Positions 1 to 64,000 of a DNA stretch of 64,000 nucleotides are shown here, one piece after another. Location: positions 62,001 through 126,000 of the forward strand of contig NZ_JALIQP010000008.1 in the NCBI RefSeq assembly GCF_023566055.1, written 5' to 3'. Below the pieces are notes generated by a model. The model was not told where the DNA came from, did not search any database, and saw only the letters and a program-made list of their open reading frames with translations. A program made the translations under genes and the position numbers. Within the stretch, counting starts at the first letter, position 1, and each line of letters starts with the position of its first letter. This DNA comes from Halosolutus amylolyticus (lineage in GTDB: Archaea > Halobacteriota > Halobacteria > Halobacteriales > Natrialbaceae).

Positions 1-631
1 CGCCGGTGCGCTCGCGATAGGCTTCGACCCCTTCGAGTCGGGTGAGCGTCTCGACCGTCCAGTGGTAGTAGCCGCGGTTCCACTGGTTGTAGAGGAGCAC
101 CGCACGATCGATCGATCCGGTATCCGCGTCGGCCCTCCCGGAACCACCCGTCCGTGGCCGGGACGGGGAGAGGGCGCTTCGGGCGGAATTCGCCATGTTC
201 AACGACAGCACCTCGGGGCTGACGACTGCCTCGAGCACCAGCCGGTAGCGTCGATCGAGCGGGACGGGATACTCCCCGACGAGTCGGACGTCCCGGAGCG
301 TCCCGACGAACGGCTGCGGGAGCGTCGCAGTTCCGATCCGGGCTTCTACTTCCGTCCCGTGCTGGTCTCCCTCCGGCGGTTCGATCTCGACGATTCGGTC
401 CCGGTCGTAGTACTCGATCGAGCCGTTCTCGCGGAACCGACGTTCCAGGTCGTCCCGATCGAGGATGAGCGGAGCGCAGTAGTCGACGAACGCGTAGCTC
501 GCCGGGTGGAAGTACCGCGCGTACGTCTGGGGGTGAAAGACGCGCGAGAGCTTGGTTCCGAGCGTCCCGCTGGCGTTCGATAGAAGAGCATCGAGATCCA
601 CGGCCGAGGCGAGTTTCGAGACTCCGCTCAT
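1..631 (-). CDS. glycosyltransferase family 61 (DUF563) protein, 3' end outside window
   Basis: This gene is read on the minus strand from ATG at 631 without a stop to base 1, so about 210 N-terminal residues are visible. The segment GYYHWTVETLTRLEG near residues 188-202 matches the HW..E.L.RL signature at the start of the GT61 domain; the preceding ~180 residues are the usual N-terminal part. GT61 enzymes transfer sugars from nucleotide sugars in polysaccharide or glycoprotein assembly. An ATAACAAA element ends 25 nt upstream of the ATG, which fits a leaderless transcript. It is divergent from the DUF354 gene at 778. The family call is fairly firm; acceptor and donor are unknown. Confidence 0.8.
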   Translation of the reverse strand, partial: MSGVSKLASAVDLDALLSNASGTLGTKLSRVFHPQTYARYFHPASYAFVDYCAPLILDRDDLERRFRENGSIEYYDRDRIVEIEPPEGDQHGTEVEARIGTATLPQPFVGTLRDVRLVGEYPVPLDRRYRLVLEAVVSPEVLSLNMANSARSALSPSRPRTGGSGRADADTGSIDRAVLLYNQWNRGYYHWTVETLTRLEGVEAYRERTG

Positions 632-656
632 ATACCGTCAAACCGACTTCGGGCGG

Positions 657-664
657 TTTGTTAT
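657..664 (-). promoter_or_regulatory. ATAACAAA promoter-like element upstream of GT61 gene
   Basis: Minus-strand ATAACAAA lies 25 nt before the GT61 start codon, the spacing expected for a TATA box of a leaderless haloarchaeal transcript. The same octamer recurs upstream of several other genes in this window. Confidence 0.45.
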
Positions 665-777
665 CCGTCTCTTTTTCTGAAATTTCTGTCGAGTGCATCT
701 CTACCCTCAAAATATCGGGTTTCCGTATCACTGTACGTGTAGTATTACAATGGAACGACGGTGCGTATTCCCGCTCG

Positions 778-1878
778 ATGCGGATTCTCGTTTTCGCCAA
801 CACGCCCGCTCACGTTCATCTGTATCGCAACGCTGTCGATCGACTCCAGGACGCCGGCCACGACGTGCTCGTCCTGACCCGGGAGTACGCCTGTACGACG
901 GACTTACTCGAGTACTTCGGACTCCCCTACCGGGTGTACGGGACCCACGAGACGGCCGGCTACTCGACGCTCGGCTTCGCGCGGGAACTGGGGGGTCAGC
1001 TGGGATCGATCGCGACCGAGACGCTCCGATTCGGACCGGACGTCGTCTTCGGGCGCGGCCCGTACGCGGCGGCCGCCGGAACCCTCTCGCGCACCCCGAT
1101 TGTGCTCGTTCTCGACGACGAACCGGCGGATTTCAACCACACCGTCTCCCGTCCCTTCGCCGACTGTATCCTCTCCCCTGCGGTCACCCGCCGGGACCTC
1201 GGCGACGCCCACTACACGTTCGACGGCTTCAAGGAGTGTGCGTATCTCCACCCCGAGGTCTTCGAACCGGACGGCACCGTCCGCGAGGCGCTCGGCGTCG
1301 GTCCGGACGAGCAGTACGCCCTCGTCCGGTTCAACGCGCTCGACGCCCTGCACGACACCGACCTGGAGGGGTTCTCCCCCGACCAGCGCCGGGACCTGAT
1401 CGATCGACTCGCCGATCGGGCGACCGTCTTCGTCTCCGACGAGGGCGACGAGATGGCGTTCGACGACCTCCCGGCGCGTCCCTACGATCTCCACCCGGCG
1501 CTGATCCACGACGCGATGGCCGAGGCCGCCCTCGTGGTCTCCGACACCGGGACGATGGTCACCGAGGCCGCCCTGCTCGGCACCCCCGCGTTCCGCTACC
1601 GCGGGACCGACGACCACGAGTACGGCGAGTTCCGGGAACTCGAACGCGCCGGCCTCGCCGAACAATTCGACGCCTACGACCGGATCCGCGACCGATCGCT
1701 CGCGATCCTCGCCGACGCCGACGCCGAACGACGCTGGCGAAAGCGACGGCGGGACTACGTCGGCGACCTCGTGAACCTGACCGACGTGCTCGTCGACGTC
1801 GCCGAATCCCGCGGCGCGATCGATCGACTCGAATCCTCGACGCGGCGATCGTTGCGGGCGCGATCGGCGATGACCTGA
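778..1878 (+). CDS. DUF354-family predicted glycosyltransferase
   Basis: A 366-residue protein that begins MRILVFANTPAHVHLY, the typical GT-B-like N terminus of DUF354 proteins. The ATG at 778 is preferred over earlier in-frame starts because the Rossmann-type first strand begins there. Later blocks include GFKECAYLHPEVF near residue 150 and a C-terminal SDTGTMVTEAALLGTPA block typical of nucleotide-sugar binding in GT-B folds. A close paralogue lies at 18574. Both sit among glycan genes, so a role in surface polysaccharide or N-glycan assembly is inferred. Substrate is not known. Confidence 0.8.
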   Translation: MRILVFANTPAHVHLYRNAVDRLQDAGHDVLVLTREYACTTDLLEYFGLPYRVYGTHETAGYSTLGFARELGGQLGSIATETLRFGPDVVFGRGPYAAAAGTLSRTPIVLVLDDEPADFNHTVSRPFADCILSPAVTRRDLGDAHYTFDGFKECAYLHPEVFEPDGTVREALGVGPDEQYALVRFNALDALHDTDLEGFSPDQRRDLIDRLADRATVFVSDEGDEMAFDDLPARPYDLHPALIHDAMAEAALVVSDTGTMVTEAALLGTPAFRYRGTDDHEYGEFRELERAGLAEQFDAYDRIRDRSLAILADADAERRWRKRRRDYVGDLVNLTDVLVDVAESRGAIDRLESSTRRSLRARSAMT

Positions 1879-2164
1879 CGATCGCCGCCGAATGCCGTCG
1901 AACCGCTCAGTCGTCGATCGCCGACCCGTACGCTAACCGGTTCCTACGGTCACTGCTGTCACTTTTCAGGGAACGATGTTCGGATCTCGAACCCGCCGCC
2001 CTCCCCGATCGCGACCGTCTGGTCGGTGCTTCTGTCGCGTCGCGTCCTCGCACTCGGTAATTTCTGACTGACTGTCATCGTCGTCGATAGCACCGTATTT
2101 ACTGAATTTCGGGATATCGTATATGTCGTCCATACTTATCGGATCGATTCACGGACCACGTTCC

Positions 2165-3232
2165 ATGGTCGGAACTGCAACGATCAGCATCGAACTCGAA
2201 CTCGGGTGGGGACTCGTTCGGTTCGACAAGATGGACAAACTCAGCGACGATCGGACCGCGGAGACACGCTACCTGTCGCGCCTGCTCGATCGATGTGACG
2301 AGTACGACGTGCCGATCACCTTCGACGTGGTCGGCCACCTGTTTCACCAGGACTGCGACGGCGAGCACGGCGGCCCACACGACGACGACTGGTGGGACGC
2401 CGACCCTGGAACGTCGGTCTCTGCCGATCCCGAATTTTACGCCCCGGACCTGATCGACGACATCCGCTCCCGGGACGTCGATCACGAAATCTGTACCCAC
2501 ACCTACTCGCACGTGGAGTGTAACCGGGTCGAGCCACGAACCGTCCGGTGGGAACTCGATCGCGCACAGCGCGTCCACGACGCCCACGGCCTTCCCGAGA
2601 GCACGTCGATCGTTCCGCCTCGCCACAGCACGCCGCCCACAGACGCGCTCACCGACGCCGGTATTCGTGTAAAACGGGTCCCGCACTACGACGCTGAGGG
2701 TCAGCATCGCCCGTCGACGCGTGTCCAGAAACTGCACGAAATTCTCCTCGAATCGTACCCTGCGATCGAACCGGAACGCAACGACGGCGTGCTCGAAACG
2801 TACAGTCCGGAGTACACCACGCTCGCCGTCCCATTCCTCCAGACCGGGACGTATTCGCCACATCCGGTCTACCGATCGCTACCGGTGCGGGTGCGGCGGC
2901 GATTACACGAGCGGAAACTCCGACGCGGTCTCGCGGCCGCGGCCGACGACGATTCGTTCGTCCACTACTGGTGTCACCTGTACGACTTCGCGAACGAGCA
3001 ACAGTGGCCACAGATCGAGTCGTTCGTTCGACACCTCGCCGAGCGACGCGACGCGGGTGCGATTCGGACCCTGACGATGCGTGAACTGCACGAGGATGCC
3101 ATGTCTCGCCGCCGGTCCGCCTCGGGACGCGGGGACTGGACTGACGAGCACTCCCGGCCGACGCCACACGCAGAGCAGCCTCGCCAGCCCGATCCGGCGA
3201 CGCTCAGCGATCCGATCGAGTCCGGACGATGA
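2165..3232 (+). CDS. NodB-type polysaccharide deacetylase-like protein
   Basis: A 355-residue protein from ATG at 2165, chosen because the NodB first strand (TISIELELGWG) follows directly; an upstream in-frame ATG at 2123 is less likely. The HTYSH segment near residue 115 supplies the metal-binding histidine pair of carbohydrate esterase family 4. The usual first aspartate pair is replaced by an I-E-L-E sequence, so catalytic competence is uncertain. The stop overlaps the next start as ATGA, so it is co-translated with a formyltransferase. The pair recalls formyl transfer and deformylation of amino sugars, but this is inference. Confidence 0.75.
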   Translation: MVGTATISIELELGWGLVRFDKMDKLSDDRTAETRYLSRLLDRCDEYDVPITFDVVGHLFHQDCDGEHGGPHDDDWWDADPGTSVSADPEFYAPDLIDDIRSRDVDHEICTHTYSHVECNRVEPRTVRWELDRAQRVHDAHGLPESTSIVPPRHSTPPTDALTDAGIRVKRVPHYDAEGQHRPSTRVQKLHEILLESYPAIEPERNDGVLETYSPEYTTLAVPFLQTGTYSPHPVYRSLPVRVRRRLHERKLRRGLAAAADDDSFVHYWCHLYDFANEQQWPQIESFVRHLAERRDAGAIRTLTMRELHEDAMSRRRSASGRGDWTDEHSRPTPHAEQPRQPDPATLSDPIESGR

Positions 3233-4047
3233 GCACTGACGACCTCCAGCTCGGCGTCTTGCTCGCCGAGCCAGCGATGGAACGGTGGGCCGCCGCCGCC
3301 GTCGAAGAGGCGGTCCGGACCGCCGATATTTCGGTCGAACAGGTGATTCTGCCCGTCGAGTCGGAGTCGGCCTCGTCTAACCGCTGGGAGCGGTACGCGA
3401 CGTCCGTCCTGGAGTACGGCGCGTGGACGCCAGTCCTCGCCTGGCACCGGCTCGTGAACACGCCACCGTACCTCGAGAAAGTCCCGATCGACGACCTCTC
3501 GTGGCTCGACGGCGCCGAGCGAATTCGGACCCGGACCGAACCCGCCGACGGGATCGGCCAGCGGCTCCCCGCCTCGACGATCGATCGGATCGAGTCGGCG
3601 GGGATCGATCTCCTGTTCCGTCGCGGCTTCGGCATCCTCCAGGGCGACGTCCTGGCCGCGCCGACTCACGGGGTGCTCAGTTATCACCACGGGAACGTCC
3701 GGGAGTACCGGGGCCGTCCGCCCGGTGTCTGGGAGTTCGCGAACGACGAATCCACGGCCGGGATCACGCTCCAGCGCCTGACGCCGACGCTCGACGGCGG
3801 CGAGATCGTCGTCGAGAAGACGATCGACGTGGCGGACTGTCGAACGTGGCAGGCGGTCGAACGAACGTTGTTCGAGCACTCGACCGACATGCTGGCGACC
3901 GCGTGTACGCGGCTCACGGAGCCGACGTTCGAGGCGAGGACCCCCGACGACCTCGGGCCGCTGTACACCTGTCCCGGGGCGGTGGATACCGTCCGGATCG
4001 AACTCGAGAACGCGCGAGGAAAAGTGGCGAACGCGATCGAGGACTGA
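3229..4047 (+). CDS. formyltransferase-family protein
   Basis: A 272-residue protein whose C-terminal two thirds resemble the formyl transferase fold of methionyl-tRNA and sugar formyltransferases. The segment GVLSYHHGNVREYRG (about residues 149-163) corresponds to the H-x-S-L-L-P-x-Y-R-G block, and LDGGEIV carries the catalytic Asp. The N-terminal third is less conserved. The start ATG overlaps the stop of the deacetylase gene by four bases, implying translational coupling. In this glycan context N-formylation of an amino sugar on a nucleotide or lipid carrier is the most likely role; initiator tRNA formylation is unlikely in archaea. Confidence 0.78.
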   Translation: MSTDDLQLGVLLAEPAMERWAAAAVEEAVRTADISVEQVILPVESESASSNRWERYATSVLEYGAWTPVLAWHRLVNTPPYLEKVPIDDLSWLDGAERIRTRTEPADGIGQRLPASTIDRIESAGIDLLFRRGFGILQGDVLAAPTHGVLSYHHGNVREYRGRPPGVWEFANDESTAGITLQRLTPTLDGGEIVVEKTIDVADCRTWQAVERTLFEHSTDMLATACTRLTEPTFEARTPDDLGPLYTCPGAVDTVRIELENARGKVANAIED

Positions 4048-4126
4048 TCGCCCGAGCCCGGCACGACGATCGATCGCTCGACGAACTGTCCTTGCCCGAT
4101 CGCTCGACGTGCTGTCCGTCGCCCAA

Positions 4127-5734
4127 TTACTCGAGGTAGCCGAGATCGGCGAGCCGTTTCTCCACGTCTTCGTCCGCCGTCTCGATCGCCTCGCGGCCGT
4201 CGAACCGGGGGTACTCTCTCGAACCGGGCGAGTCGACGGCAGGGAGCGGCGTGCCGTCCATCCGCTCGTCGACCGGGACGTCGAGCGTCGACAGCACGGT
4301 CGGTGCGACGTCGAAGAGGTGGGCGTTCCCGATGCCGCTGTCGGCGTCGATCGCCTCGCCCTGGAGCGCGATCGTCCCGTCGCGCTTGTGGTTCCAGGGC
4401 TCCGTCGGCGGCCCGAACTGCTCGTCGCGAAGGGTCGCCGAGAGGAAGTGATCGAAGTCGGCGGGAACCGTGACGACGTCGACGGCTCGATCGCTCTCCG
4501 GGCCGTCGAAGTACTCCTCGCGACGGGTGACCGTCTCGAAGACGGGATCGCCGTCGGGTGTCCTGACGCGCCGCAAGTCATCGATCAGCCGGTCGCGGAC
4601 GGCCTCGTACTCCTCGGGCGGGACGACGCCCTCGGGGTCGCGCCCTGCGAGGTTGATGCGGACTCCGAGCTCGATCCGCGATCGCACGTACGCCCGCGAG
4701 GCGGGAAAGTCGACCTGCGTCGCGCCCGCGTTGACCAGTCCCGCCGGGACGTGTCTCGCGACGACGTCGTCGATTCCGAGCCGTTCGAGGACGGCCCCGA
4801 CCCGCTGGCTCGTCAGCCCGACGCGGGCGGCAGTCGCCATCGCGCGTTCGGCGATCCCGGGATCCCGATCGGTGGCGTCCTCCCCGCGTTTCAGGTTGCC
4901 GTCGCGGATCGTCGCCCAGGTGGGCATTCCCTCGCCGCCGTCGACGGTCTCGACGTCCCCGCGCTCCCGGAGGAACTGGTTCGCGCGGAACTCGTAGCCG
5001 TCGTACGGTCCCATCCCGTGGTCGCTGGCGACGATCACCGTGTCCGGATCACACGTCTCGAGCGTCTCGGCGAGCTGGCGGTCGACCTCGCGGTAGATCG
5101 AATCGATCGCCGCGTCGTTGCCTGGGTCCTCGTGGAAGATCGAGTCGGTCGCCTGGAACTCGACGAACCCGAACTCGGGATCGAACCGATCGGCGAGGTA
5201 GCGAAACGCCTCGCCGCGCGTCCGCACGCAATCGATGTACGCCGTCCCGAGATCCTCGTCCTCGTCGGGGTAGACGCGGTACTCTCCGATCGCGTCCCGG
5301 ACGTCCTCGAGCAGGCCGGCGGGATGGCACTCGGGATCCTCGGGGGCGGTGTATCCCGGAATCAGCGCGCCGTCGAACGATCGCGGCGGGTGCGTCACCG
5401 GGACGTTGACGACGACGCTCGTGAGCCCGTGGCGATCGAGCAGTTCCCACAGCGTTCGCTCGCGCACGTCGGTCGCGTTGACCACGTCCCAGTCGTACCC
5501 CTCGAACGTGAGAAAGCTGAAGACGCCGTGTTTCCCCGGATTCATCCCCGTGTACAGCGAGGGCCACGCCGAGGCCGTCCACGGGGGGATCTGGGACTCG
5601 AGCGGGCCGCCAGTGCCGTCCTCGTAGATCGATTCGAGTGTCGGGAGCTCGCCGGCCTCGAAGCGCGGCGCGATCACCCGCTCGCAGGCGGCGTCGATCC
5701 CGACCAGCAACGTCCGGAGGGAGGAATCACTCAT
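4127..5734 (-). CDS. alkaline phosphatase superfamily phosphodiesterase (type I PDE/NPP-like)
   Basis: A 535-residue protein starting MSDSSLRTLLVGIDAA at 5734; an upstream ATG at 5752 is possible. It has the metal-binding pattern of the phosphodiesterase/nucleotide pyrophosphatase branch: GID near the start, a nucleophile region TASAWPSLYTGMNPGKHG near residue 53, and SDHGMGP near residue 240. Homologues in haloarchaeal glycan islands hydrolyse phosphodiester bonds of nucleotides or phospho-sugars, but the substrate here is unknown. It converges on the formyltransferase gene and lies downstream of the FemAB-like gene on the same strand. Confidence 0.78.
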   Translation of the reverse strand: MSDSSLRTLLVGIDAACERVIAPRFEAGELPTLESIYEDGTGGPLESQIPPWTASAWPSLYTGMNPGKHGVFSFLTFEGYDWDVVNATDVRERTLWELLDRHGLTSVVVNVPVTHPPRSFDGALIPGYTAPEDPECHPAGLLEDVRDAIGEYRVYPDEDEDLGTAYIDCVRTRGEAFRYLADRFDPEFGFVEFQATDSIFHEDPGNDAAIDSIYREVDRQLAETLETCDPDTVIVASDHGMGPYDGYEFRANQFLRERGDVETVDGGEGMPTWATIRDGNLKRGEDATDRDPGIAERAMATAARVGLTSQRVGAVLERLGIDDVVARHVPAGLVNAGATQVDFPASRAYVRSRIELGVRINLAGRDPEGVVPPEEYEAVRDRLIDDLRRVRTPDGDPVFETVTRREEYFDGPESDRAVDVVTVPADFDHFLSATLRDEQFGPPTEPWNHKRDGTIALQGEAIDADSGIGNAHLFDVAPTVLSTLDVPVDERMDGTPLPAVDSPGSREYPRFDGREAIETADEDVEKRLADLGYLE

Positions 5735-5837
5735 CGCTGACAGGTCCTCCACGTCGACCCTTCGTTATGGTGCGGATTACGCGCGCGCGATCGATCTGCC
5801 CGTCGGCTGTCGCGTCCGCACGAACGCCACGGCCCCG

Positions 5838-6848
5838 TCACTTGACGGAGTTGTACAGCGACGCGATCGTCTGCATCCCCCACGAGCCGTACTCGATGCT
5901 GTAGTAGGTCCGGAGTTCCGGGTTAAACTTCGCCTTGTACCGGTTGATCCGGGGGGTGTCCGCGCCGATCAGGTCGTAGGCCTTGATGCCGCGATCGAGT
6001 CCGTCGGACATGACCGCCCAGTCGAGCAGGTCGTTGGTCGGAAGGTCCACGTCCGCGTCGGTGCGGACGCCGCCGAGCCACCGGCCGGTCGTGTCACCGT
6101 ACTCCAGGGCCAGGATGCCGCCGACGAACTCGCCGTCGACCCGGAGCGTGTACGGCCGGACCGCGCCGTTCGCGGTTCGATCGGCGAGGTCCAGGACGAA
6201 CGATTCGGCGACGCCGAAGTCGATCCCCTGGGATTCGTACCGCCGCCGGACCTGGTCGACGATGAGCCGGATCTCCTCGTCGCCGCCGACCTCGATCTCG
6301 TGGGCGTCGTCGTCGGCGTTCGTGACGTTGTTCCGGGCGTCGCTGCTGAACGTCATCAGGAGGTCGTCCTCGTCCGGTGAGAGGTCGACGACGTACGTGT
6401 ACTCCGGCGACACGTCGTACCCGTTCCACTTGAACGGCCGCGAATCCGCGAACGCCGTGCTGGTCCGCAGGTGCGCGTACCGCGGCGCGAGTTCCGACTC
6501 GATCCAGTCGAAACAGCCCTCGACGAACCGTTCCTGGCGCTTGTCCCGCTTGCGCTGTTTCAGCTTCCCCATGTTCAGGAACGCGGGCCCGAGGTACGGC
6601 ACCCGAAGATGCGGCGGCGGCGAGAATACCGTCGTGACGAATCCCTTCTTGATTTCGAACACGGGAAAGAGGCCGACCGGTTCCTGCCCTTTGAACCCGA
6701 TCAACGGGTGCAACGTCGCGCCGGCGTGCTCGGCCTGTACCTCGAGTGCCTCGTACTCGTGACACAGCGTCCCCTGGGGCGATCGCTCGACGTAGCCGTT
6801 CCACCGATCGCGGTCCTCGTCCGTGGCGAGGCGGACGTCGATGCTCAT
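5838..6848 (-). CDS. FemAB-like GNAT-fold acyltransferase (copy A)
   Basis: A 336-residue protein with two GNAT-like lobes typical of FemABX-related proteins (GNAT acetyltransferase 6 type). Landmarks are FSPPPHLRVPYLGP near residue 73, a WNGYDVSPEYTYVVDL strand near residue 140, and a C-terminal block KAYDLIGADTPRINRYKAKF. In bacteria this fold uses aminoacyl-tRNA to build peptidoglycan bridges; archaeal relatives occur in glycan clusters and are thought to transfer acyl or aminoacyl groups to surface polymers. The acceptor is unknown. It is divergent from a paralogue at 7203, sharing a 354-bp intergenic region. Confidence 0.78.
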   Translation of the reverse strand: MSIDVRLATDEDRDRWNGYVERSPQGTLCHEYEALEVQAEHAGATLHPLIGFKGQEPVGLFPVFEIKKGFVTTVFSPPPHLRVPYLGPAFLNMGKLKQRKRDKRQERFVEGCFDWIESELAPRYAHLRTSTAFADSRPFKWNGYDVSPEYTYVVDLSPDEDDLLMTFSSDARNNVTNADDDAHEIEVGGDEEIRLIVDQVRRRYESQGIDFGVAESFVLDLADRTANGAVRPYTLRVDGEFVGGILALEYGDTTGRWLGGVRTDADVDLPTNDLLDWAVMSDGLDRGIKAYDLIGADTPRINRYKAKFNPELRTYYSIEYGSWGMQTIASLYNSVK

Positions 6849-7202
6849 GCGGCCGATCCCTCCACAGCAGTGGATAGATCGGTCGGTACTCGGTATTCCA
6901 TACGAATTCGATCGGGTCAGACGTACTTTGTAAGCGATCTGTTTCCACCGTCTCGTGCGGTGGGCGCAGATGCCGCCGATCCTCGTCGACCGGAAGATGC
7001 GGGATAGGGTCGCGTTACGATCGGGAACGGTCCGCCTATAGGCCGAATGGCCGACGAATCTGCGAAGGGGCGAGTTTCCTGTCTCCTGATCGAACCGGCC
7101 CGAGTCGCTGGTCTGACCGGTCTCGATGGCTGACTCGCGCCGTGACTCTTGCTCGTAAACTGATCAATAACAAAGCCCGTACTGCGGGTCAATCCGGTAG
7201 TT
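6849..7202. other. divergent intergenic region between the two FemAB-like genes
   Basis: This 354-bp gap carries the promoters of both FemAB-like genes. The plus-strand element at 7167-7174 is described separately. On the minus side, AT-rich bases near 6920-6935 could serve copy A. I see no gene or repeat in it. Confidence 0.5.
7167..7174 (+). promoter_or_regulatory. ATAACAAA promoter-like element upstream of FemAB-like copy B
   Basis: ATAACAAA ends 28 nt before the ATG at 7203, a spacing that suits a TATA element of a leaderless transcript. It matches the elements at 657, 18520, 29409, 31481 and 31983. Confidence 0.45.
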
Positions 7203-8240
7203 ATGGAAACCGAAGAAATAACGCTCGACGAGTGGGAACGTGCCCTCCCGGCGTCGGGAACCGAGGTATTCCACGTACCCGCGGCGCTTTCCGTCGTCGA
7301 GAACCACACCGACGGAGACCTACGCCTGTTTGCTGGCTACAAGGGCCAGCAACCCGTCGCGTTGCTTCCGGTCTTCGTCAGTGAGCGATCGCTCGGTGCT
7401 CGAACGGTGGGCAAGACGGTCTTCTCGCCGCCGCTCGGTCTCGGAATCCCTCGACTCGGTCCCGTCATCGATCCGATGAGCCCGAAGCGACGAAAGCGAG
7501 AGCGGATCAACGGGGAGTTTGCGACCAGTGTGCTGGACTCGCTCGACGTTGATCGGCGAACGACGCTGTTCCGGATGGTGACCCCTCTCGACGATTCCGA
7601 TCCGCGACCGTACCGGTGGAACGGGCTGAACGTGACCCCGGAGTTCACCTACGTCGTCGACGTTTCGACGGGAGATCTCGAGGACGTGATGGGATCGTTC
7701 AGCAAGAGTCTCCGCAACGAAATGCGGCGCTGGGAGGAACTGGACTTGTCAATCGAGTGTGAGGGGATCGACGCTGCTCTCCGGGTGTACGAGGACGTCG
7801 TCGACCAGTACGCCGAATTCGACGAGTCTGCTCCGATGACCCGATCGTTCCTCCGCGAGTTCCTGACCGAACTGCCCGACGATCGGTGGCGGGTTTACGT
7901 CGCCCGGACGCCGGACGGCGAGTACGCGAGCGGCATCATCACGCTGTTCTCGGACGACATCGCGTACTACTGGCAGGGCGGTGTCGCCGCGTCGTACGAG
8001 AGTGTGAGCGTCAACAATCTCCTTCACCGGGCCATTCTCGAGGATCTCCTTTCGGATCCGGCGCTCGACACGATAACTGGCTACGATCTCGTCGGCGCGA
8101 ACACCGAACGGCTCTGTGATTACAAGGGGAAGTTCAACGGTGAGTTGCGCCAGTACTACGTCGTCGAGTCTGCGGGACTCGAAATGCAACTGGCGAAATC
8201 AGCGTATCGGACCGTTTCTGGATCATTGACCAAGGGGTGA
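7203..8240 (+). CDS. FemAB-like GNAT-fold acyltransferase (copy B)
   Basis: A 345-residue paralogue of the divergent gene at 5838. Shared landmarks are a YKGQQPVALLPVF strand, the FSPPLGLGIPRLGP block, WNGLNVTPEFTYVVDV, and the C-terminal YDLVGANTERLCDYKGKFN segment. Divergence between the copies is clear (different N termini and loops), so this is an old duplication or a pair with different specificity. The likely role is transfer of an acyl or aminoacyl group onto a surface glycan precursor, inferred from fold and context. A DUF1616 gene follows after 178 bp on the same strand. Confidence 0.78.
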   Translation: METEEITLDEWERALPASGTEVFHVPAALSVVENHTDGDLRLFAGYKGQQPVALLPVFVSERSLGARTVGKTVFSPPLGLGIPRLGPVIDPMSPKRRKRERINGEFATSVLDSLDVDRRTTLFRMVTPLDDSDPRPYRWNGLNVTPEFTYVVDVSTGDLEDVMGSFSKSLRNEMRRWEELDLSIECEGIDAALRVYEDVVDQYAEFDESAPMTRSFLREFLTELPDDRWRVYVARTPDGEYASGIITLFSDDIAYYWQGGVAASYESVSVNNLLHRAILEDLLSDPALDTITGYDLVGANTERLCDYKGKFNGELRQYYVVESAGLEMQLAKSAYRTVSGSLTKG

Positions 8241-8418
8241 ACGATGACTACTGCACATTCGGTCCTCCGGTCCGTCCCCGTTCTCTGTGGTGGGCCTGCC
8301 CGCCATCTCGAGACGGGGATTCCCGACACCTTTCACGTTGTCGTCTCAGTGATCGCTCGTCGAGTCCGGACAGAGATTCACACCGTGACCCGTGGTCGCT
8401 GTCATCTGGTGATGAGTG

Positions 8419-9648
8419 ATGGCTGATACGACTGCTGATTTACGACTTCTCGCCGCCGTAACACTCCTGGCGACGTTGCTCTTAACTACGGGCGTTGCTG
8501 ACGATTCCGTGCTCCGTATCGTGATTGGCGTTCCCTTTCTCGTTTTGGTGCCAGGATACGCGATTCTAGCTGCGTGTGTTCCGTCCGCTGGCCCGAGAGT
8601 CGATACGAACGCTCGACCGGATGGCGTGAACAGTCGACTAAGACGGCGACTTTCCGGTCTGGAGTGGTGGGCGATTTCGATCGCGATCAGCCTGCTCGTT
8701 GTTCCGGGTATCGTTGCGGCTCTCATCGTGGCACCCGTCGAGTACGGCACAGCGTCACTTGGCGGTCTGATCGGGTTCGTCTCGGGGGCAGCACTCGCGA
8801 TCGCATCCATTCGGCGTAGCGGACTGCCGCCAGAAACGCGCTACCACGCGTCCCCTCGCGAGTGGGTCCGAGGTGTCGTCGACGGCGTCACGATAACCAC
8901 GACTACCGATGCCGCGCTGACGGTTGGCCTCGCCGTGGCCGTGCTTCTTGTCCTCGGGAGCGGCGCCTACGCCATCGACGCCGGGCAACAGGGGACGGAC
9001 CACACCGAACTGTATCTATTGACTGAAAACGAGTCGGGCGAGTACGTCGCTTCGGGGTATCCCGAGGTGGTCGACCCCGACGAGTCGATCCCGATCGCGA
9101 TCGGGATCGGAAACGAGGAGGGGACGAACGTGGAGTACACCGTCGTCGTTCAGCAACAGCGACTCGAGGATGGCGAGATCGTCGACCGAACCCGACTCGA
9201 TACGTTCGAGACGAGTGTCTCCGCCGGCTCTACTGCCGTCGCCGATCGATCCGTGACGCCGACCGGGGAGCCAGGTGAATCCGTTCGAATCGTGGTCCTC
9301 CTCTACGACGATGGGACTCCGGAAACGGCCACGACCGACAACGCCTACCGGTATACACAGTTTGGGACGACGATCGCCGAAGACGGTGATGACGACATGG
9401 GTGTTGGTGATGAGGACGGCGACAGTGACGGCGACGATGAGGAGGACGACGATGGCGATAGCGTCGGTGGAGGTGACAGCGATGAGGACGACGGTGACGA
9501 GAGTACCGACGACAGTGACGGTGAAGACGGAGACAGCAGTGACGACGAAGATACTGAGGGTGGGGACGGCAGTGTAGACGGTGATGGCGGCGATGACGAG
9601 GTCAGCAGTGGGGAAAACGACAGCGACGACGGCACCGTTAGTTTCTGA
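8419..9648 (+). CDS. DUF1616 membrane protein with Asp-rich tail
   Basis: A 409-residue protein; GTG at 8416 directly before the ATG is an alternative start. The N-terminal half has several hydrophobic segments (about residues 8-55, 75-130, 165-195), then an extracytoplasmic domain with the T-E-L-Y-L-L-T-E-N-E pattern seen in DUF1616 proteins. The last ~85 residues are almost entirely Asp, Glu, Gly and Ser. DUF1616 proteins are found in archaeal surface glycan loci; no activity is established. A paralogue without the long acidic tail is at 30407. The tail is low-complexity and its length probably varies between strains. Confidence 0.8.
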   Translation: MADTTADLRLLAAVTLLATLLLTTGVADDSVLRIVIGVPFLVLVPGYAILAACVPSAGPRVDTNARPDGVNSRLRRRLSGLEWWAISIAISLLVVPGIVAALIVAPVEYGTASLGGLIGFVSGAALAIASIRRSGLPPETRYHASPREWVRGVVDGVTITTTTDAALTVGLAVAVLLVLGSGAYAIDAGQQGTDHTELYLLTENESGEYVASGYPEVVDPDESIPIAIGIGNEEGTNVEYTVVVQQQRLEDGEIVDRTRLDTFETSVSAGSTAVADRSVTPTGEPGESVRIVVLLYDDGTPETATTDNAYRYTQFGTTIAEDGDDDMGVGDEDGDSDGDDEEDDDGDSVGGGDSDEDDGDESTDDSDGEDGDSSDDEDTEGGDGSVDGDGGDDEVSSGENDSDDGTVSF

Positions 9649-10075
9649 GCCATTCATCGTTCTCGAACGACTCACCAGCGTGGGTCTCGCCGGTTGGGGA
9701 CTACGACGCCGACGCGTCGATCCGGTGGAGTCCTATCGATTCGATCGCATCGTGAGTCTCCGAAGTCACTTTTGTGTACTCTGTCGACTTCGTGACTGAT
9801 GATCAGTCGAGTTGCAGAAGGATTACCGTCGTATGTCGAACCGGGAATTACGATTACGGTCACTACGGCTTCGATCGATTCAGGCACGATCCGATCACTC
9901 CCGAGTTCTCGAACTGACACGTCCGGAACCGACGCTGGCCTCTGGTGGTAGACGGGTTATCAACTGACTCGGCTTCGTCTCTTTTCGCATTCTGGAGCGG
10001 TAATGGGCGTACTTTCGTCGCTGGAGTGAGCCGAAGAACGGGCGACTGTCGGCCCGGTTTGGGGCCGGTGTGCCA
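9649..10075. other. intergenic region, 427 bp, no gene recognised
   Basis: The gap lies between two convergent genes. Short frames exist on both strands, but none has the acidic composition or codon bias of a haloarchaeal gene. No clear repeat or RNA was seen. Confidence 0.5.
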
Positions 10076-11989
10076 TTAAGAGCCGCTTCGCCAGACAATC
10101 CGATCCTGACCGTCAGTATAGACGATCGTATCTTCCTCGTTGGGACCGGGTAACGGCCCGTAGACGTGATATTGCCTGTCTTCGTGGGTGACGTAGTACG
10201 AACCGTGTTCCGTTTGAGCGTAGCCGCGGTACACTACCAGTTCCTCGCCAGAAACGGTCGTCCCGCGTTCGGCGTAGCTCGTCGAGTAGGACGTCGCCGG
10301 CTGCTCGTAATGGCGGTTGAGCATCTGGTAGGCGACGTGGTCTGCAACGATCGTGGCCTCGTCACCGGCATGAGCGACGGTGAATTCGTACGTCCGTTCC
10401 TCCTCTGGCGTCGTCGCCAGTCGATCGGCCCCGGGCGAGTCGTCGAATACCGGTCCATCGACCGCACCTGCGCCGTTGCCGATCATCAGGGCCGTGTACG
10501 GAGCGATCACGAGTGTGAAGACGACGAGCGCGACCGTTATCGATCGCGTTCGGCGTTGAGTTGCCGTTAGAATGGTGACGAGGGCGGGAGCCGCAAGCAG
10601 TGCTAGAATCACGTAGAGGAAGATCTGCCACCGATCGGGCAGGAACGTACTTACGCCCAGGAGAGGGAGCAGGTAGACGAAAACACACGCAACCGTCGTC
10701 CCGGCTCCGAGTCCGAGGACGACCCGGTTCGTCTCGCCCTCGTTCCGATCCATCCAGTAGATACTCCCGGCTAGTGCGAGTGCGAGCAATAGCGCCGATC
10801 CGGCGACGTGGAAGACGGACATCGCGTCGGCGCCCGCAATCGCTACGTACTCTCCGGGAGGGAGCTTCGATGCGGGTCGACCGCTCGTTCCCTCGAGGAC
10901 GGTTCCGAGATGTTCGATCATGACACTGCCCACGACGACGAGGAAACTCGAGGAGTCGCCCTCCGGGCCGCTGTAATCCGTGACGGCCGTCTGGAGGACG
11001 AACGACGCGACGAGGACCGACAGCACTGTGAGTCCGCGACGGGTGACGTTGGCATCCCAGAAGACGTTCGCACAGACATATGTGCCGACGACGACGAGTG
11101 CGACGAACAGGCTCAACTGGTGCGTGGCGACGAGGCCAGCGAGAAAGAGACCGAAGAGTCCGAGAAATCGCGTCCGGCCAGTATCGAGGTACCGTTCGGC
11201 GTACAACAGCAGAAACCCGAACAGGACGACGCCGATAGAGGTCGGCGTCGTGTGGATCGCGTTGAAGATCGTCCGGTCAGCAATAACGACGAGCAAGCCT
11301 CCGACGAGCGCGACCGTTTCTCCCCATACGGGTTCGAGAAACAGGTACACGACGGCAACGAGCAACAACGTTGTCGTCACTGTCACGAGTAGGAACGCCG
11401 CCTGGCGGACGTCCACTCCGAGCACGGTGACGCCGCTCGCGGTCAGCAGGTGGTACACTGGTGCGTACCAGTATTTCGACGTTGCGAGCGGGGCCATGGA
11501 ACCGCTGGTAGCGATCGCGTCCGCCGCCCTGTTGTGAAACAGGGCGTCCATGCCGATCTGGACGGCACTCGCGTAGTAGATCAGTCCCCGGTGAATCACG
11601 CCGGTCAGGACAACGAGTCCGAGGTTCGTCCTGGTCGAGTCCAGAACGACGATCGACAGGGCGACGAGTAGGTACAGCGCCAAAAGCAGCCCATGAACCC
11701 CCAGCGTTCGCTCGAAGCCGTTGGCGGCGAAGGCGGCGATGGCACCCGACATGACGACACAGTAACAGATCAGAATCGGTCTTGGGTCGCGAACGCGACT
11801 GTACCGGGGTAGTTCCTCGTTTCGCAGCAGGTACCCGACAGCGGTTCCAAGCAACATCAGCGGCGGCATCACGCGCGTGAACGGGTTCGAAACGAAAAGC
11901 GAGACGACGACGCCGACGACCCCTGCGGCCGTCGCGCTCGCGACGACGAAATTGGGGGATCCGATGAATCTGCGAACGTTATAGTACAT
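10076..11989 (-). CDS. polytopic membrane protein, GT39/PMT-like architecture
   Basis: A 637-residue protein with roughly a dozen hydrophobic segments over the first ~500 residues and a soluble C-terminal domain of about 130 residues. This layout resembles archaeal membrane glycosyltransferases or oligosaccharide-processing proteins of the PMT/GT39 type, but I do not see a firm catalytic motif, so the family call is tentative. A conserved-looking acidic and aromatic patch (HNRAADAIATSG, then KYWYAPVYH) sits near residues 150-180 in a presumed extracellular loop. It lies between DUF1616 and a tRNA-like gene. An ATAACAA element ends 30 nt before its start. Confidence 0.65.
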   Translation of the reverse strand: MYYNVRRFIGSPNFVVASATAAGVVGVVVSLFVSNPFTRVMPPLMLLGTAVGYLLRNEELPRYSRVRDPRPILICYCVVMSGAIAAFAANGFERTLGVHGLLLALYLLVALSIVVLDSTRTNLGLVVLTGVIHRGLIYYASAVQIGMDALFHNRAADAIATSGSMAPLATSKYWYAPVYHLLTASGVTVLGVDVRQAAFLLVTVTTTLLLVAVVYLFLEPVWGETVALVGGLLVVIADRTIFNAIHTTPTSIGVVLFGFLLLYAERYLDTGRTRFLGLFGLFLAGLVATHQLSLFVALVVVGTYVCANVFWDANVTRRGLTVLSVLVASFVLQTAVTDYSGPEGDSSSFLVVVGSVMIEHLGTVLEGTSGRPASKLPPGEYVAIAGADAMSVFHVAGSALLLALALAGSIYWMDRNEGETNRVVLGLGAGTTVACVFVYLLPLLGVSTFLPDRWQIFLYVILALLAAPALVTILTATQRRTRSITVALVVFTLVIAPYTALMIGNGAGAVDGPVFDDSPGADRLATTPEEERTYEFTVAHAGDEATIVADHVAYQMLNRHYEQPATSYSTSYAERGTTVSGEELVVYRGYAQTEHGSYYVTHEDRQYHVYGPLPGPNEEDTIVYTDGQDRIVWRSGS

Positions 11990-12019
11990 TCACAGCCGTG
12001 GATCAGTTACGTCGAGTGA

Positions 12020-12026
12020 TTGTTAT
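12020..12026 (-). promoter_or_regulatory. ATAACAA promoter-like element
   Basis: Minus-strand ATAACAA lies 30 nt upstream of the ATG at 11989. It is a seven-base match to the ATAACAAA element seen elsewhere in the window. Confidence 0.35.
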
Positions 12027-12314
12027 GGGCTATGTTCCGGTCGGCGGGCCGCGTCAGGAGTTACTTTCCCGATTTGCGTCGGTCGATCCGTTTCCCCACA
12101 GTCACGAGAGCGGCGCCCGTCGTACTTGGATCAGGGCCGTGGCCGATCCCGCTCGATCGCCGTACATCGAGTCCTGAATGCCCCTCCTCGCCAGTTTCCG
12201 ATCGTTCTCTGCGATCGATCGTCGATCACCAATCGACTATCTTTCGCCTTCGGCGACGAAGGCGATGCATTACGAAGTACGATCCACAGGAACGGGAAAT
12301 TACAGTCGACAACG

Positions 12315-12398
12315 GGGCAGGTGGTCCAGCGGAAGGACGCTCCTGGATGCGGGTTCCTCGCTCGGGAGAAGCCGGTGGTTCGAATCCACCCCTGTCCA
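12315..12398 (+). tRNA. tRNA-like gene with enlarged anticodon loop, possibly tRNA-Ala(CGC)
   Basis: The cloverleaf is almost perfect. The acceptor stem pairs 12315-12321 with 12391-12397 and includes a G3-U70 wobble, with A73 at 12398. U8 and G9 are present, the D arm is GTCC/GGAC with A14 and G18-G19, the variable loop is AAGCC, and the T arm is GGTGG/CCACC with loop TTCGAAT. The anticodon stem CTCCT (12340-12344) pairs with GGGAG (12364-12368) but encloses 19 nt instead of 7. Removing 12 nt so that U33 is kept leaves only anticodon CGC, which agrees with the alanine-type G3-U70. The inserted 12 nt are not at the canonical 37/38 intron site and position 37 would be U, so a pseudo-tRNA is also possible. 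Confidence 0.55.
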
Positions 12399-12468
12399 TT
12401 CTCCTCGTTCTTGGCCGATCGTCCCCCGGAATTATGCGTCTCGAACCCGGTCGTCCGTGATAGGGTTA

Positions 12469-14313
12469 TCAGTTGAAATCGTCGGGAACGATGCGGTCCT
12501 GGTCGGCGTAGACGTGCGCGGATCCCGCGTCGAATCTGAGGTCGGTCACCGATCCGGAGAAGCGGAACCGCTGGACGTCGCGCTCGATCGATCCCTCGAC
12601 CGTTCCGGAGTCTACCGTGACGACGTCGTCGATATCGTCCCAGACGGCCGGTTCGATGATTCCGTCGACGGTAACTTCGTACGTCGCGGGTGAGCCATTG
12701 CCGACCAGCGTCAGCACTCGCGGTAGTGCGTCGCCGAAGTCGTCGGTGTCGATCTCCTCACCGTCGACGAGGACGCGCGCATCACCTTCGACGGTGACGT
12801 TCTCGAGTTCCCCGTCGAACGCGAATGCGTCGCGCCAACCGGTCACCGCACCGCTGACATGGTCGTCGTCGACCTGGATGTCGTCGTCGATCGACGCGGC
12901 GCGGTAGGTCGTCGCCTCGACGTCACCGGTAACGTCGAACTCGTACCGACTTTCGCCGGTCGTCCCGACACCGTCGATCAGGAGTGTGCGTTCGAGGCCG
13001 GTGTCCCCGCCCGTCGCCTCGATCACCTCGTCCGGTGACAGTGCTTCCCCGTCGAGTTCGACCCACATGACGTCGGGATTGTCGATGGTGATCGAGGTGA
13101 CCGCACCGTCGATACGGAACGCGTCGCCGAACCCGTTGCCAGTGAGGCCTTCGACGTAGCTCGTCCCGTCCTCGACGTCGATCGTGTCGTTTGCGCCGCC
13201 CTCGATCGGGTAGCCGGACGGACTCTCGTAGGGTGCAGCGGTCCGTTCGACGTCGCCGTCGACGGCGAACGAGTAGGTGTCGTTGTAGGCGTCGGACGAG
13301 GTGACGAATGCGAGGAGGTGCGAACCGTCCGAGTCCTCAGAACTGTCCCCCGTCGAACCGGTGGTTCCGTCCGTCCCGGCCCCGGATGCGGCCTGTTCGG
13401 CGCTCGTCGGACAGCCCTCGGGAACGAATCGCTCCGGTTTTCCTGCCGAGGTGCCGTGGATTTCGGTCGTGCTCGAACGAAGTTCGACGCCCTCGAAGCA
13501 GGTGTTCTCGACGGTAACTTCGGCGTACCGCATCTTGTCGTACGTTGACCCGGACCCGCCTACCGTGATCGCTCGCTCTGGATTGTCCATCCCTCCGATG
13601 TGCGAGTCTATGATCTGCCCGTGCTCGAAGTACATCCAGAATCCACGGTGTGGACCGCCCCACGAACAACAGTTGACGAGTTTCGACCCGTCGGATCCCA
13701 GTCGAAAGTTCGCAGCTGTGTTGTTGCCCGAGTACGAGTCGTAAACGTGGATTTCGCCTCCCTGGCCGTTCACGGCCGTATCGTGGCCCGGTTCGGAGGC
13801 ATAGAGGCCGTTATCGGTGTAGCCCTCGATGTAGACGTTGCGCATCTCGATTGTTCCGGAGTGTGACGGGTAGACGAAGATGCTGGCGAACCCGTCCTTG
13901 TGACTGGTTCCATCATCGCCGTCCCCGAGATAGACGTTCTCAATGACCGACGTTCCGTTGCCGCTGTCGACGCAGCCGATGTGGTAGTTTCTGGACGACG
14001 AATTCCTCGTTCCAGCTCCCTTGAACCCGACGTTCCGGATAGTCCAGTTCGTTGCCGTCGCGTCGATATGGGCGTTGGCACCATCAGCCGTGATATCGAT
14101 GAGGTAGTTTTCGAACGTTTCGCCGTCGCTGAGCGAATACGTCCATTTCTCTCCCGCTCCGACGGTAATCGTCTCGTACTCTTCAGCCCGCACAGATCCA
14201 CTCGCACCCTCCAGGAGTGCCAATGAACCCAGGGCTGTACCTGCTCCTGCCAGATATGTTCGTCTATTTAGCAATCCGGTATCGTCTTCCCTGACACTTC
14301 TATCGTCTGCCAT
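12469..14313 (-). CDS. secreted beta-helix (pectin lyase-like) protein with Tat signal
   Basis: A 614-residue protein. The N terminus contains NRRTYLAGAGTALGS, a twin-arginine signal, so it is exported folded. Residues about 45-300 show the repetitive Asn/Asp/Gly-rich pattern of a right-handed parallel beta-helix, with stretches such as NWTIRNVGFKGAG typical of pectin lyase-like folds. A Ser/Thr/Gly/Asp-rich linker (about 300-335) leads to three tandem beta-rich modules of roughly 85 residues, each ending in a V-x-V/A-D-G/Q-E/D-x-I/L pattern. It may bind or cleave acidic polysaccharide; no catalytic residues can be assigned. Convergent with the tRNA-like gene. Confidence 0.75.
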   Translation of the reverse strand: MADDRSVREDDTGLLNRRTYLAGAGTALGSLALLEGASGSVRAEEYETITVGAGEKWTYSLSDGETFENYLIDITADGANAHIDATATNWTIRNVGFKGAGTRNSSSRNYHIGCVDSGNGTSVIENVYLGDGDDGTSHKDGFASIFVYPSHSGTIEMRNVYIEGYTDNGLYASEPGHDTAVNGQGGEIHVYDSYSGNNTAANFRLGSDGSKLVNCCSWGGPHRGFWMYFEHGQIIDSHIGGMDNPERAITVGGSGSTYDKMRYAEVTVENTCFEGVELRSSTTEIHGTSAGKPERFVPEGCPTSAEQAASGAGTDGTTGSTGDSSEDSDGSHLLAFVTSSDAYNDTYSFAVDGDVERTAAPYESPSGYPIEGGANDTIDVEDGTSYVEGLTGNGFGDAFRIDGAVTSITIDNPDVMWVELDGEALSPDEVIEATGGDTGLERTLLIDGVGTTGESRYEFDVTGDVEATTYRAASIDDDIQVDDDHVSGAVTGWRDAFAFDGELENVTVEGDARVLVDGEEIDTDDFGDALPRVLTLVGNGSPATYEVTVDGIIEPAVWDDIDDVVTVDSGTVEGSIERDVQRFRFSGSVTDLRFDAGSAHVYADQDRIVPDDFN

Positions 14314-14880
14314 CGCTCCTAGAGTACGAAAAACAGGTAATGGAGATGGGGGTTCATCTGTGCGTGTTATAATAGGCAGTGTGAAAATCAGTAAATAATG
14401 AAAATCAGGTTACAACTATCATAAACGGATATTGTCGCGATTTTTGCCATGGTCGCTCAATCTAGTCGGGGAGGCCCGATGCGCCCGCCGAACGAACTTC
14501 CGGTCTCCGTTCTTCGACCGATGCATCCCGGTCCCCGAACGCGAGAATCTATCACCACCGGGGCACCGGACGTGACGACTTCCCTTCGGTAGCGAGGCCG
14601 AAATAGCACTTTGCTACCGGTGTGGAAATCTGGTGATAACTAATTGTACGGGGACGTTCCTGAATTGTGAGTCCCAGATGATGGTTGATGACGGAGATGC
14701 TGTTAGGATATGCCCGGTTCCGAGTCCCGGTCCGTTCACTCTGCATCCGTCTGCCTCCCTGAGAACCCAGGGTGATACGCTGTCGTGTGTAACGGACCCC
14801 GATGAGCAGGCGAGCGGAGACTGGTGGGTGCGGACCTCGGGTATCGAACGGAGAGCCACAGTCGACAGTCGAACCACACG
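14314..14880. other. divergent intergenic region, AT-rich near the beta-helix gene start
   Basis: This 567-bp gap separates the divergent beta-helix and flippase genes. Bases 14360-14430 are clearly AT-rich (TATAATAG and AAATAATGAAAATC stretches) and probably hold the beta-helix promoter. I see no convincing coding frame; short frames lack haloarchaeal codon bias. Confidence 0.5.
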
Positions 14881-16344
14881 ATGAGTCGTACCGGTCAGTT
14901 GATTTCGCGGTTCAAGTTCGAGTTCGTCGGGCGAGTCGCTGCGATCGTCTCGAGTGGACTGTTGATGGTCGTGCTCGCGAGACTCCTCGGACCGGACGAG
15001 TACGGACTGCTGTTTCTCGCGGTCGCGATTTTTGGCGTTCTCGGTGTCTTCAGTAAACTCGGAATTTCCAACTCGTGTGCCCGATACGTCGCCGAATACA
15101 AGGAGCAGGACTCGACGCAGATTCCGCACATTCTGCGCGTCGCACTGGCATTCAATCTGGTGACTATCGTCGTGGTCTGTTTGGCTGTGCTACTCGGACA
15201 TCACAAACTGGCGGGCGTCCTCGACGAACCGGCCCTGGTGCCGTTTCTGCTGGTGGGAGTGCTCTACCTCGCCTTTGAGTCGCTTTCGGCACTCGCTCGC
15301 GGGGTCCTGCAGGGATACGAAGAGATCGAACTGGCAGCGGCGGTTCACGCGATCGGACGGGTCACTCGGCTCGTGTTCGCCGTGGGATTCGTCGTTATCG
15401 GGTTCGGCGCACTCGGCGCGCTCGTCGGCTACATACTCAGCGTCGTCGTCTCGTCGCTACTCGGTCTGTGGTTCGTTTATCGCCGACTGTATCGGGTGCT
15501 CGAGGTCGCACCGGCGATCGAGGCCGGACTCCGTCGCCGAATCGGTGAGTACACGGTACCGCTGACGGCGACCAGCACGGCGAACGTGATCGACAAGCGG
15601 ATAGACACCGTCCTCGTCGGATTCTTCCTCACCCCCGTCGCCGTCTCGTATTACGTGGTTAGCAAGCAGATCGTCGAGTTCCTCGAGACGCCCGTTTCGG
15701 CACTCGGGTTTACCCTCTCACCGTCGTTCGGCGCTCAGAAGGCGGACGGCAACGTGAATCAAGCGGCCCGGATTTACGAGGCGGCACTTACACACTCGCT
15801 GTTGTTATACGTGCCGGCAGCAGCGGGAATCGTTCTGGTCGCCGAACCGACGATCGAACTGGTATTCGGTGACGACTATGGGGGAGCGACTCCCGTCTTG
15901 CAGGTGCTCTCCATGTACGTCGTTCTCCAGTCGATCACGAAACTCACCAGCAACGCGCTGGACTTCCTCGGGCGTGCGAGAGCGCGGGCGATCGTGAAGG
16001 GAATGACGGCAGCGTTGAACGTCTGTCTCAACGTACTGTTGATTCCGCGTATCGGTGTCGTCGGTGCGGCGATCGCGACAGTCGTATCGTACTCGCTGTA
16101 CACCGGTTCGAATCTCGTCATCATTCACCAAGAGTTCGGGCTACGAATCGGGCTGTTGGTGCGTCGAATCGCGACTATCGTCGGTGTGACACTGACGATG
16201 ACGATCCTCCTCGTCCCGGCCAATGGTCACGTCGATGGATGGCTATCACTCGCTGCCGTCGTCTCGTTGGGCGTTATCGTCTGGACTGCCCTCTCGGTCG
16301 TGACCGGACTGATCGACCTGAATCAATTGAGGATGTCAGTATGA
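14881..16344 (+). CDS. Wzx/AglR-type polysaccharide flippase
   Basis: A 487-residue polytopic membrane protein from ATG at 14881. It begins GQLISRFKFEFVGRVAAIV and has the run of about 14 hydrophobic helices and the SRLLGPDEYGLLFLA-like segment (here ARLLGPDEYGLLFLA) of the oligosaccharide flippase (polysaccharide transporter) family. Such proteins move lipid-linked oligosaccharides across the membrane; AglR is the haloarchaeal example. Its stop overlaps the next start as ATGA, coupling it to the methyltransferase-kinase fusion. Position inside the glycan island supports the role. Confidence 0.88.
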   Translation: MSRTGQLISRFKFEFVGRVAAIVSSGLLMVVLARLLGPDEYGLLFLAVAIFGVLGVFSKLGISNSCARYVAEYKEQDSTQIPHILRVALAFNLVTIVVVCLAVLLGHHKLAGVLDEPALVPFLLVGVLYLAFESLSALARGVLQGYEEIELAAAVHAIGRVTRLVFAVGFVVIGFGALGALVGYILSVVVSSLLGLWFVYRRLYRVLEVAPAIEAGLRRRIGEYTVPLTATSTANVIDKRIDTVLVGFFLTPVAVSYYVVSKQIVEFLETPVSALGFTLSPSFGAQKADGNVNQAARIYEAALTHSLLLYVPAAAGIVLVAEPTIELVFGDDYGGATPVLQVLSMYVVLQSITKLTSNALDFLGRARARAIVKGMTAALNVCLNVLLIPRIGVVGAAIATVVSYSLYTGSNLVIIHQEFGLRIGLLVRRIATIVGVTLTMTILLVPANGHVDGWLSLAAVVSLGVIVWTALSVVTGLIDLNQLRMSV

Positions 16345-18224
16345 AATATCCAGCCAACCACGAACGACAACTTTCGGCACTGAGCGACAGCATCACGCTG
16401 GTCTGTCCTGACTGTGCACGACCGTTCCCACCTGACCGCCTGCACTGTCGGAACTGTGATGTCATGGCCGTCGAACGAGATGGGATCGTCTCGTTCCAGC
16501 CAAAAGAGAACCGAACATCTCAGCGTCTATCAGATCACGAACTAGACGAGCTCGTAGAGGCTGTAGCGAATCAGTCAACCCGGAACGCTGCCGGCGCTAT
16601 TTTGGCTGAAAACGAACACCGGACGGAGATTCTCACGGAGCTATTCGACGTACAACAGGAACTCTGGCAGCCGCTCGTTGCGAACCACATCGGTGGTCGT
16701 TGTCTGGATCTACACACAGGCTACGGTCGCAGGTCCGTGGTACTCTCCGAACTCGCAGATTCAATATTTGCCGTCGATCCATCCCTGGCGAAACTCCGAG
16801 TGGCTGCCAAACGCGATGATTACGCCAGTTCCGATCGAATCGTCCCGATTCATACCACCGACGAACGATTGCCATTCCGGAACGACTGGTTCGATACGAT
16901 CGTTGCCGATCTCACTGGAAATACTGCTATCGAACCGACACTGGATCGTCTGAAGAGGTATCTTACTGACGATGGTTCGTTGATCTTTATGGCTGACGGT
17001 TGGCCTCGTAGTGCTGGACTCACGTCTCTCTTCGGTTTAGACGGGAGCGATTCAACTGAGACTGCTGACTTACTGCCGGGAACGGCCGCGGGCTACCGAT
17101 CAATAGCACAAACGGCCGGATTTGACGACGTATCCGTCTACGCGCTGTTTCCAACTGCTTCCCGACCGCTATACGCTTTCGACGTCGAGTGTGAGCAAGC
17201 TATTCCGAAAATTTTCGAATCCTACGCCAACGAAAACGGATTCGTCGGTGACTGTATAAAGGAAGCGATGAATGTTCTCAATAGTAGTGGGATCCTGAAG
17301 CGGTGCTATCCGTCTCTCCTCGTTGTTTGTTCGAACGAGTCCGACGAGCCATCGTTCCAGTTCACGAATCCGCTCGTTATTTCGGGTCGTACCCGCTCGG
17401 TCGTTCTTGAACTTGATTCGAGCGGAGTGAACGAAATATATAAGATTCCGAATAGTAGTGTGCACGAACCGTTTACCGCTCGGGAAAATCACATCACATC
17501 TTCGCTATGCGAAACCGATGAAGAGATCGTTGCCACGATTCCTGGCGGAGAAGCGATCGATTCCCGCCTTGGACAGGCCAGAAAGGTTACCCCAGCCACG
17601 GGTCAACCGCTCGACGAAGAGATTGGACGTGACCCCGAGTCATTCGAACGCGTTCTTGAGATCGGGTTCGACTGGTTGATCGATTTCCAGCGGACGTTCG
17701 GGAGTGAACCGACGATCAAAACTCCTGCAGAGGTACGTAACAGTTTGCAGTTTCAGCCGTTGAACGTCGACCCTCCCGCGGTTGACAGCCCGGTAAAAAC
17801 GTTTACAACGCCCGTCCACGGAGACTTCATGTCTAGTAATATTTACTACGAGGATGGGACGATTACCGCAGTTATCGACTGGGAGTACGGTGCGTTTGGC
17901 GAGTCACCAGTCGTCGATGCGGGTCATCTTTTATTCAATACAGCTGCTTGGATCGACGGCGACTTCGCCGAAAATGTTCGTACTGTTCTGTGCGGTCGAA
18001 ACGAATATGCCGAACGCGCTCGAGCGTGCGTCCGTAGCTACTGCGAAGCAGTCGGACTTCCGTATCGGACGTTCGAACTATATCTTCCGTCCGCGTATCT
18101 TCATCAACTGACTGTCGATTGGCAGTACAACTCTGTGAGCACGTGTACAACTCGAACGGAAGCCCATGCACGGCGCATTCAAACCATCGTTGAGACAATC
18201 GACGACATGAAGATCTCGAAGTAG
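16341..18224 (+). CDS. zinc ribbon - SAM methyltransferase-like - APH/choline-kinase-like fusion
   Basis: A 627-residue protein starting at ATG 16341, which overlaps the flippase stop. Domain order: a zinc ribbon with Cys22, Cys25, Cys36 and Cys39; a class I methyltransferase-like domain (about 90-290) with a degenerate motif I (CLDLHTGYG) and a post-III strand at SLIFMADGW; and a C-terminal kinase-like domain (about 370-627) with YKIPNSS for the ATP lysine, the Brenner motif HGDFMSSN at residues 493-500 and IDWE with Asp513. Its base composition is visibly more AT-rich than its neighbours, which suggests transfer. Modification plus phosphorylation of a sugar or sugar-lipid is plausible. Domain calls are firm; substrate is unknown. 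Confidence 0.75.
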   Translation: MKYPANHERQLSALSDSITLVCPDCARPFPPDRLHCRNCDVMAVERDGIVSFQPKENRTSQRLSDHELDELVEAVANQSTRNAAGAILAENEHRTEILTELFDVQQELWQPLVANHIGGRCLDLHTGYGRRSVVLSELADSIFAVDPSLAKLRVAAKRDDYASSDRIVPIHTTDERLPFRNDWFDTIVADLTGNTAIEPTLDRLKRYLTDDGSLIFMADGWPRSAGLTSLFGLDGSDSTETADLLPGTAAGYRSIAQTAGFDDVSVYALFPTASRPLYAFDVECEQAIPKIFESYANENGFVGDCIKEAMNVLNSSGILKRCYPSLLVVCSNESDEPSFQFTNPLVISGRTRSVVLELDSSGVNEIYKIPNSSVHEPFTARENHITSSLCETDEEIVATIPGGEAIDSRLGQARKVTPATGQPLDEEIGRDPESFERVLEIGFDWLIDFQRTFGSEPTIKTPAEVRNSLQFQPLNVDPPAVDSPVKTFTTPVHGDFMSSNIYYEDGTITAVIDWEYGAFGESPVVDAGHLLFNTAAWIDGDFAENVRTVLCGRNEYAERARACVRSYCEAVGLPYRTFELYLPSAYLHQLTVDWQYNSVSTCTTRTEAHARRIQTIVETIDDMKISK

Positions 18225-18573
18225 TGCTGGGCTGACTGGTAGACCTGTCTCAGTGGGGAATCGACCTATCGAACGGGCACAGGGCCATCGCGGTTGTCTG
18301 CGAACAGATGCGCAGCCTGATCGATCGATCGCGTCGAACCAGATATTGATCGAATAAGCGGGATACGGTAGATCCTAATTCGTTTCACATCGATCGGTAC
18401 GTCCGGTCGAACGGTTCGTGGTGTTGCTGGTCAGAACCGACGGTAGCGGGATCGACTCCCATGTCAACGCGGATTTTAGATGGATCGGTACGTGTTCCGT
18501 TTGGTTCGGTATGAACCAGATAACAAATTCGTTGATTCGACCAGTATTCACTCAAGATACGGTGGCTGTCAGC
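18225..18573. other. intergenic region upstream of second DUF354 gene
   Basis: This 349-bp gap carries an ATAACAAA element at 18520-18527. A GTG-initiated frame from 18418 runs in phase into the DUF354 gene but lacks homology before residue 52, so it is read as leader rather than coding. Confidence 0.5.
18520..18527 (+). promoter_or_regulatory. ATAACAAA promoter-like element upstream of DUF354 gene
   Basis: The octamer ends 46 nt before the chosen ATG at 18574. If it is a TATA element, transcription would start near 18550 and leave a leader of about 20 nt. Confidence 0.4.
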
Positions 18574-19692
18574 ATGAGATACCTGTTCTTCACCAATACG
18601 CCGGCGCACGTCCATCTGTACAAGCACGCGATTCGAGAACTCGAGGCGCGTGGCCACGACACGCTCGTACTCGCGCGGGATTATACCTGCACGATCGACC
18701 TGCTCGAGTGGTACGACCTGTCGTACGAGATCTACGGCTACTGTGATACCTCGAAGAGTTCACTGCTGAGTCGACTGCCGATACACTACGTCCGAGCGAT
18801 CAGGGCGGCGAGACGGTTCGACCCGGATCTCGTTTTCGGAATGGGCAGCTATGCGGCACACACGGGGGCTGTAAGCCGAACGCCGACGGTTCTGCTGATC
18901 GACTCCGAACCGGCGTCGTTCGATCATACAGTCTCGACGCCGTTCGCCCGGGCCGTACTCACGCCCAACACGTTCCGAAAAGATCTCGGAGAGAACCATT
19001 ACGTGTTCCCCGGCTTCAAAGAGTGTGCGTACCTCCACCCGGCGGTTTACACGACTGATCGCTCCATTCGTGACCGGCTCGGTATCGACGCGGACGAACC
19101 GTACGTAATCCTCCGGTTCAACGCGTTCGGCTCTCAACACGACGTCGGCAAGAAGGGGATTACTGGCGATCAACGCCGGCGTCTCATCGACCGTCTCAGT
19201 GAAGACGCGACGGTACTCATCTCCGACGAAGGTAATGATCTTTCGCTCGAGACGGTTCCTGCTCGGCCGTTCGACCTTCACCCTGCACTGATACACGACG
19301 CGCTTTCGGAGGCCGAACTGCTGGTCGCCGATACCCAGACGATGGTTACCGAGGCGGCGCTCCTCGGCACGCCGGCGATCCGGTCCAATTCGTTCGTGGG
19401 CGAGACCGACATGGGCAACTTCGTCGAACTGGAGAACCAGGGATTGATTCACAATCTCTCACACTTCGAGGAGGTTCTCGAACGATCGAGTTCGTTACTT
19501 CGTGAAGACGGGATCCAGGAAACGTGGCAGCGACGACGGAACGAGTATCTCTCGGACAAGGCGAATCTCACCGACGTGATCGTGGACGTCGCGCTTTCGT
19601 GCGGTCACGTCGACGAACTCGATTCGCTCTCACAGTTCGAACGGTCGTCGTCTGCCAAACCGACAGCTACTGTGAGTATCGACGGAGATTGA
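18574..19692 (+). CDS. DUF354-family predicted glycosyltransferase (second copy)
   Basis: A 372-residue paralogue of the gene at 778: both begin M-R-x-L-x-F-x-N-T-P-A-H-V-H-L-Y and share GFKECAYLHP and D-T-x-T-M-V-T-E-A-A-L-L-G-T-P blocks along the whole length. The start at 18574 aligns exactly with the first copy. The protein is likely a GT-B-like sugar transferase acting in the cytoplasm on a lipid-linked or nucleotide-linked intermediate. It follows the methyltransferase-kinase fusion after 349 bp and has its own promoter element. Donor and acceptor are unknown. Confidence 0.8.
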   Translation: MRYLFFTNTPAHVHLYKHAIRELEARGHDTLVLARDYTCTIDLLEWYDLSYEIYGYCDTSKSSLLSRLPIHYVRAIRAARRFDPDLVFGMGSYAAHTGAVSRTPTVLLIDSEPASFDHTVSTPFARAVLTPNTFRKDLGENHYVFPGFKECAYLHPAVYTTDRSIRDRLGIDADEPYVILRFNAFGSQHDVGKKGITGDQRRRLIDRLSEDATVLISDEGNDLSLETVPARPFDLHPALIHDALSEAELLVADTQTMVTEAALLGTPAIRSNSFVGETDMGNFVELENQGLIHNLSHFEEVLERSSSLLREDGIQETWQRRRNEYLSDKANLTDVIVDVALSCGHVDELDSLSQFERSSSAKPTATVSIDGD

Positions 19693-19947
19693 TCGCCATC
19701 GGTAGCGGGATCGGTTCGCGCAGATGCGTCGCCCGCCAGCGGATCCAACTGTGGTAGACCGGTCGTATCGACGTTTACACTGCGGTCGCCTTCCGGCACC
19801 GTATCCGTCTTCTCACGGCACTCTCCCGCTCGATAGAACGGTGTACAAGATGCAATTTCGTCCGTCTATGGTTTTCCTATCCAGCTAATTGTGGGCATAA
19901 CGATGTGTAATCTCCTGATAGTCTTGTCCGGAAGAACGACCACTAGT

Positions 19948-21066
19948 ATGATAAGACATCTACTGGAACGAGTCGACGAGACGGAATTTAGAGCGTCCGC
20001 GATCGTGATCGCGATCGCGGTGAGTATCGTTATCGGAACATCAATCGGTGCGACAGGAATCGCCGCAGGGGCCGTCCAACCGGACGAACCGAACGGATAC
20101 GCCGTGACACAGGGCGAAGAGTGTGTCGCTGTCGAACCGCTCGGAAACGGCACGCAGTCCGTCGAAGCGTTCTACGACTACCGAACGCCGGAGACGTCCC
20201 CAAGTAACTACACCTACAGCTCTCACGGTACCACACAGTTGCAAGCAGACGATACGAGCAATCTGTTCCTGTACGAGGGGACGGAGGGCCTCAGTCTCGT
20301 ACTCGTTCACGACCAGTACGACGGGGATTCCCCTGGCGGAGCAGCGACGATGCAGTTCGACGAACTGCCAGAGGAGGGCGAGTGGGTGGTCGAAGACGAC
20401 AATTACAGCGACGACATCCAGGGCGGGCCTGACGACGTGTTCGAGCACAACGACACGTCGAGTCGCATCACGTGGGCCTGGGCGGACAACCGTACAGATG
20501 GCGCTGTTTTCCAGGGCGGCCTGGACGAGGAGTTCTCGATTGCGATCGACCCCGCGTTCAACGACGAGGCTGATTTCCGGGAGAATCCCGGTTCGATCAC
20601 CGACTGGGACGTTCTATCGGCGACCGAGACTGGCTACGAGCGAACGTCGCTCGATCTCGACGAACCAGTGACGATTCAGTCCGGCGACTGCGTCTCGATC
20701 GGAGTTACGGACCTCTCCACGACAGAAACGGTGACCGCCGGTGAGTCGACCACGATCGAGACGACCGTGGAGAACGACGGTGCGCTTCCAGCGTCCCAGA
20801 ACGTCACGATCACCGTTGACGGCGAGGCGGTCGACGAGCACGAGGTGACTCTTGAACCCGGAAACACGACGACCGTTTCGTCAACTGCTGTGTTCGACGA
20901 GCCGGGAACGTACACCGTCGAAGCGAATAACGAGACCACGACAGTGGGAGTCGAAGCTGCCGAGAGTAGTGACACGAACGTCGAGACCGATTCACTATCT
21001 GGATTCGGGATCGTTGTAACGCTGATCGCAGCTTCGGTCGTGCTGGTGGTGCGTCTCCGCTCGTAA
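19948..21066 (+). CDS. secreted surface protein with CARDB-like domain and C-terminal anchor (paralogue A)
   Basis: A 372-residue protein from ATG 19948; an upstream in-frame ATG at 19891 exists. It has an N-terminal hydrophobic segment (about 14-40), an ectodomain (about 45-235) shared with the convergent gene at 21195 and containing V-E-A-F-Y-D-Y-R and GLSLVLVHD, a CARDB/Ig-like segment (about 250-335), and a final transmembrane helix followed by RLRS. N-glycosylation sequons are frequent. I do not recognise a named family for the shared ectodomain. Probably displayed on the cell surface. Confidence 0.7.
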   Translation: MIRHLLERVDETEFRASAIVIAIAVSIVIGTSIGATGIAAGAVQPDEPNGYAVTQGEECVAVEPLGNGTQSVEAFYDYRTPETSPSNYTYSSHGTTQLQADDTSNLFLYEGTEGLSLVLVHDQYDGDSPGGAATMQFDELPEEGEWVVEDDNYSDDIQGGPDDVFEHNDTSSRITWAWADNRTDGAVFQGGLDEEFSIAIDPAFNDEADFRENPGSITDWDVLSATETGYERTSLDLDEPVTIQSGDCVSIGVTDLSTTETVTAGESTTIETTVENDGALPASQNVTITVDGEAVDEHEVTLEPGNTTTVSSTAVFDEPGTYTVEANNETTTVGVEAAESSDTNVETDSLSGFGIVVTLIAASVVLVVRLRS

Positions 21067-21194
21067 TCTCGTTTCGACGCTGTGAGAACACGAATCGATC
21101 GCCCGCACTTTCTGTTCTTGATCCGTCGTGATAGGCTGGACGACCGTTTGACCAGCCGTTACCATCTGGCAGGGAAAGCGGCCGAGTCGGCGAG

Positions 21195-22493
21195 TTATCG
21201 GTGACCCCGCCCACGGACCGACGACCACAGCCACCCGATCCCGAGCACGCTAGCGAGGGCGACCATGGCACCGATGCCGAAAACGGCCGCCGAGTATCCG
21301 GATTCCGATCGCTCAGCGACGCTGACCGCCGACAGCGACGTCACGTCCGCGGTGAATCGGTACGTCTCGTCTGACTCGTCTTGGAGGGTCGTCGGCGCTT
21401 CGGTCCAGCCGTCATCCGATCGCTCGTAAAGCGCGACCGCATCCGGTTCGAGACCGTAATCGTTGAGTGTCGCCGCGTCGACGGTAAACGTCGCCGTTCC
21501 TGAGACGTCCGTAGCTCGCGACTCACTCGTTACGGACAGGTGGGAGAGGGCGTCGCCGCCATCAGGTGACGATTCGATGCCGTCGGGGCGCTGAGTATCG
21601 AAGACGAGCGTCGCGTCACCGTCGATACCCGTCACGTCCAATCGTTCGAACCGGACGCCGTTAGATTCGGTCTGAGGACGGATCGAAACCGCGTTGTCTG
21701 GATCGGCGTTCAGGATCCTCGCTTCACTCCCGGTTTCCGTCGGACTGGTCGTCACGAATGGATCGTCACACGTACCGGTGCGTAGCGTCACCGGTTCCTC
21801 GAGATCGAGGTCCGTCCGGTCGGGTGAGTCGGAGTCGCCCGAGAGATACTCCCAGTCCGAGATTCCGCCGCCGTCGTGGAAGTTCGGATCGTAAAAATCC
21901 TCGTCGGGATCGGCGAACGTCGCGTTCTCGTTGAATCCCGGATGAACCGTTATCGCGAACTCATCGTCCAGGCCACCCCGGATCGCACCGCCGTCGGTTC
22001 GTCCGTCCGACCAGATCCAGTCGGCGGCGATCCAGCCGTCGCCACGATGCCACTCGGCCATGTTCGATTCGCCCGTATACAGATCGTCCTGGACGACCCA
22101 CTCCGTGGCAGATGGGACTCCGGTGACGTTGAGACTCGCGAGCCCGCCCCGCGTATCCCCACCGAGATGATCATTGACCATTACGAGACTGAGACCGTCC
22201 GGGCCCTCGTGGAGGAAGAGGATACTCGTATCGTCTTCCTGGAGGTGTGTGGTCCCGTAGGAACTGTAGAGTCGCTCGACCTCCGGCGGATGCGTTTCGT
22301 GATTCCGGTAGTCGTAGAACGACTCCACCGTCTCCCCGGATTCGATCGGCTCGATCGGCTGGCATCGGTCTCCCTGTTCGAGGACGTACGAATCGGCGTC
22401 TTGGGCGGACGCCGACTGGGAGAACGCGACGGTGCTTGCGCTGCTGAGCAGACTGCACACGATGATCAGTGTGAGTATGAGACGAGCGTTCAT
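21195..22493 (-). CDS. secreted surface protein (paralogue B) with different C-terminal region
   Basis: A 432-residue protein from ATG 22493, where a clean Sec signal peptide begins (NARLILTLIIVCSLLS). The first ~240 residues are homologous to the gene at 19948 (VESFYDYRNHE, YSSYGTTHLQEDDTSILF, GLSLVMVNDH). The following region differs: a beta-rich domain in place of the CARDB-like segment, then a C-terminal transmembrane helix and basic tail. The two genes are tail to tail with 128 bp between them. Function is unknown; surface location is inferred from signal and anchor. Confidence 0.7.
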   Translation of the reverse strand: MNARLILTLIIVCSLLSSASTVAFSQSASAQDADSYVLEQGDRCQPIEPIESGETVESFYDYRNHETHPPEVERLYSSYGTTHLQEDDTSILFLHEGPDGLSLVMVNDHLGGDTRGGLASLNVTGVPSATEWVVQDDLYTGESNMAEWHRGDGWIAADWIWSDGRTDGGAIRGGLDDEFAITVHPGFNENATFADPDEDFYDPNFHDGGGISDWEYLSGDSDSPDRTDLDLEEPVTLRTGTCDDPFVTTSPTETGSEARILNADPDNAVSIRPQTESNGVRFERLDVTGIDGDATLVFDTQRPDGIESSPDGGDALSHLSVTSESRATDVSGTATFTVDAATLNDYGLEPDAVALYERSDDGWTEAPTTLQDESDETYRFTADVTSLSAVSVAERSESGYSAAVFGIGAMVALASVLGIGWLWSSVRGRGHR

Positions 22494-22518
22494 AGAGGGG
22501 GCTGATGGTATCGTTCGT

Positions 22519-23505
22519 TCATTGGTTCCGGTTGTCGAGTGCCGCCTGTCGTGTTCTGGAATCCGGTTCACTGGCGAGGATCGTACAGAGCCGTCGCGGC
22601 GTCCCGACCCATGCGCCGCGATCGAGCGCCTGCTCGACGAGCCACCGGTAGAGCGTCCGGTAGCCGGGGAACTCCCGTTCGTCGAAATAGCGCGGATGCC
22701 AGAGCGCCGTCATCACGGCGTCGTTGGCCGCGGCTTCGTCGAGCAACTCCTCGCACCTGTTGCGGGCGGCGTCGAAGTCGGTGCCCGGATCAGGGAGGGC
22801 CTGTTCCATGATCGTCAGCGGAAACACCCGGAACTCGTCGCCGAACGGTCGGATCGGCCGGTACCCCGTCGTGAACCCACATTCCGTCCCCGACCCGAGG
22901 CTCGAATCGTACCGGAGGCCGATCGATCGGTAGTGGTGCCACGTCTCCGGGACGGACAGCCTGAGATGATGCTGTCGGCCGCCCGCGACTGGACCGTCGA
23001 GTACCGACTCCAGGATCGCCTTCTCCTCGCGTAACCGGTCCCGATCGTCGGCGGTGTGGTAGGAGCCGTGGAGGCCGACCTCCCAGCCGCCGTTCGCGAG
23101 GTCCCGGATCACGTCGGCCATCTCGGGCGCGGTCACGTCGTATCGACCGAGGTGTTCGATCCAGTTCGGCGCCGAGAACCAGTCGCGCGCCGGCCGATCG
23201 GCGAGGAGGTGCTGTTCGTTCAGGAAGTAGCAGGCCGATCGGACGCCGAGATCCTCCTCCAGGGCCATGAGCTCCTCGAACTGCCAGTACGGGTTCGAGG
23301 AGGAGAGGGCCGTTCGGAGGTGATAGCCCGGTCGACCCTGGGCGGCCCGGTAGAACGATCGGAACCCCTTGTACGGCCGGTCGACGTCGTGGGTCAGACA
23401 GAGGGCGAACGACGCGTCGCCGGGGACCGGATCGTCGTCCCGTGGTGCGTCGGCGACCCACTCCGGCGTCGCCGAGTGCGCCGTCCCACGGGTCTCGTCG
23501 CTCAT
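22519..23505 (-). CDS. polysaccharide deacetylase-family protein
   Basis: A 328-residue protein with carbohydrate esterase 4 features: LTHDVDRPYKG near residue 37 (the DVD pair that includes the catalytic base and metal ligand) and GLHGSYHTADD near residue 146 (the two metal-binding histidines). A C-terminal TALWHPRYF segment gives the last conserved histidine. These proteins remove acetyl groups from amino sugars, usually on surface glycans. It lies 25 bp downstream of the start of surface paralogue B on the same strand, so the two may be co-transcribed. Unlike the copy at 2165 the catalytic set looks complete. Confidence 0.8.
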   Translation of the reverse strand: MSDETRGTAHSATPEWVADAPRDDDPVPGDASFALCLTHDVDRPYKGFRSFYRAAQGRPGYHLRTALSSSNPYWQFEELMALEEDLGVRSACYFLNEQHLLADRPARDWFSAPNWIEHLGRYDVTAPEMADVIRDLANGGWEVGLHGSYHTADDRDRLREEKAILESVLDGPVAGGRQHHLRLSVPETWHHYRSIGLRYDSSLGSGTECGFTTGYRPIRPFGDEFRVFPLTIMEQALPDPGTDFDAARNRCEELLDEAAANDAVMTALWHPRYFDEREFPGYRTLYRWLVEQALDRGAWVGTPRRLCTILASEPDSRTRQAALDNRNQ

Positions 23506-23784
23506 CGAATCACCGCCCCTGTCGGGACGTTCCCCACCGCTCGATCCGGTGGGGGCGTGAACCGCCTGCTGATCTGGTGCGCAGTAACCATGATCGGTCG
23601 AACTCGTCAGTCAGATGAAACAGGTAGTGATTTAGTAAATAATCACATTACGAAGCTTTTACGCCGACTACTCGGCCATACTGGGCTCGGTCCGCTCCGT
23701 AGAATCGATCGGCCCTGCGTTCCGAATACACGTTTACGAAAGACTTATTTTCAGTTCTGGAATACTGTCCGGTATTACTGTCTG

Positions 23785-23994
23785 ATGGGCCTCGCTAACC
23801 TGCTGTCCACGCTGCTCCCCGCGTCGGACTCGGATCCGGAGCCGGAAACGCCGGCGACGGCAACCACGGCCGAGGATGCGACCTCCACGGACGTCGTCCA
23901 CGAGTGTCGGTCTTGCGGCACGAACGTGTCGGCCGACACGGTTCGCTGTCCGGCCTGTGACGGCGAGGACATCGTGTCCTACTCGATCGACTGA
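23785..23994 (+). CDS. small zinc-ribbon protein
   Basis: A 69-residue protein: a hydrophobic N terminus (GLANLLSTLLP), an acidic Pro/Thr-rich linker, then CRSCGTN and CPACDGED, a two-CxxC zinc ribbon, ending YSID. A TATA-like stretch (CTTATTTTC) about 35 nt upstream suits a leaderless transcript. Its last 16 bases overlap the end of the convergent GT2 gene. Small zinc-ribbon proteins of this type are common in haloarchaea; function is unknown. Confidence 0.7.
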   Translation: MGLANLLSTLLPASDSDPEPETPATATTAEDATSTDVVHECRSCGTNVSADTVRCPACDGEDIVSYSID

Positions 23995-25028
23995 GGCGCT
24001 CGCCGAGCGTGACTGCCAGTTCGGCTGTCGTCCGGCGTCACCTCGAGCGGGTCGTTCTCCTCGGCGTCGAGCCAGATCGCGATCCCGAGCGAGACCACGC
24101 CGAGCAGGATGGCGACGAACGACGCCAGAACGGCGGTGAACCCGTCGTCGTCGCCGGCCGCCCGCCGGGCCGAACCGGCGAGTCCAGCCACGCCACCGGC
24201 CAGTCCGGTCGTTCCGGCACCGTAGAAGACGACCGCGGGGTGGAACTCCTGGACGACGTACCGCGTCTTCAGCCGCCAGCAGAAACTGCGGAGCAACAGC
24301 AGGGAGACGAACCTGACGAACGGCAGGTATCGAATGCTGCTCTCCTCGTCGCCGTAGATGGCCGTCATCGGCACGTCCGCGACGCGACAGCCGTGGACGT
24401 TGAGGTGCGTCAGCAGGTGGTTGAGGAAGCCGTACCGATCGGTGATCGCGTCGAGGTCGAGGTCTTCGATGGTCTCGGCGGAGATGGCGGTGTAGCCGTT
24501 CTGGGGGTCGCCGATCGACCAGTAGCCGGAGGCGAACTTCGAGAGGCCGGTCAGCATGGCGTTGCCGACGAACCGGAACGTCGACATCCCGTCCCGATCG
24601 TCGGGTGAAAGCAGCCGGTTCCCCTTCGCGTAGTCGGCGTCGCCGGTCGCGACGGGGTCGACGATCCGGTCTAAAATCTCGGGATCCATCTGGCCGTCGC
24701 CGTCCATCACGGCGACCACGTCGATCCCGTCCGCGACTGCGCGTTCGTAACCGGTCTTCACGGCACCGCCGGGACCCCGGTTCTCCTCGTGGCGGATCGG
24801 GACGACGCGGCGACCGTCGCCGCCGTCGGCGACCGTCTTCGCCGGTTCGGTCGTCTCGTTGATCCGGGATGCGACGCGCTGAATCACGTCCCAGGTGTCG
24901 TCCGGCGACGCGTCGTCGACCACGTAGATCCGATCGACGAACCTGGGGACGGTCTCGATCACCCGGCCGACGAACGCCTCCTCCTCGTAGGCGGTCACGA
25001 CGACGCCGATCGAGCTGCTCTTATACAT
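23979..25028 (-). CDS. GT2 dolichyl-phosphate-type glycosyltransferase (AglJ/DPM-like)
   Basis: A 349-residue protein with an N-terminal GT-A fold of family 2: VVVTAYEEEAFVG, VVDDASPDDT, ENRGPGGAVKTGYE and MDGDGQMDPE (the DxD-type metal site). An amphipathic segment (about 225-250) and two C-terminal hydrophobic segments (about 265-320) suggest membrane attachment. This pattern fits enzymes that load the first sugar onto dolichol phosphate, such as AglJ. It is the last gene of the 29271-23979 operon and overlaps the upstream dehydrogenase by 8 nt, so it probably uses the nucleotide sugar made by that operon. Confidence 0.85.
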   Translation of the reverse strand: MYKSSSIGVVVTAYEEEAFVGRVIETVPRFVDRIYVVDDASPDDTWDVIQRVASRINETTEPAKTVADGGDGRRVVPIRHEENRGPGGAVKTGYERAVADGIDVVAVMDGDGQMDPEILDRIVDPVATGDADYAKGNRLLSPDDRDGMSTFRFVGNAMLTGLSKFASGYWSIGDPQNGYTAISAETIEDLDLDAITDRYGFLNHLLTHLNVHGCRVADVPMTAIYGDEESSIRYLPFVRFVSLLLLRSFCWRLKTRYVVQEFHPAVVFYGAGTTGLAGGVAGLAGSARRAAGDDDGFTAVLASFVAILLGVVSLGIAIWLDAEENDPLEVTPDDSRTGSHARRAPQSIE

Positions 25029-26505
25029 CTTCGCCCCCGTCAGTCTCGGTGCGACCGGGTGCGGTGGAGGGGCTATCCGACGTCGGCCCGGAAGCGGGGT
25101 CGTCCCGACCGAACTCGCGCGGCGGGTGGCCGTCTCGAGACCCGGCGAGCGTGTACGTCCGGTGGTCGGTGCCGGCGAGATCGATCGCGTCGCGTCCGTC
25201 GACGACCACCATCGGGTCGAGTTCGGCCCACGGAATCCGATCGAACGCCTCGTGGGGGGTCACGACGACGGCGGCGTCGAGGTCTGCGTCGGCGAGGTCG
25301 TCGATCGCGATCGGACGTGCGCCGTAGGCCGCCGGATCGACGAGCGGATCGACGCCGGCGACGGCCGCGCCGCGCTCGTTCAGTTCGTCCACGACGTCGA
25401 GTGCCGGTGAGGCGCGGGTCTCCTCGACGCCGGGCCGGTAGGTCAGCCCGAGCACGGCCACCGTGGCGTCCGCGAGGTCGGTCCCGACGGCGGCGAGTTC
25501 CCGCTCGAGTCGATCGACCACGACGGACGGCATGCCGTCGTTGACGTCGCGAGCGGTTCGCGTCAGCGCCATCGGTTCGTCCAGTTCGGAAAGCAGGAAG
25601 TGCGGGTAGTAGGGGATGCAGTGACCGCCGACGCCGGGGCCGGGATCGTGAAGCTGGCACATCGGCAGGTCGTTCGCGGTGTCGATCGCCTCCCGGACCG
25701 AGACGTCGAGTTCGTCGGCCAGCAGACCCAGTTCGTTCGCGAGGGCGATGTTGACGTCGCGGTAGACGCCCTCGAACACCTTCACAGCCTCCGCGGTGGT
25801 CGCGTCCGAGACCGGGTGCACCTCGTTGCTCGAGAGTTCGTCGTAGACGATCGCGGCCGCGCGGGTGCTCTCGTCGTCGACGCCGCCGACGACCTTGGGG
25901 TACTGGCCGCGGATGTCCCGCAGTGCGGTCCCCGAGGAGGTCCGTTCCGGGCAGAACGCGAGGCCGAACTCGCCCGGTTCGAGTCCGCTCTCCGCCGCGA
26001 GATGCGGCAGGAGGACGTCCCGGCAGGTTCCCGGCGGGAGGGTCGATTCGGCGACGACCAGGTCTCCCGGTTCCAGTCCGGCCGCGACGTCGTCCGCGAC
26101 GGATTCGACCGTGGTGAGGTTCGGCCGATCGTCCTCGTCCAGTAGCGTCGGGACGATGACGACGTGTACCCGTGCGTCCGCGGCGGCCGCCGGCCCGTCG
26201 GTCGTCGCGTCGAGGCGATCCGCACTGACCTGGTCCGCGACGAGGTCGTCGAGGCCGGGTTCGCCGACGACGTGACTCTCGCCCGCGGTGACGGTCTCGA
26301 CGACGTCCGGGTCGACGTCGACGCCGGTCACGTTCCCCGTCGTCTCGGCGTAGACCGCGGCGAGCGGCAGCCCCATCTTGCCGAGTCCGTAGACGGCGAC
26401 CGGAATCTCGCCCTCGGTCAGGGCCGCCCGCAGTCGGGATTCGGTCCGGTCGGAATCGTAGAGTCCGATCGCGTCGCGATCGTTCGTCCGTTCCCGGTTC
26501 GTCAC
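25021..26505 (-). CDS. UDP-N-acetylglucosamine/mannosamine 6-dehydrogenase (WbpA/WecC-type)
   Basis: A 494-residue protein with GTG start at 26505 overlapping the upstream stop as GTGA. Features: GLGKMGLPLA NAD-binding loop near residue 41, the CPER motif, the active-site GVGGHCIPYYP with catalytic Cys, and a C-terminal UDP-binding domain with GLTYRPGVEETRASP. The enzyme oxidises C6 of a UDP-HexNAc to the uronic acid with two NAD+. In this operon, next to WbpB-, WbpE- and WbpD-like genes, the substrate is most likely UDP-GlcNAc. The last ~40 residues are a hydrophilic low-complexity tail. Confidence 0.88.
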   Translation of the reverse strand: MTNRERTNDRDAIGLYDSDRTESRLRAALTEGEIPVAVYGLGKMGLPLAAVYAETTGNVTGVDVDPDVVETVTAGESHVVGEPGLDDLVADQVSADRLDATTDGPAAAADARVHVVIVPTLLDEDDRPNLTTVESVADDVAAGLEPGDLVVAESTLPPGTCRDVLLPHLAAESGLEPGEFGLAFCPERTSSGTALRDIRGQYPKVVGGVDDESTRAAAIVYDELSSNEVHPVSDATTAEAVKVFEGVYRDVNIALANELGLLADELDVSVREAIDTANDLPMCQLHDPGPGVGGHCIPYYPHFLLSELDEPMALTRTARDVNDGMPSVVVDRLERELAAVGTDLADATVAVLGLTYRPGVEETRASPALDVVDELNERGAAVAGVDPLVDPAAYGARPIAIDDLADADLDAAVVVTPHEAFDRIPWAELDPMVVVDGRDAIDLAGTDHRTYTLAGSRDGHPPREFGRDDPASGPTSDSPSTAPGRTETDGGEDV

Positions 26506-27485
26506 GCTTCCACCTCCCGTTCCGGCGGGACGGCGTCGTCCGCGACGAGCGAGTCGATCCGCTGGATCGTCTCGAGCGCGGCGATGCCGTCTTCGGGGGT
26601 GACTTCGGGTTCCGAACCGGTTTGGACGGCCTCGACGAACGCCTCGAGTTCGTGCCGCAGCGGTTCGCCGTTCGAGACCCGCGGCCGTTCGACGACGCTC
26701 TCGTGTCGATACCGGTTCTGCCCGTCGTCCGTGAGGTACTCGGGATACGAGTCCCGGTGGATCAGGACGGACTGTTCCAGGTAGTCGACCTCCACGAGGC
26801 ACTCGCGGGCGGTCACCGTCAGTTTCCGGACTTTCTTCTGTGTCAGGCGACTCGCCGTCAGCGACGCGATCACGTCGTCGTACTGCATGTTCGCCGTCGC
26901 GTACTGGCCGTCCTCGGTTCCCGTCGCGGTCAGCGCGTCCGGCCGTTCGTCGAGGATCGACCCGACCACGTCGACGTCGTGGACCATCAGGTCGAAGACG
27001 ACGTTCCCGCGAGCCGTTCGATCGACCGGCGGTCCGAGCCGTTCGGCTTCGACAGCGATGACGTCGAGGTCGTCGATCAACTCGGTCAGCGTCTGGACGG
27101 CGGGGTTGAACCGCTCGATGTGGCCCACCTGCAGCACCAGGCCCTCGTCGCGGGCCTTCGCCGCGAGCGCGCGTCCGTCGGCGACAGACCCGGTGATCGG
27201 TTTCTCCACGAGGACGTGGGTCCCGGATTCGAGACAGGTCGAGACAACGTCGGCGTGGGCGTGTGTCGGCACGGCGACGGTCACGAGGTCACAGTGATCG
27301 AGCAGCGCCTCGATGGTGACGGCCGTGGCTCCGAACTCGCTCGCGACTCGGCGTGCGACGGATCGGTCCCGATCGCTGACGCCGACGAGGTCGACGTTCG
27401 GGAGTTCGCTGTACACGCGCGCGTGGTTCTCGCCCATCGAGCCGACGCCGATGACGCCGGCCCTGAATCGATTATCGTCGGTCAT
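26502..27485 (-). CDS. Gfo/Idh/MocA-family oxidoreductase (WbpB/WlbA-type)
   Basis: A 327-residue protein with GVGSMGENHARVY (Rossmann glycine motif), the EKPITG block that marks this family, and a C-terminal domain with HIERFNP and the VHDVDV segment. Members named WbpB or WlbA oxidise the C3 hydroxyl of UDP-GlcNAcA to a ketone. It overlaps the aminotransferase upstream (ATGA) and the dehydrogenase downstream, so the four genes are translated together. Context makes the specific 3-dehydrogenase role likely, though family members act on many sugars. Confidence 0.85.
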   Translation of the reverse strand: MTDDNRFRAGVIGVGSMGENHARVYSELPNVDLVGVSDRDRSVARRVASEFGATAVTIEALLDHCDLVTVAVPTHAHADVVSTCLESGTHVLVEKPITGSVADGRALAAKARDEGLVLQVGHIERFNPAVQTLTELIDDLDVIAVEAERLGPPVDRTARGNVVFDLMVHDVDVVGSILDERPDALTATGTEDGQYATANMQYDDVIASLTASRLTQKKVRKLTVTARECLVEVDYLEQSVLIHRDSYPEYLTDDGQNRYRHESVVERPRVSNGEPLRHELEAFVEAVQTGSEPEVTPEDGIAALETIQRIDSLVADDAVPPEREVEA

Positions 27486-28696
27486 GAACTGGTGTAGTGA
27501 TTCCGCACTGCTTCGACCACGGTCCGGCGGTCACGCTCGGAGAGACCGGGGTGGACGGGCAGGGAGAGCACGGCGTCGGCCGCCCGCTCCGCTCGGGGCA
27601 GCCGCGTCGCGGCTGTGCTCACCGACTCGTAGGCCGGCTGGCGGTGGATCGGCGTCTCGTAGTAGACGGCGCTGTCGACGCCGTGGGCATCAAGCGTGGC
27701 CGCCAGCGCTTCCCGGTCGTCCGTCCGGACCGTGTACTGGTGGTAGACGTGTCGATGCCCCTGCGGCTCCGTCGGCGTCTCGATCGGCAGGTCGGCCAGT
27801 TCCTCGTCGTAGACCGCCGCGTTCTCTCTGCGGGCGTCGTTGGACGACGGCAGGCGTTCGAGCTGGGCGCGTCCGATGGCCGCCGCGACGCTCGTCAGGC
27901 GGTGGTTGTGCCCGAGTTCAACGTGGTCGTAGCCGCCGGTCCCGGTCTCGCCGCGACCGTGGTTGACGTAGCGGGCGACCCCGTCGGCGACGTCCGCCCG
28001 AGTCGTGGTGACCATGCCGCCCTCGCCGGTCGTCATGTTCTTCGTCGGGTAGAACGAGAAGCAGGCGGCGTCGCCGAACTGGCCGACTCGCTTGCCCCGG
28101 ATGGTCGCGCCGTGGGCCTGGCAGGCGTCCTCGACGACGAACAGGTCGTGCTCGTCGGCGATATCGAGCAGCGCCGGCATGTCGGCGGCCAGCCCGTAGA
28201 GATGGACGGGTAACAGGCCGACGACGTCGTCTCGCTCCCCGACGATCCGATCGACGTCGTCGGGATCGATCGTGTAGGTCTCAGGGTCGATGTCGGCGAA
28301 GACCGGCGTTCCACCCGCGAGCCTGATGGCGTTGGCGCTCGCCACGAACGAGAACGGAGAGGTGACGACCGCGTCGCCCTCCTCGAGGCCGAGGGCCTCG
28401 AGTGCGGCGTGCAGGGCCGTCGTCCCGTTCGAGGTCGCGACGCCACGGTCGGCCCCACAGAAGGCGGCGAATTCCTTTTCGAAGGCCCTCACTTCCGGCC
28501 CGTCGGCGAGCGTGCCGTCTTCGAGGAGCGACTGGACCCGATCGACGGCGTCCCCGCTGAGAGCGGGATCGGCGATCGACACCCTGCGTTCACCGTCGGC
28601 CGCCCCGAGCGAGCCAGCGTCACTGCCGGCGTCGCTGGGTTCCGTTCCGGCGTCGATTCCCGTCTCGACGTCGGTATCGGTGTCAGTGTCCGTCAT
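27482..28696 (-). CDS. DegT/DnrJ/EryC1/StrS sugar aminotransferase (WbpE/WlbC-type)
   Basis: A 404-residue PLP enzyme. An acidic N-terminal extension of about 40 residues precedes the conserved core. Core landmarks: ATSNGTTALHAALEAL, PVHLYGLAADMP, VVEDACQAHGA, and SFYPTKNMTTGEGGM with the PLP lysine. It would aminate the 3-keto sugar made by the downstream oxidoreductase using glutamate. The Asp/Thr-rich start (several TD repeats) is low-complexity and may vary between strains. Stop and start codons overlap on both sides. Confidence 0.87.
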   Translation of the reverse strand: MTDTDTDTDVETGIDAGTEPSDAGSDAGSLGAADGERRVSIADPALSGDAVDRVQSLLEDGTLADGPEVRAFEKEFAAFCGADRGVATSNGTTALHAALEALGLEEGDAVVTSPFSFVASANAIRLAGGTPVFADIDPETYTIDPDDVDRIVGERDDVVGLLPVHLYGLAADMPALLDIADEHDLFVVEDACQAHGATIRGKRVGQFGDAACFSFYPTKNMTTGEGGMVTTTRADVADGVARYVNHGRGETGTGGYDHVELGHNHRLTSVAAAIGRAQLERLPSSNDARRENAAVYDEELADLPIETPTEPQGHRHVYHQYTVRTDDREALAATLDAHGVDSAVYYETPIHRQPAYESVSTAATRLPRAERAADAVLSLPVHPGLSERDRRTVVEAVRNHYTSS

Positions 28697-29271
28697 GCGA
28701 GCTGGTTCGGTCCCTCCAGGGGCTCGGGAAGCGATCGTTCGGTGGCCGGTGCTCCGACGGCGAGCGTGTCGGGCGGTACGTCCTCGGTGACCACCGCACC
28801 CGCCGCGACGAACGCGTTCGCCCCGACCGTGACGCCGGGGAGCACGGTCGCGTTCGCGCCGATCGACGCGCCCTCCTCGATCGTCGGCCCTTCGAGGCCG
28901 TCGTCCGTCCGGATCGGGTACTCGTCGTTGGTCATGACCGCACCCGGGCCGACGAAGACGTTGTCCGCGATCGAGGTCTGGGTCGGGACGTAGACGTTCG
29001 TCTGCAGGCTCACGTGGGAGCCGATCGTCGTCTGGCCGTCGATGACGGACTTCGTCCCGACGAGCACGTCGTCGCCCACGGTCGTCCCCTCGCGGACCAG
29101 CACGTCGTGACCGGTCGTGAAGTCGTCGCCGATCGTCACGTCGCCGTAGACGATCGATCCGGCCCTGATCGTCGCCCCGTCGCCGACCCGCGTCGGGTCG
29201 TCGAACGCACCGTAGCCGACGGTGGCGCCGTCGTCGACGGTACAGTCCGTTCCGCTGACGAACTCAGCCAC
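28693..29271 (-). CDS. left-handed beta-helix sugar N-acetyltransferase (WbpD/WlbB-type)
   Basis: A 192-residue hexapeptide-repeat protein with regular [IV]-G-x-x-x pattern along its length (IGDDFTTG, VGDDVLVG, IGSHVSLQ). The loop GPGAVMTNDEYPI carries the conserved Asn-Asp seen in WbpD-type enzymes. It would acetylate the 3-amino group to give UDP-GlcNAc3NAcA. The start is GTG at 29271; an in-frame stop 24 nt upstream rules out a longer form. A possible 30-residue ORF overlaps its start by 8 nt. First enzyme gene of the operon. Confidence 0.86.
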   Translation of the reverse strand: MAEFVSGTDCTVDDGATVGYGAFDDPTRVGDGATIRAGSIVYGDVTIGDDFTTGHDVLVREGTTVGDDVLVGTKSVIDGQTTIGSHVSLQTNVYVPTQTSIADNVFVGPGAVMTNDEYPIRTDDGLEGPTIEEGASIGANATVLPGVTVGANAFVAAGAVVTEDVPPDTLAVGAPATERSLPEPLEGPNQLA

Positions 29272-29356
29272 GGCGATACACCCCGGTTACGGTCGGCCGT
29301 ACCGACCCGTTCGTCGTCCGTTCGTCGATGAAATCCTCGGCGTTGGTGTAGTACAT
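29264..29356 (-). CDS. possible 30-residue leader ORF of the glycan operon
   Basis: ATG at 29356 opens a 30-codon frame ending inside the start region of the acetyltransferase gene (8-nt overlap). It begins MYYTNAEDFIDE and ends YRRG. The ATAACAAA element at 29409-29416 would place transcription start near 29383, so the ATG would be the first in the message. Composition is only moderately haloarchaeal. It could be a coupled leader peptide or chance. Confidence 0.3.
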   Translation of the reverse strand: MYYTNAEDFIDERTTNGSVRPTVTGVYRRG

Positions 29357-29683
29357 GCAGTATCGATACCCGCGTGGGCAATCGTCCTGACACAGCCGGT
29401 AACGAGGCTTTGTTATCCCCGTCTTGAGGGGTTCGTAGTCGCGAACTACACGGGGGACGAAACCGGAATCGAGAGACCGACGACCTGGGACCGGTCGGAC
29501 CCGAATTCTGCACCTGTGGTCGTTCACGATGCTGGAAACGTTGGCTTAGCCGTCAGTCACGAGGCCCAACTGGTACAATTCCCTTTCTCGAGGGTAGCTG
29601 AGCGATAGTAAAGGGACTCAGCGTGTCACACTGGCGTGTGCGGTATCCGAACACACCCGAGGCCGGGACCGCGAGCGCATCCC
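29272..29683. other. divergent intergenic region between glycan operon and DUF7344 gene
   Basis: Besides the possible leader ORF and the ATAACAAA element, this 412-bp gap shows no gene. Bases 29560-29620 are somewhat AT-rich and may hold the promoter of the DUF7344 gene at 29684. Confidence 0.45.
29409..29416 (-). promoter_or_regulatory. ATAACAAA promoter-like element of the glycan operon
   Basis: Minus-strand ATAACAAA lies 137 nt upstream of the acetyltransferase GTG and 52 nt upstream of the possible leader ORF. The extended match GATAACAAAGCC shares ATAACAAAGCC with the element before the FemAB-like gene at 7203. Confidence 0.4.
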
Positions 29684-30220
29684 ATGACTGACAGTGAACT
29701 CACGCAAGCTGAACTGTTCGACGTGTTCAGCAACGCCCGGAGACGACGGACGGTCCAGTACCTGAAACGAAACGGTGGCACCTGTGATCTCGCGCCCCTC
29801 GTCGAGCAGGTCGCCGCCTGGGAGAACGAGACGTCCCCCGAGGACGTGACCCGGACGCAACGGCGCCGGGTCTACATCTCGCTCTACCAGACACACCTTC
29901 CCATGCTCGAAGACCACGGCATCGTCGACTGGAACCCCGACGACCACATCATCGAGCTCCTGCCCAGCGAGGACCTGTTCGAACCCTACCTCGATCGACG
30001 CCTCGAGGACCAGCGATCGTGGCACCGGATCTACGCGTCGGTGACGTCCCTCGGCGTCGTCGGACTCGCGGTCTCGTGGCTCTCGATCGGCCCGCTGTCG
30101 ACCGCGATCGCGCCTGCCGTCGCCCTGGTGGTGTGTGCAACGGTTCTCCTCGTCGCGCTCGCACAGCACGTCGCCCGCCGGCCCGACGTCGGCCGCTCTC
30201 TCGGGAGCGCTGGCCGGTAA
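29684..30220 (+). CDS. DUF7344 winged-helix membrane protein
   Basis: A 178-residue protein from ATG 29684. Residues about 8-105 form the DUF7344 domain: LFDVFSNARRRRTVQYL, VEQVAAWENETSPEDV, and SLYQTHLPMLEDHGIVDW are its usual blocks, read as a winged helix. Two hydrophobic segments follow (about 120-160), so it is probably membrane-anchored with the DNA-binding part in the cytoplasm. Such proteins are abundant in haloarchaea and sit beside surface or glycan genes; direct targets are not known. Divergent from the UDP-sugar operon, which makes that operon a candidate target. Confidence 0.8.
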   Translation: MTDSELTQAELFDVFSNARRRRTVQYLKRNGGTCDLAPLVEQVAAWENETSPEDVTRTQRRRVYISLYQTHLPMLEDHGIVDWNPDDHIIELLPSEDLFEPYLDRRLEDQRSWHRIYASVTSLGVVGLAVSWLSIGPLSTAIAPAVALVVCATVLLVALAQHVARRPDVGRSLGSAGR

Positions 30221-30406
30221 CGAACCCGTCCCCAGTCACCGTTCGGGTCCGTCGACGGCTCGATCGACCGGCCGTCGAGTCGCTGTTCTGCCGTTCGCGA
30301 TCGATCGTCGATCCTCGCCGTCCGGCGTCGATACTGCGTCACGTGCCGCCGAACCTGTCGACGACCTGCCGTCAGTTGCGTCCGCTCGGGAGTGCGATCG
30401 GCGACC

Positions 30407-31396
30407 CTATTCCGTCGTGACCGTCACCCAGAAGTAGGTATCTTCCAGCGCGTTCTCGTTGGTCGGTTCGGCCGGCGGTGCCTCGTCGTACAGGAGGACG
30501 CTGATCCGAACCGTCTCGCCGGGTGCTGCGGTCGGCGTGATCCCCTGTTCGCCGGTTCCGGTGCTCCCGTCCGCCACGGTGGCATCGATCTCGCGTAACT
30601 GTTCTCGCTCGACGACCTCGCCGTCTTCGACGGTCTGTTGCTGGACGACGACCGTGTAGTCCTCGTGGTCTCCCTCCTGGTTCTCGATCGAGATCGTGAC
30701 CGGGATCGACTCACCGGGGGCGACCTCGTCGGGCAGTTCGCCGGCGACGAGGTCCCCCTCCTCGTTCTCCGTGTACAGTCCCAGCTCCGTGAAGCCGCCA
30801 GCCGAGGCGGGCGAGAGCAGCGCCAGCACCAGTGCCCCGGTGGCGACGCCGATCGCCACGACTAGCACCACCGAGGACAGCCTGAACCTGCCGCTTCCCG
30901 TCCCCCGAAGCCGGCCGAGCGCGGCCAGCGGTGACACGGTGAAGCGCTTCGACTGTGGCGTCCGAAGCCGGCGAACGACGCCCAGCTGGGCCAGTCCGAC
31001 CGTCGCGACGACGAGGCCAGCCGTCGACGACGCCGTATCGAATCCCCAGTCAGTCCACGGGAGCGCGAGCGCCAGTAGCGCCACGATACCCAGCGAGAGC
31101 GGGATCGCCAGCCCGACCCGTTCGATCGCGTCGATACCGCGGGGTCGTTGCTCGCGTGTCCTCGTCGTCGCGGCCCCTCCGTCACGTGCGGCGGCCGGGA
31201 ACAACAGCGAGACGAGAGCGTATCCCGGAAGAAACACCACGACCGGGATCGCCACTGCCAGCCGCAGTGTACTCCCGTCCGGGAGATTCGATATCACGAC
31301 GAAAGCCAGGAGCGCCGCGACGGACACGATCGCGAGATCGATCGGGTACTGTCGGACGCGTTCGAACCGCGTCCAGGTGTTCGTTCGATGACTCAT
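30407..31396 (-). CDS. DUF1616 membrane protein
   Basis: A 329-residue protein starting MSHRTNTW at 31396; GTG at 31417 is an alternative. It has hydrophobic segments at about 20-60, 85-145 and 165-195, then an extracytoplasmic domain with FTELGLYTENEEGDLVAGELP and YTVVVQQQ. It is homologous over its length to the gene at 8419 but ends soon after the conserved domain with no Asp-rich tail. An ATAACAAA element lies 84 nt upstream. DUF1616 function is not established; association with archaeal glycan genes is known. Confidence 0.8.
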   Translation of the reverse strand: MSHRTNTWTRFERVRQYPIDLAIVSVAALLAFVVISNLPDGSTLRLAVAIPVVVFLPGYALVSLLFPAAARDGGAATTRTREQRPRGIDAIERVGLAIPLSLGIVALLALALPWTDWGFDTASSTAGLVVATVGLAQLGVVRRLRTPQSKRFTVSPLAALGRLRGTGSGRFRLSSVVLVVAIGVATGALVLALLSPASAGGFTELGLYTENEEGDLVAGELPDEVAPGESIPVTISIENQEGDHEDYTVVVQQQTVEDGEVVEREQLREIDATVADGSTGTGEQGITPTAAPGETVRISVLLYDEAPPAEPTNENALEDTYFWVTVTTE

Positions 31397-31480
31397 CGAT
31401 GCGTCACCACGCCGCACCGGGTGTCGTCGGCTGCAGACGATACGTCGTCCATATCCGACTCGTAGTTCGTTTCCGATCGC

Positions 31481-31488
31481 TTTGTTAT
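31481..31488 (-). promoter_or_regulatory. ATAACAAA promoter-like element upstream of DUF1616 gene
   Basis: Minus-strand copy of the octamer, 84 nt before the ATG at 31396. The distance would leave a leader of about 60 nt, so assignment to this gene is weaker than for the 7203 and 631 genes. Confidence 0.3.
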
Positions 31489-31671
31489 GTCACTCGTACG
31501 TGCCGACGATGACGATTCGCCCCAGAGAAAGCTACGCCGATACGTCGATACCGGTTCGCCGTCGTGATTCGACCGGGAGAAACCGGGTGAAGTCGGGCTG
31601 AGCCAGGACGACGGTGGCTCGAGAAGTCAGTGGCACCGCTGTTCACTGGGATCGATCGGCACGGCCTGACG

Positions 31672-31947
31672 CTAGAAGTCGACGTACTGTTCTTCCCACT
31701 CTCGTCGCTCCTCGATCTGCTGCCGACCGGCGTCGGTGATCGCGTAGTAGTTCGTCCGTCGGTCCAGTTGACCTTTCTCGACCAGTTCTTTGTTGACCAG
31801 GGTGTCGAGATTGGGATACAGACGGCCGTGATTGATTTCGGAGCTGTAGTACGTCTCGACTTCGTCTTTGACCGTCTGGCCCGACGGTCGGTCGGCACCC
31901 GCGATCACGTACAGGAGGTCTCGCTGGAAGCCGGTCAGATCGTGCAT
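31672..31947 (-). CDS. PadR-family transcriptional regulator
   Basis: A 91-residue protein with the PadR winged-helix pattern: LTGFQRDLLYVIAG, then SGQTVKDEVETYY, then HGRLYPNLDTLVNKELVEKG with the conserved G-R-L-Y-P turn, and ending TDAGRQQIEERR. Short PadR proteins without the C-terminal dimerisation extension are common in haloarchaea. No adjacent co-directional target overlaps it; the DUF1616 gene lies downstream. A motif ATAACAAATA is 35 nt upstream of the start. Confidence 0.88.
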   Translation of the reverse strand: MHDLTGFQRDLLYVIAGADRPSGQTVKDEVETYYSSEINHGRLYPNLDTLVNKELVEKGQLDRRTNYYAITDAGRQQIEERREWEEQYVDF

Positions 31948-31982
31948 TGCTCAATCACAGTGACCGTTCCACTGAGTAGATA

Positions 31983-31990
31983 TTTGTTAT
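31983..31990 (-). promoter_or_regulatory. ATAACAAA promoter-like element upstream of PadR gene
   Basis: Minus-strand ATAACAAA ends 35 nt before the ATG at 31947, giving a predicted leader of about 10 nt or less. Confidence 0.42.
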
Positions 31991-32102
31991 CCGTATCATA
32001 CAGCCGTATTAGTCCTTCTTTCAGAATTCGCTCTACGGACGAAACTGTCCGTTCCGGCGACCGTTACACGTTTCGAACGTTCTCCGGGATTGATCGGTAT
32101 GG

Positions 32103-32435
32103 TTAGCTCTCGTTGCGCGCCACCGTCACCTCGATCCCGTCCGCCCCGATCCGAACGGAGAGGGTCTCGGCGCGCGCTTCGTAGGCGGTTGTGTGTGACC
32201 CGTCCTCGTCGAACCGCACACACTCGGCCAGCAGGTCGCTTTCGAGGAGGTTGTTGATTCGTCGATACACCGTCGCCGAGGAACTGTCCGTCCGTTCGGT
32301 CAGTTCTTTCGCCGTCTTCGGACCGCCGCTCGTCGCGACGAGAATCGTCCGGGCACACTCGTCTCCGAGGACGTCGAGTTGGGCTGCCGGATCGTCCGAC
32401 GGTTCTGATCGCGTGTTACTCGCTTGCGTTGACAT
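32103..32435 (-). CDS. winged helix-turn-helix (ArsR-like) regulator
   Basis: A 110-residue protein from ATG 32435, where MSTQASNTRS begins. The helix-turn-helix is LDVLGDECARTILVAT then PKTAKELTERTDSSSATVYRRINNLLESDLL, followed by a beta wing. The acidic N terminus is typical for this genome. A longer in-frame reading to 32561 is rejected because the extra residues are basic and lack homology. A small ORF (32416-32544) overlaps its start by 20 nt. Target genes are unknown. Confidence 0.83.
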   Translation of the reverse strand: MSTQASNTRSEPSDDPAAQLDVLGDECARTILVATSGGPKTAKELTERTDSSSATVYRRINNLLESDLLAECVRFDEDGSHTTAYEARAETLSVRIGADGIEVTVARNES

Positions 32436-32544
32436 TTTCGTGATCACCCGTTGTCGCCGGGTTGATTCGCTCGCTCTCGGTATCGAGAGGCGTCGATGCT
32501 CGCTGTTCGGGCTCGCAGTCCACCACTCGCGCGAGGTCCTCCAT
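32416..32544 (-). CDS. possible small ORF preceding winged-helix gene
   Basis: A 42-codon frame starting MEDLARVVDCEP at 32544 and ending inside the start of the winged-helix gene. A TATA-like TTATAAAATA at 32579-32588 places the likely transcription start near 32557, so this ATG would be the first in the message. The acidic composition fits a real haloarchaeal peptide. No family recognised. Confidence 0.4.
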   Translation of the reverse strand: MEDLARVVDCEPEQRASTPLDTESERINPATTGDHENVNASE

Positions 32545-32578
32545 TTCTTCCAGCGATACAATCGGTAAGGGATAGTGG

Positions 32579-32588
32579 TATTTTATAA
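32579..32588 (-). promoter_or_regulatory. TATA-like element for the small ORF/winged-helix pair
   Basis: Minus-strand TTATAAAATA lies in an AT-rich block and is 34 nt before the ATG at 32544. It is the clearest TATA match in this part of the window. Confidence 0.5.
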
Positions 32589-32635
32589 CGATGTACTTTA
32601 TTTTCCGAAGGACCCTCGTTCGAACGCGAAACAAT

Positions 32636-33023
32636 ACGTTACGATAGAGAAATTATCGGTTTCCACGAATCGACGCGGGATGCAATCGGCTGTTTTGCCG
32701 TCGAATGCAGGCCAACCCGAGTGAATTCACGTTGAGGTCCAGTTCCCCGAACAGCCGGTGTGTGGGGGTCTCACGGCTGGTATCTCCGGATATCGGTCGG
32801 AAACTACGTGTTTCGCGCTCCGCCGAACCGCTTCGGAGGTGAACGGTCAACGTCCTTTATTCACGTCTGCTTCCCTGTGACGGGTGATGCCGGACGAGTG
32901 CGTCCCACCGGGCCATCGGTCACCGAGTTCAGACCCCCGGCCACGGGGACGACTGCGGTCCGTGTCCGACTCTCGGCGAACGCACACCCGCAACCTCACT
33001 CGTTCGTGTCCAAAACCCCCAAC
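32636..33023. other. intergenic region, 388 bp, nothing recognised
   Basis: Short frames on both strands lack haloarchaeal composition. No repeat or RNA fold was evident. Confidence 0.4.
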
Positions 33024-33215
33024 ATGACTCCCACACAGCACAACTGGAAGCCGATGGAATCGTCGACGGCAGGTGCCCGCTGTCGCAACTGCGGAACCCA
33101 CGTCACCCAGCAGTTCGCGCGCGTGTTCGGTGATAACGGCGACGTCGTCCACGGCTGTCCTGCCTGTACGACCTATCGAGAGATGCAGTCCGGTGGGCAT
33201 CTCCCTGGCGACTGA
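33024..33215 (+). CDS. small zinc-finger protein (DUF7563-like)
   Basis: A 63-residue protein from ATG 33024 with CRNCGTHVTQQFARVFGD and CPACTTYREM, the two CxxC knuckles and the F-x-R-V-F-G-D-x-x-x-x-V-H-x-C-P-x-C pattern of the small haloarchaeal zinc-finger family annotated DUF7563. It stands alone between divergent regulators. Molecular role is unknown. Confidence 0.75.
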   Translation: MTPTQHNWKPMESSTAGARCRNCGTHVTQQFARVFGDNGDVVHGCPACTTYREMQSGGHLPGD

Positions 33216-33396
33216 TCCGCCGGCGTCGCGCTCCGACCGTCCGTATCCGTACCGGGCCCGACCGATCCTGTCGTTTTTATTCTCCCACAAGATGCATCGC
33301 AACGAATACCGCACGTTAAAGTTAGTGGTTAGCGAACAGGGTAGTACATGGTACGAGGTGGTGGACTGTCCGTCGATCGCGTTTTCTCCCCGATCA

Positions 33397-33900
33397 ATGT
33401 CCGTTCAGAGGAACCGAACTGAGTCGCTCGCGGAAAGCGAGGTCTTCCACATCCTCGGAAACGATAGACGGCGGGCTATCGTCCAGCTGCTCGCTGCCGA
33501 GTCGGAGACGATCGACGTCTCGGACGTCGCCACTGAAATCGCAGCCAGCGAATCCGACACGTCACCCGTCCCGAACAACCTCTACAAGAGCGTCTACGTC
33601 TCGCTCCAGCAGACGCACCTGCCACAGCTCCAGGAGGACGCCGTCATCGAGTACGACTCCGACGCGAAGACGATCCAGCCCGGACCGAACTTCGACGACG
33701 TCCTCACGTACGTCGACGGCGACGACACCGATCGATCGTCGGTGCTCCAGTTGCACCTCGGACTCTGCGTCCTCGGACTCGTGGTGATCGCGCTCGCGGG
33801 ACTCGAACTGCCGCTTTTCGTCGCGATCGATCCCGTCCTGTCGAGCGTTCTCGTGCTGCTCGCCGTCGCCGCGAGCAGCCTCTACAGTCTGTTCTCGTGA
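33397..33900 (+). CDS. DUF7344 winged-helix membrane protein
   Basis: A 167-residue protein from ATG 33397. The DUF7344 domain (about 10-110) has EVFHILGNDRRRAIVQLL and SLQQTHLPQLQEDAVIEYD; two hydrophobic segments fill the last 50 residues. Only short upstream in-frame coding could be added and it lacks homology. This is one of four such proteins in the window. It precedes the acidic repeat protein on the opposite strand (convergent). A role as a membrane-tethered regulator is inferred. Confidence 0.78.
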   Translation: MSVQRNRTESLAESEVFHILGNDRRRAIVQLLAAESETIDVSDVATEIAASESDTSPVPNNLYKSVYVSLQQTHLPQLQEDAVIEYDSDAKTIQPGPNFDDVLTYVDGDDTDRSSVLQLHLGLCVLGLVVIALAGLELPLFVAIDPVLSSVLVLLAVAASSLYSLFS

Positions 33901-34206
33901 ACTACCAGCTGTTCGCTCGTGGTTCGAGACGGCTCTGGCGTCTCGGTATCAGAACGACCGCCGGTCTTCCGAACGACGTCACTCGGTCGTCGTAAGCGGG
34001 CTACGAAGTCCGTGAAGTCGGGGCCGCCACCTCGACGGACGCCGATCGCTCCGCTACCGGTACTTTCGATCCGGGATCGGGTCGCGATCGGCCGTCCCGC
34101 GCCCGAGAGCGTATCGAACTGCGCTCGGACGCGAACGTGACTGTCGGGCCGATTCGCCAGTTCCCTCGACAAAAAGACTCCCTGTCCGCTGGGTGGCTAC
34201 GAACAG
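33901..34206. other. intergenic region between convergent genes, 306 bp
   Basis: No gene or clear terminator hairpin was recognised in this gap between the DUF7344 gene and the acidic repeat protein. Confidence 0.4.
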
Positions 34207-36177
34207 TTAGCTGTTCGCGTAGCCGATTAGCGCTGCGTCCGCGTCGTCTTCGGATTCGTTGTCGTCGAAGTCGTCGTCGGTCTCGTTGTCGTCGAAGTCG
34301 TCGTCCTCGTCGTCGAGGCCGTCGTCTTCGTCGGTTTCGTTGTCGTCGAGACCGTCGTCGTCATCGAGTTCGTCCTCCTCTGCTTCGGTCAGTTCGATCT
34401 CGGCGACCTCACCGAACTCGTCGCTGAGGACCATGTGGACGTACTCGCCGGGTTCGATGTCAGTCGTGTCGACGTCGAACTCGACGGTTTCGTTCTCCCC
34501 AGCGTCCAGCGTCACGTTCTGTGAGTCGACGAGGTCACCCTCCAGTCGGAACTGGATCTCCTGGGTGTCTTCCTCGTCGGTGGGGTTCGAGATCTCCGCG
34601 GAGACGGTGATCTCGTCACCGGCGGTCGCGCTCTCCGGCGCATCGAGGTTCTCGACGGTGAAGGAGTCGGATACCTCCTCGTCGACCTCGTCTTCGTCGT
34701 CGGTGACGTTGTCATCGACGTCGTCCTCGTCGTCGAGGGCGTCTTCGTCATCAGTGACGTTCTCATCGAGGTCATCCTCGTCGTCGAGGGCGTCCTCGTC
34801 GTCAGTGACGTTGTCGTCGAGTTCGTCCTCGTCGTCGGTGACGTTCTCTTCGAGGTCGTCCTCATCGTCGGTGACGTTCTCATCGACGTCGTCCTCGTCG
34901 TCGAGGGCGTCTTCGTCGTCAGTGACGTTCTCGTCGAGGTCGTCCTCCTCGTCGACATCGTCCGGTTCCTCGACGACGTCGTCTTCTTCGACGTCACCGA
35001 TGACGAACACGTAGACGGTCGCCTCTTCGATGGTGATCTCGATGACGCGCTCGTCCTCGGCGGGTTCCTCATCGACCGGCTCTTCCTCAACCGGTTCTTC
35101 GTCGACCGGCTCTTCCTCAACCGGTTCTTCGTCGACCGGTTCTTCCTCAACTGGTTCTTCCTCAACTGGTTCTTCCTCAACTGGTTCTTCGTCGACCGGC
35201 TCTTCCTCAGCAGCTTCGACCGTTAGCGTCGCGGTCTGGTTGGCGTCCTCGGTGTACACGCCGTGCGTGTAGTCACCGGGTTCGAGCGCTGCCGTATCGA
35301 TCCCTTCGAACGTGACGGTCTCGTTCTCGTCACCGGCCAGGGTGACTTCTTCGCTCGCGAGCGCCTCGCCGTCAACGCGGAATTCGACCGTCTGCGTGGC
35401 TTCCGCTTCGCCGGTGTTCGTGATCGTCGCGGAGACGTCGATGACGTCTCCCTGGGTGACGGTCACGTCCATCGGCTCGAGGTTACTGACGTCGAAATCC
35501 CCGACTTCGGTTTCTTCGGAGTCGTCAGGTGCTTCGTCGACCGGTTCCTCGTCGACGGCGCCGTCCTCGACGGTGACCACAGCGTCGTCGGTCACCGGTT
35601 CGTCGTCAGGCGTGAGGTACGGACCGTCCTGCTGACCATCGGTCTCGACGAAGTCGTACGTCTGGTTGTCGTTCGTGTCGCGATGGGGCATCGCGATGAG
35701 GGTCTCGTCCTCCTCGAGCGGTTCGTCGAGCGTCACCGTGACGTTCTCGTGCGTTCCCGGTTCGAGATACTCCGACGTGCCGATGACGCTCCCGATCACG
35801 TTACCCACGAGCAGGCTGCTGTCGTGGATCGTGACGAAACCGCCGCTGGCCATCGTGACGTTCTGGACGACGACCGTCTCACCGTCGGTCGTCTGGTCCT
35901 CGAACGTCACCATCGCGGACTGGGTTCCCTCTTCCGGAGTTTCTTCGAGTCCGTCGTCGGGTGTCTCGTTGTCCGCGGTCTCGTTATCGTCGCCCTCCGA
36001 GACCGTCTCGGTATCGTCGTCCGAGACTGTCTCGTTGTCTGTCTCGATATCACCGTCGCTGGCGCTGTCGTCCTCCTGAACGGATGCCGCAGGGGCAGCC
36101 CCTGCAACCATCGCCCCGCTCGAGGACAACAGCATCAGCGCGGTGAGTACTACGAGTAGTTGATTGCGTGCGTTCAT
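34207..36177 (-). CDS. secreted acidic repeat protein with DUF7282-like and two CARDB-like domains
   Basis: A 656-residue protein with a Sec signal peptide (about 1-31). Order: acidic linker; DUF7282-like domain (about 86-205) with MASGGFVTIHDSS; CARDB-like domain (about 228-320); an E-E-P-V-D/E repeat (324-375); a short strand; an Asp-rich repeat with six NVT sequons (411-500); a second CARDB-like domain (505-598); and an acidic tail with NET and NES sequons. There is no C-terminal transmembrane helix or PGF-CTERM motif, which related proteins usually have, so anchoring is unexplained. Likely a stalk-like, heavily glycosylated surface or matrix protein. Confidence 0.75.
   Translation of the reverse strand: MNARNQLLVVLTALMLLSSSGAMVAGAAPAASVQEDDSASDGDIETDNETVSDDDTETVSEGDDNETADNETPDDGLEETPEEGTQSAMVTFEDQTTDGETVVVQNVTMASGGFVTIHDSSLLVGNVIGSVIGTSEYLEPGTHENVTVTLDEPLEEDETLIAMPHRDTNDNQTYDFVETDGQQDGPYLTPDDEPVTDDAVVTVEDGAVDEEPVDEAPDDSEETEVGDFDVSNLEPMDVTVTQGDVIDVSATITNTGEAEATQTVEFRVDGEALASEEVTLAGDENETVTFEGIDTAALEPGDYTHGVYTEDANQTATLTVEAAEEEPVDEEPVEEEPVEEEPVEEEPVDEEPVEEEPVDEEPVEEEPVDEEPAEDERVIEITIEEATVYVFVIGDVEEDDVVEEPDDVDEEDDLDENVTDDEDALDDEDDVDENVTDDEDDLEENVTDDEDELDDNVTDDEDALDDEDDLDENVTDDEDALDDEDDVDDNVTDDEDEVDEEVSDSFTVENLDAPESATAGDEITVSAEISNPTDEEDTQEIQFRLEGDLVDSQNVTLDAGENETVEFDVDTTDIEPGEYVHMVLSDEFGEVAEIELTEAEEDELDDDDGLDDNETDEDDGLDDEDDDFDDNETDDDFDDNESEDDADAALIGYANS
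34678..34947 (-). repeat. Asp-rich coding repeat with six NVT sequons
   Basis: Tandem units of 11 or 17 codons encode variants of D-E-N-V-T-D-D-E-D. The sequon asparagines are spaced 17, 11, 11, 17 and 17 residues apart. The nucleotide copies are near identical, which points to recent unit gain or loss. Confidence 0.85.
35053..35208 (-). repeat. E-E-P-V coding repeat
   Basis: About ten copies of a five-codon unit encoding E-E/D-E-P-V. Copies alternate between GTCGACCGG- and CTCAACCGG/TGG-type codons on the plus strand, so the unit of expansion was probably 10 codons. Confidence 0.85.
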
Positions 36178-36390
36178 GTCTTGTGCCGTGAAGGCATTCC
36201 CGAATCGATGGCTGGGGCGTATAAACCGACACTACCATTACGGCGAGAAACTGGATACTACGCGGGCAGCGGCGGTTTCAGTGACACCTTCGACGCTGGA
36301 AAACCACGATTGCTGATACTCCTCGACGTCGAGTCTATCACCGTCGACAGCCGATCGCTCTTCGACGTCGACCGATCCGTGCCGAGAGCA

Positions 36391-36876
36391 CTAGTCGTTC
36401 TGCGGACGTTCCGGCGATTTCGAGGCGGTCGGCTCGTGGCCGGACAGGCACACCAGGTTTTCCCGCCCGAGACGGAGTTTCGTCACCTGCCCGTCCTCCT
36501 CCAGGTCCGCGAGGAGTCGGCTCACCTTCGCTTTCGACCAGTCGACGGCGTTGACGATTTCCGACTGTTTCATTCGGCCCCCGTTCTCGGTGATCAGCTG
36601 GCGGACTTTCTCTCGATCGGTCAGGAACTCGTCGGTCCCCGTTTCGGAATCGGCCGTCGACGTCATCGCGTTCGCGTCCTCGAGTCGGTTCCGGAGCGCG
36701 AGGACACCGCCGAGAACTGCCAGTGCAACGATCCCCGCCAGCGCTGCCAGGTGGGGCCCCCACTGGAGTTGTACGGGTGCCAGCGGCTGGACGGCGTCCG
36801 GAACCGCCGTGAGGACGGTCGACGATGCGAACGCGACGGCGGTTATCGATATGTGGAGGGTCATGGCAGCTAGCAT
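36391..36876 (-). CDS. membrane-anchored winged-helix regulator (DUF7343/MarR-like)
   Basis: A 161-residue protein; ATG 36864 is an alternative start. Two hydrophobic segments (about 5-25 and 43-62) precede a cytoplasmic winged helix: LTDREKVRQLITENGGRMKQSEIVNAVDWSKAKVSRLLADLEEDGQV. This order (membrane segments, then winged helix with D-W-S-K-A-K-V-S-R) matches a haloarchaeal group of membrane-anchored regulators. A palindromic TATA-like CTTATAAG at 36938-36945 lies about 60 nt upstream. Target unknown. Confidence 0.78.
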   Translation of the reverse strand: MLAAMTLHISITAVAFASSTVLTAVPDAVQPLAPVQLQWGPHLAALAGIVALAVLGGVLALRNRLEDANAMTSTADSETGTDEFLTDREKVRQLITENGGRMKQSEIVNAVDWSKAKVSRLLADLEEDGQVTKLRLGRENLVCLSGHEPTASKSPERPQND

Positions 36877-37339
36877 GGGAAGTCCTCGCTCACGGTTCTC
36901 CCGTCCTGTACCGTCGTGACCGGCCTACAAAGTATTTCTTATAAGACATGTTGTGTTACGATTCGGTCTGTATCTCATCCCGCGTGGAACGTTCGATCAG
37001 CCAGCCCTCAGGGGAGTTCGGTACCGGTCGTATTCAGCAGGTGCCTACCGGTTCCGCCTGTCGGTTCCCCGGTCGGTACGGTCGTCGTTCGTGAGGCTGA
37101 TACGCAGTTGCCCGAGCCAGCGAATAAACACGATCGGACGTTCGTAACTATTAGATCGAATTATATCCGGGTTTACGGTGTAAGTTATAATTTCGATGAC
37201 TGTACGTACGCCTTACACACTCCTGGACGTGTATTTGTCCAGCACACTTATTAGGTTCGAGACCTGCCAGTACACTCATGTACCCGTCACTGTGGCAACG
37301 ATCCTCGCGAAGAACCACGTTCGGGTACGGGCTACACAG
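36877..37339. other. divergent intergenic region, AT-rich
   Basis: This 463-bp gap holds the palindrome CTTATAAG (36938-36945), likely part of the promoter for the minus-strand regulator, and AT-rich bases 37150-37195 (TTATATCC, TTATAATTTC) that may serve the MaoC gene. No gene recognised. Confidence 0.5.
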
Positions 37340-37993
37340 ATGACTTCGCTCTCACAGACGATCCGGGCCTGGTCCCGCGCATCCGATCACGTCGTCGCGA
37401 GTATGCGGGAAGCGAACCGGGCGACGTTCGCCGCACTGGGTGTTCCAGCGACTCCCACGAACGACCGCGACGGAGGCAATGGAACGGCGATCGCCGGCAC
37501 CAGTGATGACCAGTCGATCGGCGACGGGTCGTCAGTGTCGACGATCGGTCACGAGGAGTGGGAGACCAGTCGGACGGTCGACGACCCCTCGGCGATCGCC
37601 GTCGGCGACACCGTGACGTTCGCCAAGACGATCGACGAATCGGACGTCGCGGACTTCGCCTTCGCCAGCGGCGACACGAACCGGCTCCACCTCGACGATT
37701 CGTTCGCCGGGCAGACGCGGTTCGGCGGCCGGATCGCACACGGCACGCTCGTCTCGGGCCTGATCAGCGCCGCACTCGCCCGGATTCCGGGCGTCACCGT
37801 CTATCTCTCCCAGGACCTCGAGTTCCGCGGCCCCGTCGCCGTCGGTGACGAGTTGACGGCGACCGTAGAAGTCCTCGAGGACCTCGGTGGCGACCGGTAC
37901 CGCCTCGAGACGATCGTCGAAACTGCGTCCGAACCCGTCGTCACCGGCGAAGCAGTGGTCCTCGTCGACCCGCTTCCGGACTCGGCCGTCTAG
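37340..37993 (+). CDS. MaoC-family enoyl-CoA hydratase
   Basis: A 217-residue protein. After an N-terminal ~90-residue variable part, the hotdog-fold hydratase domain contains FASGDTNRLHLDD near residue 119, equivalent to the R-specific hydratase motif with Asp, Asn and His (the usual Pro after Asn is Arg). It would hydrate 2-enoyl-CoA to R-3-hydroxyacyl-CoA, as in polyhydroxyalkanoate or fatty-acid metabolism. A thiolase lies at 47147, but the two genes are not linked in an operon. The stop overlaps the convergent membrane gene by four bases. Confidence 0.82.
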   Translation: MTSLSQTIRAWSRASDHVVASMREANRATFAALGVPATPTNDRDGGNGTAIAGTSDDQSIGDGSSVSTIGHEEWETSRTVDDPSAIAVGDTVTFAKTIDESDVADFAFASGDTNRLHLDDSFAGQTRFGGRIAHGTLVSGLISAALARIPGVTVYLSQDLEFRGPVAVGDELTATVEVLEDLGGDRYRLETIVETASEPVVTGEAVVLVDPLPDSAV

Positions 37994-38349
37994 ACTCCCG
38001 GCACGCCGGCGGCCTCGAACCCCATCACGCCGAGGATCGCGAGGACGTACAGGACGACCAGGACCGAGAGCCAGGCGACGATGGTGATCGCGGCGGCGTC
38101 GACCCACCCGCCGGGATAGCGCGCATTGATCACCGCGAGGTACGCGATGAAGACGAGCAAGGGGCCGAGTAACGGGATCCATCCGAAGAAGAATCCCACG
38201 AGGCCCCAGACGATCGCCCCGATGAGTGCAGTGACGATGGCGTACGTGTAGTCCGCCGCGTCGACGACCACGCTTGCACCGACGTAGATTCCCAGTGCAC
38301 CGATGAGTAGGCTCACGGTGAAGACGATCGCGCTTTCGAGTAGCGTCAT
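37990..38349 (-). CDS. small four-helix membrane protein
   Basis: A 119-residue protein that is almost wholly hydrophobic, with about four transmembrane segments and a short WVDAA loop. It begins MTLLESAIVFTVSLLIG. I recognise it only as a conserved haloarchaeal membrane protein of unknown function. Convergent with the MaoC gene (4-nt overlap). Confidence 0.7.
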   Translation of the reverse strand: MTLLESAIVFTVSLLIGALGIYVGASVVVDAADYTYAIVTALIGAIVWGLVGFFFGWIPLLGPLLVFIAYLAVINARYPGGWVDAAAITIVAWLSVLVVLYVLAILGVMGFEAAGVPGV

Positions 38350-38590
38350 ACGGATCAGTGAGGCAGTCGATACCGATAGTTATCTCTCACCTACGCCAAT
38401 GAGAAGCGGGGTTACCGACCCGTGCGGTGGCACTGACGCGGTTTCAGGCTCTCGGCCCCGTGGGCGAAATCAAGCAGTGATTTCGTAACGATTATCGACC
38501 GTTTTGTTCCCTCAGCGAGGTGGTTCGAGACGGTCCGGTATCGACGAACGTCGTCGATCCGAACTCGATTCTCGAAAACTGGGCGCGTGG

Positions 38591-39580
38591 TCAGCTGTAA
38601 CTGGTGTGTTCGGCGTTCTGGTCGGCCGTCCCGTCCACGATCGGCGCGATGGACGTCCCGTCGGCGAGCGATCGAAGCCCCGATTCGAGGCTCACGCGGG
38701 GTTCGAACCCCAGTTCCCGCGTCGCCCTGGTGAGGTCGGCACCGCTGTGCCTGATGTCGCCGGCCCGGGGGTCCTTGTGGACGATCGGGGACGACGAGTT
38801 GGTCACGTCACGGATCGTCTTCGCCAGATCCTCGATCGAGACCCGATCGCCGGTGCCGACGTTGTACGCGGCTCCGACCTCGTCGGTCGTCGCCGCGCGC
38901 AGGTTCGCCATGACGACGTCGCTGACGTGGACGAAGTCGCGCGTCTGTTCGCCGTCGCCCTCGATCGTGATCGGTTCGTCCGCGCGCGCCTGCTCGAGAA
39001 ACGTCGAGATCACCCCGCTGTAGGGACCGCGCTGGCGGGGGCCGTAGACGTTGAAGTACCGCAACGCGACGGTCGGAAGATCGTATAGATCTTCATAGAG
39101 CCGGGCGTACTGGTCGATCGCCAGCTTCTGGACGCCGTACGGCGACGTCGGCTCGGTCGGGGCCGTTTCCGGGACCGGTAACTCCGACGGATGGCCGTAG
39201 ACGGCCGCGCTCGAGGCGAAGACGACCCTGGCGTCTTCCTGTCTGGCCTGTTCTAGCACCAGCAGGCCCGCGTCGAGGTTGGTTCGGTTCGACCGGCGCG
39301 GTTCGTCGACGGTCCGGGAGACGCTGACGACCGCAGCCTGGTGGAAGATTACGTCGACGCCGCGGGCGGCCTCCTGGAGCGCGATCGGGTCGCGAACGTC
39401 GCCCTCGATCACCGTCACGTCGTCGGGCAGGTGCTCGCGCGATCCGGTCGAGAAGTCGTCGAGAACGCGAACCTCGTTGTCCGGAGCCAGGGCCTCGACG
39501 AGGTGGCTCCCGACGAACCCTGCACCGCCGGTCACCAGTACCGTCCTGTTGCAGAGCCGTTCGGGCGCGTGTGTTCCCAT
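38591..39580 (-). CDS. NAD-dependent nucleotide-sugar epimerase (extended SDR, GalE-like)
   Basis: A 329-residue extended short-chain dehydrogenase. It has TGGAGFVGSH near residue 17, DDFSTGSREHL, the catalytic Ser-Ala-Ala region FASSAAVYG, and YGVQK for Tyr and Lys. The C-terminal half with NVYGPRQRGPYSG and DFVHVSDVV matches UDP-glucose 4-epimerase-like proteins. It probably interconverts UDP-sugars for glycan synthesis. Not adjacent to the UDP-GlcNAc3NAcA operon; it is divergent from dihydroorotase. Confidence 0.85.
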   Translation of the reverse strand: MGTHAPERLCNRTVLVTGGAGFVGSHLVEALAPDNEVRVLDDFSTGSREHLPDDVTVIEGDVRDPIALQEAARGVDVIFHQAAVVSVSRTVDEPRRSNRTNLDAGLLVLEQARQEDARVVFASSAAVYGHPSELPVPETAPTEPTSPYGVQKLAIDQYARLYEDLYDLPTVALRYFNVYGPRQRGPYSGVISTFLEQARADEPITIEGDGEQTRDFVHVSDVVMANLRAATTDEVGAAYNVGTGDRVSIEDLAKTIRDVTNSSSPIVHKDPRAGDIRHSGADLTRATRELGFEPRVSLESGLRSLADGTSIAPIVDGTADQNAEHTSYS

Positions 39581-39747
39581 CGTCGTCGACCACGGGCTTC
39601 GCGGTGTTTAGTATCGCTTCGGTACCAGTAGCTACGCCCGACCTACGATCGAGTACCGCGTCGCTACAGGACCGTCGACGGCGGGGCCGTCTCGACCGGC
39701 GAGCGGGCAACAGAACCTATATGCGCGCCCCTCCACAACCCCCGGCA

Positions 39748-41121
39748 ATGACCGTTGACCTCGTCGTGCGAAACTGTACCGTCGTGACGCCCGCGGGGCG
39801 GGCCCCCGATGCGGGCGTCGCTGTCGAGGACGGCCGGATTGCGGCCGTCGGCCGGTCCGATCGGCTTCCCGAGGCCGATCGGGTCCTCGACGCCGACGGC
39901 GCCATCCTCGTCCCCGGCATCGTCGACTGCCACATCCACAACCGCGAACCCGGCCTCGAGTACAAGGAAGACTGGGAGTCCGCGACCCGCGCCGCGGCGG
40001 CGGGCGGCGTGACGACCGTCGTCGGGATGCCAAACACCGATCCGGTGATCGATCGACCCGAACACCTCGAGTTGAAGTACGAGCGCGGTGAGGAGTCGGC
40101 CCACGTCGACTTCCAGAGCTACGCCGTCGTCACCTCTGAGAACCTCGATCTGATCCCGAACCTCGACCGGGCCGGCGTCCTCGGCTACAAGATTTTCCTC
40201 GGGTCGACGGTGGGGGACGTCCCGCCGCCGAACGACGGCGAGATCCTCGAGGCGATGGAACGGATCCGCGAGACGGGCAAGCGACTCGGCTTCCACGAGG
40301 AGAACGGGGAGATCATCGATCACTACACCGAACGGTTCAAAACGGCGGGGAAGAACGAGCCGATCGACCACTCCCACTCACGGCCGGTGATCGCCGAACG
40401 GGAGGCCGTCGAGCGAATGGTTACCTTCGCCGAGGAAACGGGCGCGAAGGTTCACATGTTCCACGTCTCGTCGGGATCGGCCGCCGAGGCCGTGGCCCGC
40501 GGGAAGGACCGCGGCGTGGACGTGACCGCCGAGACGACGCCCCACTACCTCTGGTTCACCGAGGACGTGATGCGCGAGAAGGGGAACCCGGCACGCATCC
40601 AGCCCCCCATCCGCGACGCCGCGGAACGGGAGAAACTGTGGGACGTGGGCATCGACGACGGCGCGATCGACTGTTTCGCGACCGACCACGCGCCGCACAC
40701 CCCCGAGGAAAAGCTGGTGGACGATCCGTTCGGCAACACGTGGGACGCCATCTCGGGCTTCGTCGGCCTCGAGACCGAGGTGCCGGTGATGCTCACCTTC
40801 GTCGACCAGGGCCGATTCACGCTCGAGGAGTGGGTGCGACGCCACTCGACCCGCCCCGCACAGATCTGGGGGATGTACCCGCAGAAGGGGTCGCTCCAGA
40901 TCGGCACCGACGCCGACTTCACGATCGTCGATCCCGATCGCGAGTGGACCCTCGAGGACGCGTCGGAACTCCATTCGAAGAACTGCGTGACGCCGTTCGA
41001 GGGCGAGTCGTTCGTCGGGGACGCGATCGCGACCGTCGTCCGCGGCGAGATCGTCTTCGAGGACGGTGCGGTCGTCGGCGAGTCGGGGTACGGGACTCGG
41101 GTCGCAGTAGACGAGGCGTAG
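39748..41121 (+). CDS. pyrC: dihydroorotase (or related cyclic amidohydrolase)
   Basis: A 457-residue amidohydrolase from ATG 39748. Metal ligands are visible: [10 protein letters not shown] near residue 58, the carboxylated lysine in [11 protein letters not shown] near residue 149, and [13 protein letters not shown] near residue 310. This set fits type I dihydroorotase, and the presence of pyrD at 46006 is mildly supportive, though allantoinase is not excluded. The reaction is cyclisation of carbamoyl aspartate in pyrimidine synthesis. The start follows GGCA and sits 167 bp from the divergent epimerase. Confidence 0.83.
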
Positions 41122-41320
41122 GGCGAGGAACGCAGTCCCTTCCGGCTAACTATCGGAAATAGCTGTTTTCGACGGTCGCGGCACGAGAGAGACGAGCAAT
41201 ACGGGTACAGGTCCGTTTCGATCGAGAATCGACCGATCAACGTCGACCTGTGATCTCCCTCGACTGCGAAGCCGTTCTCTGACGGGATAGAGGGACTCTC
41301 TAGCCGGTATCCTGCCTGTG

Positions 41321-41329
41321 TATATATAC
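41321..41329 (+). promoter_or_regulatory. TATA box upstream of the structured leader
   Basis: TATATATAC is the best TATA match in the window. With normal archaeal spacing, transcription would begin near 41347-41355, so the message would carry a leader of about 115-120 nt before the ATG at 41470, long for a haloarchaeon. Confidence 0.7.
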
Positions 41330-41362
41330 GCCCCTCCGTGTCGCCCGTTCTGGTACCCTACT

Positions 41363-41462
41363 TCAGGGGACTCAGCCTTCGCTTGGCCCGAAGGATCGTG
41401 ACGCGGTGTGGCCGCGTCGTGGGGGGATCACCTCGCGCTGACTGTCCCCTGATCAGGGGGTG
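41363..41462 (+). promoter_or_regulatory. structured 5' leader with two exclusive folds, possible riboswitch-like control
   Basis: Bases 41363-41371 pair perfectly over 9 bp with 41444-41452, enclosing two more hairpins: 41376-41394 (6-bp stem CCTTCG/CGAAGG) and 41400-41418 (7-bp stem GACGCGG/CCGCGTC). In the alternative state 41446-41450 pairs with 41455-41459 around a GATC loop. That second hairpin contains the Shine-Dalgarno-like AGGGGGTG (41455-41462), which ends 7 nt before the ATG. So pairing with the distal strand would free the ribosome site and the local hairpin would hide it. All pairings are seen directly; regulation and any ligand are inference. Confidence 0.55.
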
Positions 41463-41469
41463 GAAACCT

Positions 41470-43101
41470 ATGACGGAACAACCAAATTCGAATCCGGTTT
41501 CGAGGCGAAACGTTCTGGGGGCACTCGGCGCGATCGGCGTCGGTGGCGCTCTCGCAGGTGCAGGTACGAGTGCGTTCTTCAGTGATAAAGAGACGTTCGA
41601 GGGCAACGAACTCGTTGCCGGCGAACTCGATCTCAAACTCGACTGGGAAGAACACTACAGTGACTGGAGCGAAGACGAACTGAAGGACGTCGGAGACTGG
41701 AGTATGGAGCCAGGTGATGGTCTCTTTGGCTTCCCTTCGACTGCGCCGACTGCGGAACAGTCCGTGTTCGTCGAGAACGAACAACAGTTCATGAAAAACA
41801 CCGCCATCGAGGCATTTCCGGATCAAACAAAGACGACGAACGTTGAAACAGCGATCGAGAAAGATCACTACGACGCTCAGCGCCAGGATCTGGACGACGA
41901 AATCTGTGACCTGAAGGCAGATCTCGATTATGTGCTGAGCCATCCCTATCGAACGCGTGGGACCTTCGGCGGTGATCCGAACCCACAGACCACCAAGCCC
42001 GGGGATCCGCTCATCAACATCTCGGACGTGAAGCCGGGTGACTTCGGCGAGCTGACGCTGAGCTTCCACCTCTGTGGAAACCCAGGCTACGTCTGGCTGA
42101 CCGGAAATCTCGTCGATGCGAACGAGAACGGGCATACCGAACCCGAGCGCAAAGACCCCGACGAAATTACCGACGACGACCCCGACGTCGACGGCGAGTA
42201 CGTCGAACTCCTGGACGAGATCAGGGCGTCGTTCTGGTACGACACCGGGATCGATGGCGAGTACGGCGCTGACCTGGACGACAAGGACCTCGGGGAGGGA
42301 AGCAACATTTTTGCGACTACCGGCGAGTCACTCCTTCCGCTTAGCGGGTCGCTCCGAAGCGTCCTCAGGGCACTCGAAAACGAAATGTTCCTCCTCGATC
42401 CGAAGCCCGTCTCGAACGGTGAGGACAAAAACGGTGGCAACGATGGAGACACTGTCCGGAAGGTTTCAGGATGGATCGACGAAGATACCGACGGAATAGA
42501 CGAGACCATCGTCACTGGTACCAACGATCGGTTCGGTGGTGCGAGAAACTACCAGTGCGCCGACTACGAGGAGCGCCTCGAGCGGTTCGAGCCCGGAAAC
42601 ATCGTCGGATCGGAGGTACTCAACCCGGACAATGCACCGATCGAACCCGGGATGGAATACGGTGGCTGTACCACGATTACTGTCGATTCCGTTGATCCCG
42701 ATGACGAAAATGGGAATATCACCCTCTCGTCGGACGGGCCCGTTATCATCGTCAGTGTGAAGGGTGGACCCAACGGCGAGCAGGTCTACGTGTTCGACGA
42801 ACCAGTCGTCCTCGATGGTGCGGAGTTTACGACTCCTGGTGATCACGGAATCAGTAACGTCGACGTGTGCTGTTTGCTCGACGGTGACGACGGTGATAAC
42901 GGCCACGATAACGGTAAGCGGCGGTGCTTCGAGAATTCGACGACGGCGTATATCGGCTTCGAATGGTGGCTCCCGGTCGACCACGCCAACGAGATTCAGG
43001 GCGATTCCGTCGCGTTCGACATCGGCTTCTACACCGAACAGTGCCGTCACAACGACGGTTCAGGGATGGATCGTGAGGAGAAGTCTGATCAACCGACGTA
43101 A
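41470..43101 (+). CDS. SipW-dependent-type secreted protein (TasA/camelysin-like signal)
   Basis: A 543-residue protein from ATG 41470. The signal region SRRNVLGALGAIGVGGALAG (also twin-arginine-like) is followed by TSAFFSDKETFEGNELVAG, the motif of substrates cut by SipW-type signal peptidases. Residues about 50-540 are an acidic beta-rich ectodomain with four or more paired cysteines in the second half and Asp/Asn-rich linkers. Proteins with this signal include TasA fibre proteins. A SipW-like peptidase lies at 44026 on the facing operon. The structured leader suggests post-transcriptional control. Confidence 0.8.
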   Translation: MTEQPNSNPVSRRNVLGALGAIGVGGALAGAGTSAFFSDKETFEGNELVAGELDLKLDWEEHYSDWSEDELKDVGDWSMEPGDGLFGFPSTAPTAEQSVFVENEQQFMKNTAIEAFPDQTKTTNVETAIEKDHYDAQRQDLDDEICDLKADLDYVLSHPYRTRGTFGGDPNPQTTKPGDPLINISDVKPGDFGELTLSFHLCGNPGYVWLTGNLVDANENGHTEPERKDPDEITDDDPDVDGEYVELLDEIRASFWYDTGIDGEYGADLDDKDLGEGSNIFATTGESLLPLSGSLRSVLRALENEMFLLDPKPVSNGEDKNGGNDGDTVRKVSGWIDEDTDGIDETIVTGTNDRFGGARNYQCADYEERLERFEPGNIVGSEVLNPDNAPIEPGMEYGGCTTITVDSVDPDDENGNITLSSDGPVIIVSVKGGPNGEQVYVFDEPVVLDGAEFTTPGDHGISNVDVCCLLDGDDGDNGHDNGKRRCFENSTTAYIGFEWWLPVDHANEIQGDSVAFDIGFYTEQCRHNDGSGMDREEKSDQPT

Positions 43102-43342
43102 GGAGCCGCTGTCGGCGACTCGGTACGATTTCATCGACGGCAGTCCCTGAACACTATTTTTTCGATCAAGATTTACACGGCCAGTCTTCCCGAATAACGC
43201 CGTCTGGAACACGGACCTCTAACGGACAAATGACCTCGGTGATCCGCAGGTTGTGACTGGTTCGTCACACAATCGATCTAGTCCACGGGACACGTGATCG
43301 CAACGGACGGGCAGAGCATTCCGTCGTCGAAAAGCGAGGGTC

Positions 43343-43444
43343 TCAGTCTTCGGGATCGGCAAAGACCGCCTCGGAATCTCCGTCCTCGGGGTCGGTATCC
43401 GATTCCTCTCCGTCTTCACTCTCTGCCTCGATTTCGGGTTGACT
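43343..43444 (-). other. in-frame acidic extension after the stop of the small SipW-type gene
   Basis: Directly after the TAA of the gene at 43445, the same frame stays open for 33 codons to a TGA at 43343-43345. The encoded residues (starting SQPEIEAESEDGEE, ending FADPED) are about half Asp and Glu, as in real haloarchaeal tails. This suggests the TAA is a recent truncation, or a sequencing error; programmed readthrough is less likely. Confidence 0.5.
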
Positions 43445-44029
43445 TTAGTTCCCGCTGGTTTCGTTCTCCGACTCGGTTGCGTTTTCCTCGTCGGGAATCT
43501 CCTCGTCAGTTCCGTCGGAGACGTTATCGCTGCCGGTCGTTTCGTTGGTCGTTCCGGTCTCGTTACCCGTTTCGGATACGTTCAGAGCCCCCTCAGTCTC
43601 GGTGTCGTTTTCTGCGATCGTCAGGGTACCCGACGCTGTCTCGTTTTCGACGGTGACGGACCAGTTGAGTTCGTCGGCTTCGGACGTATCGAATCCGTAA
43701 TTCGCGTTCCACGACTGGTTCCCGTCGAGTGTGACGCTGTCCGCTTCGACAGGTTCGTTGTGGACGACGATTTCGTACTCGGTGACCGTCGGCCTGGAGC
43801 CGTCGTTCGCGAGGGTGACCTCGAGCGTGGCGTTCTCGCTCGCGTTGACCCGGTCGGGCGCGTCCACCTCGAACGCGGTCGGGCCCCACTCGGCGGCGCC
43901 GATACCGTTGTCCTCGAACGTACTCGCGTCCGAGAAGAACCCTGCCGTCGGCGCGATCGGAACGGCGGCGGCCGTCGCACCCAGGATCGCAATCGCCGCG
44001 ACGAGCCACACGACGCGCGATCGAGTCAT
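43445..44029 (-). CDS. small SipW-dependent-type secreted protein
   Basis: A 194-residue protein: hydrophobic N terminus (WLVAAIAILGATAAAV), then TAGFFSDASTFEDNGIGA, a SipW-type cleavage region. The ectodomain (about 55-140) is one CARDB/Ig-like beta domain (LEVTLANDGSRPTVTEYEIVVHN). It ends in a Thr/Asn/Glu/Ser-rich tail with several N-E-T and N-V-S sequons. The start overlaps the signal peptidase stop as ATGA, so substrate and peptidase are co-translated. The reading frame continues past the stop for 33 more codons (see 43343). Confidence 0.8.
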   Translation of the reverse strand: MTRSRVVWLVAAIAILGATAAAVPIAPTAGFFSDASTFEDNGIGAAEWGPTAFEVDAPDRVNASENATLEVTLANDGSRPTVTEYEIVVHNEPVEADSVTLDGNQSWNANYGFDTSEADELNWSVTVENETASGTLTIAENDTETEGALNVSETGNETGTTNETTGSDNVSDGTDEEIPDEENATESENETSGN

Positions 44030-44718
44030 CGGTCGCCCTCCGTCGTCGCGGCATCGTTCCGCGCGTTTCCGGGCTCAGGAGCGACGTCGCTCGGAGCGTC
44101 GTCGGCCGACTCCAGTGCGGGGGTCTCGATCGACTCACCCTCGATCGCGGGCTGGTCGTCGTCGCTGCCGTCCGGACCGAGGATCCCCTCCAGAACGCGA
44201 TCGACGGTCGGCGCATAGCCGAACTCCCGGAGCAGTTGCCAGCTTCCGGACGCGACGAGGAACAGTCCGGGCGCGATCACGAGCGCGAAGAGCCCGAGAC
44301 TCGATCGGGCGAACAGCAGGAGGTAGCCGAGGTACGGAACGTGGACGTGGAGCGTCCCCTGGGCGTACTCGGCCGGGACGTAGCCCTCGTCAGGGTCCTC
44401 GTTCGCGTCACCTTTCGTTCGGAAGTATCGCTCGCCGTTCTCCTCGCGGACCTCGACGACACGATGCGTGAGGGTCCCGCCGTCGGTACCGCTCCCGTCC
44501 TGGAACGTGACCACGTCGCCGGACTCGATCGCGTCGGGGTCGACCTCCTGCGTGATGATGACGTCGCCCGATTCGATCGTCGGCTGCATGCTGTCGGAGG
44601 TGACGATGTAGACGTCGTCGCCGCCGACGAGGCCCGGGAACGTAACGAGCCCGACGAACACGAACAGGGCCGCGAGAACGGTCCCCGCGGCGGCGTACCA
44701 GACGGTCGTCCGGTTCAT
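44026..44718 (-). CDS. signal peptidase I, SipW/archaeal type
   Basis: A 230-residue protein from ATG 44718. It has an N-terminal membrane anchor (about 7-30), the catalytic serine in VTSDSMQPTI near residue 42, THRVVEV with the histidine that replaces the bacterial lysine, and TKGDANEDPD with the conserved Asp. Another hydrophobic segment (about 130-165) and an acidic tail follow. Its position between a DUF7344 regulator and a SipW-type substrate, with ATGA overlaps on both sides, marks it as a dedicated peptidase rather than the general one. Confidence 0.86.
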   Translation of the reverse strand: MNRTTVWYAAAGTVLAALFVFVGLVTFPGLVGGDDVYIVTSDSMQPTIESGDVIITQEVDPDAIESGDVVTFQDGSGTDGGTLTHRVVEVREENGERYFRTKGDANEDPDEGYVPAEYAQGTLHVHVPYLGYLLLFARSSLGLFALVIAPGLFLVASGSWQLLREFGYAPTVDRVLEGILGPDGSDDDQPAIEGESIETPALESADDAPSDVAPEPGNARNDAATTEGDR

Positions 44719-45308
44719 GGCTCCACCTCCGCGACCGGCGGCTCGGAGTCGCCGCCGAGTCGCATCCGCCGATCGTACCTGACGTGAAACGCGGCGGAGA
44801 TCGTAAAGAGCAGCGTGACGAGCAACGCCCCGCCGAGCGGAGCGACGAACGAAAACGGCGGCAGTCCGATCCACAGCGTCCCCACGAACCCGAGACTGAG
44901 GATTCCAAGTCCGGCATAGTACTTGCTCCACGGGATGTCCTCGTGCGGAACGACGTCGAGGTAGACCTCCAGTTCGGCGGCCGCGTCGGTGAGCGCGATC
45001 GTCCCACGGTGCTCCTCGAAGGTAACGATCCCCCCGTCGTCCAGTTTTGGCAGGTGTGACTGCCGAAGCGCGGTGTACACGCGCATCCGCTGTTCGTAGG
45101 TCACCACCTCTGGCGCCACTTCGTTCTCCCAGGCGGCGACCTGCGTGACGAGGTCCCGGAGTTCGACCGCGCCGCCTCGTTGTTTGAGACAGTGAATGAC
45201 GTATCGCCGCCGGCGACAGCTCAACATCTCGAACGCGACCTCCTGTGACAGCGTGGACGCGTCGTCCGCGGAATCGCCGACGAGGTGTGAAACGCTCGCC
45301 GACTTCAT
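44715..45308 (-). CDS. DUF7344 winged-helix membrane protein, first gene of the SipW operon
   Basis: A 197-residue protein. The DUF7344 domain (about 20-125) includes LSCRRRRYVIHCLKQRGG, VTQVAAWENEVAPEVV and ALRQSHLPKLDDGGIVTF. Two hydrophobic segments (about 128-170) and a basic/acidic tail follow. Its stop overlaps the signal peptidase start as ATGA. The tight coupling suggests that it controls this operon or senses surface assembly, though no direct evidence exists. The region upstream is AT-rich with no clear operator. Confidence 0.82.
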   Translation of the reverse strand: MKSASVSHLVGDSADDASTLSQEVAFEMLSCRRRRYVIHCLKQRGGAVELRDLVTQVAAWENEVAPEVVTYEQRMRVYTALRQSHLPKLDDGGIVTFEEHRGTIALTDAAAELEVYLDVVPHEDIPWSKYYAGLGILSLGFVGTLWIGLPPFSFVAPLGGALLVTLLFTISAAFHVRYDRRMRLGGDSEPPVAEVEP

Positions 45309-45795
45309 GACCCTGACCGGCGGTCCGTTTCGGCTCGGGTCTTCGTGGCTGTCGCCACTCCCGAACCGGTATTGAACAGTTCAGTTGCTATTCCCCCAAT
45401 CGTAGGCATCGGTCCCCCCATCACATCGACGTTCCTGTCAGGTGTGGTTAGTTATGAGCAAGATAGATAGTCGTCGAAAGACACGTGATTCGGTTTAGTC
45501 GACAGTATCTGATTTCTGCGGCCGATTACTGTCTCGAAGGCCGGAGATACCATTCACAATAGATACGTCGCGGTGAAGTATCGGGAACCGGAACAATTCG
45601 CGGGAGTATTCAGCGTGTAACGCGTTTCGGGAGACAGTCATCGATCAATCGAAGACCGTCGCTTCTCGTTCGAAGCGCCGCCTGTGCCGCCACGGCGTGG
45701 ACGTCCGAACCGGTACTCGTATCCGTTCCCAGATCCTGCCAGTGGTGCTCACTTCATATGTTCTCGTTAGCCGTGTCACCGAACCACGTGGCACG
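45309..45795. other. intergenic region, 487 bp, promoter of the SipW operon
   Basis: The gap is AT-rich compared with genes (bases 45440-45560) and must hold the promoter of the minus-strand operon. No gene, RNA or repeat was recognised. Confidence 0.45.
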
Positions 45796-46004
45796 ATGAC
45801 CGAGACCGAACCCGAGACGAACAAGACGGCACACCTCAGGTCGGTGTATCTCTCCGTCACCGGCGGCGATACGGAGTCGGTGGTCGAATCGCAGGTGTCG
45901 GAGCGAACACGCGCGAACTCAGCGACGATCGGCCCGCGGAGGCCGTCGGGCCGGCCGAACACCGCGGGCTCGACGACGCGATCGACGATCCCGAACCCGG
46001 CTAG
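45796..46004 (+). pseudogene. small acidic-protein gene with apparent frameshift
   Basis: From ATG 45796 a frame encodes TETEPETNKTAHLRSVYLS and continues acidic to about base 45905. There the plausible coding passes to the next frame, which reads ELSDDRPAEAVG and ends DDAIDDPEPG at TAG 46002-46004. In the unshifted frame the residues become basic and Pro/Ser-rich, typical of wrong-frame reading. A one-base indel or sequencing error is likely. It ends one base before the convergent pyrD gene. No family recognised. Confidence 0.45.
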
Positions 46005-46005
46005 C

Positions 46006-47076
46006 CTACTCCAGATCCGCCCCGACCGCGTCCTCGATCGAGGCGAACCCGTCCCGCTCGAGCAACTCGACCAGTCCGCGATTGATCCGCTTCGCGGTCG
46101 AGGGACCGCCGTAGACGAACCCGGTGTACAGCTGGACGAGCGAGGCGCCGGCCCGGATCTTCGCGTAGGCGCTCGCGGCCGAGTCGACGCCGCCGACGCC
46201 GACGATCGGCAGGTCGCCGTCCGTGTACTCGGCGATCGATCGGACGACGGCGGTGGAGCGGTCTTCGATCGGCTTCCCGCTGAGGCCGCCCCACTCCTCG
46301 CGGTTCGGCGACTTGAGCTCCTCCCTGCTCGTCGACGTGTTCGTCGCGACGATGCTGTCGAGGTCGAACGCCTGGACGATGTCGACGAGGTCGAAGATCG
46401 ACTCCTCGGGCGAGTCGGGGCTGATCTTGACGAGGACCGGCACGTTCGCGTCGTTCTCGGCCTCGAGCGTCTCGAAGATCGACCGGAGGTGTGCGGGCGA
46501 TCCCTCGTCGAACTCTTCGGGCGTGTTCGGACAGGAGACGTTCACCACGACGTAGTCGGCGAACGGCGAGAGCCGATCGAAGACCCGGCGGTAGTCCTCG
46601 ATCGCCTCGGATTCGGAGGAGGAGTTCATCTTGCCGATATTGACGCCCACCGGCACGTCGGGCGTGCCGTCCCGCTCGAGGCGGTCTTTCACGCGCTCCA
46701 TGCCCTGGCCGTTGAAGCCCATCCGGTTGACCATCGCCTCGTCCTCCCGGAGGCGGAACAGTCGGGGCCGGTCGTTCCCCGGTTGCGGGTACGGCGTGAC
46801 GGTGCCGATCTCGACGAAGCCGAACCCGAGCGCCGCGAGGGCGTGGGTCACCTCGGCGTTCTTGTCGAAGCCCGCCGCCACGCCGACGGGGTTCGGGAAC
46901 GTTTCGTCGAACAGGTCGACCTCGAGTGCCGGATGCTCGTACCGGTAGGCGTACGACAGCGCGGTCCGCGTCGGCCACGTCGACTGGACGCCCCGGAGCG
47001 TCCGCTTGCCGAGCTCGTGGGCGGTCTCGGCGGGGAGTGTGAACGCGAGGGGGCGCACCCGCGAGTACAGCGTCAT
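46006..47076 (-). CDS. pyrD: dihydroorotate dehydrogenase, class 2-like
   Basis: A 356-residue FMN enzyme. It opens with the hydrophobic-aromatic N terminus (LYSRVRPLAFTLPAETAHEL) of quinone-dependent class 2 enzymes, followed by PVGVAAGFDKNAEV, GFNGQGME, NVSCPNTPE with the catalytic serine region, and the phosphate-binding GVGGVDSAASAY. It oxidises dihydroorotate to orotate in pyrimidine synthesis, passing electrons to the quinone pool at the membrane. Single gene, convergent with the small frameshifted ORF. Confidence 0.93.
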   Translation of the reverse strand: MTLYSRVRPLAFTLPAETAHELGKRTLRGVQSTWPTRTALSYAYRYEHPALEVDLFDETFPNPVGVAAGFDKNAEVTHALAALGFGFVEIGTVTPYPQPGNDRPRLFRLREDEAMVNRMGFNGQGMERVKDRLERDGTPDVPVGVNIGKMNSSSESEAIEDYRRVFDRLSPFADYVVVNVSCPNTPEEFDEGSPAHLRSIFETLEAENDANVPVLVKISPDSPEESIFDLVDIVQAFDLDSIVATNTSTSREELKSPNREEWGGLSGKPIEDRSTAVVRSIAEYTDGDLPIVGVGGVDSAASAYAKIRAGASLVQLYTGFVYGGPSTAKRINRGLVELLERDGFASIEDAVGADLE

Positions 47077-47146
47077 CGGGAGTACCTCGGAACGGCGGTC
47101 AGGTAAACCCCTCGAAACGACGCGTCAGGACGCGTCCGAACACTTC

Positions 47147-48334
47147 TCAGGCCGCTTCGAGCAGCGCCATGATCGCCCCGCCGCCGCCGACGCTCATGCC
47201 CACCAGTCCGCGATCGACGTCCGGGTCGTCCCGCAGCTGGTAGGCCAGACTGGTCGCGAGCATTCCGCCCGAGGCACCGATCGGATGGCCGAACGCGACC
47301 GCACCGCCGCAGGGATTCATCGCCTCGCGGGGGATGTCGAGCCGGTCCATGACGTACACCGACTGGGCCGCGAAGGCCTCGTTAATCCAGTAGCTGTCGA
47401 CGTCTCCGGCTTCCAGCCCGTTTCGATCGAGCAGTCCCTCGACGACGTCGCCGACGGCCTCGTTGAACTCGTCGGGGTCGCGGTAGACGAGGTCGTAATC
47501 GACGAGTCGCGCCATCGGTTCGAGTCCCCGATCGGCCGCGGCGTCCGCGTCGGCGAGCAAGACGGTCCCCGCGCCGTCGCTGAGCTTCGAGGCGTTTCCG
47601 GGCGTGATGGTACCGTCTTCGCGGAACGCCGTCGGGAGTTCCGCGAGGTCCGCGAGCGTCGAGTCCCGGCGCTGGCCCTGGTCCTCGGTGACGGTCCCAC
47701 CGCCGGTCTCGACCGGAACGATCTCGTCGTCGAACGCGCCGCCGTCGATCGCTTCGGCCGCCAGGCGGTGGCTCTCGAGGGCGTACTCGTCCTGGGCCTC
47801 GCGAGAGATCCCCTTTCGATCGACCAGGCGCTCGGTGATCTCGCCCATGTGGACGTCGAGATTGACATCCCATAGCGAATCGAGGATCATCGAGTCCTTG
47901 ATCTCGACGTCGCCGTGGCGACGCCCCTTCCGGTAGTCAGGCAGGATCCACGGCGCGTTGGTCATCGACTCGAAGCCGCCCGCGATCGCGAGGTCGGCCC
48001 GTCCGGCGTCGATTCGATCGGCCGCGAGCGCGATCGCGCGCAGTCCCGATCCAGACGCCTCGTTGACCGTCGTGACCTGGGTCTCGTTCGGAAGCGACGA
48101 CTCGACGACGGCCTGTCGCCCCGGCACCTGCCCGATCCCAGCCTGGATGGCGTTCCCGAGGCCCACCCAGTCGACGGCCTCGCCCGCGACGGACACGCGA
48201 TCGAGCAGGCCGTCGATCGCGATCCGTCCCAGTTCGACGGCCTCGACGTCAGCGAGCGAGCCGAGGAGCGTCCCGTGTGGCGTTCGTGCGCCGTCGACGA
48301 GCACGACGTTCGTCTCGGGTTCGTGGTCCGGCAT
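47147..48334 (-). CDS. haloarchaeal-type acetyl-CoA acetyltransferase / beta-ketothiolase
   Basis: A 395-residue thiolase with NEAF, AFGHPIGASGG (His350) and the C-terminal VGGGGAIM. The nucleophile position, normally Cys in N-K-V-C-G-S-G, is Ser94 here (NEASGSGLRA), and the C-terminal catalytic Cys is replaced by Ser381. Ser-type beta-ketothiolases have been described for haloarchaeal PHBV synthesis, so the protein is probably active rather than degenerate. It would condense or cleave acyl-CoA. Likely a single-gene unit. Confidence 0.85.
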   Translation of the reverse strand: MPDHEPETNVVLVDGARTPHGTLLGSLADVEAVELGRIAIDGLLDRVSVAGEAVDWVGLGNAIQAGIGQVPGRQAVVESSLPNETQVTTVNEASGSGLRAIALAADRIDAGRADLAIAGGFESMTNAPWILPDYRKGRRHGDVEIKDSMILDSLWDVNLDVHMGEITERLVDRKGISREAQDEYALESHRLAAEAIDGGAFDDEIVPVETGGGTVTEDQGQRRDSTLADLAELPTAFREDGTITPGNASKLSDGAGTVLLADADAAADRGLEPMARLVDYDLVYRDPDEFNEAVGDVVEGLLDRNGLEAGDVDSYWINEAFAAQSVYVMDRLDIPREAMNPCGGAVAFGHPIGASGGMLATSLAYQLRDDPDVDRGLVGMSVGGGGAIMALLEAA

Positions 48335-48419
48335 ACCGTTAGCTGACGTGACAGGTGTGAAAGAACGTTACTGTCTCGGAACGGTGCGCTCGAATCCGTC
48401 GGCGATCGTCACCGGTCAC

Positions 48420-48761
48420 TTACGCGTCCGCGGCCCGTCGATCGATCGACGCCGCGTCCGGACCGAACTCCCGTTCGAGCAGATCGGGAACGTCCGCGAC
48501 GGTCACGTCCGAGTACCACTCGTCTCGCGGCTGGATCGCGATCGCTGTCCCGTCCGCGCTACAGAGGCCGAGACACGCCGTTTCCGTCACCGCGATCGGC
48601 GACCAGAAGGCGTTCCGATCGCGGAGCCACGATTCGACGGCCGCCACGACCGCGTCCGCGCCGGCGTCAGCACAGCAGGCGTACTCCGAGTCGCGATCGG
48701 TCGTACAGACGAGTACCTGCGCGCCGATCCGATCGCGTTGCTGGGCGGTACGACGGTTCAT
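48420..48761 (-). CDS. thioredoxin-like [2Fe-2S] ferredoxin domain protein
   Basis: A 113-residue protein from ATG 48761. The cysteine spacing C-x10-C near the start (CTTDRDSEYAC, followed by a further Cys) and C-x3-C (CLGLC) fits the thioredoxin-like ferredoxin fold. It overlaps the upstream cbtA by four bases (ATGA), so it belongs to the cobalt/cobalamin unit. A redox step in cobalamin metabolism is the inferred role. Confidence 0.78.
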   Translation of the reverse strand: MNRRTAQQRDRIGAQVLVCTTDRDSEYACCADAGADAVVAAVESWLRDRNAFWSPIAVTETACLGLCSADGTAIAIQPRDEWYSDVTVADVPDLLEREFGPDAASIDRRAADA

Positions 48762-49507
48762 GCCGCGATCGGCTCTTTCTTGGTCGATGCCGCGTCGTCG
48801 ACCATCCGCGCGCGATCGTGGAGCCACGCGAAACTGGCCGCCACGATCGCCCAGAGCGCGGCCTGACTGAGGACGGTCAGGCCCTGGAACGCCGTCACCA
48901 GGGCGGCCGGCAGCGGGGTCGTGGTGATCGTCGGCGTCACGAGCGGCAGGACGGCGACGGTCACGACGACTGGAACCACCCCGGCCACGACGCCCACGCG
49001 CCAGTCACCGGTTCGCGCAGTCGTCAGCCTGTACCCGAGGATCGATCCTGTCGCCACGATCGCGCCGAGGACCATCAGGCAGGCGTAGAGTACGATACGC
49101 GCGTCCGGCCCGAGCGCCTGTTCGGCTCCCGGCGTCGCCGGCGGGAGCACCAGCCAGGGAGTGACCGAGACCGTCAGGAACCCGGCCCCGGCGAGCACGA
49201 CGGCCTTGACGCGACCGCGTCCGGGCAGTGCCGGCTCGAGGAAGTAGAACGCGAGCGCGAACAGACCGCCGAGGAGGATCCCCCAGAGAACTCCGCTCCC
49301 GACGCTTACGACCGCCGTCGTCGTCTCGCTGACGGCGTGTGCGGACTCAGTTGCGTCGTGTGCGTGCTCGTGTCCGTGACCGGCCTCGTGGTCCAGTTCT
49401 TCCATGTACTCGACGAGCGGGTTCGCCACCGCGGCGAGGTAGCCGCCGTAGCAGACCCCGCCGATCGTTCCCGCGAGAACGCCCCGCTGGAGGTAATCGA
49501 CGAGCAT
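48758..49507 (-). CDS. cbtA: CbtA-family cobalt transporter subunit
   Basis: A 249-residue membrane protein with about five to six hydrophobic segments. An external loop after the first carries HEAGHGHEHAHD, a metal-binding histidine cluster expected of CbtA. The family is predicted to move cobalt together with CbtB and is often B12-regulated in bacteria. The start overlaps the cbtB stop as TGATG. Confidence 0.85.
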   Translation of the reverse strand: MLVDYLQRGVLAGTIGGVCYGGYLAAVANPLVEYMEELDHEAGHGHEHAHDATESAHAVSETTTAVVSVGSGVLWGILLGGLFALAFYFLEPALPGRGRVKAVVLAGAGFLTVSVTPWLVLPPATPGAEQALGPDARIVLYACLMVLGAIVATGSILGYRLTTARTGDWRVGVVAGVVPVVVTVAVLPLVTPTITTTPLPAALVTAFQGLTVLSQAALWAIVAASFAWLHDRARMVDDAASTKKEPIAA

Positions 49508-49695
49508 CAGTGGCAGGTGATCCCGGCCCCGTGCCGGAAGTTGTGCATCGCGTCGTGGGCGATCGGTTCCTGCAGGAACAGCAGCGTAAAGCCGATCGCG
49601 GCGGCGAAGAGGACGATTGCCGCCAACTGGATCGGCGTGAGGTCTGCACGTGCGGTGTCGATTCGGTCGTGAACGGTGTCGGTCGTCGCTGCCAT
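49507..49695 (-). CDS. cbtB: CbtB-family small membrane protein
   Basis: A 62-residue protein from ATG 49695: one transmembrane helix (about 22-43) followed by PIAHDAMHNFRHG and a final C-H, giving a histidine-rich exit typical of CbtB. It is the first gene of cbtB-cbtA-ferredoxin. The ATG is close to an AT-rich promoter with a dyad at 49714-49722. Confidence 0.85.
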   Translation of the reverse strand: MAATTDTVHDRIDTARADLTPIQLAAIVLFAAAIGFTLLFLQEPIAHDAMHNFRHGAGITCH

Positions 49696-49713
49696 AAACT
49701 CAACTTGCAATAC

Positions 49714-49722
49714 TGAAATTCA
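49714..49722. promoter_or_regulatory. dyad in the cbtB promoter
   Basis: TGAAATTCA is a perfect dyad around one central base, beside the palindrome TTGCAA (49705-49710), within 30 nt upstream of the cbtB ATG. The position fits an operator that would block a promoter reading leftward, but no regulator is identified. Confidence 0.4.
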
Positions 49723-49969
49723 ATTTGTAAAACTTCCGGTCCCGGCCGGAATCGCGAGCGTCGCCACTCATCTGCCGTCTGTCGACCGAGGAGAGGCGGC
49801 GTCCGTCGAAATCGGTCCCGGTCGACGCCGCCGAAGCAATCCGGAAGGTGTCGCCGGAATCGCGGCGCTGACCGGCGGATAACGAAATCGTTTTCCTGCG
49901 GGTACCGCTTGGTCCGATTAACGACTGGAGTCATGAGTATCCAACGACGGTCTCCACGAGGGGGCGCCA

Positions 49970-51004
49970 ATGGCGGTTGAACGCGTGCTCGTCCCGCTGT
50001 CGGACACGGTGACCGTCCGGCAAACGGTCGGCTACGCGGTCCGGGACGCTCTCGAGTCGGCCGATTCGCTCGAGTGTCACCTCGTCGTCGCCTTGCCCTA
50101 CGACGCCGACGTCCCGGAGAGCGACCGGCAACGTGAGGACGCCGAGCAGTTGCTCTCGCGGGCGCGAAACTGGGTCGAGGAGGACGCCGAAGACGCCGAC
50201 GTGACGATCGAAACGACGATAGTCGGCATCGACGAGTACCTCTTCGGACCCCGTGATTACGCCGAGATTTTCGAGGCGTACGCCGACGACCACGGGATCG
50301 ACCGCATCGTCCTCGATCCGGAGTACCAGCCCGGCGTTACCGCACAGATGCTCCAGCCCCTCGAACGCGAACTCGATCGTCTCGGATTGGCGTACGACGA
50401 GGCACCGGTCGAACGGCCGGCCCGTCACGGGCGACTCGTCGGAACCGGGAAGCGCTTCGACCGGCTGTTCGCCCTCTTCTGGATCTCTTATGGCTTCTAT
50501 CTCGTCCTCGGGGATCCGACCTACTGGTTCGATCTCGTCACCGGCGCGGCGGTCGCCGGCATCGTCGCCGTCTCGCTCGCGCAGGTGACCTTTTCGGTGC
50601 CGCTCGATCGGGTTCAGTCCCCGATCCGGACCGTCCGGTTCGTCGCCTACATCCCGTACCTGCTCTGGGAGATCGTCAAGGCCAACATCGCGGTCTCGAT
50701 CGTGATCCTCCGGCCGTCGATGCCGATCGAGCCGACGCTGACGCGGGTCAACGCTCGCGTCAGGAGCGGCCTGCCGCTGCTCGCGCTCGCGAACAGCATC
50801 ACGCTCACGCCGGGGACGCTGACGGTCCGGGCCAACGACCAGCAGTTGCTCGTCCACACGCTGATCCCGTCGGCCCGCGAGGATCTCTTCGACGGCGGCC
50901 TGGAACGGGCGATCCGGTTCGTCTTCTACGGTCGCGAGTCGTCCAGAATCCCCTCCCCGCGGGAACGCGACGACGCCGAGATCGTCGGAGGTGACGAGCT
51001 GTGA
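49970..51004 (+). CDS. mnhE: Mrp antiporter subunit E with N-terminal Usp-like domain
   Basis: A 344-residue protein. Residues about 1-150 form a universal-stress-protein-like domain (VERVLVPLSDTVTVRQTVGYAV); residues about 160-310 match MnhE/MrpE, with hydrophobic segments and the end block LANSITLTPGTLTV. The fusion is seen in haloarchaeal Mrp operons. MrpE is a membrane subunit of the multi-protein Na+(K+)/H+ antiporter. First gene of a nine-gene unit running to 58348; its stop overlaps mnhF as GTGA. Confidence 0.87.
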   Translation: MAVERVLVPLSDTVTVRQTVGYAVRDALESADSLECHLVVALPYDADVPESDRQREDAEQLLSRARNWVEEDAEDADVTIETTIVGIDEYLFGPRDYAEIFEAYADDHGIDRIVLDPEYQPGVTAQMLQPLERELDRLGLAYDEAPVERPARHGRLVGTGKRFDRLFALFWISYGFYLVLGDPTYWFDLVTGAAVAGIVAVSLAQVTFSVPLDRVQSPIRTVRFVAYIPYLLWEIVKANIAVSIVILRPSMPIEPTLTRVNARVRSGLPLLALANSITLTPGTLTVRANDQQLLVHTLIPSAREDLFDGGLERAIRFVFYGRESSRIPSPRERDDAEIVGGDEL

Positions 51005-51282
51005 CGCCCGTTCCGCTCTCCGAGGTCTTTCTCGCGACCGCGACGCTGTTCGTCGTGCTCGCGATCGCGATGTTCTACCGCGCCGTCGCGGGACCGACGA
51101 CGCAGGATCGCCTGCTCGCCGTGAACGTGCTCGGGACGAACACGGTCGTGATCCTCGCCCTGCTGGCGGCGGCGCTCGACCAGCCGTGGTTCTTGGACGT
51201 CGCGCTGATCTATGCCCTGCTGAACTTCCTGATGTCGATCGCCATCTCGAAGTTCACTGTCGAGCGGGGTGGTGTGCTGTGA
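51001..51282 (+). CDS. mnhF: Mrp antiporter subunit F
   Basis: A 93-residue protein with GTG start at 51001 overlapping the previous stop. Three hydrophobic segments; AVAGPTTQDRLLAVNVLGTN is the MrpF signature. Overlaps mnhG by GTGA. Confidence 0.9.
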   Translation: MTPVPLSEVFLATATLFVVLAIAMFYRAVAGPTTQDRLLAVNVLGTNTVVILALLAAALDQPWFLDVALIYALLNFLMSIAISKFTVERGGVL

Positions 51283-51638
51283 TCGAGACCGTCCGGTTCT
51301 GGTCGATCGTCGTCCTCCTCGGGTTCGGCGTGCTCTTCACGCTCGTCTCGACGGTGGGCGTCATCCGCCTCCCGGACATCTACGCGCGGGCCCACACCGC
51401 CTCCCAGACGGACACGCTCGGTGCGGGCTTTGCCCTCGCGGGCGTCGCGCTGGCGTTCGGCTGGCAGCAAGCGGCGGTCTACACCGTCCTCCTGCTGTTC
51501 TTCGTGTTTATCACGAACCCGACGGCGGCACACGCGATCGCCCGCTCCGCGGCGGAGTCGGGGGTCGAACCCCTGCTCGCCGACGACCCGGACGACGAGG
51601 CCGACGTGACCGTCGACGCCGGAGGTGAGTCGCGATGA
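51279..51638 (+). CDS. mnhG: Mrp antiporter subunit G
   Basis: A 119-residue protein with GTG start at 51279. Three hydrophobic segments and VIRLPDIYARAHTASQTDTLG, the MrpG signature, then an acidic tail. Its stop overlaps the next start as ATGA. Confidence 0.9.
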   Translation: MIETVRFWSIVVLLGFGVLFTLVSTVGVIRLPDIYARAHTASQTDTLGAGFALAGVALAFGWQQAAVYTVLLLFFVFITNPTAAHAIARSAAESGVEPLLADDPDDEADVTVDAGGESR

Positions 51639-52174
51639 GCGCGTTCGCGTACGTGCTCGCCGTCTTCCTCCTCGCGGCGGCGGTCGCCACGGCGCTGTTC
51701 CGGGACGTGTTGTCCGCGATCATCGTCTTCGGTGCCTACAGCCTGGGGATGGCGATCCTCTACACGTTCCTGCTCGCGCCCGACGTGGCGATGACCGAGG
51801 CCGCGATCGGTGCCGGCGTGACGACCATCCTGCTGTTGCTGACGATCGCACGGACGACCAGGCCCTCGACCGATCGGCTCGTCGAGCGGATCGACGTCCC
51901 GGCGGTCGTCGTCGTGGGGGCGTTCGTCGTCCTCCTCTCGGCGACGGTGTTGCCCGAGATGTACCCGGTCGGCGACCCGTCGGCCCCGGTCTGGTCCAAC
52001 CCGGACGTCACGCAACACTACATCGAGAACGCGTACGACGAGACGGGGGTCCACAACGCCGTCACCGCCGTCCTCGCGGCCTACCGGGGGTTCGACACCT
52101 TCGGTGAGGCGGTCGTCGTCTTCGCCGCCGGAATCTCGACGCTGCTCGTGTTGAAACGCGAGGTGTTCGCCTGA
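51635..52174 (+). CDS. MbhD/MbhE-like subunit (DUF4040), equivalent to the MrpA C-terminal part
   Basis: A 179-residue protein in two parts: an MbhD-like half with SAIIVFGAYSLGMAIL and LAPDVAMTEAAIGAGV, and an MbhE-like half ending AYRGFDTFGEAVVVFAAG. In bacterial MrpA these parts are fused to the large ND5-like subunit; here they are a separate gene, as in other haloarchaea and Mbh-type complexes. The next gene starts directly after its stop. Confidence 0.86.
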   Translation: MSAFAYVLAVFLLAAAVATALFRDVLSAIIVFGAYSLGMAILYTFLLAPDVAMTEAAIGAGVTTILLLLTIARTTRPSTDRLVERIDVPAVVVVGAFVVLLSATVLPEMYPVGDPSAPVWSNPDVTQHYIENAYDETGVHNAVTAVLAAYRGFDTFGEAVVVFAAGISTLLVLKREVFA

Positions 52175-52705
52175 ATGTCCGAATCAGTCGACGATACCTA
52201 CACCGAGAGTCAGGTCATCATGACCGCCGTAAAGATCCTCGCCCCGTTTACGCTCACGTACGGCCTGTTCATGGTCCTTCACGGGGCCGACACGCCCGGC
52301 GGGAGCTTCCAGGGCGGCGCCATCGTCGGCGTCACCGTCCTCATGCTCGGGTTCGCCTTCGGTATCGAACCGACCCGCCGGTGGCTCCGGAACTCCTTCC
52401 TCGTCGGGCTCGTGACCGGCGGCGTCGCCATCTTCGCCGGGGTCGGACTGGGGACGATCCTGCTCGGCGGGAACTTCCTCGAGTACGATCGGATCTACCC
52501 GACGCTCGGCATCAAGGGCAAGTGGGGGATGGAGGCCATCGAGATCGGCGGCATCGCGCTGATCGTCTCGGGGGTCGTCATCACCCTCTTCTTCGCGATG
52601 GCCGCGGGCTTTACGCCCGAACGCCGCGGCAACGGACCCGCCGAATCGTCCACCCCGTCGGGGTCCGCCGAGGCGACCGATCGGGAGGTGAGCGACGATG
52701 ATTGA
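52175..52705 (+). CDS. mnhB: Mrp antiporter subunit B
   Basis: A 176-residue membrane protein with four hydrophobic segments. HGADTPGGSFQGGAIVG is the MrpB signature. The last ~25 residues are hydrophilic. It overlaps mnhC by 8 nt. Confidence 0.88.
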   Translation: MSESVDDTYTESQVIMTAVKILAPFTLTYGLFMVLHGADTPGGSFQGGAIVGVTVLMLGFAFGIEPTRRWLRNSFLVGLVTGGVAIFAGVGLGTILLGGNFLEYDRIYPTLGIKGKWGMEAIEIGGIALIVSGVVITLFFAMAAGFTPERRGNGPAESSTPSGSAEATDREVSDDD

Positions 52706-53057
52706 ACTGCTCGCGAACCGCTACGCCTACCTCCTGCTGTTCGTCCTGCTGGGGATCGGGATGTACATGATGATCGCCAACGAGAACCTCGTGAAGAAGC
52801 TGATCGGCGTCAGCCTCTTCCAGACGGCGATTTTCCTGTTCTTCATCGCCATGGCCTACGTCGAGGGCGGTGCCGCACCGATCGTCCCGAACGAGGGGAG
52901 CGAAGTCGCCAGCCCGCTCCCGCAGGTCATCGTGCTGACCGCCATCGTCGTCGGCATCGCGCTGACCGCGGTCGGACTGGCGCTGATCATCCGCATCTAC
53001 TCGGAGTACGGGACGCTCCGCGAGGATACTCTCAGGGAGGTGCGTGCCGATGAGTAG
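52698..53057 (+). CDS. mnhC: Mrp antiporter subunit C (NuoK-like)
   Basis: A 119-residue protein with three hydrophobic helices and QVIVLTAIVVGIALTAVGLA, the MrpC/NuoK pattern with a conserved acidic residue region. It overlaps mnhD by 8 nt. Confidence 0.9.
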   Translation: MIELLANRYAYLLLFVLLGIGMYMMIANENLVKKLIGVSLFQTAIFLFFIAMAYVEGGAAPIVPNEGSEVASPLPQVIVLTAIVVGIALTAVGLALIIRIYSEYGTLREDTLREVRADE

Positions 53058-54585
53058 CGTCGACCTGCTCCCGGCGCTGTTGATCGTCGCCCCGATCGTC
53101 GCAGCCACGCTTCCGATCGCGCTCGGGCTGCGGTACGATCGAACCGGCTGGGCCGTCGCGGCGGTCACGACGACCGGCCTGTTCGCCGCCGCCGTCGCCC
53201 TCGCCAGCGAGGTCTACACGGCGGGCCAGGTGATCCACCGGCTGGGCGGCTATCCCCGGACGTACGGGATCGAACTGGTCGCGGACCAGTTCTCGATGCT
53301 GATCGTCCTGCTCGTGACCGGCGTCGCCGCCGGCGTCCTCGCGTACACGCGACGCGGCGGCCCGCGCGGGAACACCTTCTACAGCGCGTACCTCCTGCTG
53401 GTGGGCGGGTTGCTCGGCATCTCGCTGACCGGGGACGTGTTCAACCTCTTCGTCTTCCTCGAGATCACGAGTCTGGCGACCTACGCGCTGGTCGCCAGCG
53501 GCGACGGCGCCGAGTCGGCGGTCGCCGCCCTGAAGTACCTGATCCTGGGAACCGTCGCCGCGTCGATGTACCTGACCGGCGTCGCCTTCGTGTTCATGGC
53601 GACGGGGACGCTCAACATGATCGAACTCACGTCGGCGATTCCGGCCGCCGAACGCCCGATCCTGATTCGGGCCGGACTCGGGTTCATGATCGTCGGCTTC
53701 GCGACCAAGGTCGCCCAGTGGCCGGTCCACACCTGGCAGCCGAACGCCTACCAGCAGGCCCCCGACGGCGCGACGCCGCTGATCGCGGCGCTCGTCTCCT
53801 CGGCCTCCGCGTACGCCTTCGGGCGGCTGATCGTCACCGTCTTCGAGGTCGACTACCTCGCCGCGACGGCGAACGCGGCCCCGATCGTCCTCGCGATCGG
53901 CTGCGTGAGCGTCCTCGCGGGGACGACGCTGGCCGTGATCCAGACCGACGTCAAGCGGATGCTCGCGTACTCGTCGGTCTCGCAGTTCGGCCTGATCGTG
54001 GCCGCCTACGGCGTCGTCATCGCCGGCAGTTCCGAGACGGCCCTGATCGGCGCCGCGATCCACCTCGTCGGCCACGGACTGCTGAAAGCCGGTCTCTTCC
54101 TGGCGGTCGGCCTCGTCGCGGTGAGCTACGGCGCTCGCACCGTCGACGAGTACGCCGGCCTCGCGACGGAACGGCCCGTCGTCGCCGGATCGATGGCCGT
54201 CCTGCTGTTCGCGCTCGTCGGCATCCCGCCGAGCGTCGGCTTCGTCGGCAAGTGGTACATCGCGCTCGGTGCCGTCGAGTCGCAGCTGTGGCCCGTCGCG
54301 GCCGTGATCGTTCTCAGTACGATGCTCACCCTCGCCTACGCCGCTCGCCTGCTCGAGAAGATGTACTTCACGCACCCGCCCTCGATCGAATCGATCCCGT
54401 CGCCGGAACCGGTCGCGACCGACGGCGGCGACGCCACCGCTCCGGACGGGGCCTCTCCTGACGCCGTCTCGATCGGCATGGTGTCGATCGTCGTCGTCGC
54501 CGCGCTCGCCGCCGTCGCGCTCGGATTCGCCGGTGGCGCGATCGCCGACCTGCTCGCCCCCTTCCTGACGGAGGTGTTCAACTGA
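53050..54585 (+). CDS. mnhD: Mrp antiporter subunit D (NuoN/M-like)
   Basis: A 511-residue polytopic protein; ATG 53050 is preferred over GTG 53044. It has the proton-antiporter core with HTWQPNAYQQAPDGATPL, and LEITSLATYALVA with the conserved Glu. About 14 hydrophobic segments, with one acidic loop near residue 445. Ion translocating subunit of the Mrp complex. Its stop overlaps the next start (TGATG). Confidence 0.88.
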   Translation: MSSVDLLPALLIVAPIVAATLPIALGLRYDRTGWAVAAVTTTGLFAAAVALASEVYTAGQVIHRLGGYPRTYGIELVADQFSMLIVLLVTGVAAGVLAYTRRGGPRGNTFYSAYLLLVGGLLGISLTGDVFNLFVFLEITSLATYALVASGDGAESAVAALKYLILGTVAASMYLTGVAFVFMATGTLNMIELTSAIPAAERPILIRAGLGFMIVGFATKVAQWPVHTWQPNAYQQAPDGATPLIAALVSSASAYAFGRLIVTVFEVDYLAATANAAPIVLAIGCVSVLAGTTLAVIQTDVKRMLAYSSVSQFGLIVAAYGVVIAGSSETALIGAAIHLVGHGLLKAGLFLAVGLVAVSYGARTVDEYAGLATERPVVAGSMAVLLFALVGIPPSVGFVGKWYIALGAVESQLWPVAAVIVLSTMLTLAYAARLLEKMYFTHPPSIESIPSPEPVATDGGDATAPDGASPDAVSIGMVSIVVVAALAAVALGFAGGAIADLLAPFLTEVFN

Positions 54586-56495
54586 TGGTGGATTCGATCC
54601 GACCACTCGCCGCCGTTCTCGTCTCGGCGATCGCGGTGGTCCTGATCGTCGCGTCGCATCGCCGACCGAACGTCCGCGAGGGGTGGTCCGTCCTGGCCGC
54701 GCTCGCGAAGTTCGCTATCGTCGCCAGCATGCTCCCCGGCGTGCTGGCCGACGAGGTCTACGTCTGGCGGCTCAGCGACGCGATCGGCGTCCAGTTTCTC
54801 GAAGGGGTCGACTTCGTGTTGCGCGCCGATCCACTCGGCGTCTTCTTCGCCCTGCTCGCCAGTTTCCTCTGGATCTTCACGTCCTTCTACGCCGCCGGCT
54901 ACATGCGCGGGCTGGACGAACACGCCCAGACGCGGTTTTTCGCCGCCTTCGCGGCGAGCCTCTCGACGGCAGTCGGGATCGCGTTCTCCGGGAACCTGGT
55001 GACGATCTTCGTCTTCTACGAACTGCTGTCGCTCGTGACGTACCCGCTCGTCGCCCACAACGAGGACGACGAGGCTCGGATCGCCGGCCGCAAGTACCTC
55101 GCCTACACGTTCTTCGGCGGCGGAGTCTTCCTGCTCGCCGGGACGGTGATGGTCTACTGGCTCACCGGCCTCGTCGGCACCTCGACGACGGCGTTCGAGG
55201 CCGGCGGCATCGAACTGCTCGCGGAGGCGGCGGCCGCCGAACCCGCGTACGCACAGGTCACGTTCTTCCTGCTGATCGCCGGCTTCGGCGTCAAGGCGGC
55301 GCTGATGCCGATCCACTCCTGGCTCGCCGACGCGATGGTCGCGCCGACCCCCGTCTCCGGCCTGCTCCACGCGGTGGCGGTCGTCAAGTCCGGCGCGTTC
55401 GGGATCGCCCGCGTCATCCTCGACGTCTACGGGCCGGGATTGATCCACGACCTGCCGCTTTCTATCCCCGGTATCGGCGAAGTCGGACTGAACATTCCGG
55501 TCGCGCTGGTCGCCGCCTTCACGCTGACCGCGGCGAGTATCATCGCACTCCGCAAGGACCACCTCAAGCGGCGGCTCGCGTATTCGACGACGGCACAGCT
55601 CTCCTACATCGTCCTCGGACTCTCGCTGTTGCACCCGTACGCGGTCGTCGGCGCGCTGTTTCACATCCCCGCCCACGCGTTCGCGAAACTCACCCTGTTC
55701 TTCTGTGCGGGGGCGATCCACGTCGAGACCCACACCGACTACATCAGCGAGATGGCCGGCATCGGGAAGCGGATGCCGCTGACGATGACCGCGTTTACCG
55801 TTGGCGCGGCCGGTATGGCCGGTCTGCCGCCGATCGCCGGCTTCGTCAGCAAGTTCTACATGCTGATCGGCGCGGGCGACGTCGGCGGGAGCTACTGGCT
55901 GTTCGCCGGAGCGCTCCTGCTCTCGGCCGTGCTCAACGTCGGCTACTTCTGGCCGGTCGTCTACACGGCGTTCTTCGAGAGCGAGGACCGCCACGAAGCG
56001 AAACCGCTGCTCGAGTTCCCGCGGGGCGGCGTGCTTCGGTCCTACGGCAGCGAGGGAGCCGAGCAGATCGCCGCCGACGGCGGCGAGACGAACCGCTCCG
56101 AAGCGCCGGACACGGCGGAGTCGACCGACGAGACCGACGCGGACGACGAGGAGTACGAGTACGCGGTCGACGAGTACCCGAGCGACGCCGACGTTCCTGG
56201 CGAGACGGGCGAGCGGGTCAGCAGCGTCGACCACCACGGCGACCACGACGACCACCTCACCGGCGGACCGCCGGCTACGGGCTGGCAACGCCGATCGCCG
56301 TTCGCCGAGAGTACGTGGCTCATGCTCGTGCCCATCGCCGTCATCGCCACGGGAGCGATCGTCCTCGGCGTGGGCCCCGACTACGCGGTCTTCCTCGACC
56401 TGGCGGTCCGGATCGTCGAAGCCGTCTTCGGCATGCCGTTCGAGGAACTGGGTGACGTACCGTTCGACGATCTCATGACGGAGGTGACCGACTGA
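54585..56495 (+). CDS. ND5/MrpA-like antiporter subunit with acidic His-rich loop
   Basis: A 636-residue polytopic protein with HSWLADAMVAPTPVSGLLHA, the hallmark of NuoL/MrpA-type subunits, and FYELLSLVTYPL. Near residues 480-560 a long hydrophilic insertion rich in Asp, Glu and His (VDHHGDHDDH) sits before the last helix. The insertion is unusual for the family. Overlaps the next gene by one base. Confidence 0.85.
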   Translation: MVDSIRPLAAVLVSAIAVVLIVASHRRPNVREGWSVLAALAKFAIVASMLPGVLADEVYVWRLSDAIGVQFLEGVDFVLRADPLGVFFALLASFLWIFTSFYAAGYMRGLDEHAQTRFFAAFAASLSTAVGIAFSGNLVTIFVFYELLSLVTYPLVAHNEDDEARIAGRKYLAYTFFGGGVFLLAGTVMVYWLTGLVGTSTTAFEAGGIELLAEAAAAEPAYAQVTFFLLIAGFGVKAALMPIHSWLADAMVAPTPVSGLLHAVAVVKSGAFGIARVILDVYGPGLIHDLPLSIPGIGEVGLNIPVALVAAFTLTAASIIALRKDHLKRRLAYSTTAQLSYIVLGLSLLHPYAVVGALFHIPAHAFAKLTLFFCAGAIHVETHTDYISEMAGIGKRMPLTMTAFTVGAAGMAGLPPIAGFVSKFYMLIGAGDVGGSYWLFAGALLLSAVLNVGYFWPVVYTAFFESEDRHEAKPLLEFPRGGVLRSYGSEGAEQIAADGGETNRSEAPDTAESTDETDADDEEYEYAVDEYPSDADVPGETGERVSSVDHHGDHDDHLTGGPPATGWQRRSPFAESTWLMLVPIAVIATGAIVLGVGPDYAVFLDLAVRIVEAVFGMPFEELGDVPFDDLMTEVTD

Positions 56496-58348
56496 TGGAA
56501 CTCGAACTCCTGTCGCTTGCGTACCCGCCGCTCGTCGTCTTCGCGGCGGCCTTGCTCGTGCTCGTACTGCCGCGGCTCGCCGGGTTCGCCGTCGGGGCGC
56601 TAAGCCTCGCGGCCGTGCTCGCCATCTCGCTCGTCGCGCCGGCGGGCCAACACCTTGCCGGCACCTTCCTCGGGTTCGACGTCGTCCCCTACTACGTCGA
56701 CGACTTCTCCCGGATGATCGGCCTCGGGCTGGGCTTTTTGGGCGTCTGTAGCGTCGTCTACGCCTACTCGAGCGAGGCCAGCGAGACGCTCGTCGCGTTC
56801 GCGCTCGCCTACGTCGCCTCGTCGCTCGGGGCGGCCTTTGCGGGCGACTGGCTCGTTCTCCTGTTCATGTGGGAGCTGATGGCCGTGACCAGCACGCTGG
56901 TGGTCTGGCACTACGGCGGGGAGGCGGTCCGTGCGGGCTTCCGGTACGCCATCTTCCACGGCACCGGCGGGGTGCTCGTGATGATGGCGGTCGCCGTCCA
57001 CTACGTCCAGATCGGGTCGTTCAGCTACGCGGCTCACGACGGGATCGCCGGCGGGATCCCGGCCGTCCTCGCGGTCCTCGGGATGGGCGTCAACGTCGCG
57101 TTCATCGGTTTTCACACCTGGCTGCCCGACACCTACCCGCGACCGCACATCGCGGCCTCGGTGTTCCTCTCGGTGTACACGACGAAGACGAGCGCGTTCG
57201 TCCTCTACCGGGCGTTCCCGATCGGGAGCGAGAGCGAACTCGCGATCTACGTCGCGTACATGGGCGGCCTGATGTCCGTCTACGGCGCGACGTTCGCCCT
57301 GCTCCAGCACGACATGCGGGCGCTGCTGTCCTACCACATCCAGGCCCAACTGGGCTACATCGTCGCCGCGATCGGCATGGGTGCAGCGATGGCTTCCGAG
57401 ATCGCCGTCGCCGGGGCGCTGTCGCACCTGTTCAACAACATCCTCTTCAAGAGCCTCCTGTTCATGGCCGTCGGCGTCGTCATCTTCCGCACCGGCGAGG
57501 AGGACCTCTACAAGCTCGGCGGCCTCTGGCGCGAGATGCCCCTGACCGCGATCGGGTTCGGCCTCGGCGCGCTCTCGATCACCGCGATTCCGGGGTTCAA
57601 CGGCTACGTGAGCAAGGGGATGATCTTCGACTCCGCCGATCCGGGCTACTACGGGCAGCCCGAGTACCAGGCGCTGTACTACCTGCTCTGGCTCGGCGCG
57701 ATCGGTACCCTCCTCTCGTTCATCAAGCTCGGCTACTACGTCTTCTTCCACGGCGAGAGCGACTTCGAGGTCCCGGACGCAAAGCCCGGCCAGACCGTCG
57801 CGATGCTCGGTCTCGGCGGGGCCTGTCTCCTCTTCGGGGTCTGGTGGCAGGGGCTTGCCGACCTCGCACCGACGCTTCACGGCACCGGCGGTCACTTCTC
57901 GTTCGCCTACCCCGGCGGCGAGAGCGAACTCCACCCCTACAGCCCCAGCCACCTGGAGACGGCCGGGGTCCTGACTGCGGTCGCCGCCGTCACGTTCGTC
58001 CTCGTGCGAAAGCCGCTCTCGAAACTCGACCTCGGGGACCCCGCGATGGTCATCTACCCCGCGACCTACTACGTCAGTCGGTGGACCATGCTCGCGGTGA
58101 CGGGAACCTACGCCGCCGTCGACGCCGCCGTCGTCGGCGCGGTCAAGCGGTGCTACTGGGTCGGGAACAACCCCGTTCTCGCCGTCGACGCGGCAGCGGG
58201 TCGGCTCCCCGACTGGATGGTCGACGTCGACGAACGCCGGCCGACCGACGGCGGCCGACCGTCGACGATCCACCTCCGGGCCGGAATCGGGACGACAGTG
58301 CTCCTGCTGACGCTCCTCCTGACGGTCATCCTGTGGCTACTCGTCTGA
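56495..58348 (+). CDS. third ND-type antiporter subunit
   Basis: A 617-residue polytopic protein with HTWLPDTYPRPHIAASVFL and FMWELMAVTSTLVVWHYG. It is the third NuoL/M/N-like subunit in this operon, so the complex has more ion channels than a standard Mrp. It ends the operon; a short zinc-ribbon gene on the opposite strand follows 22 bp later. Confidence 0.85.
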   Translation: MELELLSLAYPPLVVFAAALLVLVLPRLAGFAVGALSLAAVLAISLVAPAGQHLAGTFLGFDVVPYYVDDFSRMIGLGLGFLGVCSVVYAYSSEASETLVAFALAYVASSLGAAFAGDWLVLLFMWELMAVTSTLVVWHYGGEAVRAGFRYAIFHGTGGVLVMMAVAVHYVQIGSFSYAAHDGIAGGIPAVLAVLGMGVNVAFIGFHTWLPDTYPRPHIAASVFLSVYTTKTSAFVLYRAFPIGSESELAIYVAYMGGLMSVYGATFALLQHDMRALLSYHIQAQLGYIVAAIGMGAAMASEIAVAGALSHLFNNILFKSLLFMAVGVVIFRTGEEDLYKLGGLWREMPLTAIGFGLGALSITAIPGFNGYVSKGMIFDSADPGYYGQPEYQALYYLLWLGAIGTLLSFIKLGYYVFFHGESDFEVPDAKPGQTVAMLGLGGACLLFGVWWQGLADLAPTLHGTGGHFSFAYPGGESELHPYSPSHLETAGVLTAVAAVTFVLVRKPLSKLDLGDPAMVIYPATYYVSRWTMLAVTGTYAAVDAAVVGAVKRCYWVGNNPVLAVDAAAGRLPDWMVDVDERRPTDGGRPSTIHLRAGIGTTVLLLTLLLTVILWLLV

Positions 58349-58369
58349 AGCACCTCCTCGCCCCGCTAC

Positions 58370-58507
58370 CTACGCGAGGATGACGATGCTGTCGGTCCGA
58401 CACGCCGGACAGACGCGTTTCGCTCCCACGGCGTCGTCGTCGACGAGCATCCAGTTGAGTTCGTTCGCGGACCCGTGCCAGCCGCAGTGTTCACAGTCGG
58501 CGTTCAT
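58370..58507 (-). CDS. 45-residue zinc-ribbon protein
   Basis: ATG at 58507 opens a 45-codon gene. It begins MNADCEHCGWHGSANELN and has CPACRTDS near its end, two CxxC knuckles for zinc. Composition and codon bias are normal for this genome. Tail to tail with the end of the Mrp operon. Function unknown. Confidence 0.65.
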   Translation of the reverse strand: MNADCEHCGWHGSANELNWMLVDDDAVGAKRVCPACRTDSIVILA

Positions 58508-58626
58508 GGATCACTCTACGGTACGGAGTGACATACTCCTTTTTCAGGGTTGCCGGACGGTCGACTCAAAAAATCGCGATCCCACTGCGATCGTCCGCTG
58601 TGCCACCGTCGGCCCGCGCAACCGAC

Positions 58627-59772
58627 TCAGTCGGTCGTCTCGTCCCGCGTCTTTTCGTCGTCGAGCAGCGACGGCTGATCTTCGGGCACGGCGATCGACT
58701 GCTCGTCGACGGACGCACGAAGCGCCGGTTTCGACGAGGTCGCCTCCCGTCGGTATCGATCGTCACCGGGATCGGCCCGGACGCCACTGGGCGTCAGGTA
58801 ATCGCCGTCGACGTCGACGTCAGCCTCCCGGCAGAGGCGCTTGAGGACCGATCGCGCACCCTCCGTCGTGATCGTCGGCGGCGCGATCGATCTGTCGCGG
58901 GCGAGTTCCCGTGCCGTCGACGCCGAAAGCAGGGCGTCGATCTCCGTCCCGTCGTGGCCGCGTTCAGCGAGGACGTCGCGGACCCGACGCGCGATCGACG
59001 GGGCGTGGCGCGTCGGGAACAGCGGCCAGTCGTTCGCGGGTGGATCGAGAACGACCCGGTACTTGCGAAGCGGGGTCCTAGCCGGGGCGGGTAGCGGTAC
59101 GTCCTCGAGTCGCTGGGACTTCCCCAGCACCCTGATCGTCCCGGTGTAGAAGTCGACGTCGTCCCAGGTCGCGCCCGTTCGGCGGTCGTCCTCCGGCATC
59201 CGGAACAGTTCCGATCCCCGCACGCCCGAGTGGGCGAGCATCGCGACCATCGCGTACTCGCGCAGACGGGAGCGACGCTCCGTCGACTCCACACCCGACG
59301 ACTCGAGCGCCCGGTCGCGGACGTACCGTTCCAGTGAACGACGTTGCTCGGCCGTCCAGGATTCCGTTTCGGATCGATCGTCCCCCGACGGTAGTGCCGA
59401 TTCGGCGTGGGGCGTCGCGGCCGGGTTCTCCTCCAAGATGCCCCCGCGGACACACCACGAGAGGAACGCCCGGACGACCGCGTAGTACGTCCCGGCGGTC
59501 GACGCCGTGTACTTCCCCTGCGACGTCCGATCGTTCAGTTCGGCCGCGTAGGCGCGCATGTGAGCCGACTCCAGTTCGAACAGCGACGTGACGCCGTACT
59601 CGACCGCGAGCCACTCCGCCCAGCGGCGCAGGATCGACTCGGCGTTCGTCGCGTACGTTCCGGCTCCCGACCCGTCCGGGTCGCCGACGGCCTTCCGCTG
59701 GAGGTACGCATCGATCGCGTCCACGACGGCGACGGCGTTCACCGGCCGATCACCCCGATAGCTCCTGACCAC
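58627..59772 (-). CDS. tyrosine recombinase-like protein lacking catalytic residues
   Basis: A 381-residue protein with an N-terminal SAM-like core-binding domain (DAIDAYLQRK, LRRWAEWLAVEYG) and a catalytic-type domain with HSGVRGSEL (first Arg kept) and LGKSQRLEDVPLP (Lys kept). At the second box, haloarchaeal relatives read P-H-G-x-R-R; here it is PSGVRADPGDD, so the His is Ser. The region that normally holds R-H and the nucleophile Tyr reads LRASVDEQSIAVPEDQP with no Tyr to the end. It is probably inactive as a recombinase, or has another role. Confidence 0.75.
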   Translation of the reverse strand: MVRSYRGDRPVNAVAVVDAIDAYLQRKAVGDPDGSGAGTYATNAESILRRWAEWLAVEYGVTSLFELESAHMRAYAAELNDRTSQGKYTASTAGTYYAVVRAFLSWCVRGGILEENPAATPHAESALPSGDDRSETESWTAEQRRSLERYVRDRALESSGVESTERRSRLREYAMVAMLAHSGVRGSELFRMPEDDRRTGATWDDVDFYTGTIRVLGKSQRLEDVPLPAPARTPLRKYRVVLDPPANDWPLFPTRHAPSIARRVRDVLAERGHDGTEIDALLSASTARELARDRSIAPPTITTEGARSVLKRLCREADVDVDGDYLTPSGVRADPGDDRYRREATSSKPALRASVDEQSIAVPEDQPSLLDDEKTRDETTD

Positions 59773-60162
59773 CGACCCCGACTCGACGGGGACCGATCGA
59801 CGGCACGCAGGTGCCCGCGGCGCTCCGAACGAGACGACGGGCCGGCGGAATCGACCCCGTGGATCATCTATGTGGACGCAACCGTTCCACGACCCTAAAG
59901 CTGTGTTTTTGCGTACCGGCGGAACACGCGTCCGGACGACACGGATACGAACGATCCGCCTCCGGAACGACAGTCGCTACTGCCGGGCGATGCACATTCG
60001 ATCGCACGACGGCTCGAAGCAAGATCGAACACCGCCACTCTACAGGCTGAACAGACCGAGTGGCACGGGCTTGACCCCCGGCGCAGTTCACCCCCACGAT
60101 AATCTTCTTCGACATCGAATTGGCTTGACCCGCCTCGGCCGGAATTGGCCTGCGCTGTTTTG
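59773..60162. other. intergenic region, 390 bp, nothing recognised
   Basis: Only wrong-composition frames were seen. The region lies between the recombinase-like gene and two decayed genes and may itself contain remnants. Confidence 0.4.
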
Positions 60163-60610
60163 ATGGACGGTTCGCGCGCATGCGTCGTCGTGACAGCATC
60201 GTACGGGCCCGGCTTTCGCTCACTCACCTCGGAGGTCCACGATCACCGACCGACGATCGACGGCACCATTCCGAACTGGCTCTCGGGGACGCTCGTACGG
60301 AACGGCCCCGGTCGATTCGAGGTTGGAAGTCGCCGAGTCAACCACTGGTTCGACGGGCTGGCGATGCTCCGGCGGTACGCCTTCGACCGCGGCGAACTGC
60401 GATACTCCAATCGCTTAACCGATCCCGATTCGACGTCCCGAGGCGACGAGCGAGGACGATGGCGTCGTGATGGCGACGGCGCTCGACGTCGATCGCGAGC
60501 AGACGATGGTCCTGATCTTCGACACAAAGACTCTCACACTGCAGGCGAGAGCGTTCTTCCCGCATCCGGAACCGTTCGGGTTCCACGGTCGGTTCTTTCG
60601 AGACGTGTAG
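60163..60610 (+). pseudogene. carotenoid oxygenase pseudogene with internal deletion
   Basis: The first ~90 codons from ATG 60163 match the N terminus of haloarchaeal carotenoid oxygenases (FRSLTSEVHDHRPTIDG, NWLSGTLVRNGPGRFEVG, VNHWFDGLAMLRRYAFD). Near 60420-60445 the match jumps, in the next frame, to the family's C terminus: PEATSEDDGVV through FFPHPEPFGFHGRFFRDV and TAG at 60608. About 330 middle residues are missing and the frame is shifted, so the gene is dead. Confidence 0.83.
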
Positions 60611-60739
60611 CGGTCCGTTCGACAGATCGGTATCTCGATGGCTTCAGCAGAGAACGGCGTCCCCGTACGTCCGCTATCGTCGCCACTGAAAGTCACTGTA
60701 CACCTGGTTGCAGGACGGCTTTGCGATCAGCGTGTACAT

Positions 60740-61140
60740 CGGGTCAGTGGCTACGATAGGTAGCAATCGTGACCGTCCCATCAGTAGAATCTGCCAGTAG
60801 CCCCCGAAGGCGGGTAACCAGATGCCAAGCGGATAGACGACCCGTCGTTCGATTCCACCTCCTCCGAGGAACTCGAGTGGATGGGGACACGGATGACCGA
60901 GCCGAAAAAGAAGGCACTGACGAGGACGAGCAGAGAGAGTGCGCCAAAGAGTCCGCAGAGGAAGAGAACGGTCCGGAAACGACCCGAGATGAGCGGACGG
61001 CGGCGAGACCACCAGCGAAGAACGTGAGAAGAGCGAATATGCCGTGCCGCGGCGTCACGTTTCCCGGATAACGCCGACCCAGAACGCACCGAACCCGAGG
61101 ACCGCGAGCGGGAACCACCGCGGCCCATGGCACGGTAGAG
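60740..61140 (-). pseudogene. frameshifted remnant of a DUF998-like membrane protein
   Basis: In three reading frames on the minus strand hydrophobic blocks appear in family order: WFPLAVLGFGAFWVGVIRE, then HGIFALLTFFAGGLAAVRS, then TVLFLCGLFGALSLLVLVS, then GGGIERRVVYPLGIWLPAFG. DUF998 proteins have a similar helix series ending in E-R-x-x-V-Y-P. No single frame spans it, so several indels are needed. Boundaries are approximate. Confidence 0.6.
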
Positions 61141-61202
61141 GAGAGACGCTGAGAGAACCTAATCAAAGCCCTACGGTGTCCAAATAGCGATTCTGACCGA
61201 TC

Positions 61203-61562
61203 TCACAGTGAAATTGGTGCATCAAGATCGGGATCAGCTTTGATGATGGCCGAAAGCTGAGGCTGTAACTGATCGAACTGGGGAGTTAGTTCCACCAGTT
61301 GCGGTTCCTGTTCGTAGCTGACGAGCGATTGGTCCGCTAACTTCGGGAGATGCAAGTGGTGCAGCGCCAGCCGAATCTGCTTTGATTCTTCTTCGGAAAC
61401 CTCTGCAAGAGGCGCGTGATGATTGTGTTTGAGGATCGTCTCCGTGAGATCGCTTACCGTTAACGACCGCTTCTCGTGCGCGAGCGTTGCGAGGATGATG
61501 CGACGGTGTTGCTCCTTACACAGTTCGAGAACCGTGTCGAACTCAGTAGTATGCCCAACCAC
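61203..61562 (-). CDS. DUF7344 winged-helix protein without membrane segments
   Basis: A 119-residue protein. The DUF7344 blocks are visible (FDTVLELCKEQHRRIILATL, ALHHLHLPKLADQSLVSYE), but the two C-terminal helices seen in the other three copies are absent. It follows the Bat-like gene after 90 bp on the same strand and is probably co-transcribed. The base composition is more AT-rich than the window average. Confidence 0.75.
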   Translation of the reverse strand: MVGHTTEFDTVLELCKEQHRRIILATLAHEKRSLTVSDLTETILKHNHHAPLAEVSEEESKQIRLALHHLHLPKLADQSLVSYEQEPQLVELTPQFDQLQPQLSAIIKADPDLDAPISL

Positions 61563-61652
61563 GAAAGAAGAAAACGCCTCTTTGCGTAAGAGGAGACGTG
61601 CTGTATAGTACTAATTCGGGTGGTGGAGTCCAGACATTCCACAACTGGAGAA

Positions 61653-62327
61653 TCATTCCTCATCCTCGTCTTCATTTGGATGGCTGATCGTCAACGTACT
61701 CGTAATGAGATTGTTGTGTGCAGCGCGAAATCGATTCGAGAGTGTCTGCTGGGCCACCCCCATTTGATCCGCCAGTTCACGCATTGTCACCGCTCGTGGG
61801 ACCTCATAGTAGCCTGCTTCGAGCGCAGTGACCAGCGTCTCGCGTTGCTTCGGTGTGAGATCGTACTGGGCGCTCGCCATCGGCTGTTCCTGTTCTTGGA
61901 TCGAATTGAGTTCGTAAGAAATACCATTTTCACTACAGTACTCTTGAAACTCCGAGAGGGCGTCCTGACTGTCGAATCGCATCCGTAGTTCCCACTCTTC
62001 CGCTTTCCCGATCGCTTGTAGGATCGTTGCCCCGAGTTCGACGTATGCATAGATGATGGTCTCGACGTTTTCAGTCCACTCGCCACGGTACAATTTCGCC
62101 TTTTCTATTTCATCAATCCGAACAATGTTTTTCACGGATTCATCGTCCTGAAACGCCTCTTCAAACTTCGCGTGATTACCACCACTCACCCAGAAATACG
62201 GCATAAGTCGATCTTCCATCGTTGCCACGACTTGCTCGATCTCGTCGACCATCTGTGGGGCCGCTGTGAGTGCATGATTCAATGCGAGATCATCCGATTT
62301 GACGGAAAACTCGGCAATAATGCTCAT
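61653..62327 (-). CDS. Bat-like HTH-10 transcriptional regulator
   Basis: A 224-residue protein. Residues about 1-150 form a sensor-like region; residues about 155-215 are the HTH-10 domain of bacterio-opsin activator proteins (LTPKQRETLVTALEAGYYEV, RELADQMGVAQQTLSNRFR). Such proteins activate genes in response to light, oxygen or other cues. It heads a pair with the DUF7344 gene. Composition is AT-rich compared with the core of the window, suggesting an acquired segment. Confidence 0.85.
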   Translation of the reverse strand: MSIIAEFSVKSDDLALNHALTAAPQMVDEIEQVVATMEDRLMPYFWVSGGNHAKFEEAFQDDESVKNIVRIDEIEKAKLYRGEWTENVETIIYAYVELGATILQAIGKAEEWELRMRFDSQDALSEFQEYCSENGISYELNSIQEQEQPMASAQYDLTPKQRETLVTALEAGYYEVPRAVTMRELADQMGVAQQTLSNRFRAAHNNLITSTLTISHPNEDEDEE

Positions 62328-62776
62328 ACCTCCAATTGGAGGTCAGACGTATAAGTCGCAGTCGAAGCGCCTGTGCTATCCAGATAGAGTGGCAAGTCCA
62401 TCACCTGTACTGACCGACCCTCACACCTTGTCATCGACCTGTATCTCGTACCACATTCGCGCACTGAATTCACCCGGATTCTGTCAGTGCGGTCGGTTGT
62501 AGCTGTCATCCAGGAGCAGGATGTCCGCACTGTAGTGGATCAGTGACGAGTTCGGCGTCGAACTTTTCTGGCCTCTCGATTTCGTGGAGGACGTTTAGAA
62601 CGTGTCTGTCAATAGTTTTCGGACCGATCGTTTCTAGGAGAACGAACCCCAATTCTGTATAGCCGCATACGATTCATCGATTTTGAATCCATACCACTGC
62701 TGGATTGCTTATTTCAGTTGTCTCATGCAGACAACTGAGTTAGCAGTAGTTTTATGAGACTGTCACGACTACCGAA
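62328..62776. other. intergenic region upstream of integrase, AT-rich
   Basis: Apart from the dyad at 62714-62738 and a TATA-like element near 62749, no gene was recognised in this 449-bp gap. Confidence 0.45.
62714..62738. promoter_or_regulatory. 10-bp perfect dyad upstream of integrase
   Basis: TCAGTTGTCT and AGACAACTGA flank a 5-base loop CATGC. A TATA-like GTTTTATGA at 62749-62757 begins 10 bases after the dyad. In addition TCTCAT (62721-62726) is mirrored by ATGAGA (62754-62759). The site could bind a dimeric repressor at the integrase promoter, or be a terminator hairpin. Confidence 0.5.
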
Positions 62777-62786
62777 ATGGACGACC

Positions 62787-62849
62787 ATGACGATCGCAGA
62801 ACGTGCCCGGATCGAAGCGAACGACCTTCTCGATCGGACGAGTACATGA
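62787..62849 (+). CDS. possible 20-codon ORF coupled to the integrase
   Basis: ATG 62787 opens a 20-codon frame (MTIAERARIEANDLL...) whose stop overlaps the integrase ATG as ATGA. Composition is haloarchaeal. It may be a coupled leader peptide or the tail of a lost gene. Confidence 0.3.
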   Translation: MTIAERARIEANDLLDRTST

Positions 62850-64000
62850 GCCAACAGGACACGATCAACTGGTCGCGCAAGTCGCTCGCCGAACTCCAGG
62901 CGATCTGGAACGCCCACATCGAACCCGACCTCGCGCGAGACGGCCTCGCACTCGATCGCCGCCCGACCTACGAGGAACTCGTCGACGCCGGCTACTCGGG
63001 GATCGCCTACGCACTGCGTGAACACCACGAGCTCACGCTCGGCCAGTTCCTCACGACGGTCGGCTACCCGGAATCCGATTCTGACGGCGCGTACCCGTGG
63101 GGGATCGACGACGAAACCACCATCCACGAACTCGAGTTATACCTCGACACAAATCTTCCGCGGAAGGGACTCGCCGAGAGCACGATCGATTCGAAGCGAT
63201 CGCGACTGGCCCGCTACGTCCGCACCTACGCCGATCGCTTCGGGCCGGCCGATATCGTGACTCGCGTCCGTGAGGACGCCGTGACCCCGCGGGGCGAAAA
63301 ACAGCGCGTGCGAGCCGTCTTCGATACGTTCGACCAGGAACTCGACAGCGCCGAGTCGAAACACAAGCACCTGACCGACGTCCGACTATTCTACGAGTGG
63401 CTGGCCGGCGATCGCGACGCCGAGTTCAACCCCTCCCGCGGCGCGCCCCACGAAACGCGCTGGAAGGGCGCGACGCCCGACGAGGACGATCGCGACCCGC
63501 CGGCACTCGAAGCGGCGCACGTCCGTTCGCTCGTCGAGGCCTGCGAGTCACCGGCCGAGCGCCTGCTCGTCGTCGCCGCGTGTGCGTGGGGCCTGCGCCG
63601 GGGCGAGATCGCCGCCCTCTCGATCGACCAGTTCGAACCGTCGTCGGACGGCCGGATAGACGTCGACGCCGACGACCCACGGATCGTATTCGGCGACGAG
63701 CGAAAGAACGGCCCCGGACGCGTGTCGGTACACTACGGCCTCGAGACGCTGGCCGATCGGGTGTTACAACTGGCCGATCGCGAGGACTGGAACGGCTACC
63801 TGTTCCCGAGTTCGGCCGCTTCGAGCGGCCACGTCACGCCGGATACGATCACCGCTCGCTTCAAACGACTGGCAGAGCGGGCAGATATCTGCGTGCGTGG
63901 CGAGACGCCGACGCCGCAGTACGGGCGCCGGTTCTGGTACCGGACCTACGCCGACGCCGTCGAGACGCTCGCCGAACGCGTCGAGGCGATCGCGGACGAA
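62846..64000 (+). CDS. tyrosine recombinase/integrase, 3' end outside window
   Basis: From ATG 62846 (an in-frame ATG at 62777 is the alternative) 385 residues run open to the window end. Order: N-terminal ~75 residues with NWSRKSLAELQAIW; a core-binding domain with GLAESTIDSKRSRLARYVRTYADRFG (about 110-210); and a catalytic domain with ACAWGLRRGEIAALS (first Arg), ERKNGPGRVSV (Lys) and TPQYGRRFWYRTYADAV (second Arg box). The nucleophile Tyr would lie beyond base 64000. Unlike the gene at 58627 the visible catalytic residues are present. Confidence 0.85.
   Translation, partial: MSQQDTINWSRKSLAELQAIWNAHIEPDLARDGLALDRRPTYEELVDAGYSGIAYALREHHELTLGQFLTTVGYPESDSDGAYPWGIDDETTIHELELYLDTNLPRKGLAESTIDSKRSRLARYVRTYADRFGPADIVTRVREDAVTPRGEKQRVRAVFDTFDQELDSAESKHKHLTDVRLFYEWLAGDRDAEFNPSRGAPHETRWKGATPDEDDRDPPALEAAHVRSLVEACESPAERLLVVAACAWGLRRGEIAALSIDQFEPSSDGRIDVDADDPRIVFGDERKNGPGRVSVHYGLETLADRVLQLADREDWNGYLFPSSAASSGHVTPDTITARFKRLAERADICVRGETPTPQYGRRFWYRTYADAVETLAERVEAIADE

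Follow-up and report, generated by a model that had tools for sequence, protein, structure and literature searches.

Polycistronic transcripts can be punctuated by tRNAs, those of mitochondria being an example. Among the described systems closest to the one analysed here is the haloarchaeal t-element upstream of 5S rRNA (Hoelzle et al, 2008, 2012, as cited in PMC4326828 and PMC3296008), in which a ~7-bp acceptor-like helix is stacked on a T-arm with a T-loop. In H. volcanii both RNase P and tRNase Z act on t-elements in vivo, and tRNase Z cuts the one upstream of 5S rRNA, making the 5′ end of 5S (PMC4326828, PMC3296008). In what these two papers report on the t-element, cleavage by tRNase Z and RNase P is shown for the 5S element only. 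Two further systems bear on the locus. SD-sequestering translational riboswitches have leaders with alternative pairings near the Shine-Dalgarno sequence (SD), and the fluoride riboswitch is the only riboswitch shown experimentally in archaea according to a 2021 paper (PMC8241225). The TasA/camelysin–SipW systems of Bacillus pair a SipW-type signal peptide with a nearby SipW-like signal peptidase.

The window, a stretch of 64,000 nucleotides from Halosolutus amylolyticus, resembles the Bacillus systems in both of these protein features, though here they belong to archaeal operons with an RNA element in leaders and spacers. This SipW element shares with the 5S t-element its two stacked helices, its T-loop and a conserved GG in the connecting strand; a single model, R1, finds both, and both end 1–2 nt short of the RNA that is, or in the SipW case would be, set free. 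It differs in preceding SipW-type protein genes, mostly inside operons, in being followed by an SD hairpin where the 5S element has 5S rRNA, and in being a putative cleavage site, whereas the 5S element is an established one. As with tRNA punctuation, tRNA-shaped elements lie between coding regions, but the SipW elements are not tRNA genes and have no anticodon arm. The leader in the window differs from the 5S t-element in the loss of the T-loop and, although it shares alternative pairings near the SD with translational riboswitches, it shows no sign of a ligand, no clearly conserved aptamer and no balanced energies.

Results

The SipW locus and its neighbourhood

The features of the locus are as follows.

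41321..41329 (+), TATA box TATATATAC, predicted promoter of the leader
41363..41371 (+), 5′ strand of the closing helix, TCAGGGGAC, exact reverse complement of 41444–41452
41372..41376 (+), 5′ strand of the inner helix, TCAGC, in the minimum-energy fold; partner GCTGA at 41437–41441
41376..41394 (+), hairpin CCTTCG-CTTGGCC-CGAAGG, perfect stem, read in the sequence and in the fold
41400..41418 (+), hairpin GACGCGG-TGTGG-CCGCGTC, perfect stem, read in the sequence and in the fold
41419..41436 (+), third hairpin, GTGGGG-GGATCA-CCTCGC, in the minimum-energy fold
41437..41441 (+), 3′ strand of the inner helix, GCTGA, in the minimum-energy fold
41442..41463 (+), SD hairpin of the alternative fold, CTGTCCCCT-GATC-AGGGGGTGG, arms 41442–41450 and 41455–41463
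41444..41452 (+), 3′ strand of the closing helix, GTCCCCTGA, overlapping the 5′ arm of the SD hairpin
41455..41462 (+), Shine-Dalgarno-like sequence AGGGGGTG, 7 nt 5′ of the ATG at 41470
41470..43101 (+), SipW-type secreted protein of 543 residues; homologues support the start
43445..44029 (−), open reading frame for a 194-residue secreted protein whose N-terminus is SipW-like; it overlaps the gene for the signal peptidase
44026..44931 (−), archaeal signal peptidase I, SipW-like

The earlier note had called the gene downstream of the leader SipW-type. This is correct: the TIGR04088 signal-peptide domain scores 29.1 bits, above the cut-off of 19 used for the class, and there is a weak match to Pfam Peptidase_M73/camelysin (23.1 bits against a cut-off of 22.5). 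The 194-residue protein has no match in Pfam or NCBIfam. The signal peptidase matches TIGR02228 with 101.5 bits and scores 95.4 bits against the SipW model NF046067, under its cut-off of 190; it is the probable partner of the SipW-type proteins, and its true start may lie downstream of the start of the open reading frame.

A DUF7344 protein at 44715–45308 (−) overlaps the signal peptidase reading frame, and a DUF7344-like reading frame, recognised by eye, adjoins the second SipW cluster of the same genome (L179, positions 7189–7737). This second cluster (G000:C3:520000–530000) also has a signal peptidase and carries a t-element at 524390–524432 (−), between its genes. The sole tRNA found in the window is a tRNA-Ile (GAT) gene at 12315–12398 (+), and T-loop-like patterns elsewhere in the window consist of this tRNA and two isolated matches near the chance level.

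Folding of the leader

The TATA box that the earlier note had placed at 41321–41329 is present, and from the usual archaeal TATA spacing transcription would start near 41350. The sequence GTGTATATATAC is invariant across ten other promoter-driven SipW leaders (alignment A4). The note had gone on to describe a closing helix around two hairpins, forming a three-helix junction, and an alternative pairing that would hide the ribosome site. The pairings can be read directly in the sequence: the strands of the 9-bp closing helix are exact reverse complements, the stems CCTTCG/CGAAGG and GACGCGG/CCGCGTC are perfect, the ribosome site lies 7 nt from the ATG, and CCCCT at 41446–41450 is able to pair with AGGGG at 41455–41459. 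As both folds use 41446–41450 they do exclude one another. The junction, on the other hand, is four-way in the minimum-energy fold, the third hairpin and the inner helix having been overlooked. The SD hairpin exists and is longer than had been noted, with the palindrome CCCCTGATCAGGGG (41446–41459) as its core.

The leader is more structured than chance would give, though modestly so. Its fold has a z of about −2.5 against dinucleotide shuffles, 2–4 of 200 shuffles being as good; the last 70 nt have a z of −2.4; and a perfect helix of at least 9 bp is present in 42 of 2000 shuffles.

The closing helix has a computed pair probability of 0.99998. Forcing the SD hairpin costs ~10 kcal/mol (−55.2 versus −65.5), values computed at 37 °C with standard-salt parameters and therefore rough in absolute terms for a haloarchaeon with molar salt. 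The SD is barely freed in the closing-helix fold, where 41457–41461 have an unpaired probability of 0.00–0.06, because the G-run pairs elsewhere. With this gap, and with the SD mostly paired either way, the computed energies are not those of an evenly poised switch, and the SD is not clearly freed in either fold; the bistability proposed in the earlier note is not supported at equilibrium.

These energies also bear on the idea of a riboswitch in which a ligand chooses between the closing helix and the SD hairpin and so turns translation on or off. The two exclusive pairings are real, the inner core (41372–41441) is retained in both folds and would make a plausible aptamer topology, and the z of the fold is in keeping with such a structure. 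Besides the energy gap and the SD paired in both folds, however, Rfam scans of the window and related loci matched no family to the leader or to the t-element-like element described below. In the covariation check that had been proposed for the three helices, 68.0% of cells were paired in relatives against 63.8% when shuffled, which in a poor and gappy alignment of 11 promoter-driven leaders gives no clear support. The closing helix as such was not seen in other leaders; related leaders keep another helix, which belongs to an acceptor/T-arm-like element absent from the window leader. A direct DNA search within the genus gave no match beyond the window's own genome. We consider a ligand-sensing riboswitch improbable.

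The third hairpin contains the 10-mer GGATCACCTC (41425–41434), which we take to be identical to the 3′ end of 16S rRNA, the anti-SD. It was rejected as an internal anti-SD: 0.24 occurrences per window are expected by chance, and the relatives in alignment A4 do not show it at the corresponding place.

A t-element-like structure upstream of SipW-type genes

Many homologous SipW-type genes share an element upstream. It combines a ~7-bp helix, for which GACCCAC/GTGGGTC is the typical sequence, with a connecting strand that has the conserved GG and a 6-bp arm that bears the loop TTCGAYT; the 3′ strand of this arm continues directly into the ~7-bp helix. With its acceptor-like helix and T-stem on a continuous 3′ strand, 13 pairs in all, the element is, judged by its sequence, the acceptor-plus-T-arm half of a tRNA. 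ARAGORN found no tRNA genes in the related loci, and the elements are therefore not tRNAs.

Fourteen SipW leaders (alignment A1), and no 5S sequences, went into the covariance model R1. The loop TTCGAYT, which fits the t-element pattern TTCRANY, occurs in 55 of 57 SipW elements, a constancy that is partly circular as the training elements were chosen by their T-loop. Across 89 distinct elements 94.7% of cells are paired against 81.8% when shuffled, in counts uncorrected for relatedness and on an alignment fitted to R1, which favours pairing. Changes on both sides are seen in 11 of the 13 pairs, none of 500 shuffles reached any of five measures, and versions in which the strands were slid collapse. 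The size of the effect makes it unlikely that kinship and the model-fitted alignment are the whole explanation.

R1 also finds elements upstream of 5S rRNA, ending 1–2 nt before the 5S start, including one in the window's own genome (L180, match at 1135–1177 and 5S at 1133–1012). These are the published haloarchaeal t-element. The GG in the junction is present in all 21 of the 5S elements and in 52 of 56 SipW elements.

A hairpin at the 3′ edge of the element

A stem of at least 4 bp begins 0–1 nt after the element in 53 of the 57 SipW elements (13 on average and 24 at most in shuffles), and in none of the 21 5S elements. It lies outside the R1 model. Its 3′ arm usually carries a G-run that serves as the SD, and the ATG follows ~18–30 nt 3′ of the element. 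The SD hairpin of the window leader is the positional equivalent of this hairpin. A long structured leader and an SD-holding hairpin, both of which the earlier note had stressed, are common to many SipW-type leaders, and the SD hairpin belongs to a trait that the family shares.

A few SipW leaders keep the stem with other bases (ACCTC/GAGGT and TGCCTC/GAGGCA), and one has the stem CCGCGCT/AGCGCGG with no G-run. Because the stem is kept through changed bases, and once in a leader lacking a G-run, these sequences hint that the hairpin itself may matter beyond masking the SD. The same changed stems, which preserve pairing, argue against CCCCTGATCAGGGG being a DNA operator, that is a 14-bp palindrome bound by a regulator with RNA pairing as a by-product. 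The palindrome is perfect and unexpected by chance in the window, but the equivalent repeats in relatives have varied, non-palindromic loops and the site is well downstream of the TATA box; we regard an operator as very unlikely indeed. The SD hairpin of the window leader could instead be a thermometer-like roadblock at the SD, tuned by temperature or salt and independent of t-element ancestry. The short loop and the position at the start codon would suit this, as would the first-gene leaders of other SipW operons, which also often have the SD in a stem, though the computed stability is very high and we think this explanation improbable.

Distribution of the element

Among 117 R1 matches examined, 57 directly precede SipW-type reading frames and 21 precede 5S; the remainder are other or unclassified, several of them lying at genes in SipW clusters that encode secreted proteins of other kinds. 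Of the 80 genes that pass the SipW model in 16 genomes, 40 have a t-element 20–170 nt upstream. When the genes are grouped by operon position, in classes assigned by mechanical sorting, 24 of the 25 internal genes whose spacer measures 45 nt or more have the element, as do none of the five with shorter spacers and 16 of the 50 others, which are mainly promoter-bearing first genes together with some misclassified internal ones.

Of 391 Halobacteria genomes, 160 have an R1 match; they belong to 47 genera, and some of the matches are 5S elements. Among 197 genomes sampled across the phylum there were 19 with a match, all within the window's order, and no match was found outside Halobacteria. Natronorubrum aibiense and Halorubrum ezzemoulense are examples in annotated records, and SipW t-elements are also present in Haloarchaeobius sp. 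FL176 (L124) and Halomicroarcula rubra (L123); relatives of the window organism in its family include N. aibiense and Haloarchaeobius sp. FL176, the latter already named.

The window leader as a probable relative of the element family

R1 does not match the window leader (41321–41470), and because of this and the absence of the T-loop we treat the leader as a probable derivative and not a member of the family. It has the promoter and layout of ten other promoter-driven SipW leaders, of which those at L019, L026 and L037 retain the t-element, and the Natronorubrum leaders show an intermediate stage of decay, with a decayed T-arm, GCTCGACTCCG, whose partner strand is missing. The window leader has hairpins at the T-arm position; its third hairpin aligns there with related leaders, but without a T-loop. 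The old acceptor helix could correspond to 41357–41362/41419–41424 or to 41372–41376/41437–41441, the inner helix, which is a candidate counterpart of P1 of the t-element. As two assignments are possible, descent from t-element leaders is something that we infer from position and layout. The leader is probably a decayed relative of the t-element family that has kept the SD hairpin.

It may instead be that the structure arose by drift, a GC-rich leader folding for no specific reason and the 9-bp helix being lineage-specific noise. The frequency of such helices in the shuffles would allow this, the structure is not clearly conserved in relatives, and promoter-driven SipW leaders without a t-element have an average z of only −1.5 with a wide spread. 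However, the last 70 nt stand out from shuffles, and the placement of the SD hairpin agrees with its conserved placement in the t-element family. Drift appears rather unlikely. Overall, we put at roughly 0.55 the probability that the window leader is a decayed relative of a family that has t-element cleavage signals together with an SD hairpin.

Discussion

The element family is a more interesting result than the switch. Its match to the 5S t-element and its position are the reasons for proposing that tRNase Z and RNase P may cut SipW transcripts at the t-elements. In canonical SipW t-elements the tRNase Z cut would fall immediately 3′ of the acceptor-like helix, and RNase P could cut 5′ of this helix. 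An operon transcript would thereby be divided between one SipW gene and the next, and the 5′ end of each downstream SipW mRNA would be a stable hairpin at the SD. It seems more probable than not that t-elements punctuate haloarchaeal operons of SipW-type (TasA/camelysin-like) proteins in this way, with tRNase Z and RNase P cutting between the genes, the resulting 5′-terminal hairpin protecting the mRNA and holding the SD, and tRNA-processing enzymes thereby setting the expression of surface-protein operons. In the window leader the cleavage signal would presumably have been lost along with the T-loop, and the stable fold and SD hairpin would most likely lower translation in a fixed way, with no switching by a ligand.

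If this is right, a signal known from the maturation of 5S rRNA also serves in cis, and widely, in haloarchaeal protein-coding operons, and mRNA maturation and relative expression in SipW operons depend on tRNA-processing enzymes. The natural elements and decayed versions such as the window leader form a test set for the function of structured leaders, a question that is set here in organisms where many mRNAs have no leader.

Five R1 matches end 1–4 nt before the ATG of a gene that is not SipW-type (L103:1198–1242, L086:1369–1410, L081:1501–1542, L105:1238–1275 (−) and L119:1276–1313), and a cut at these would yield nearly leaderless mRNAs. In Haloarchaeobius-type genomes (L055, L087, L088 and L092) t-elements also precede a family of small exported proteins with a hydrophobic N-terminus ending in ALALLQGTGA, which is possibly another SipW-type substrate.
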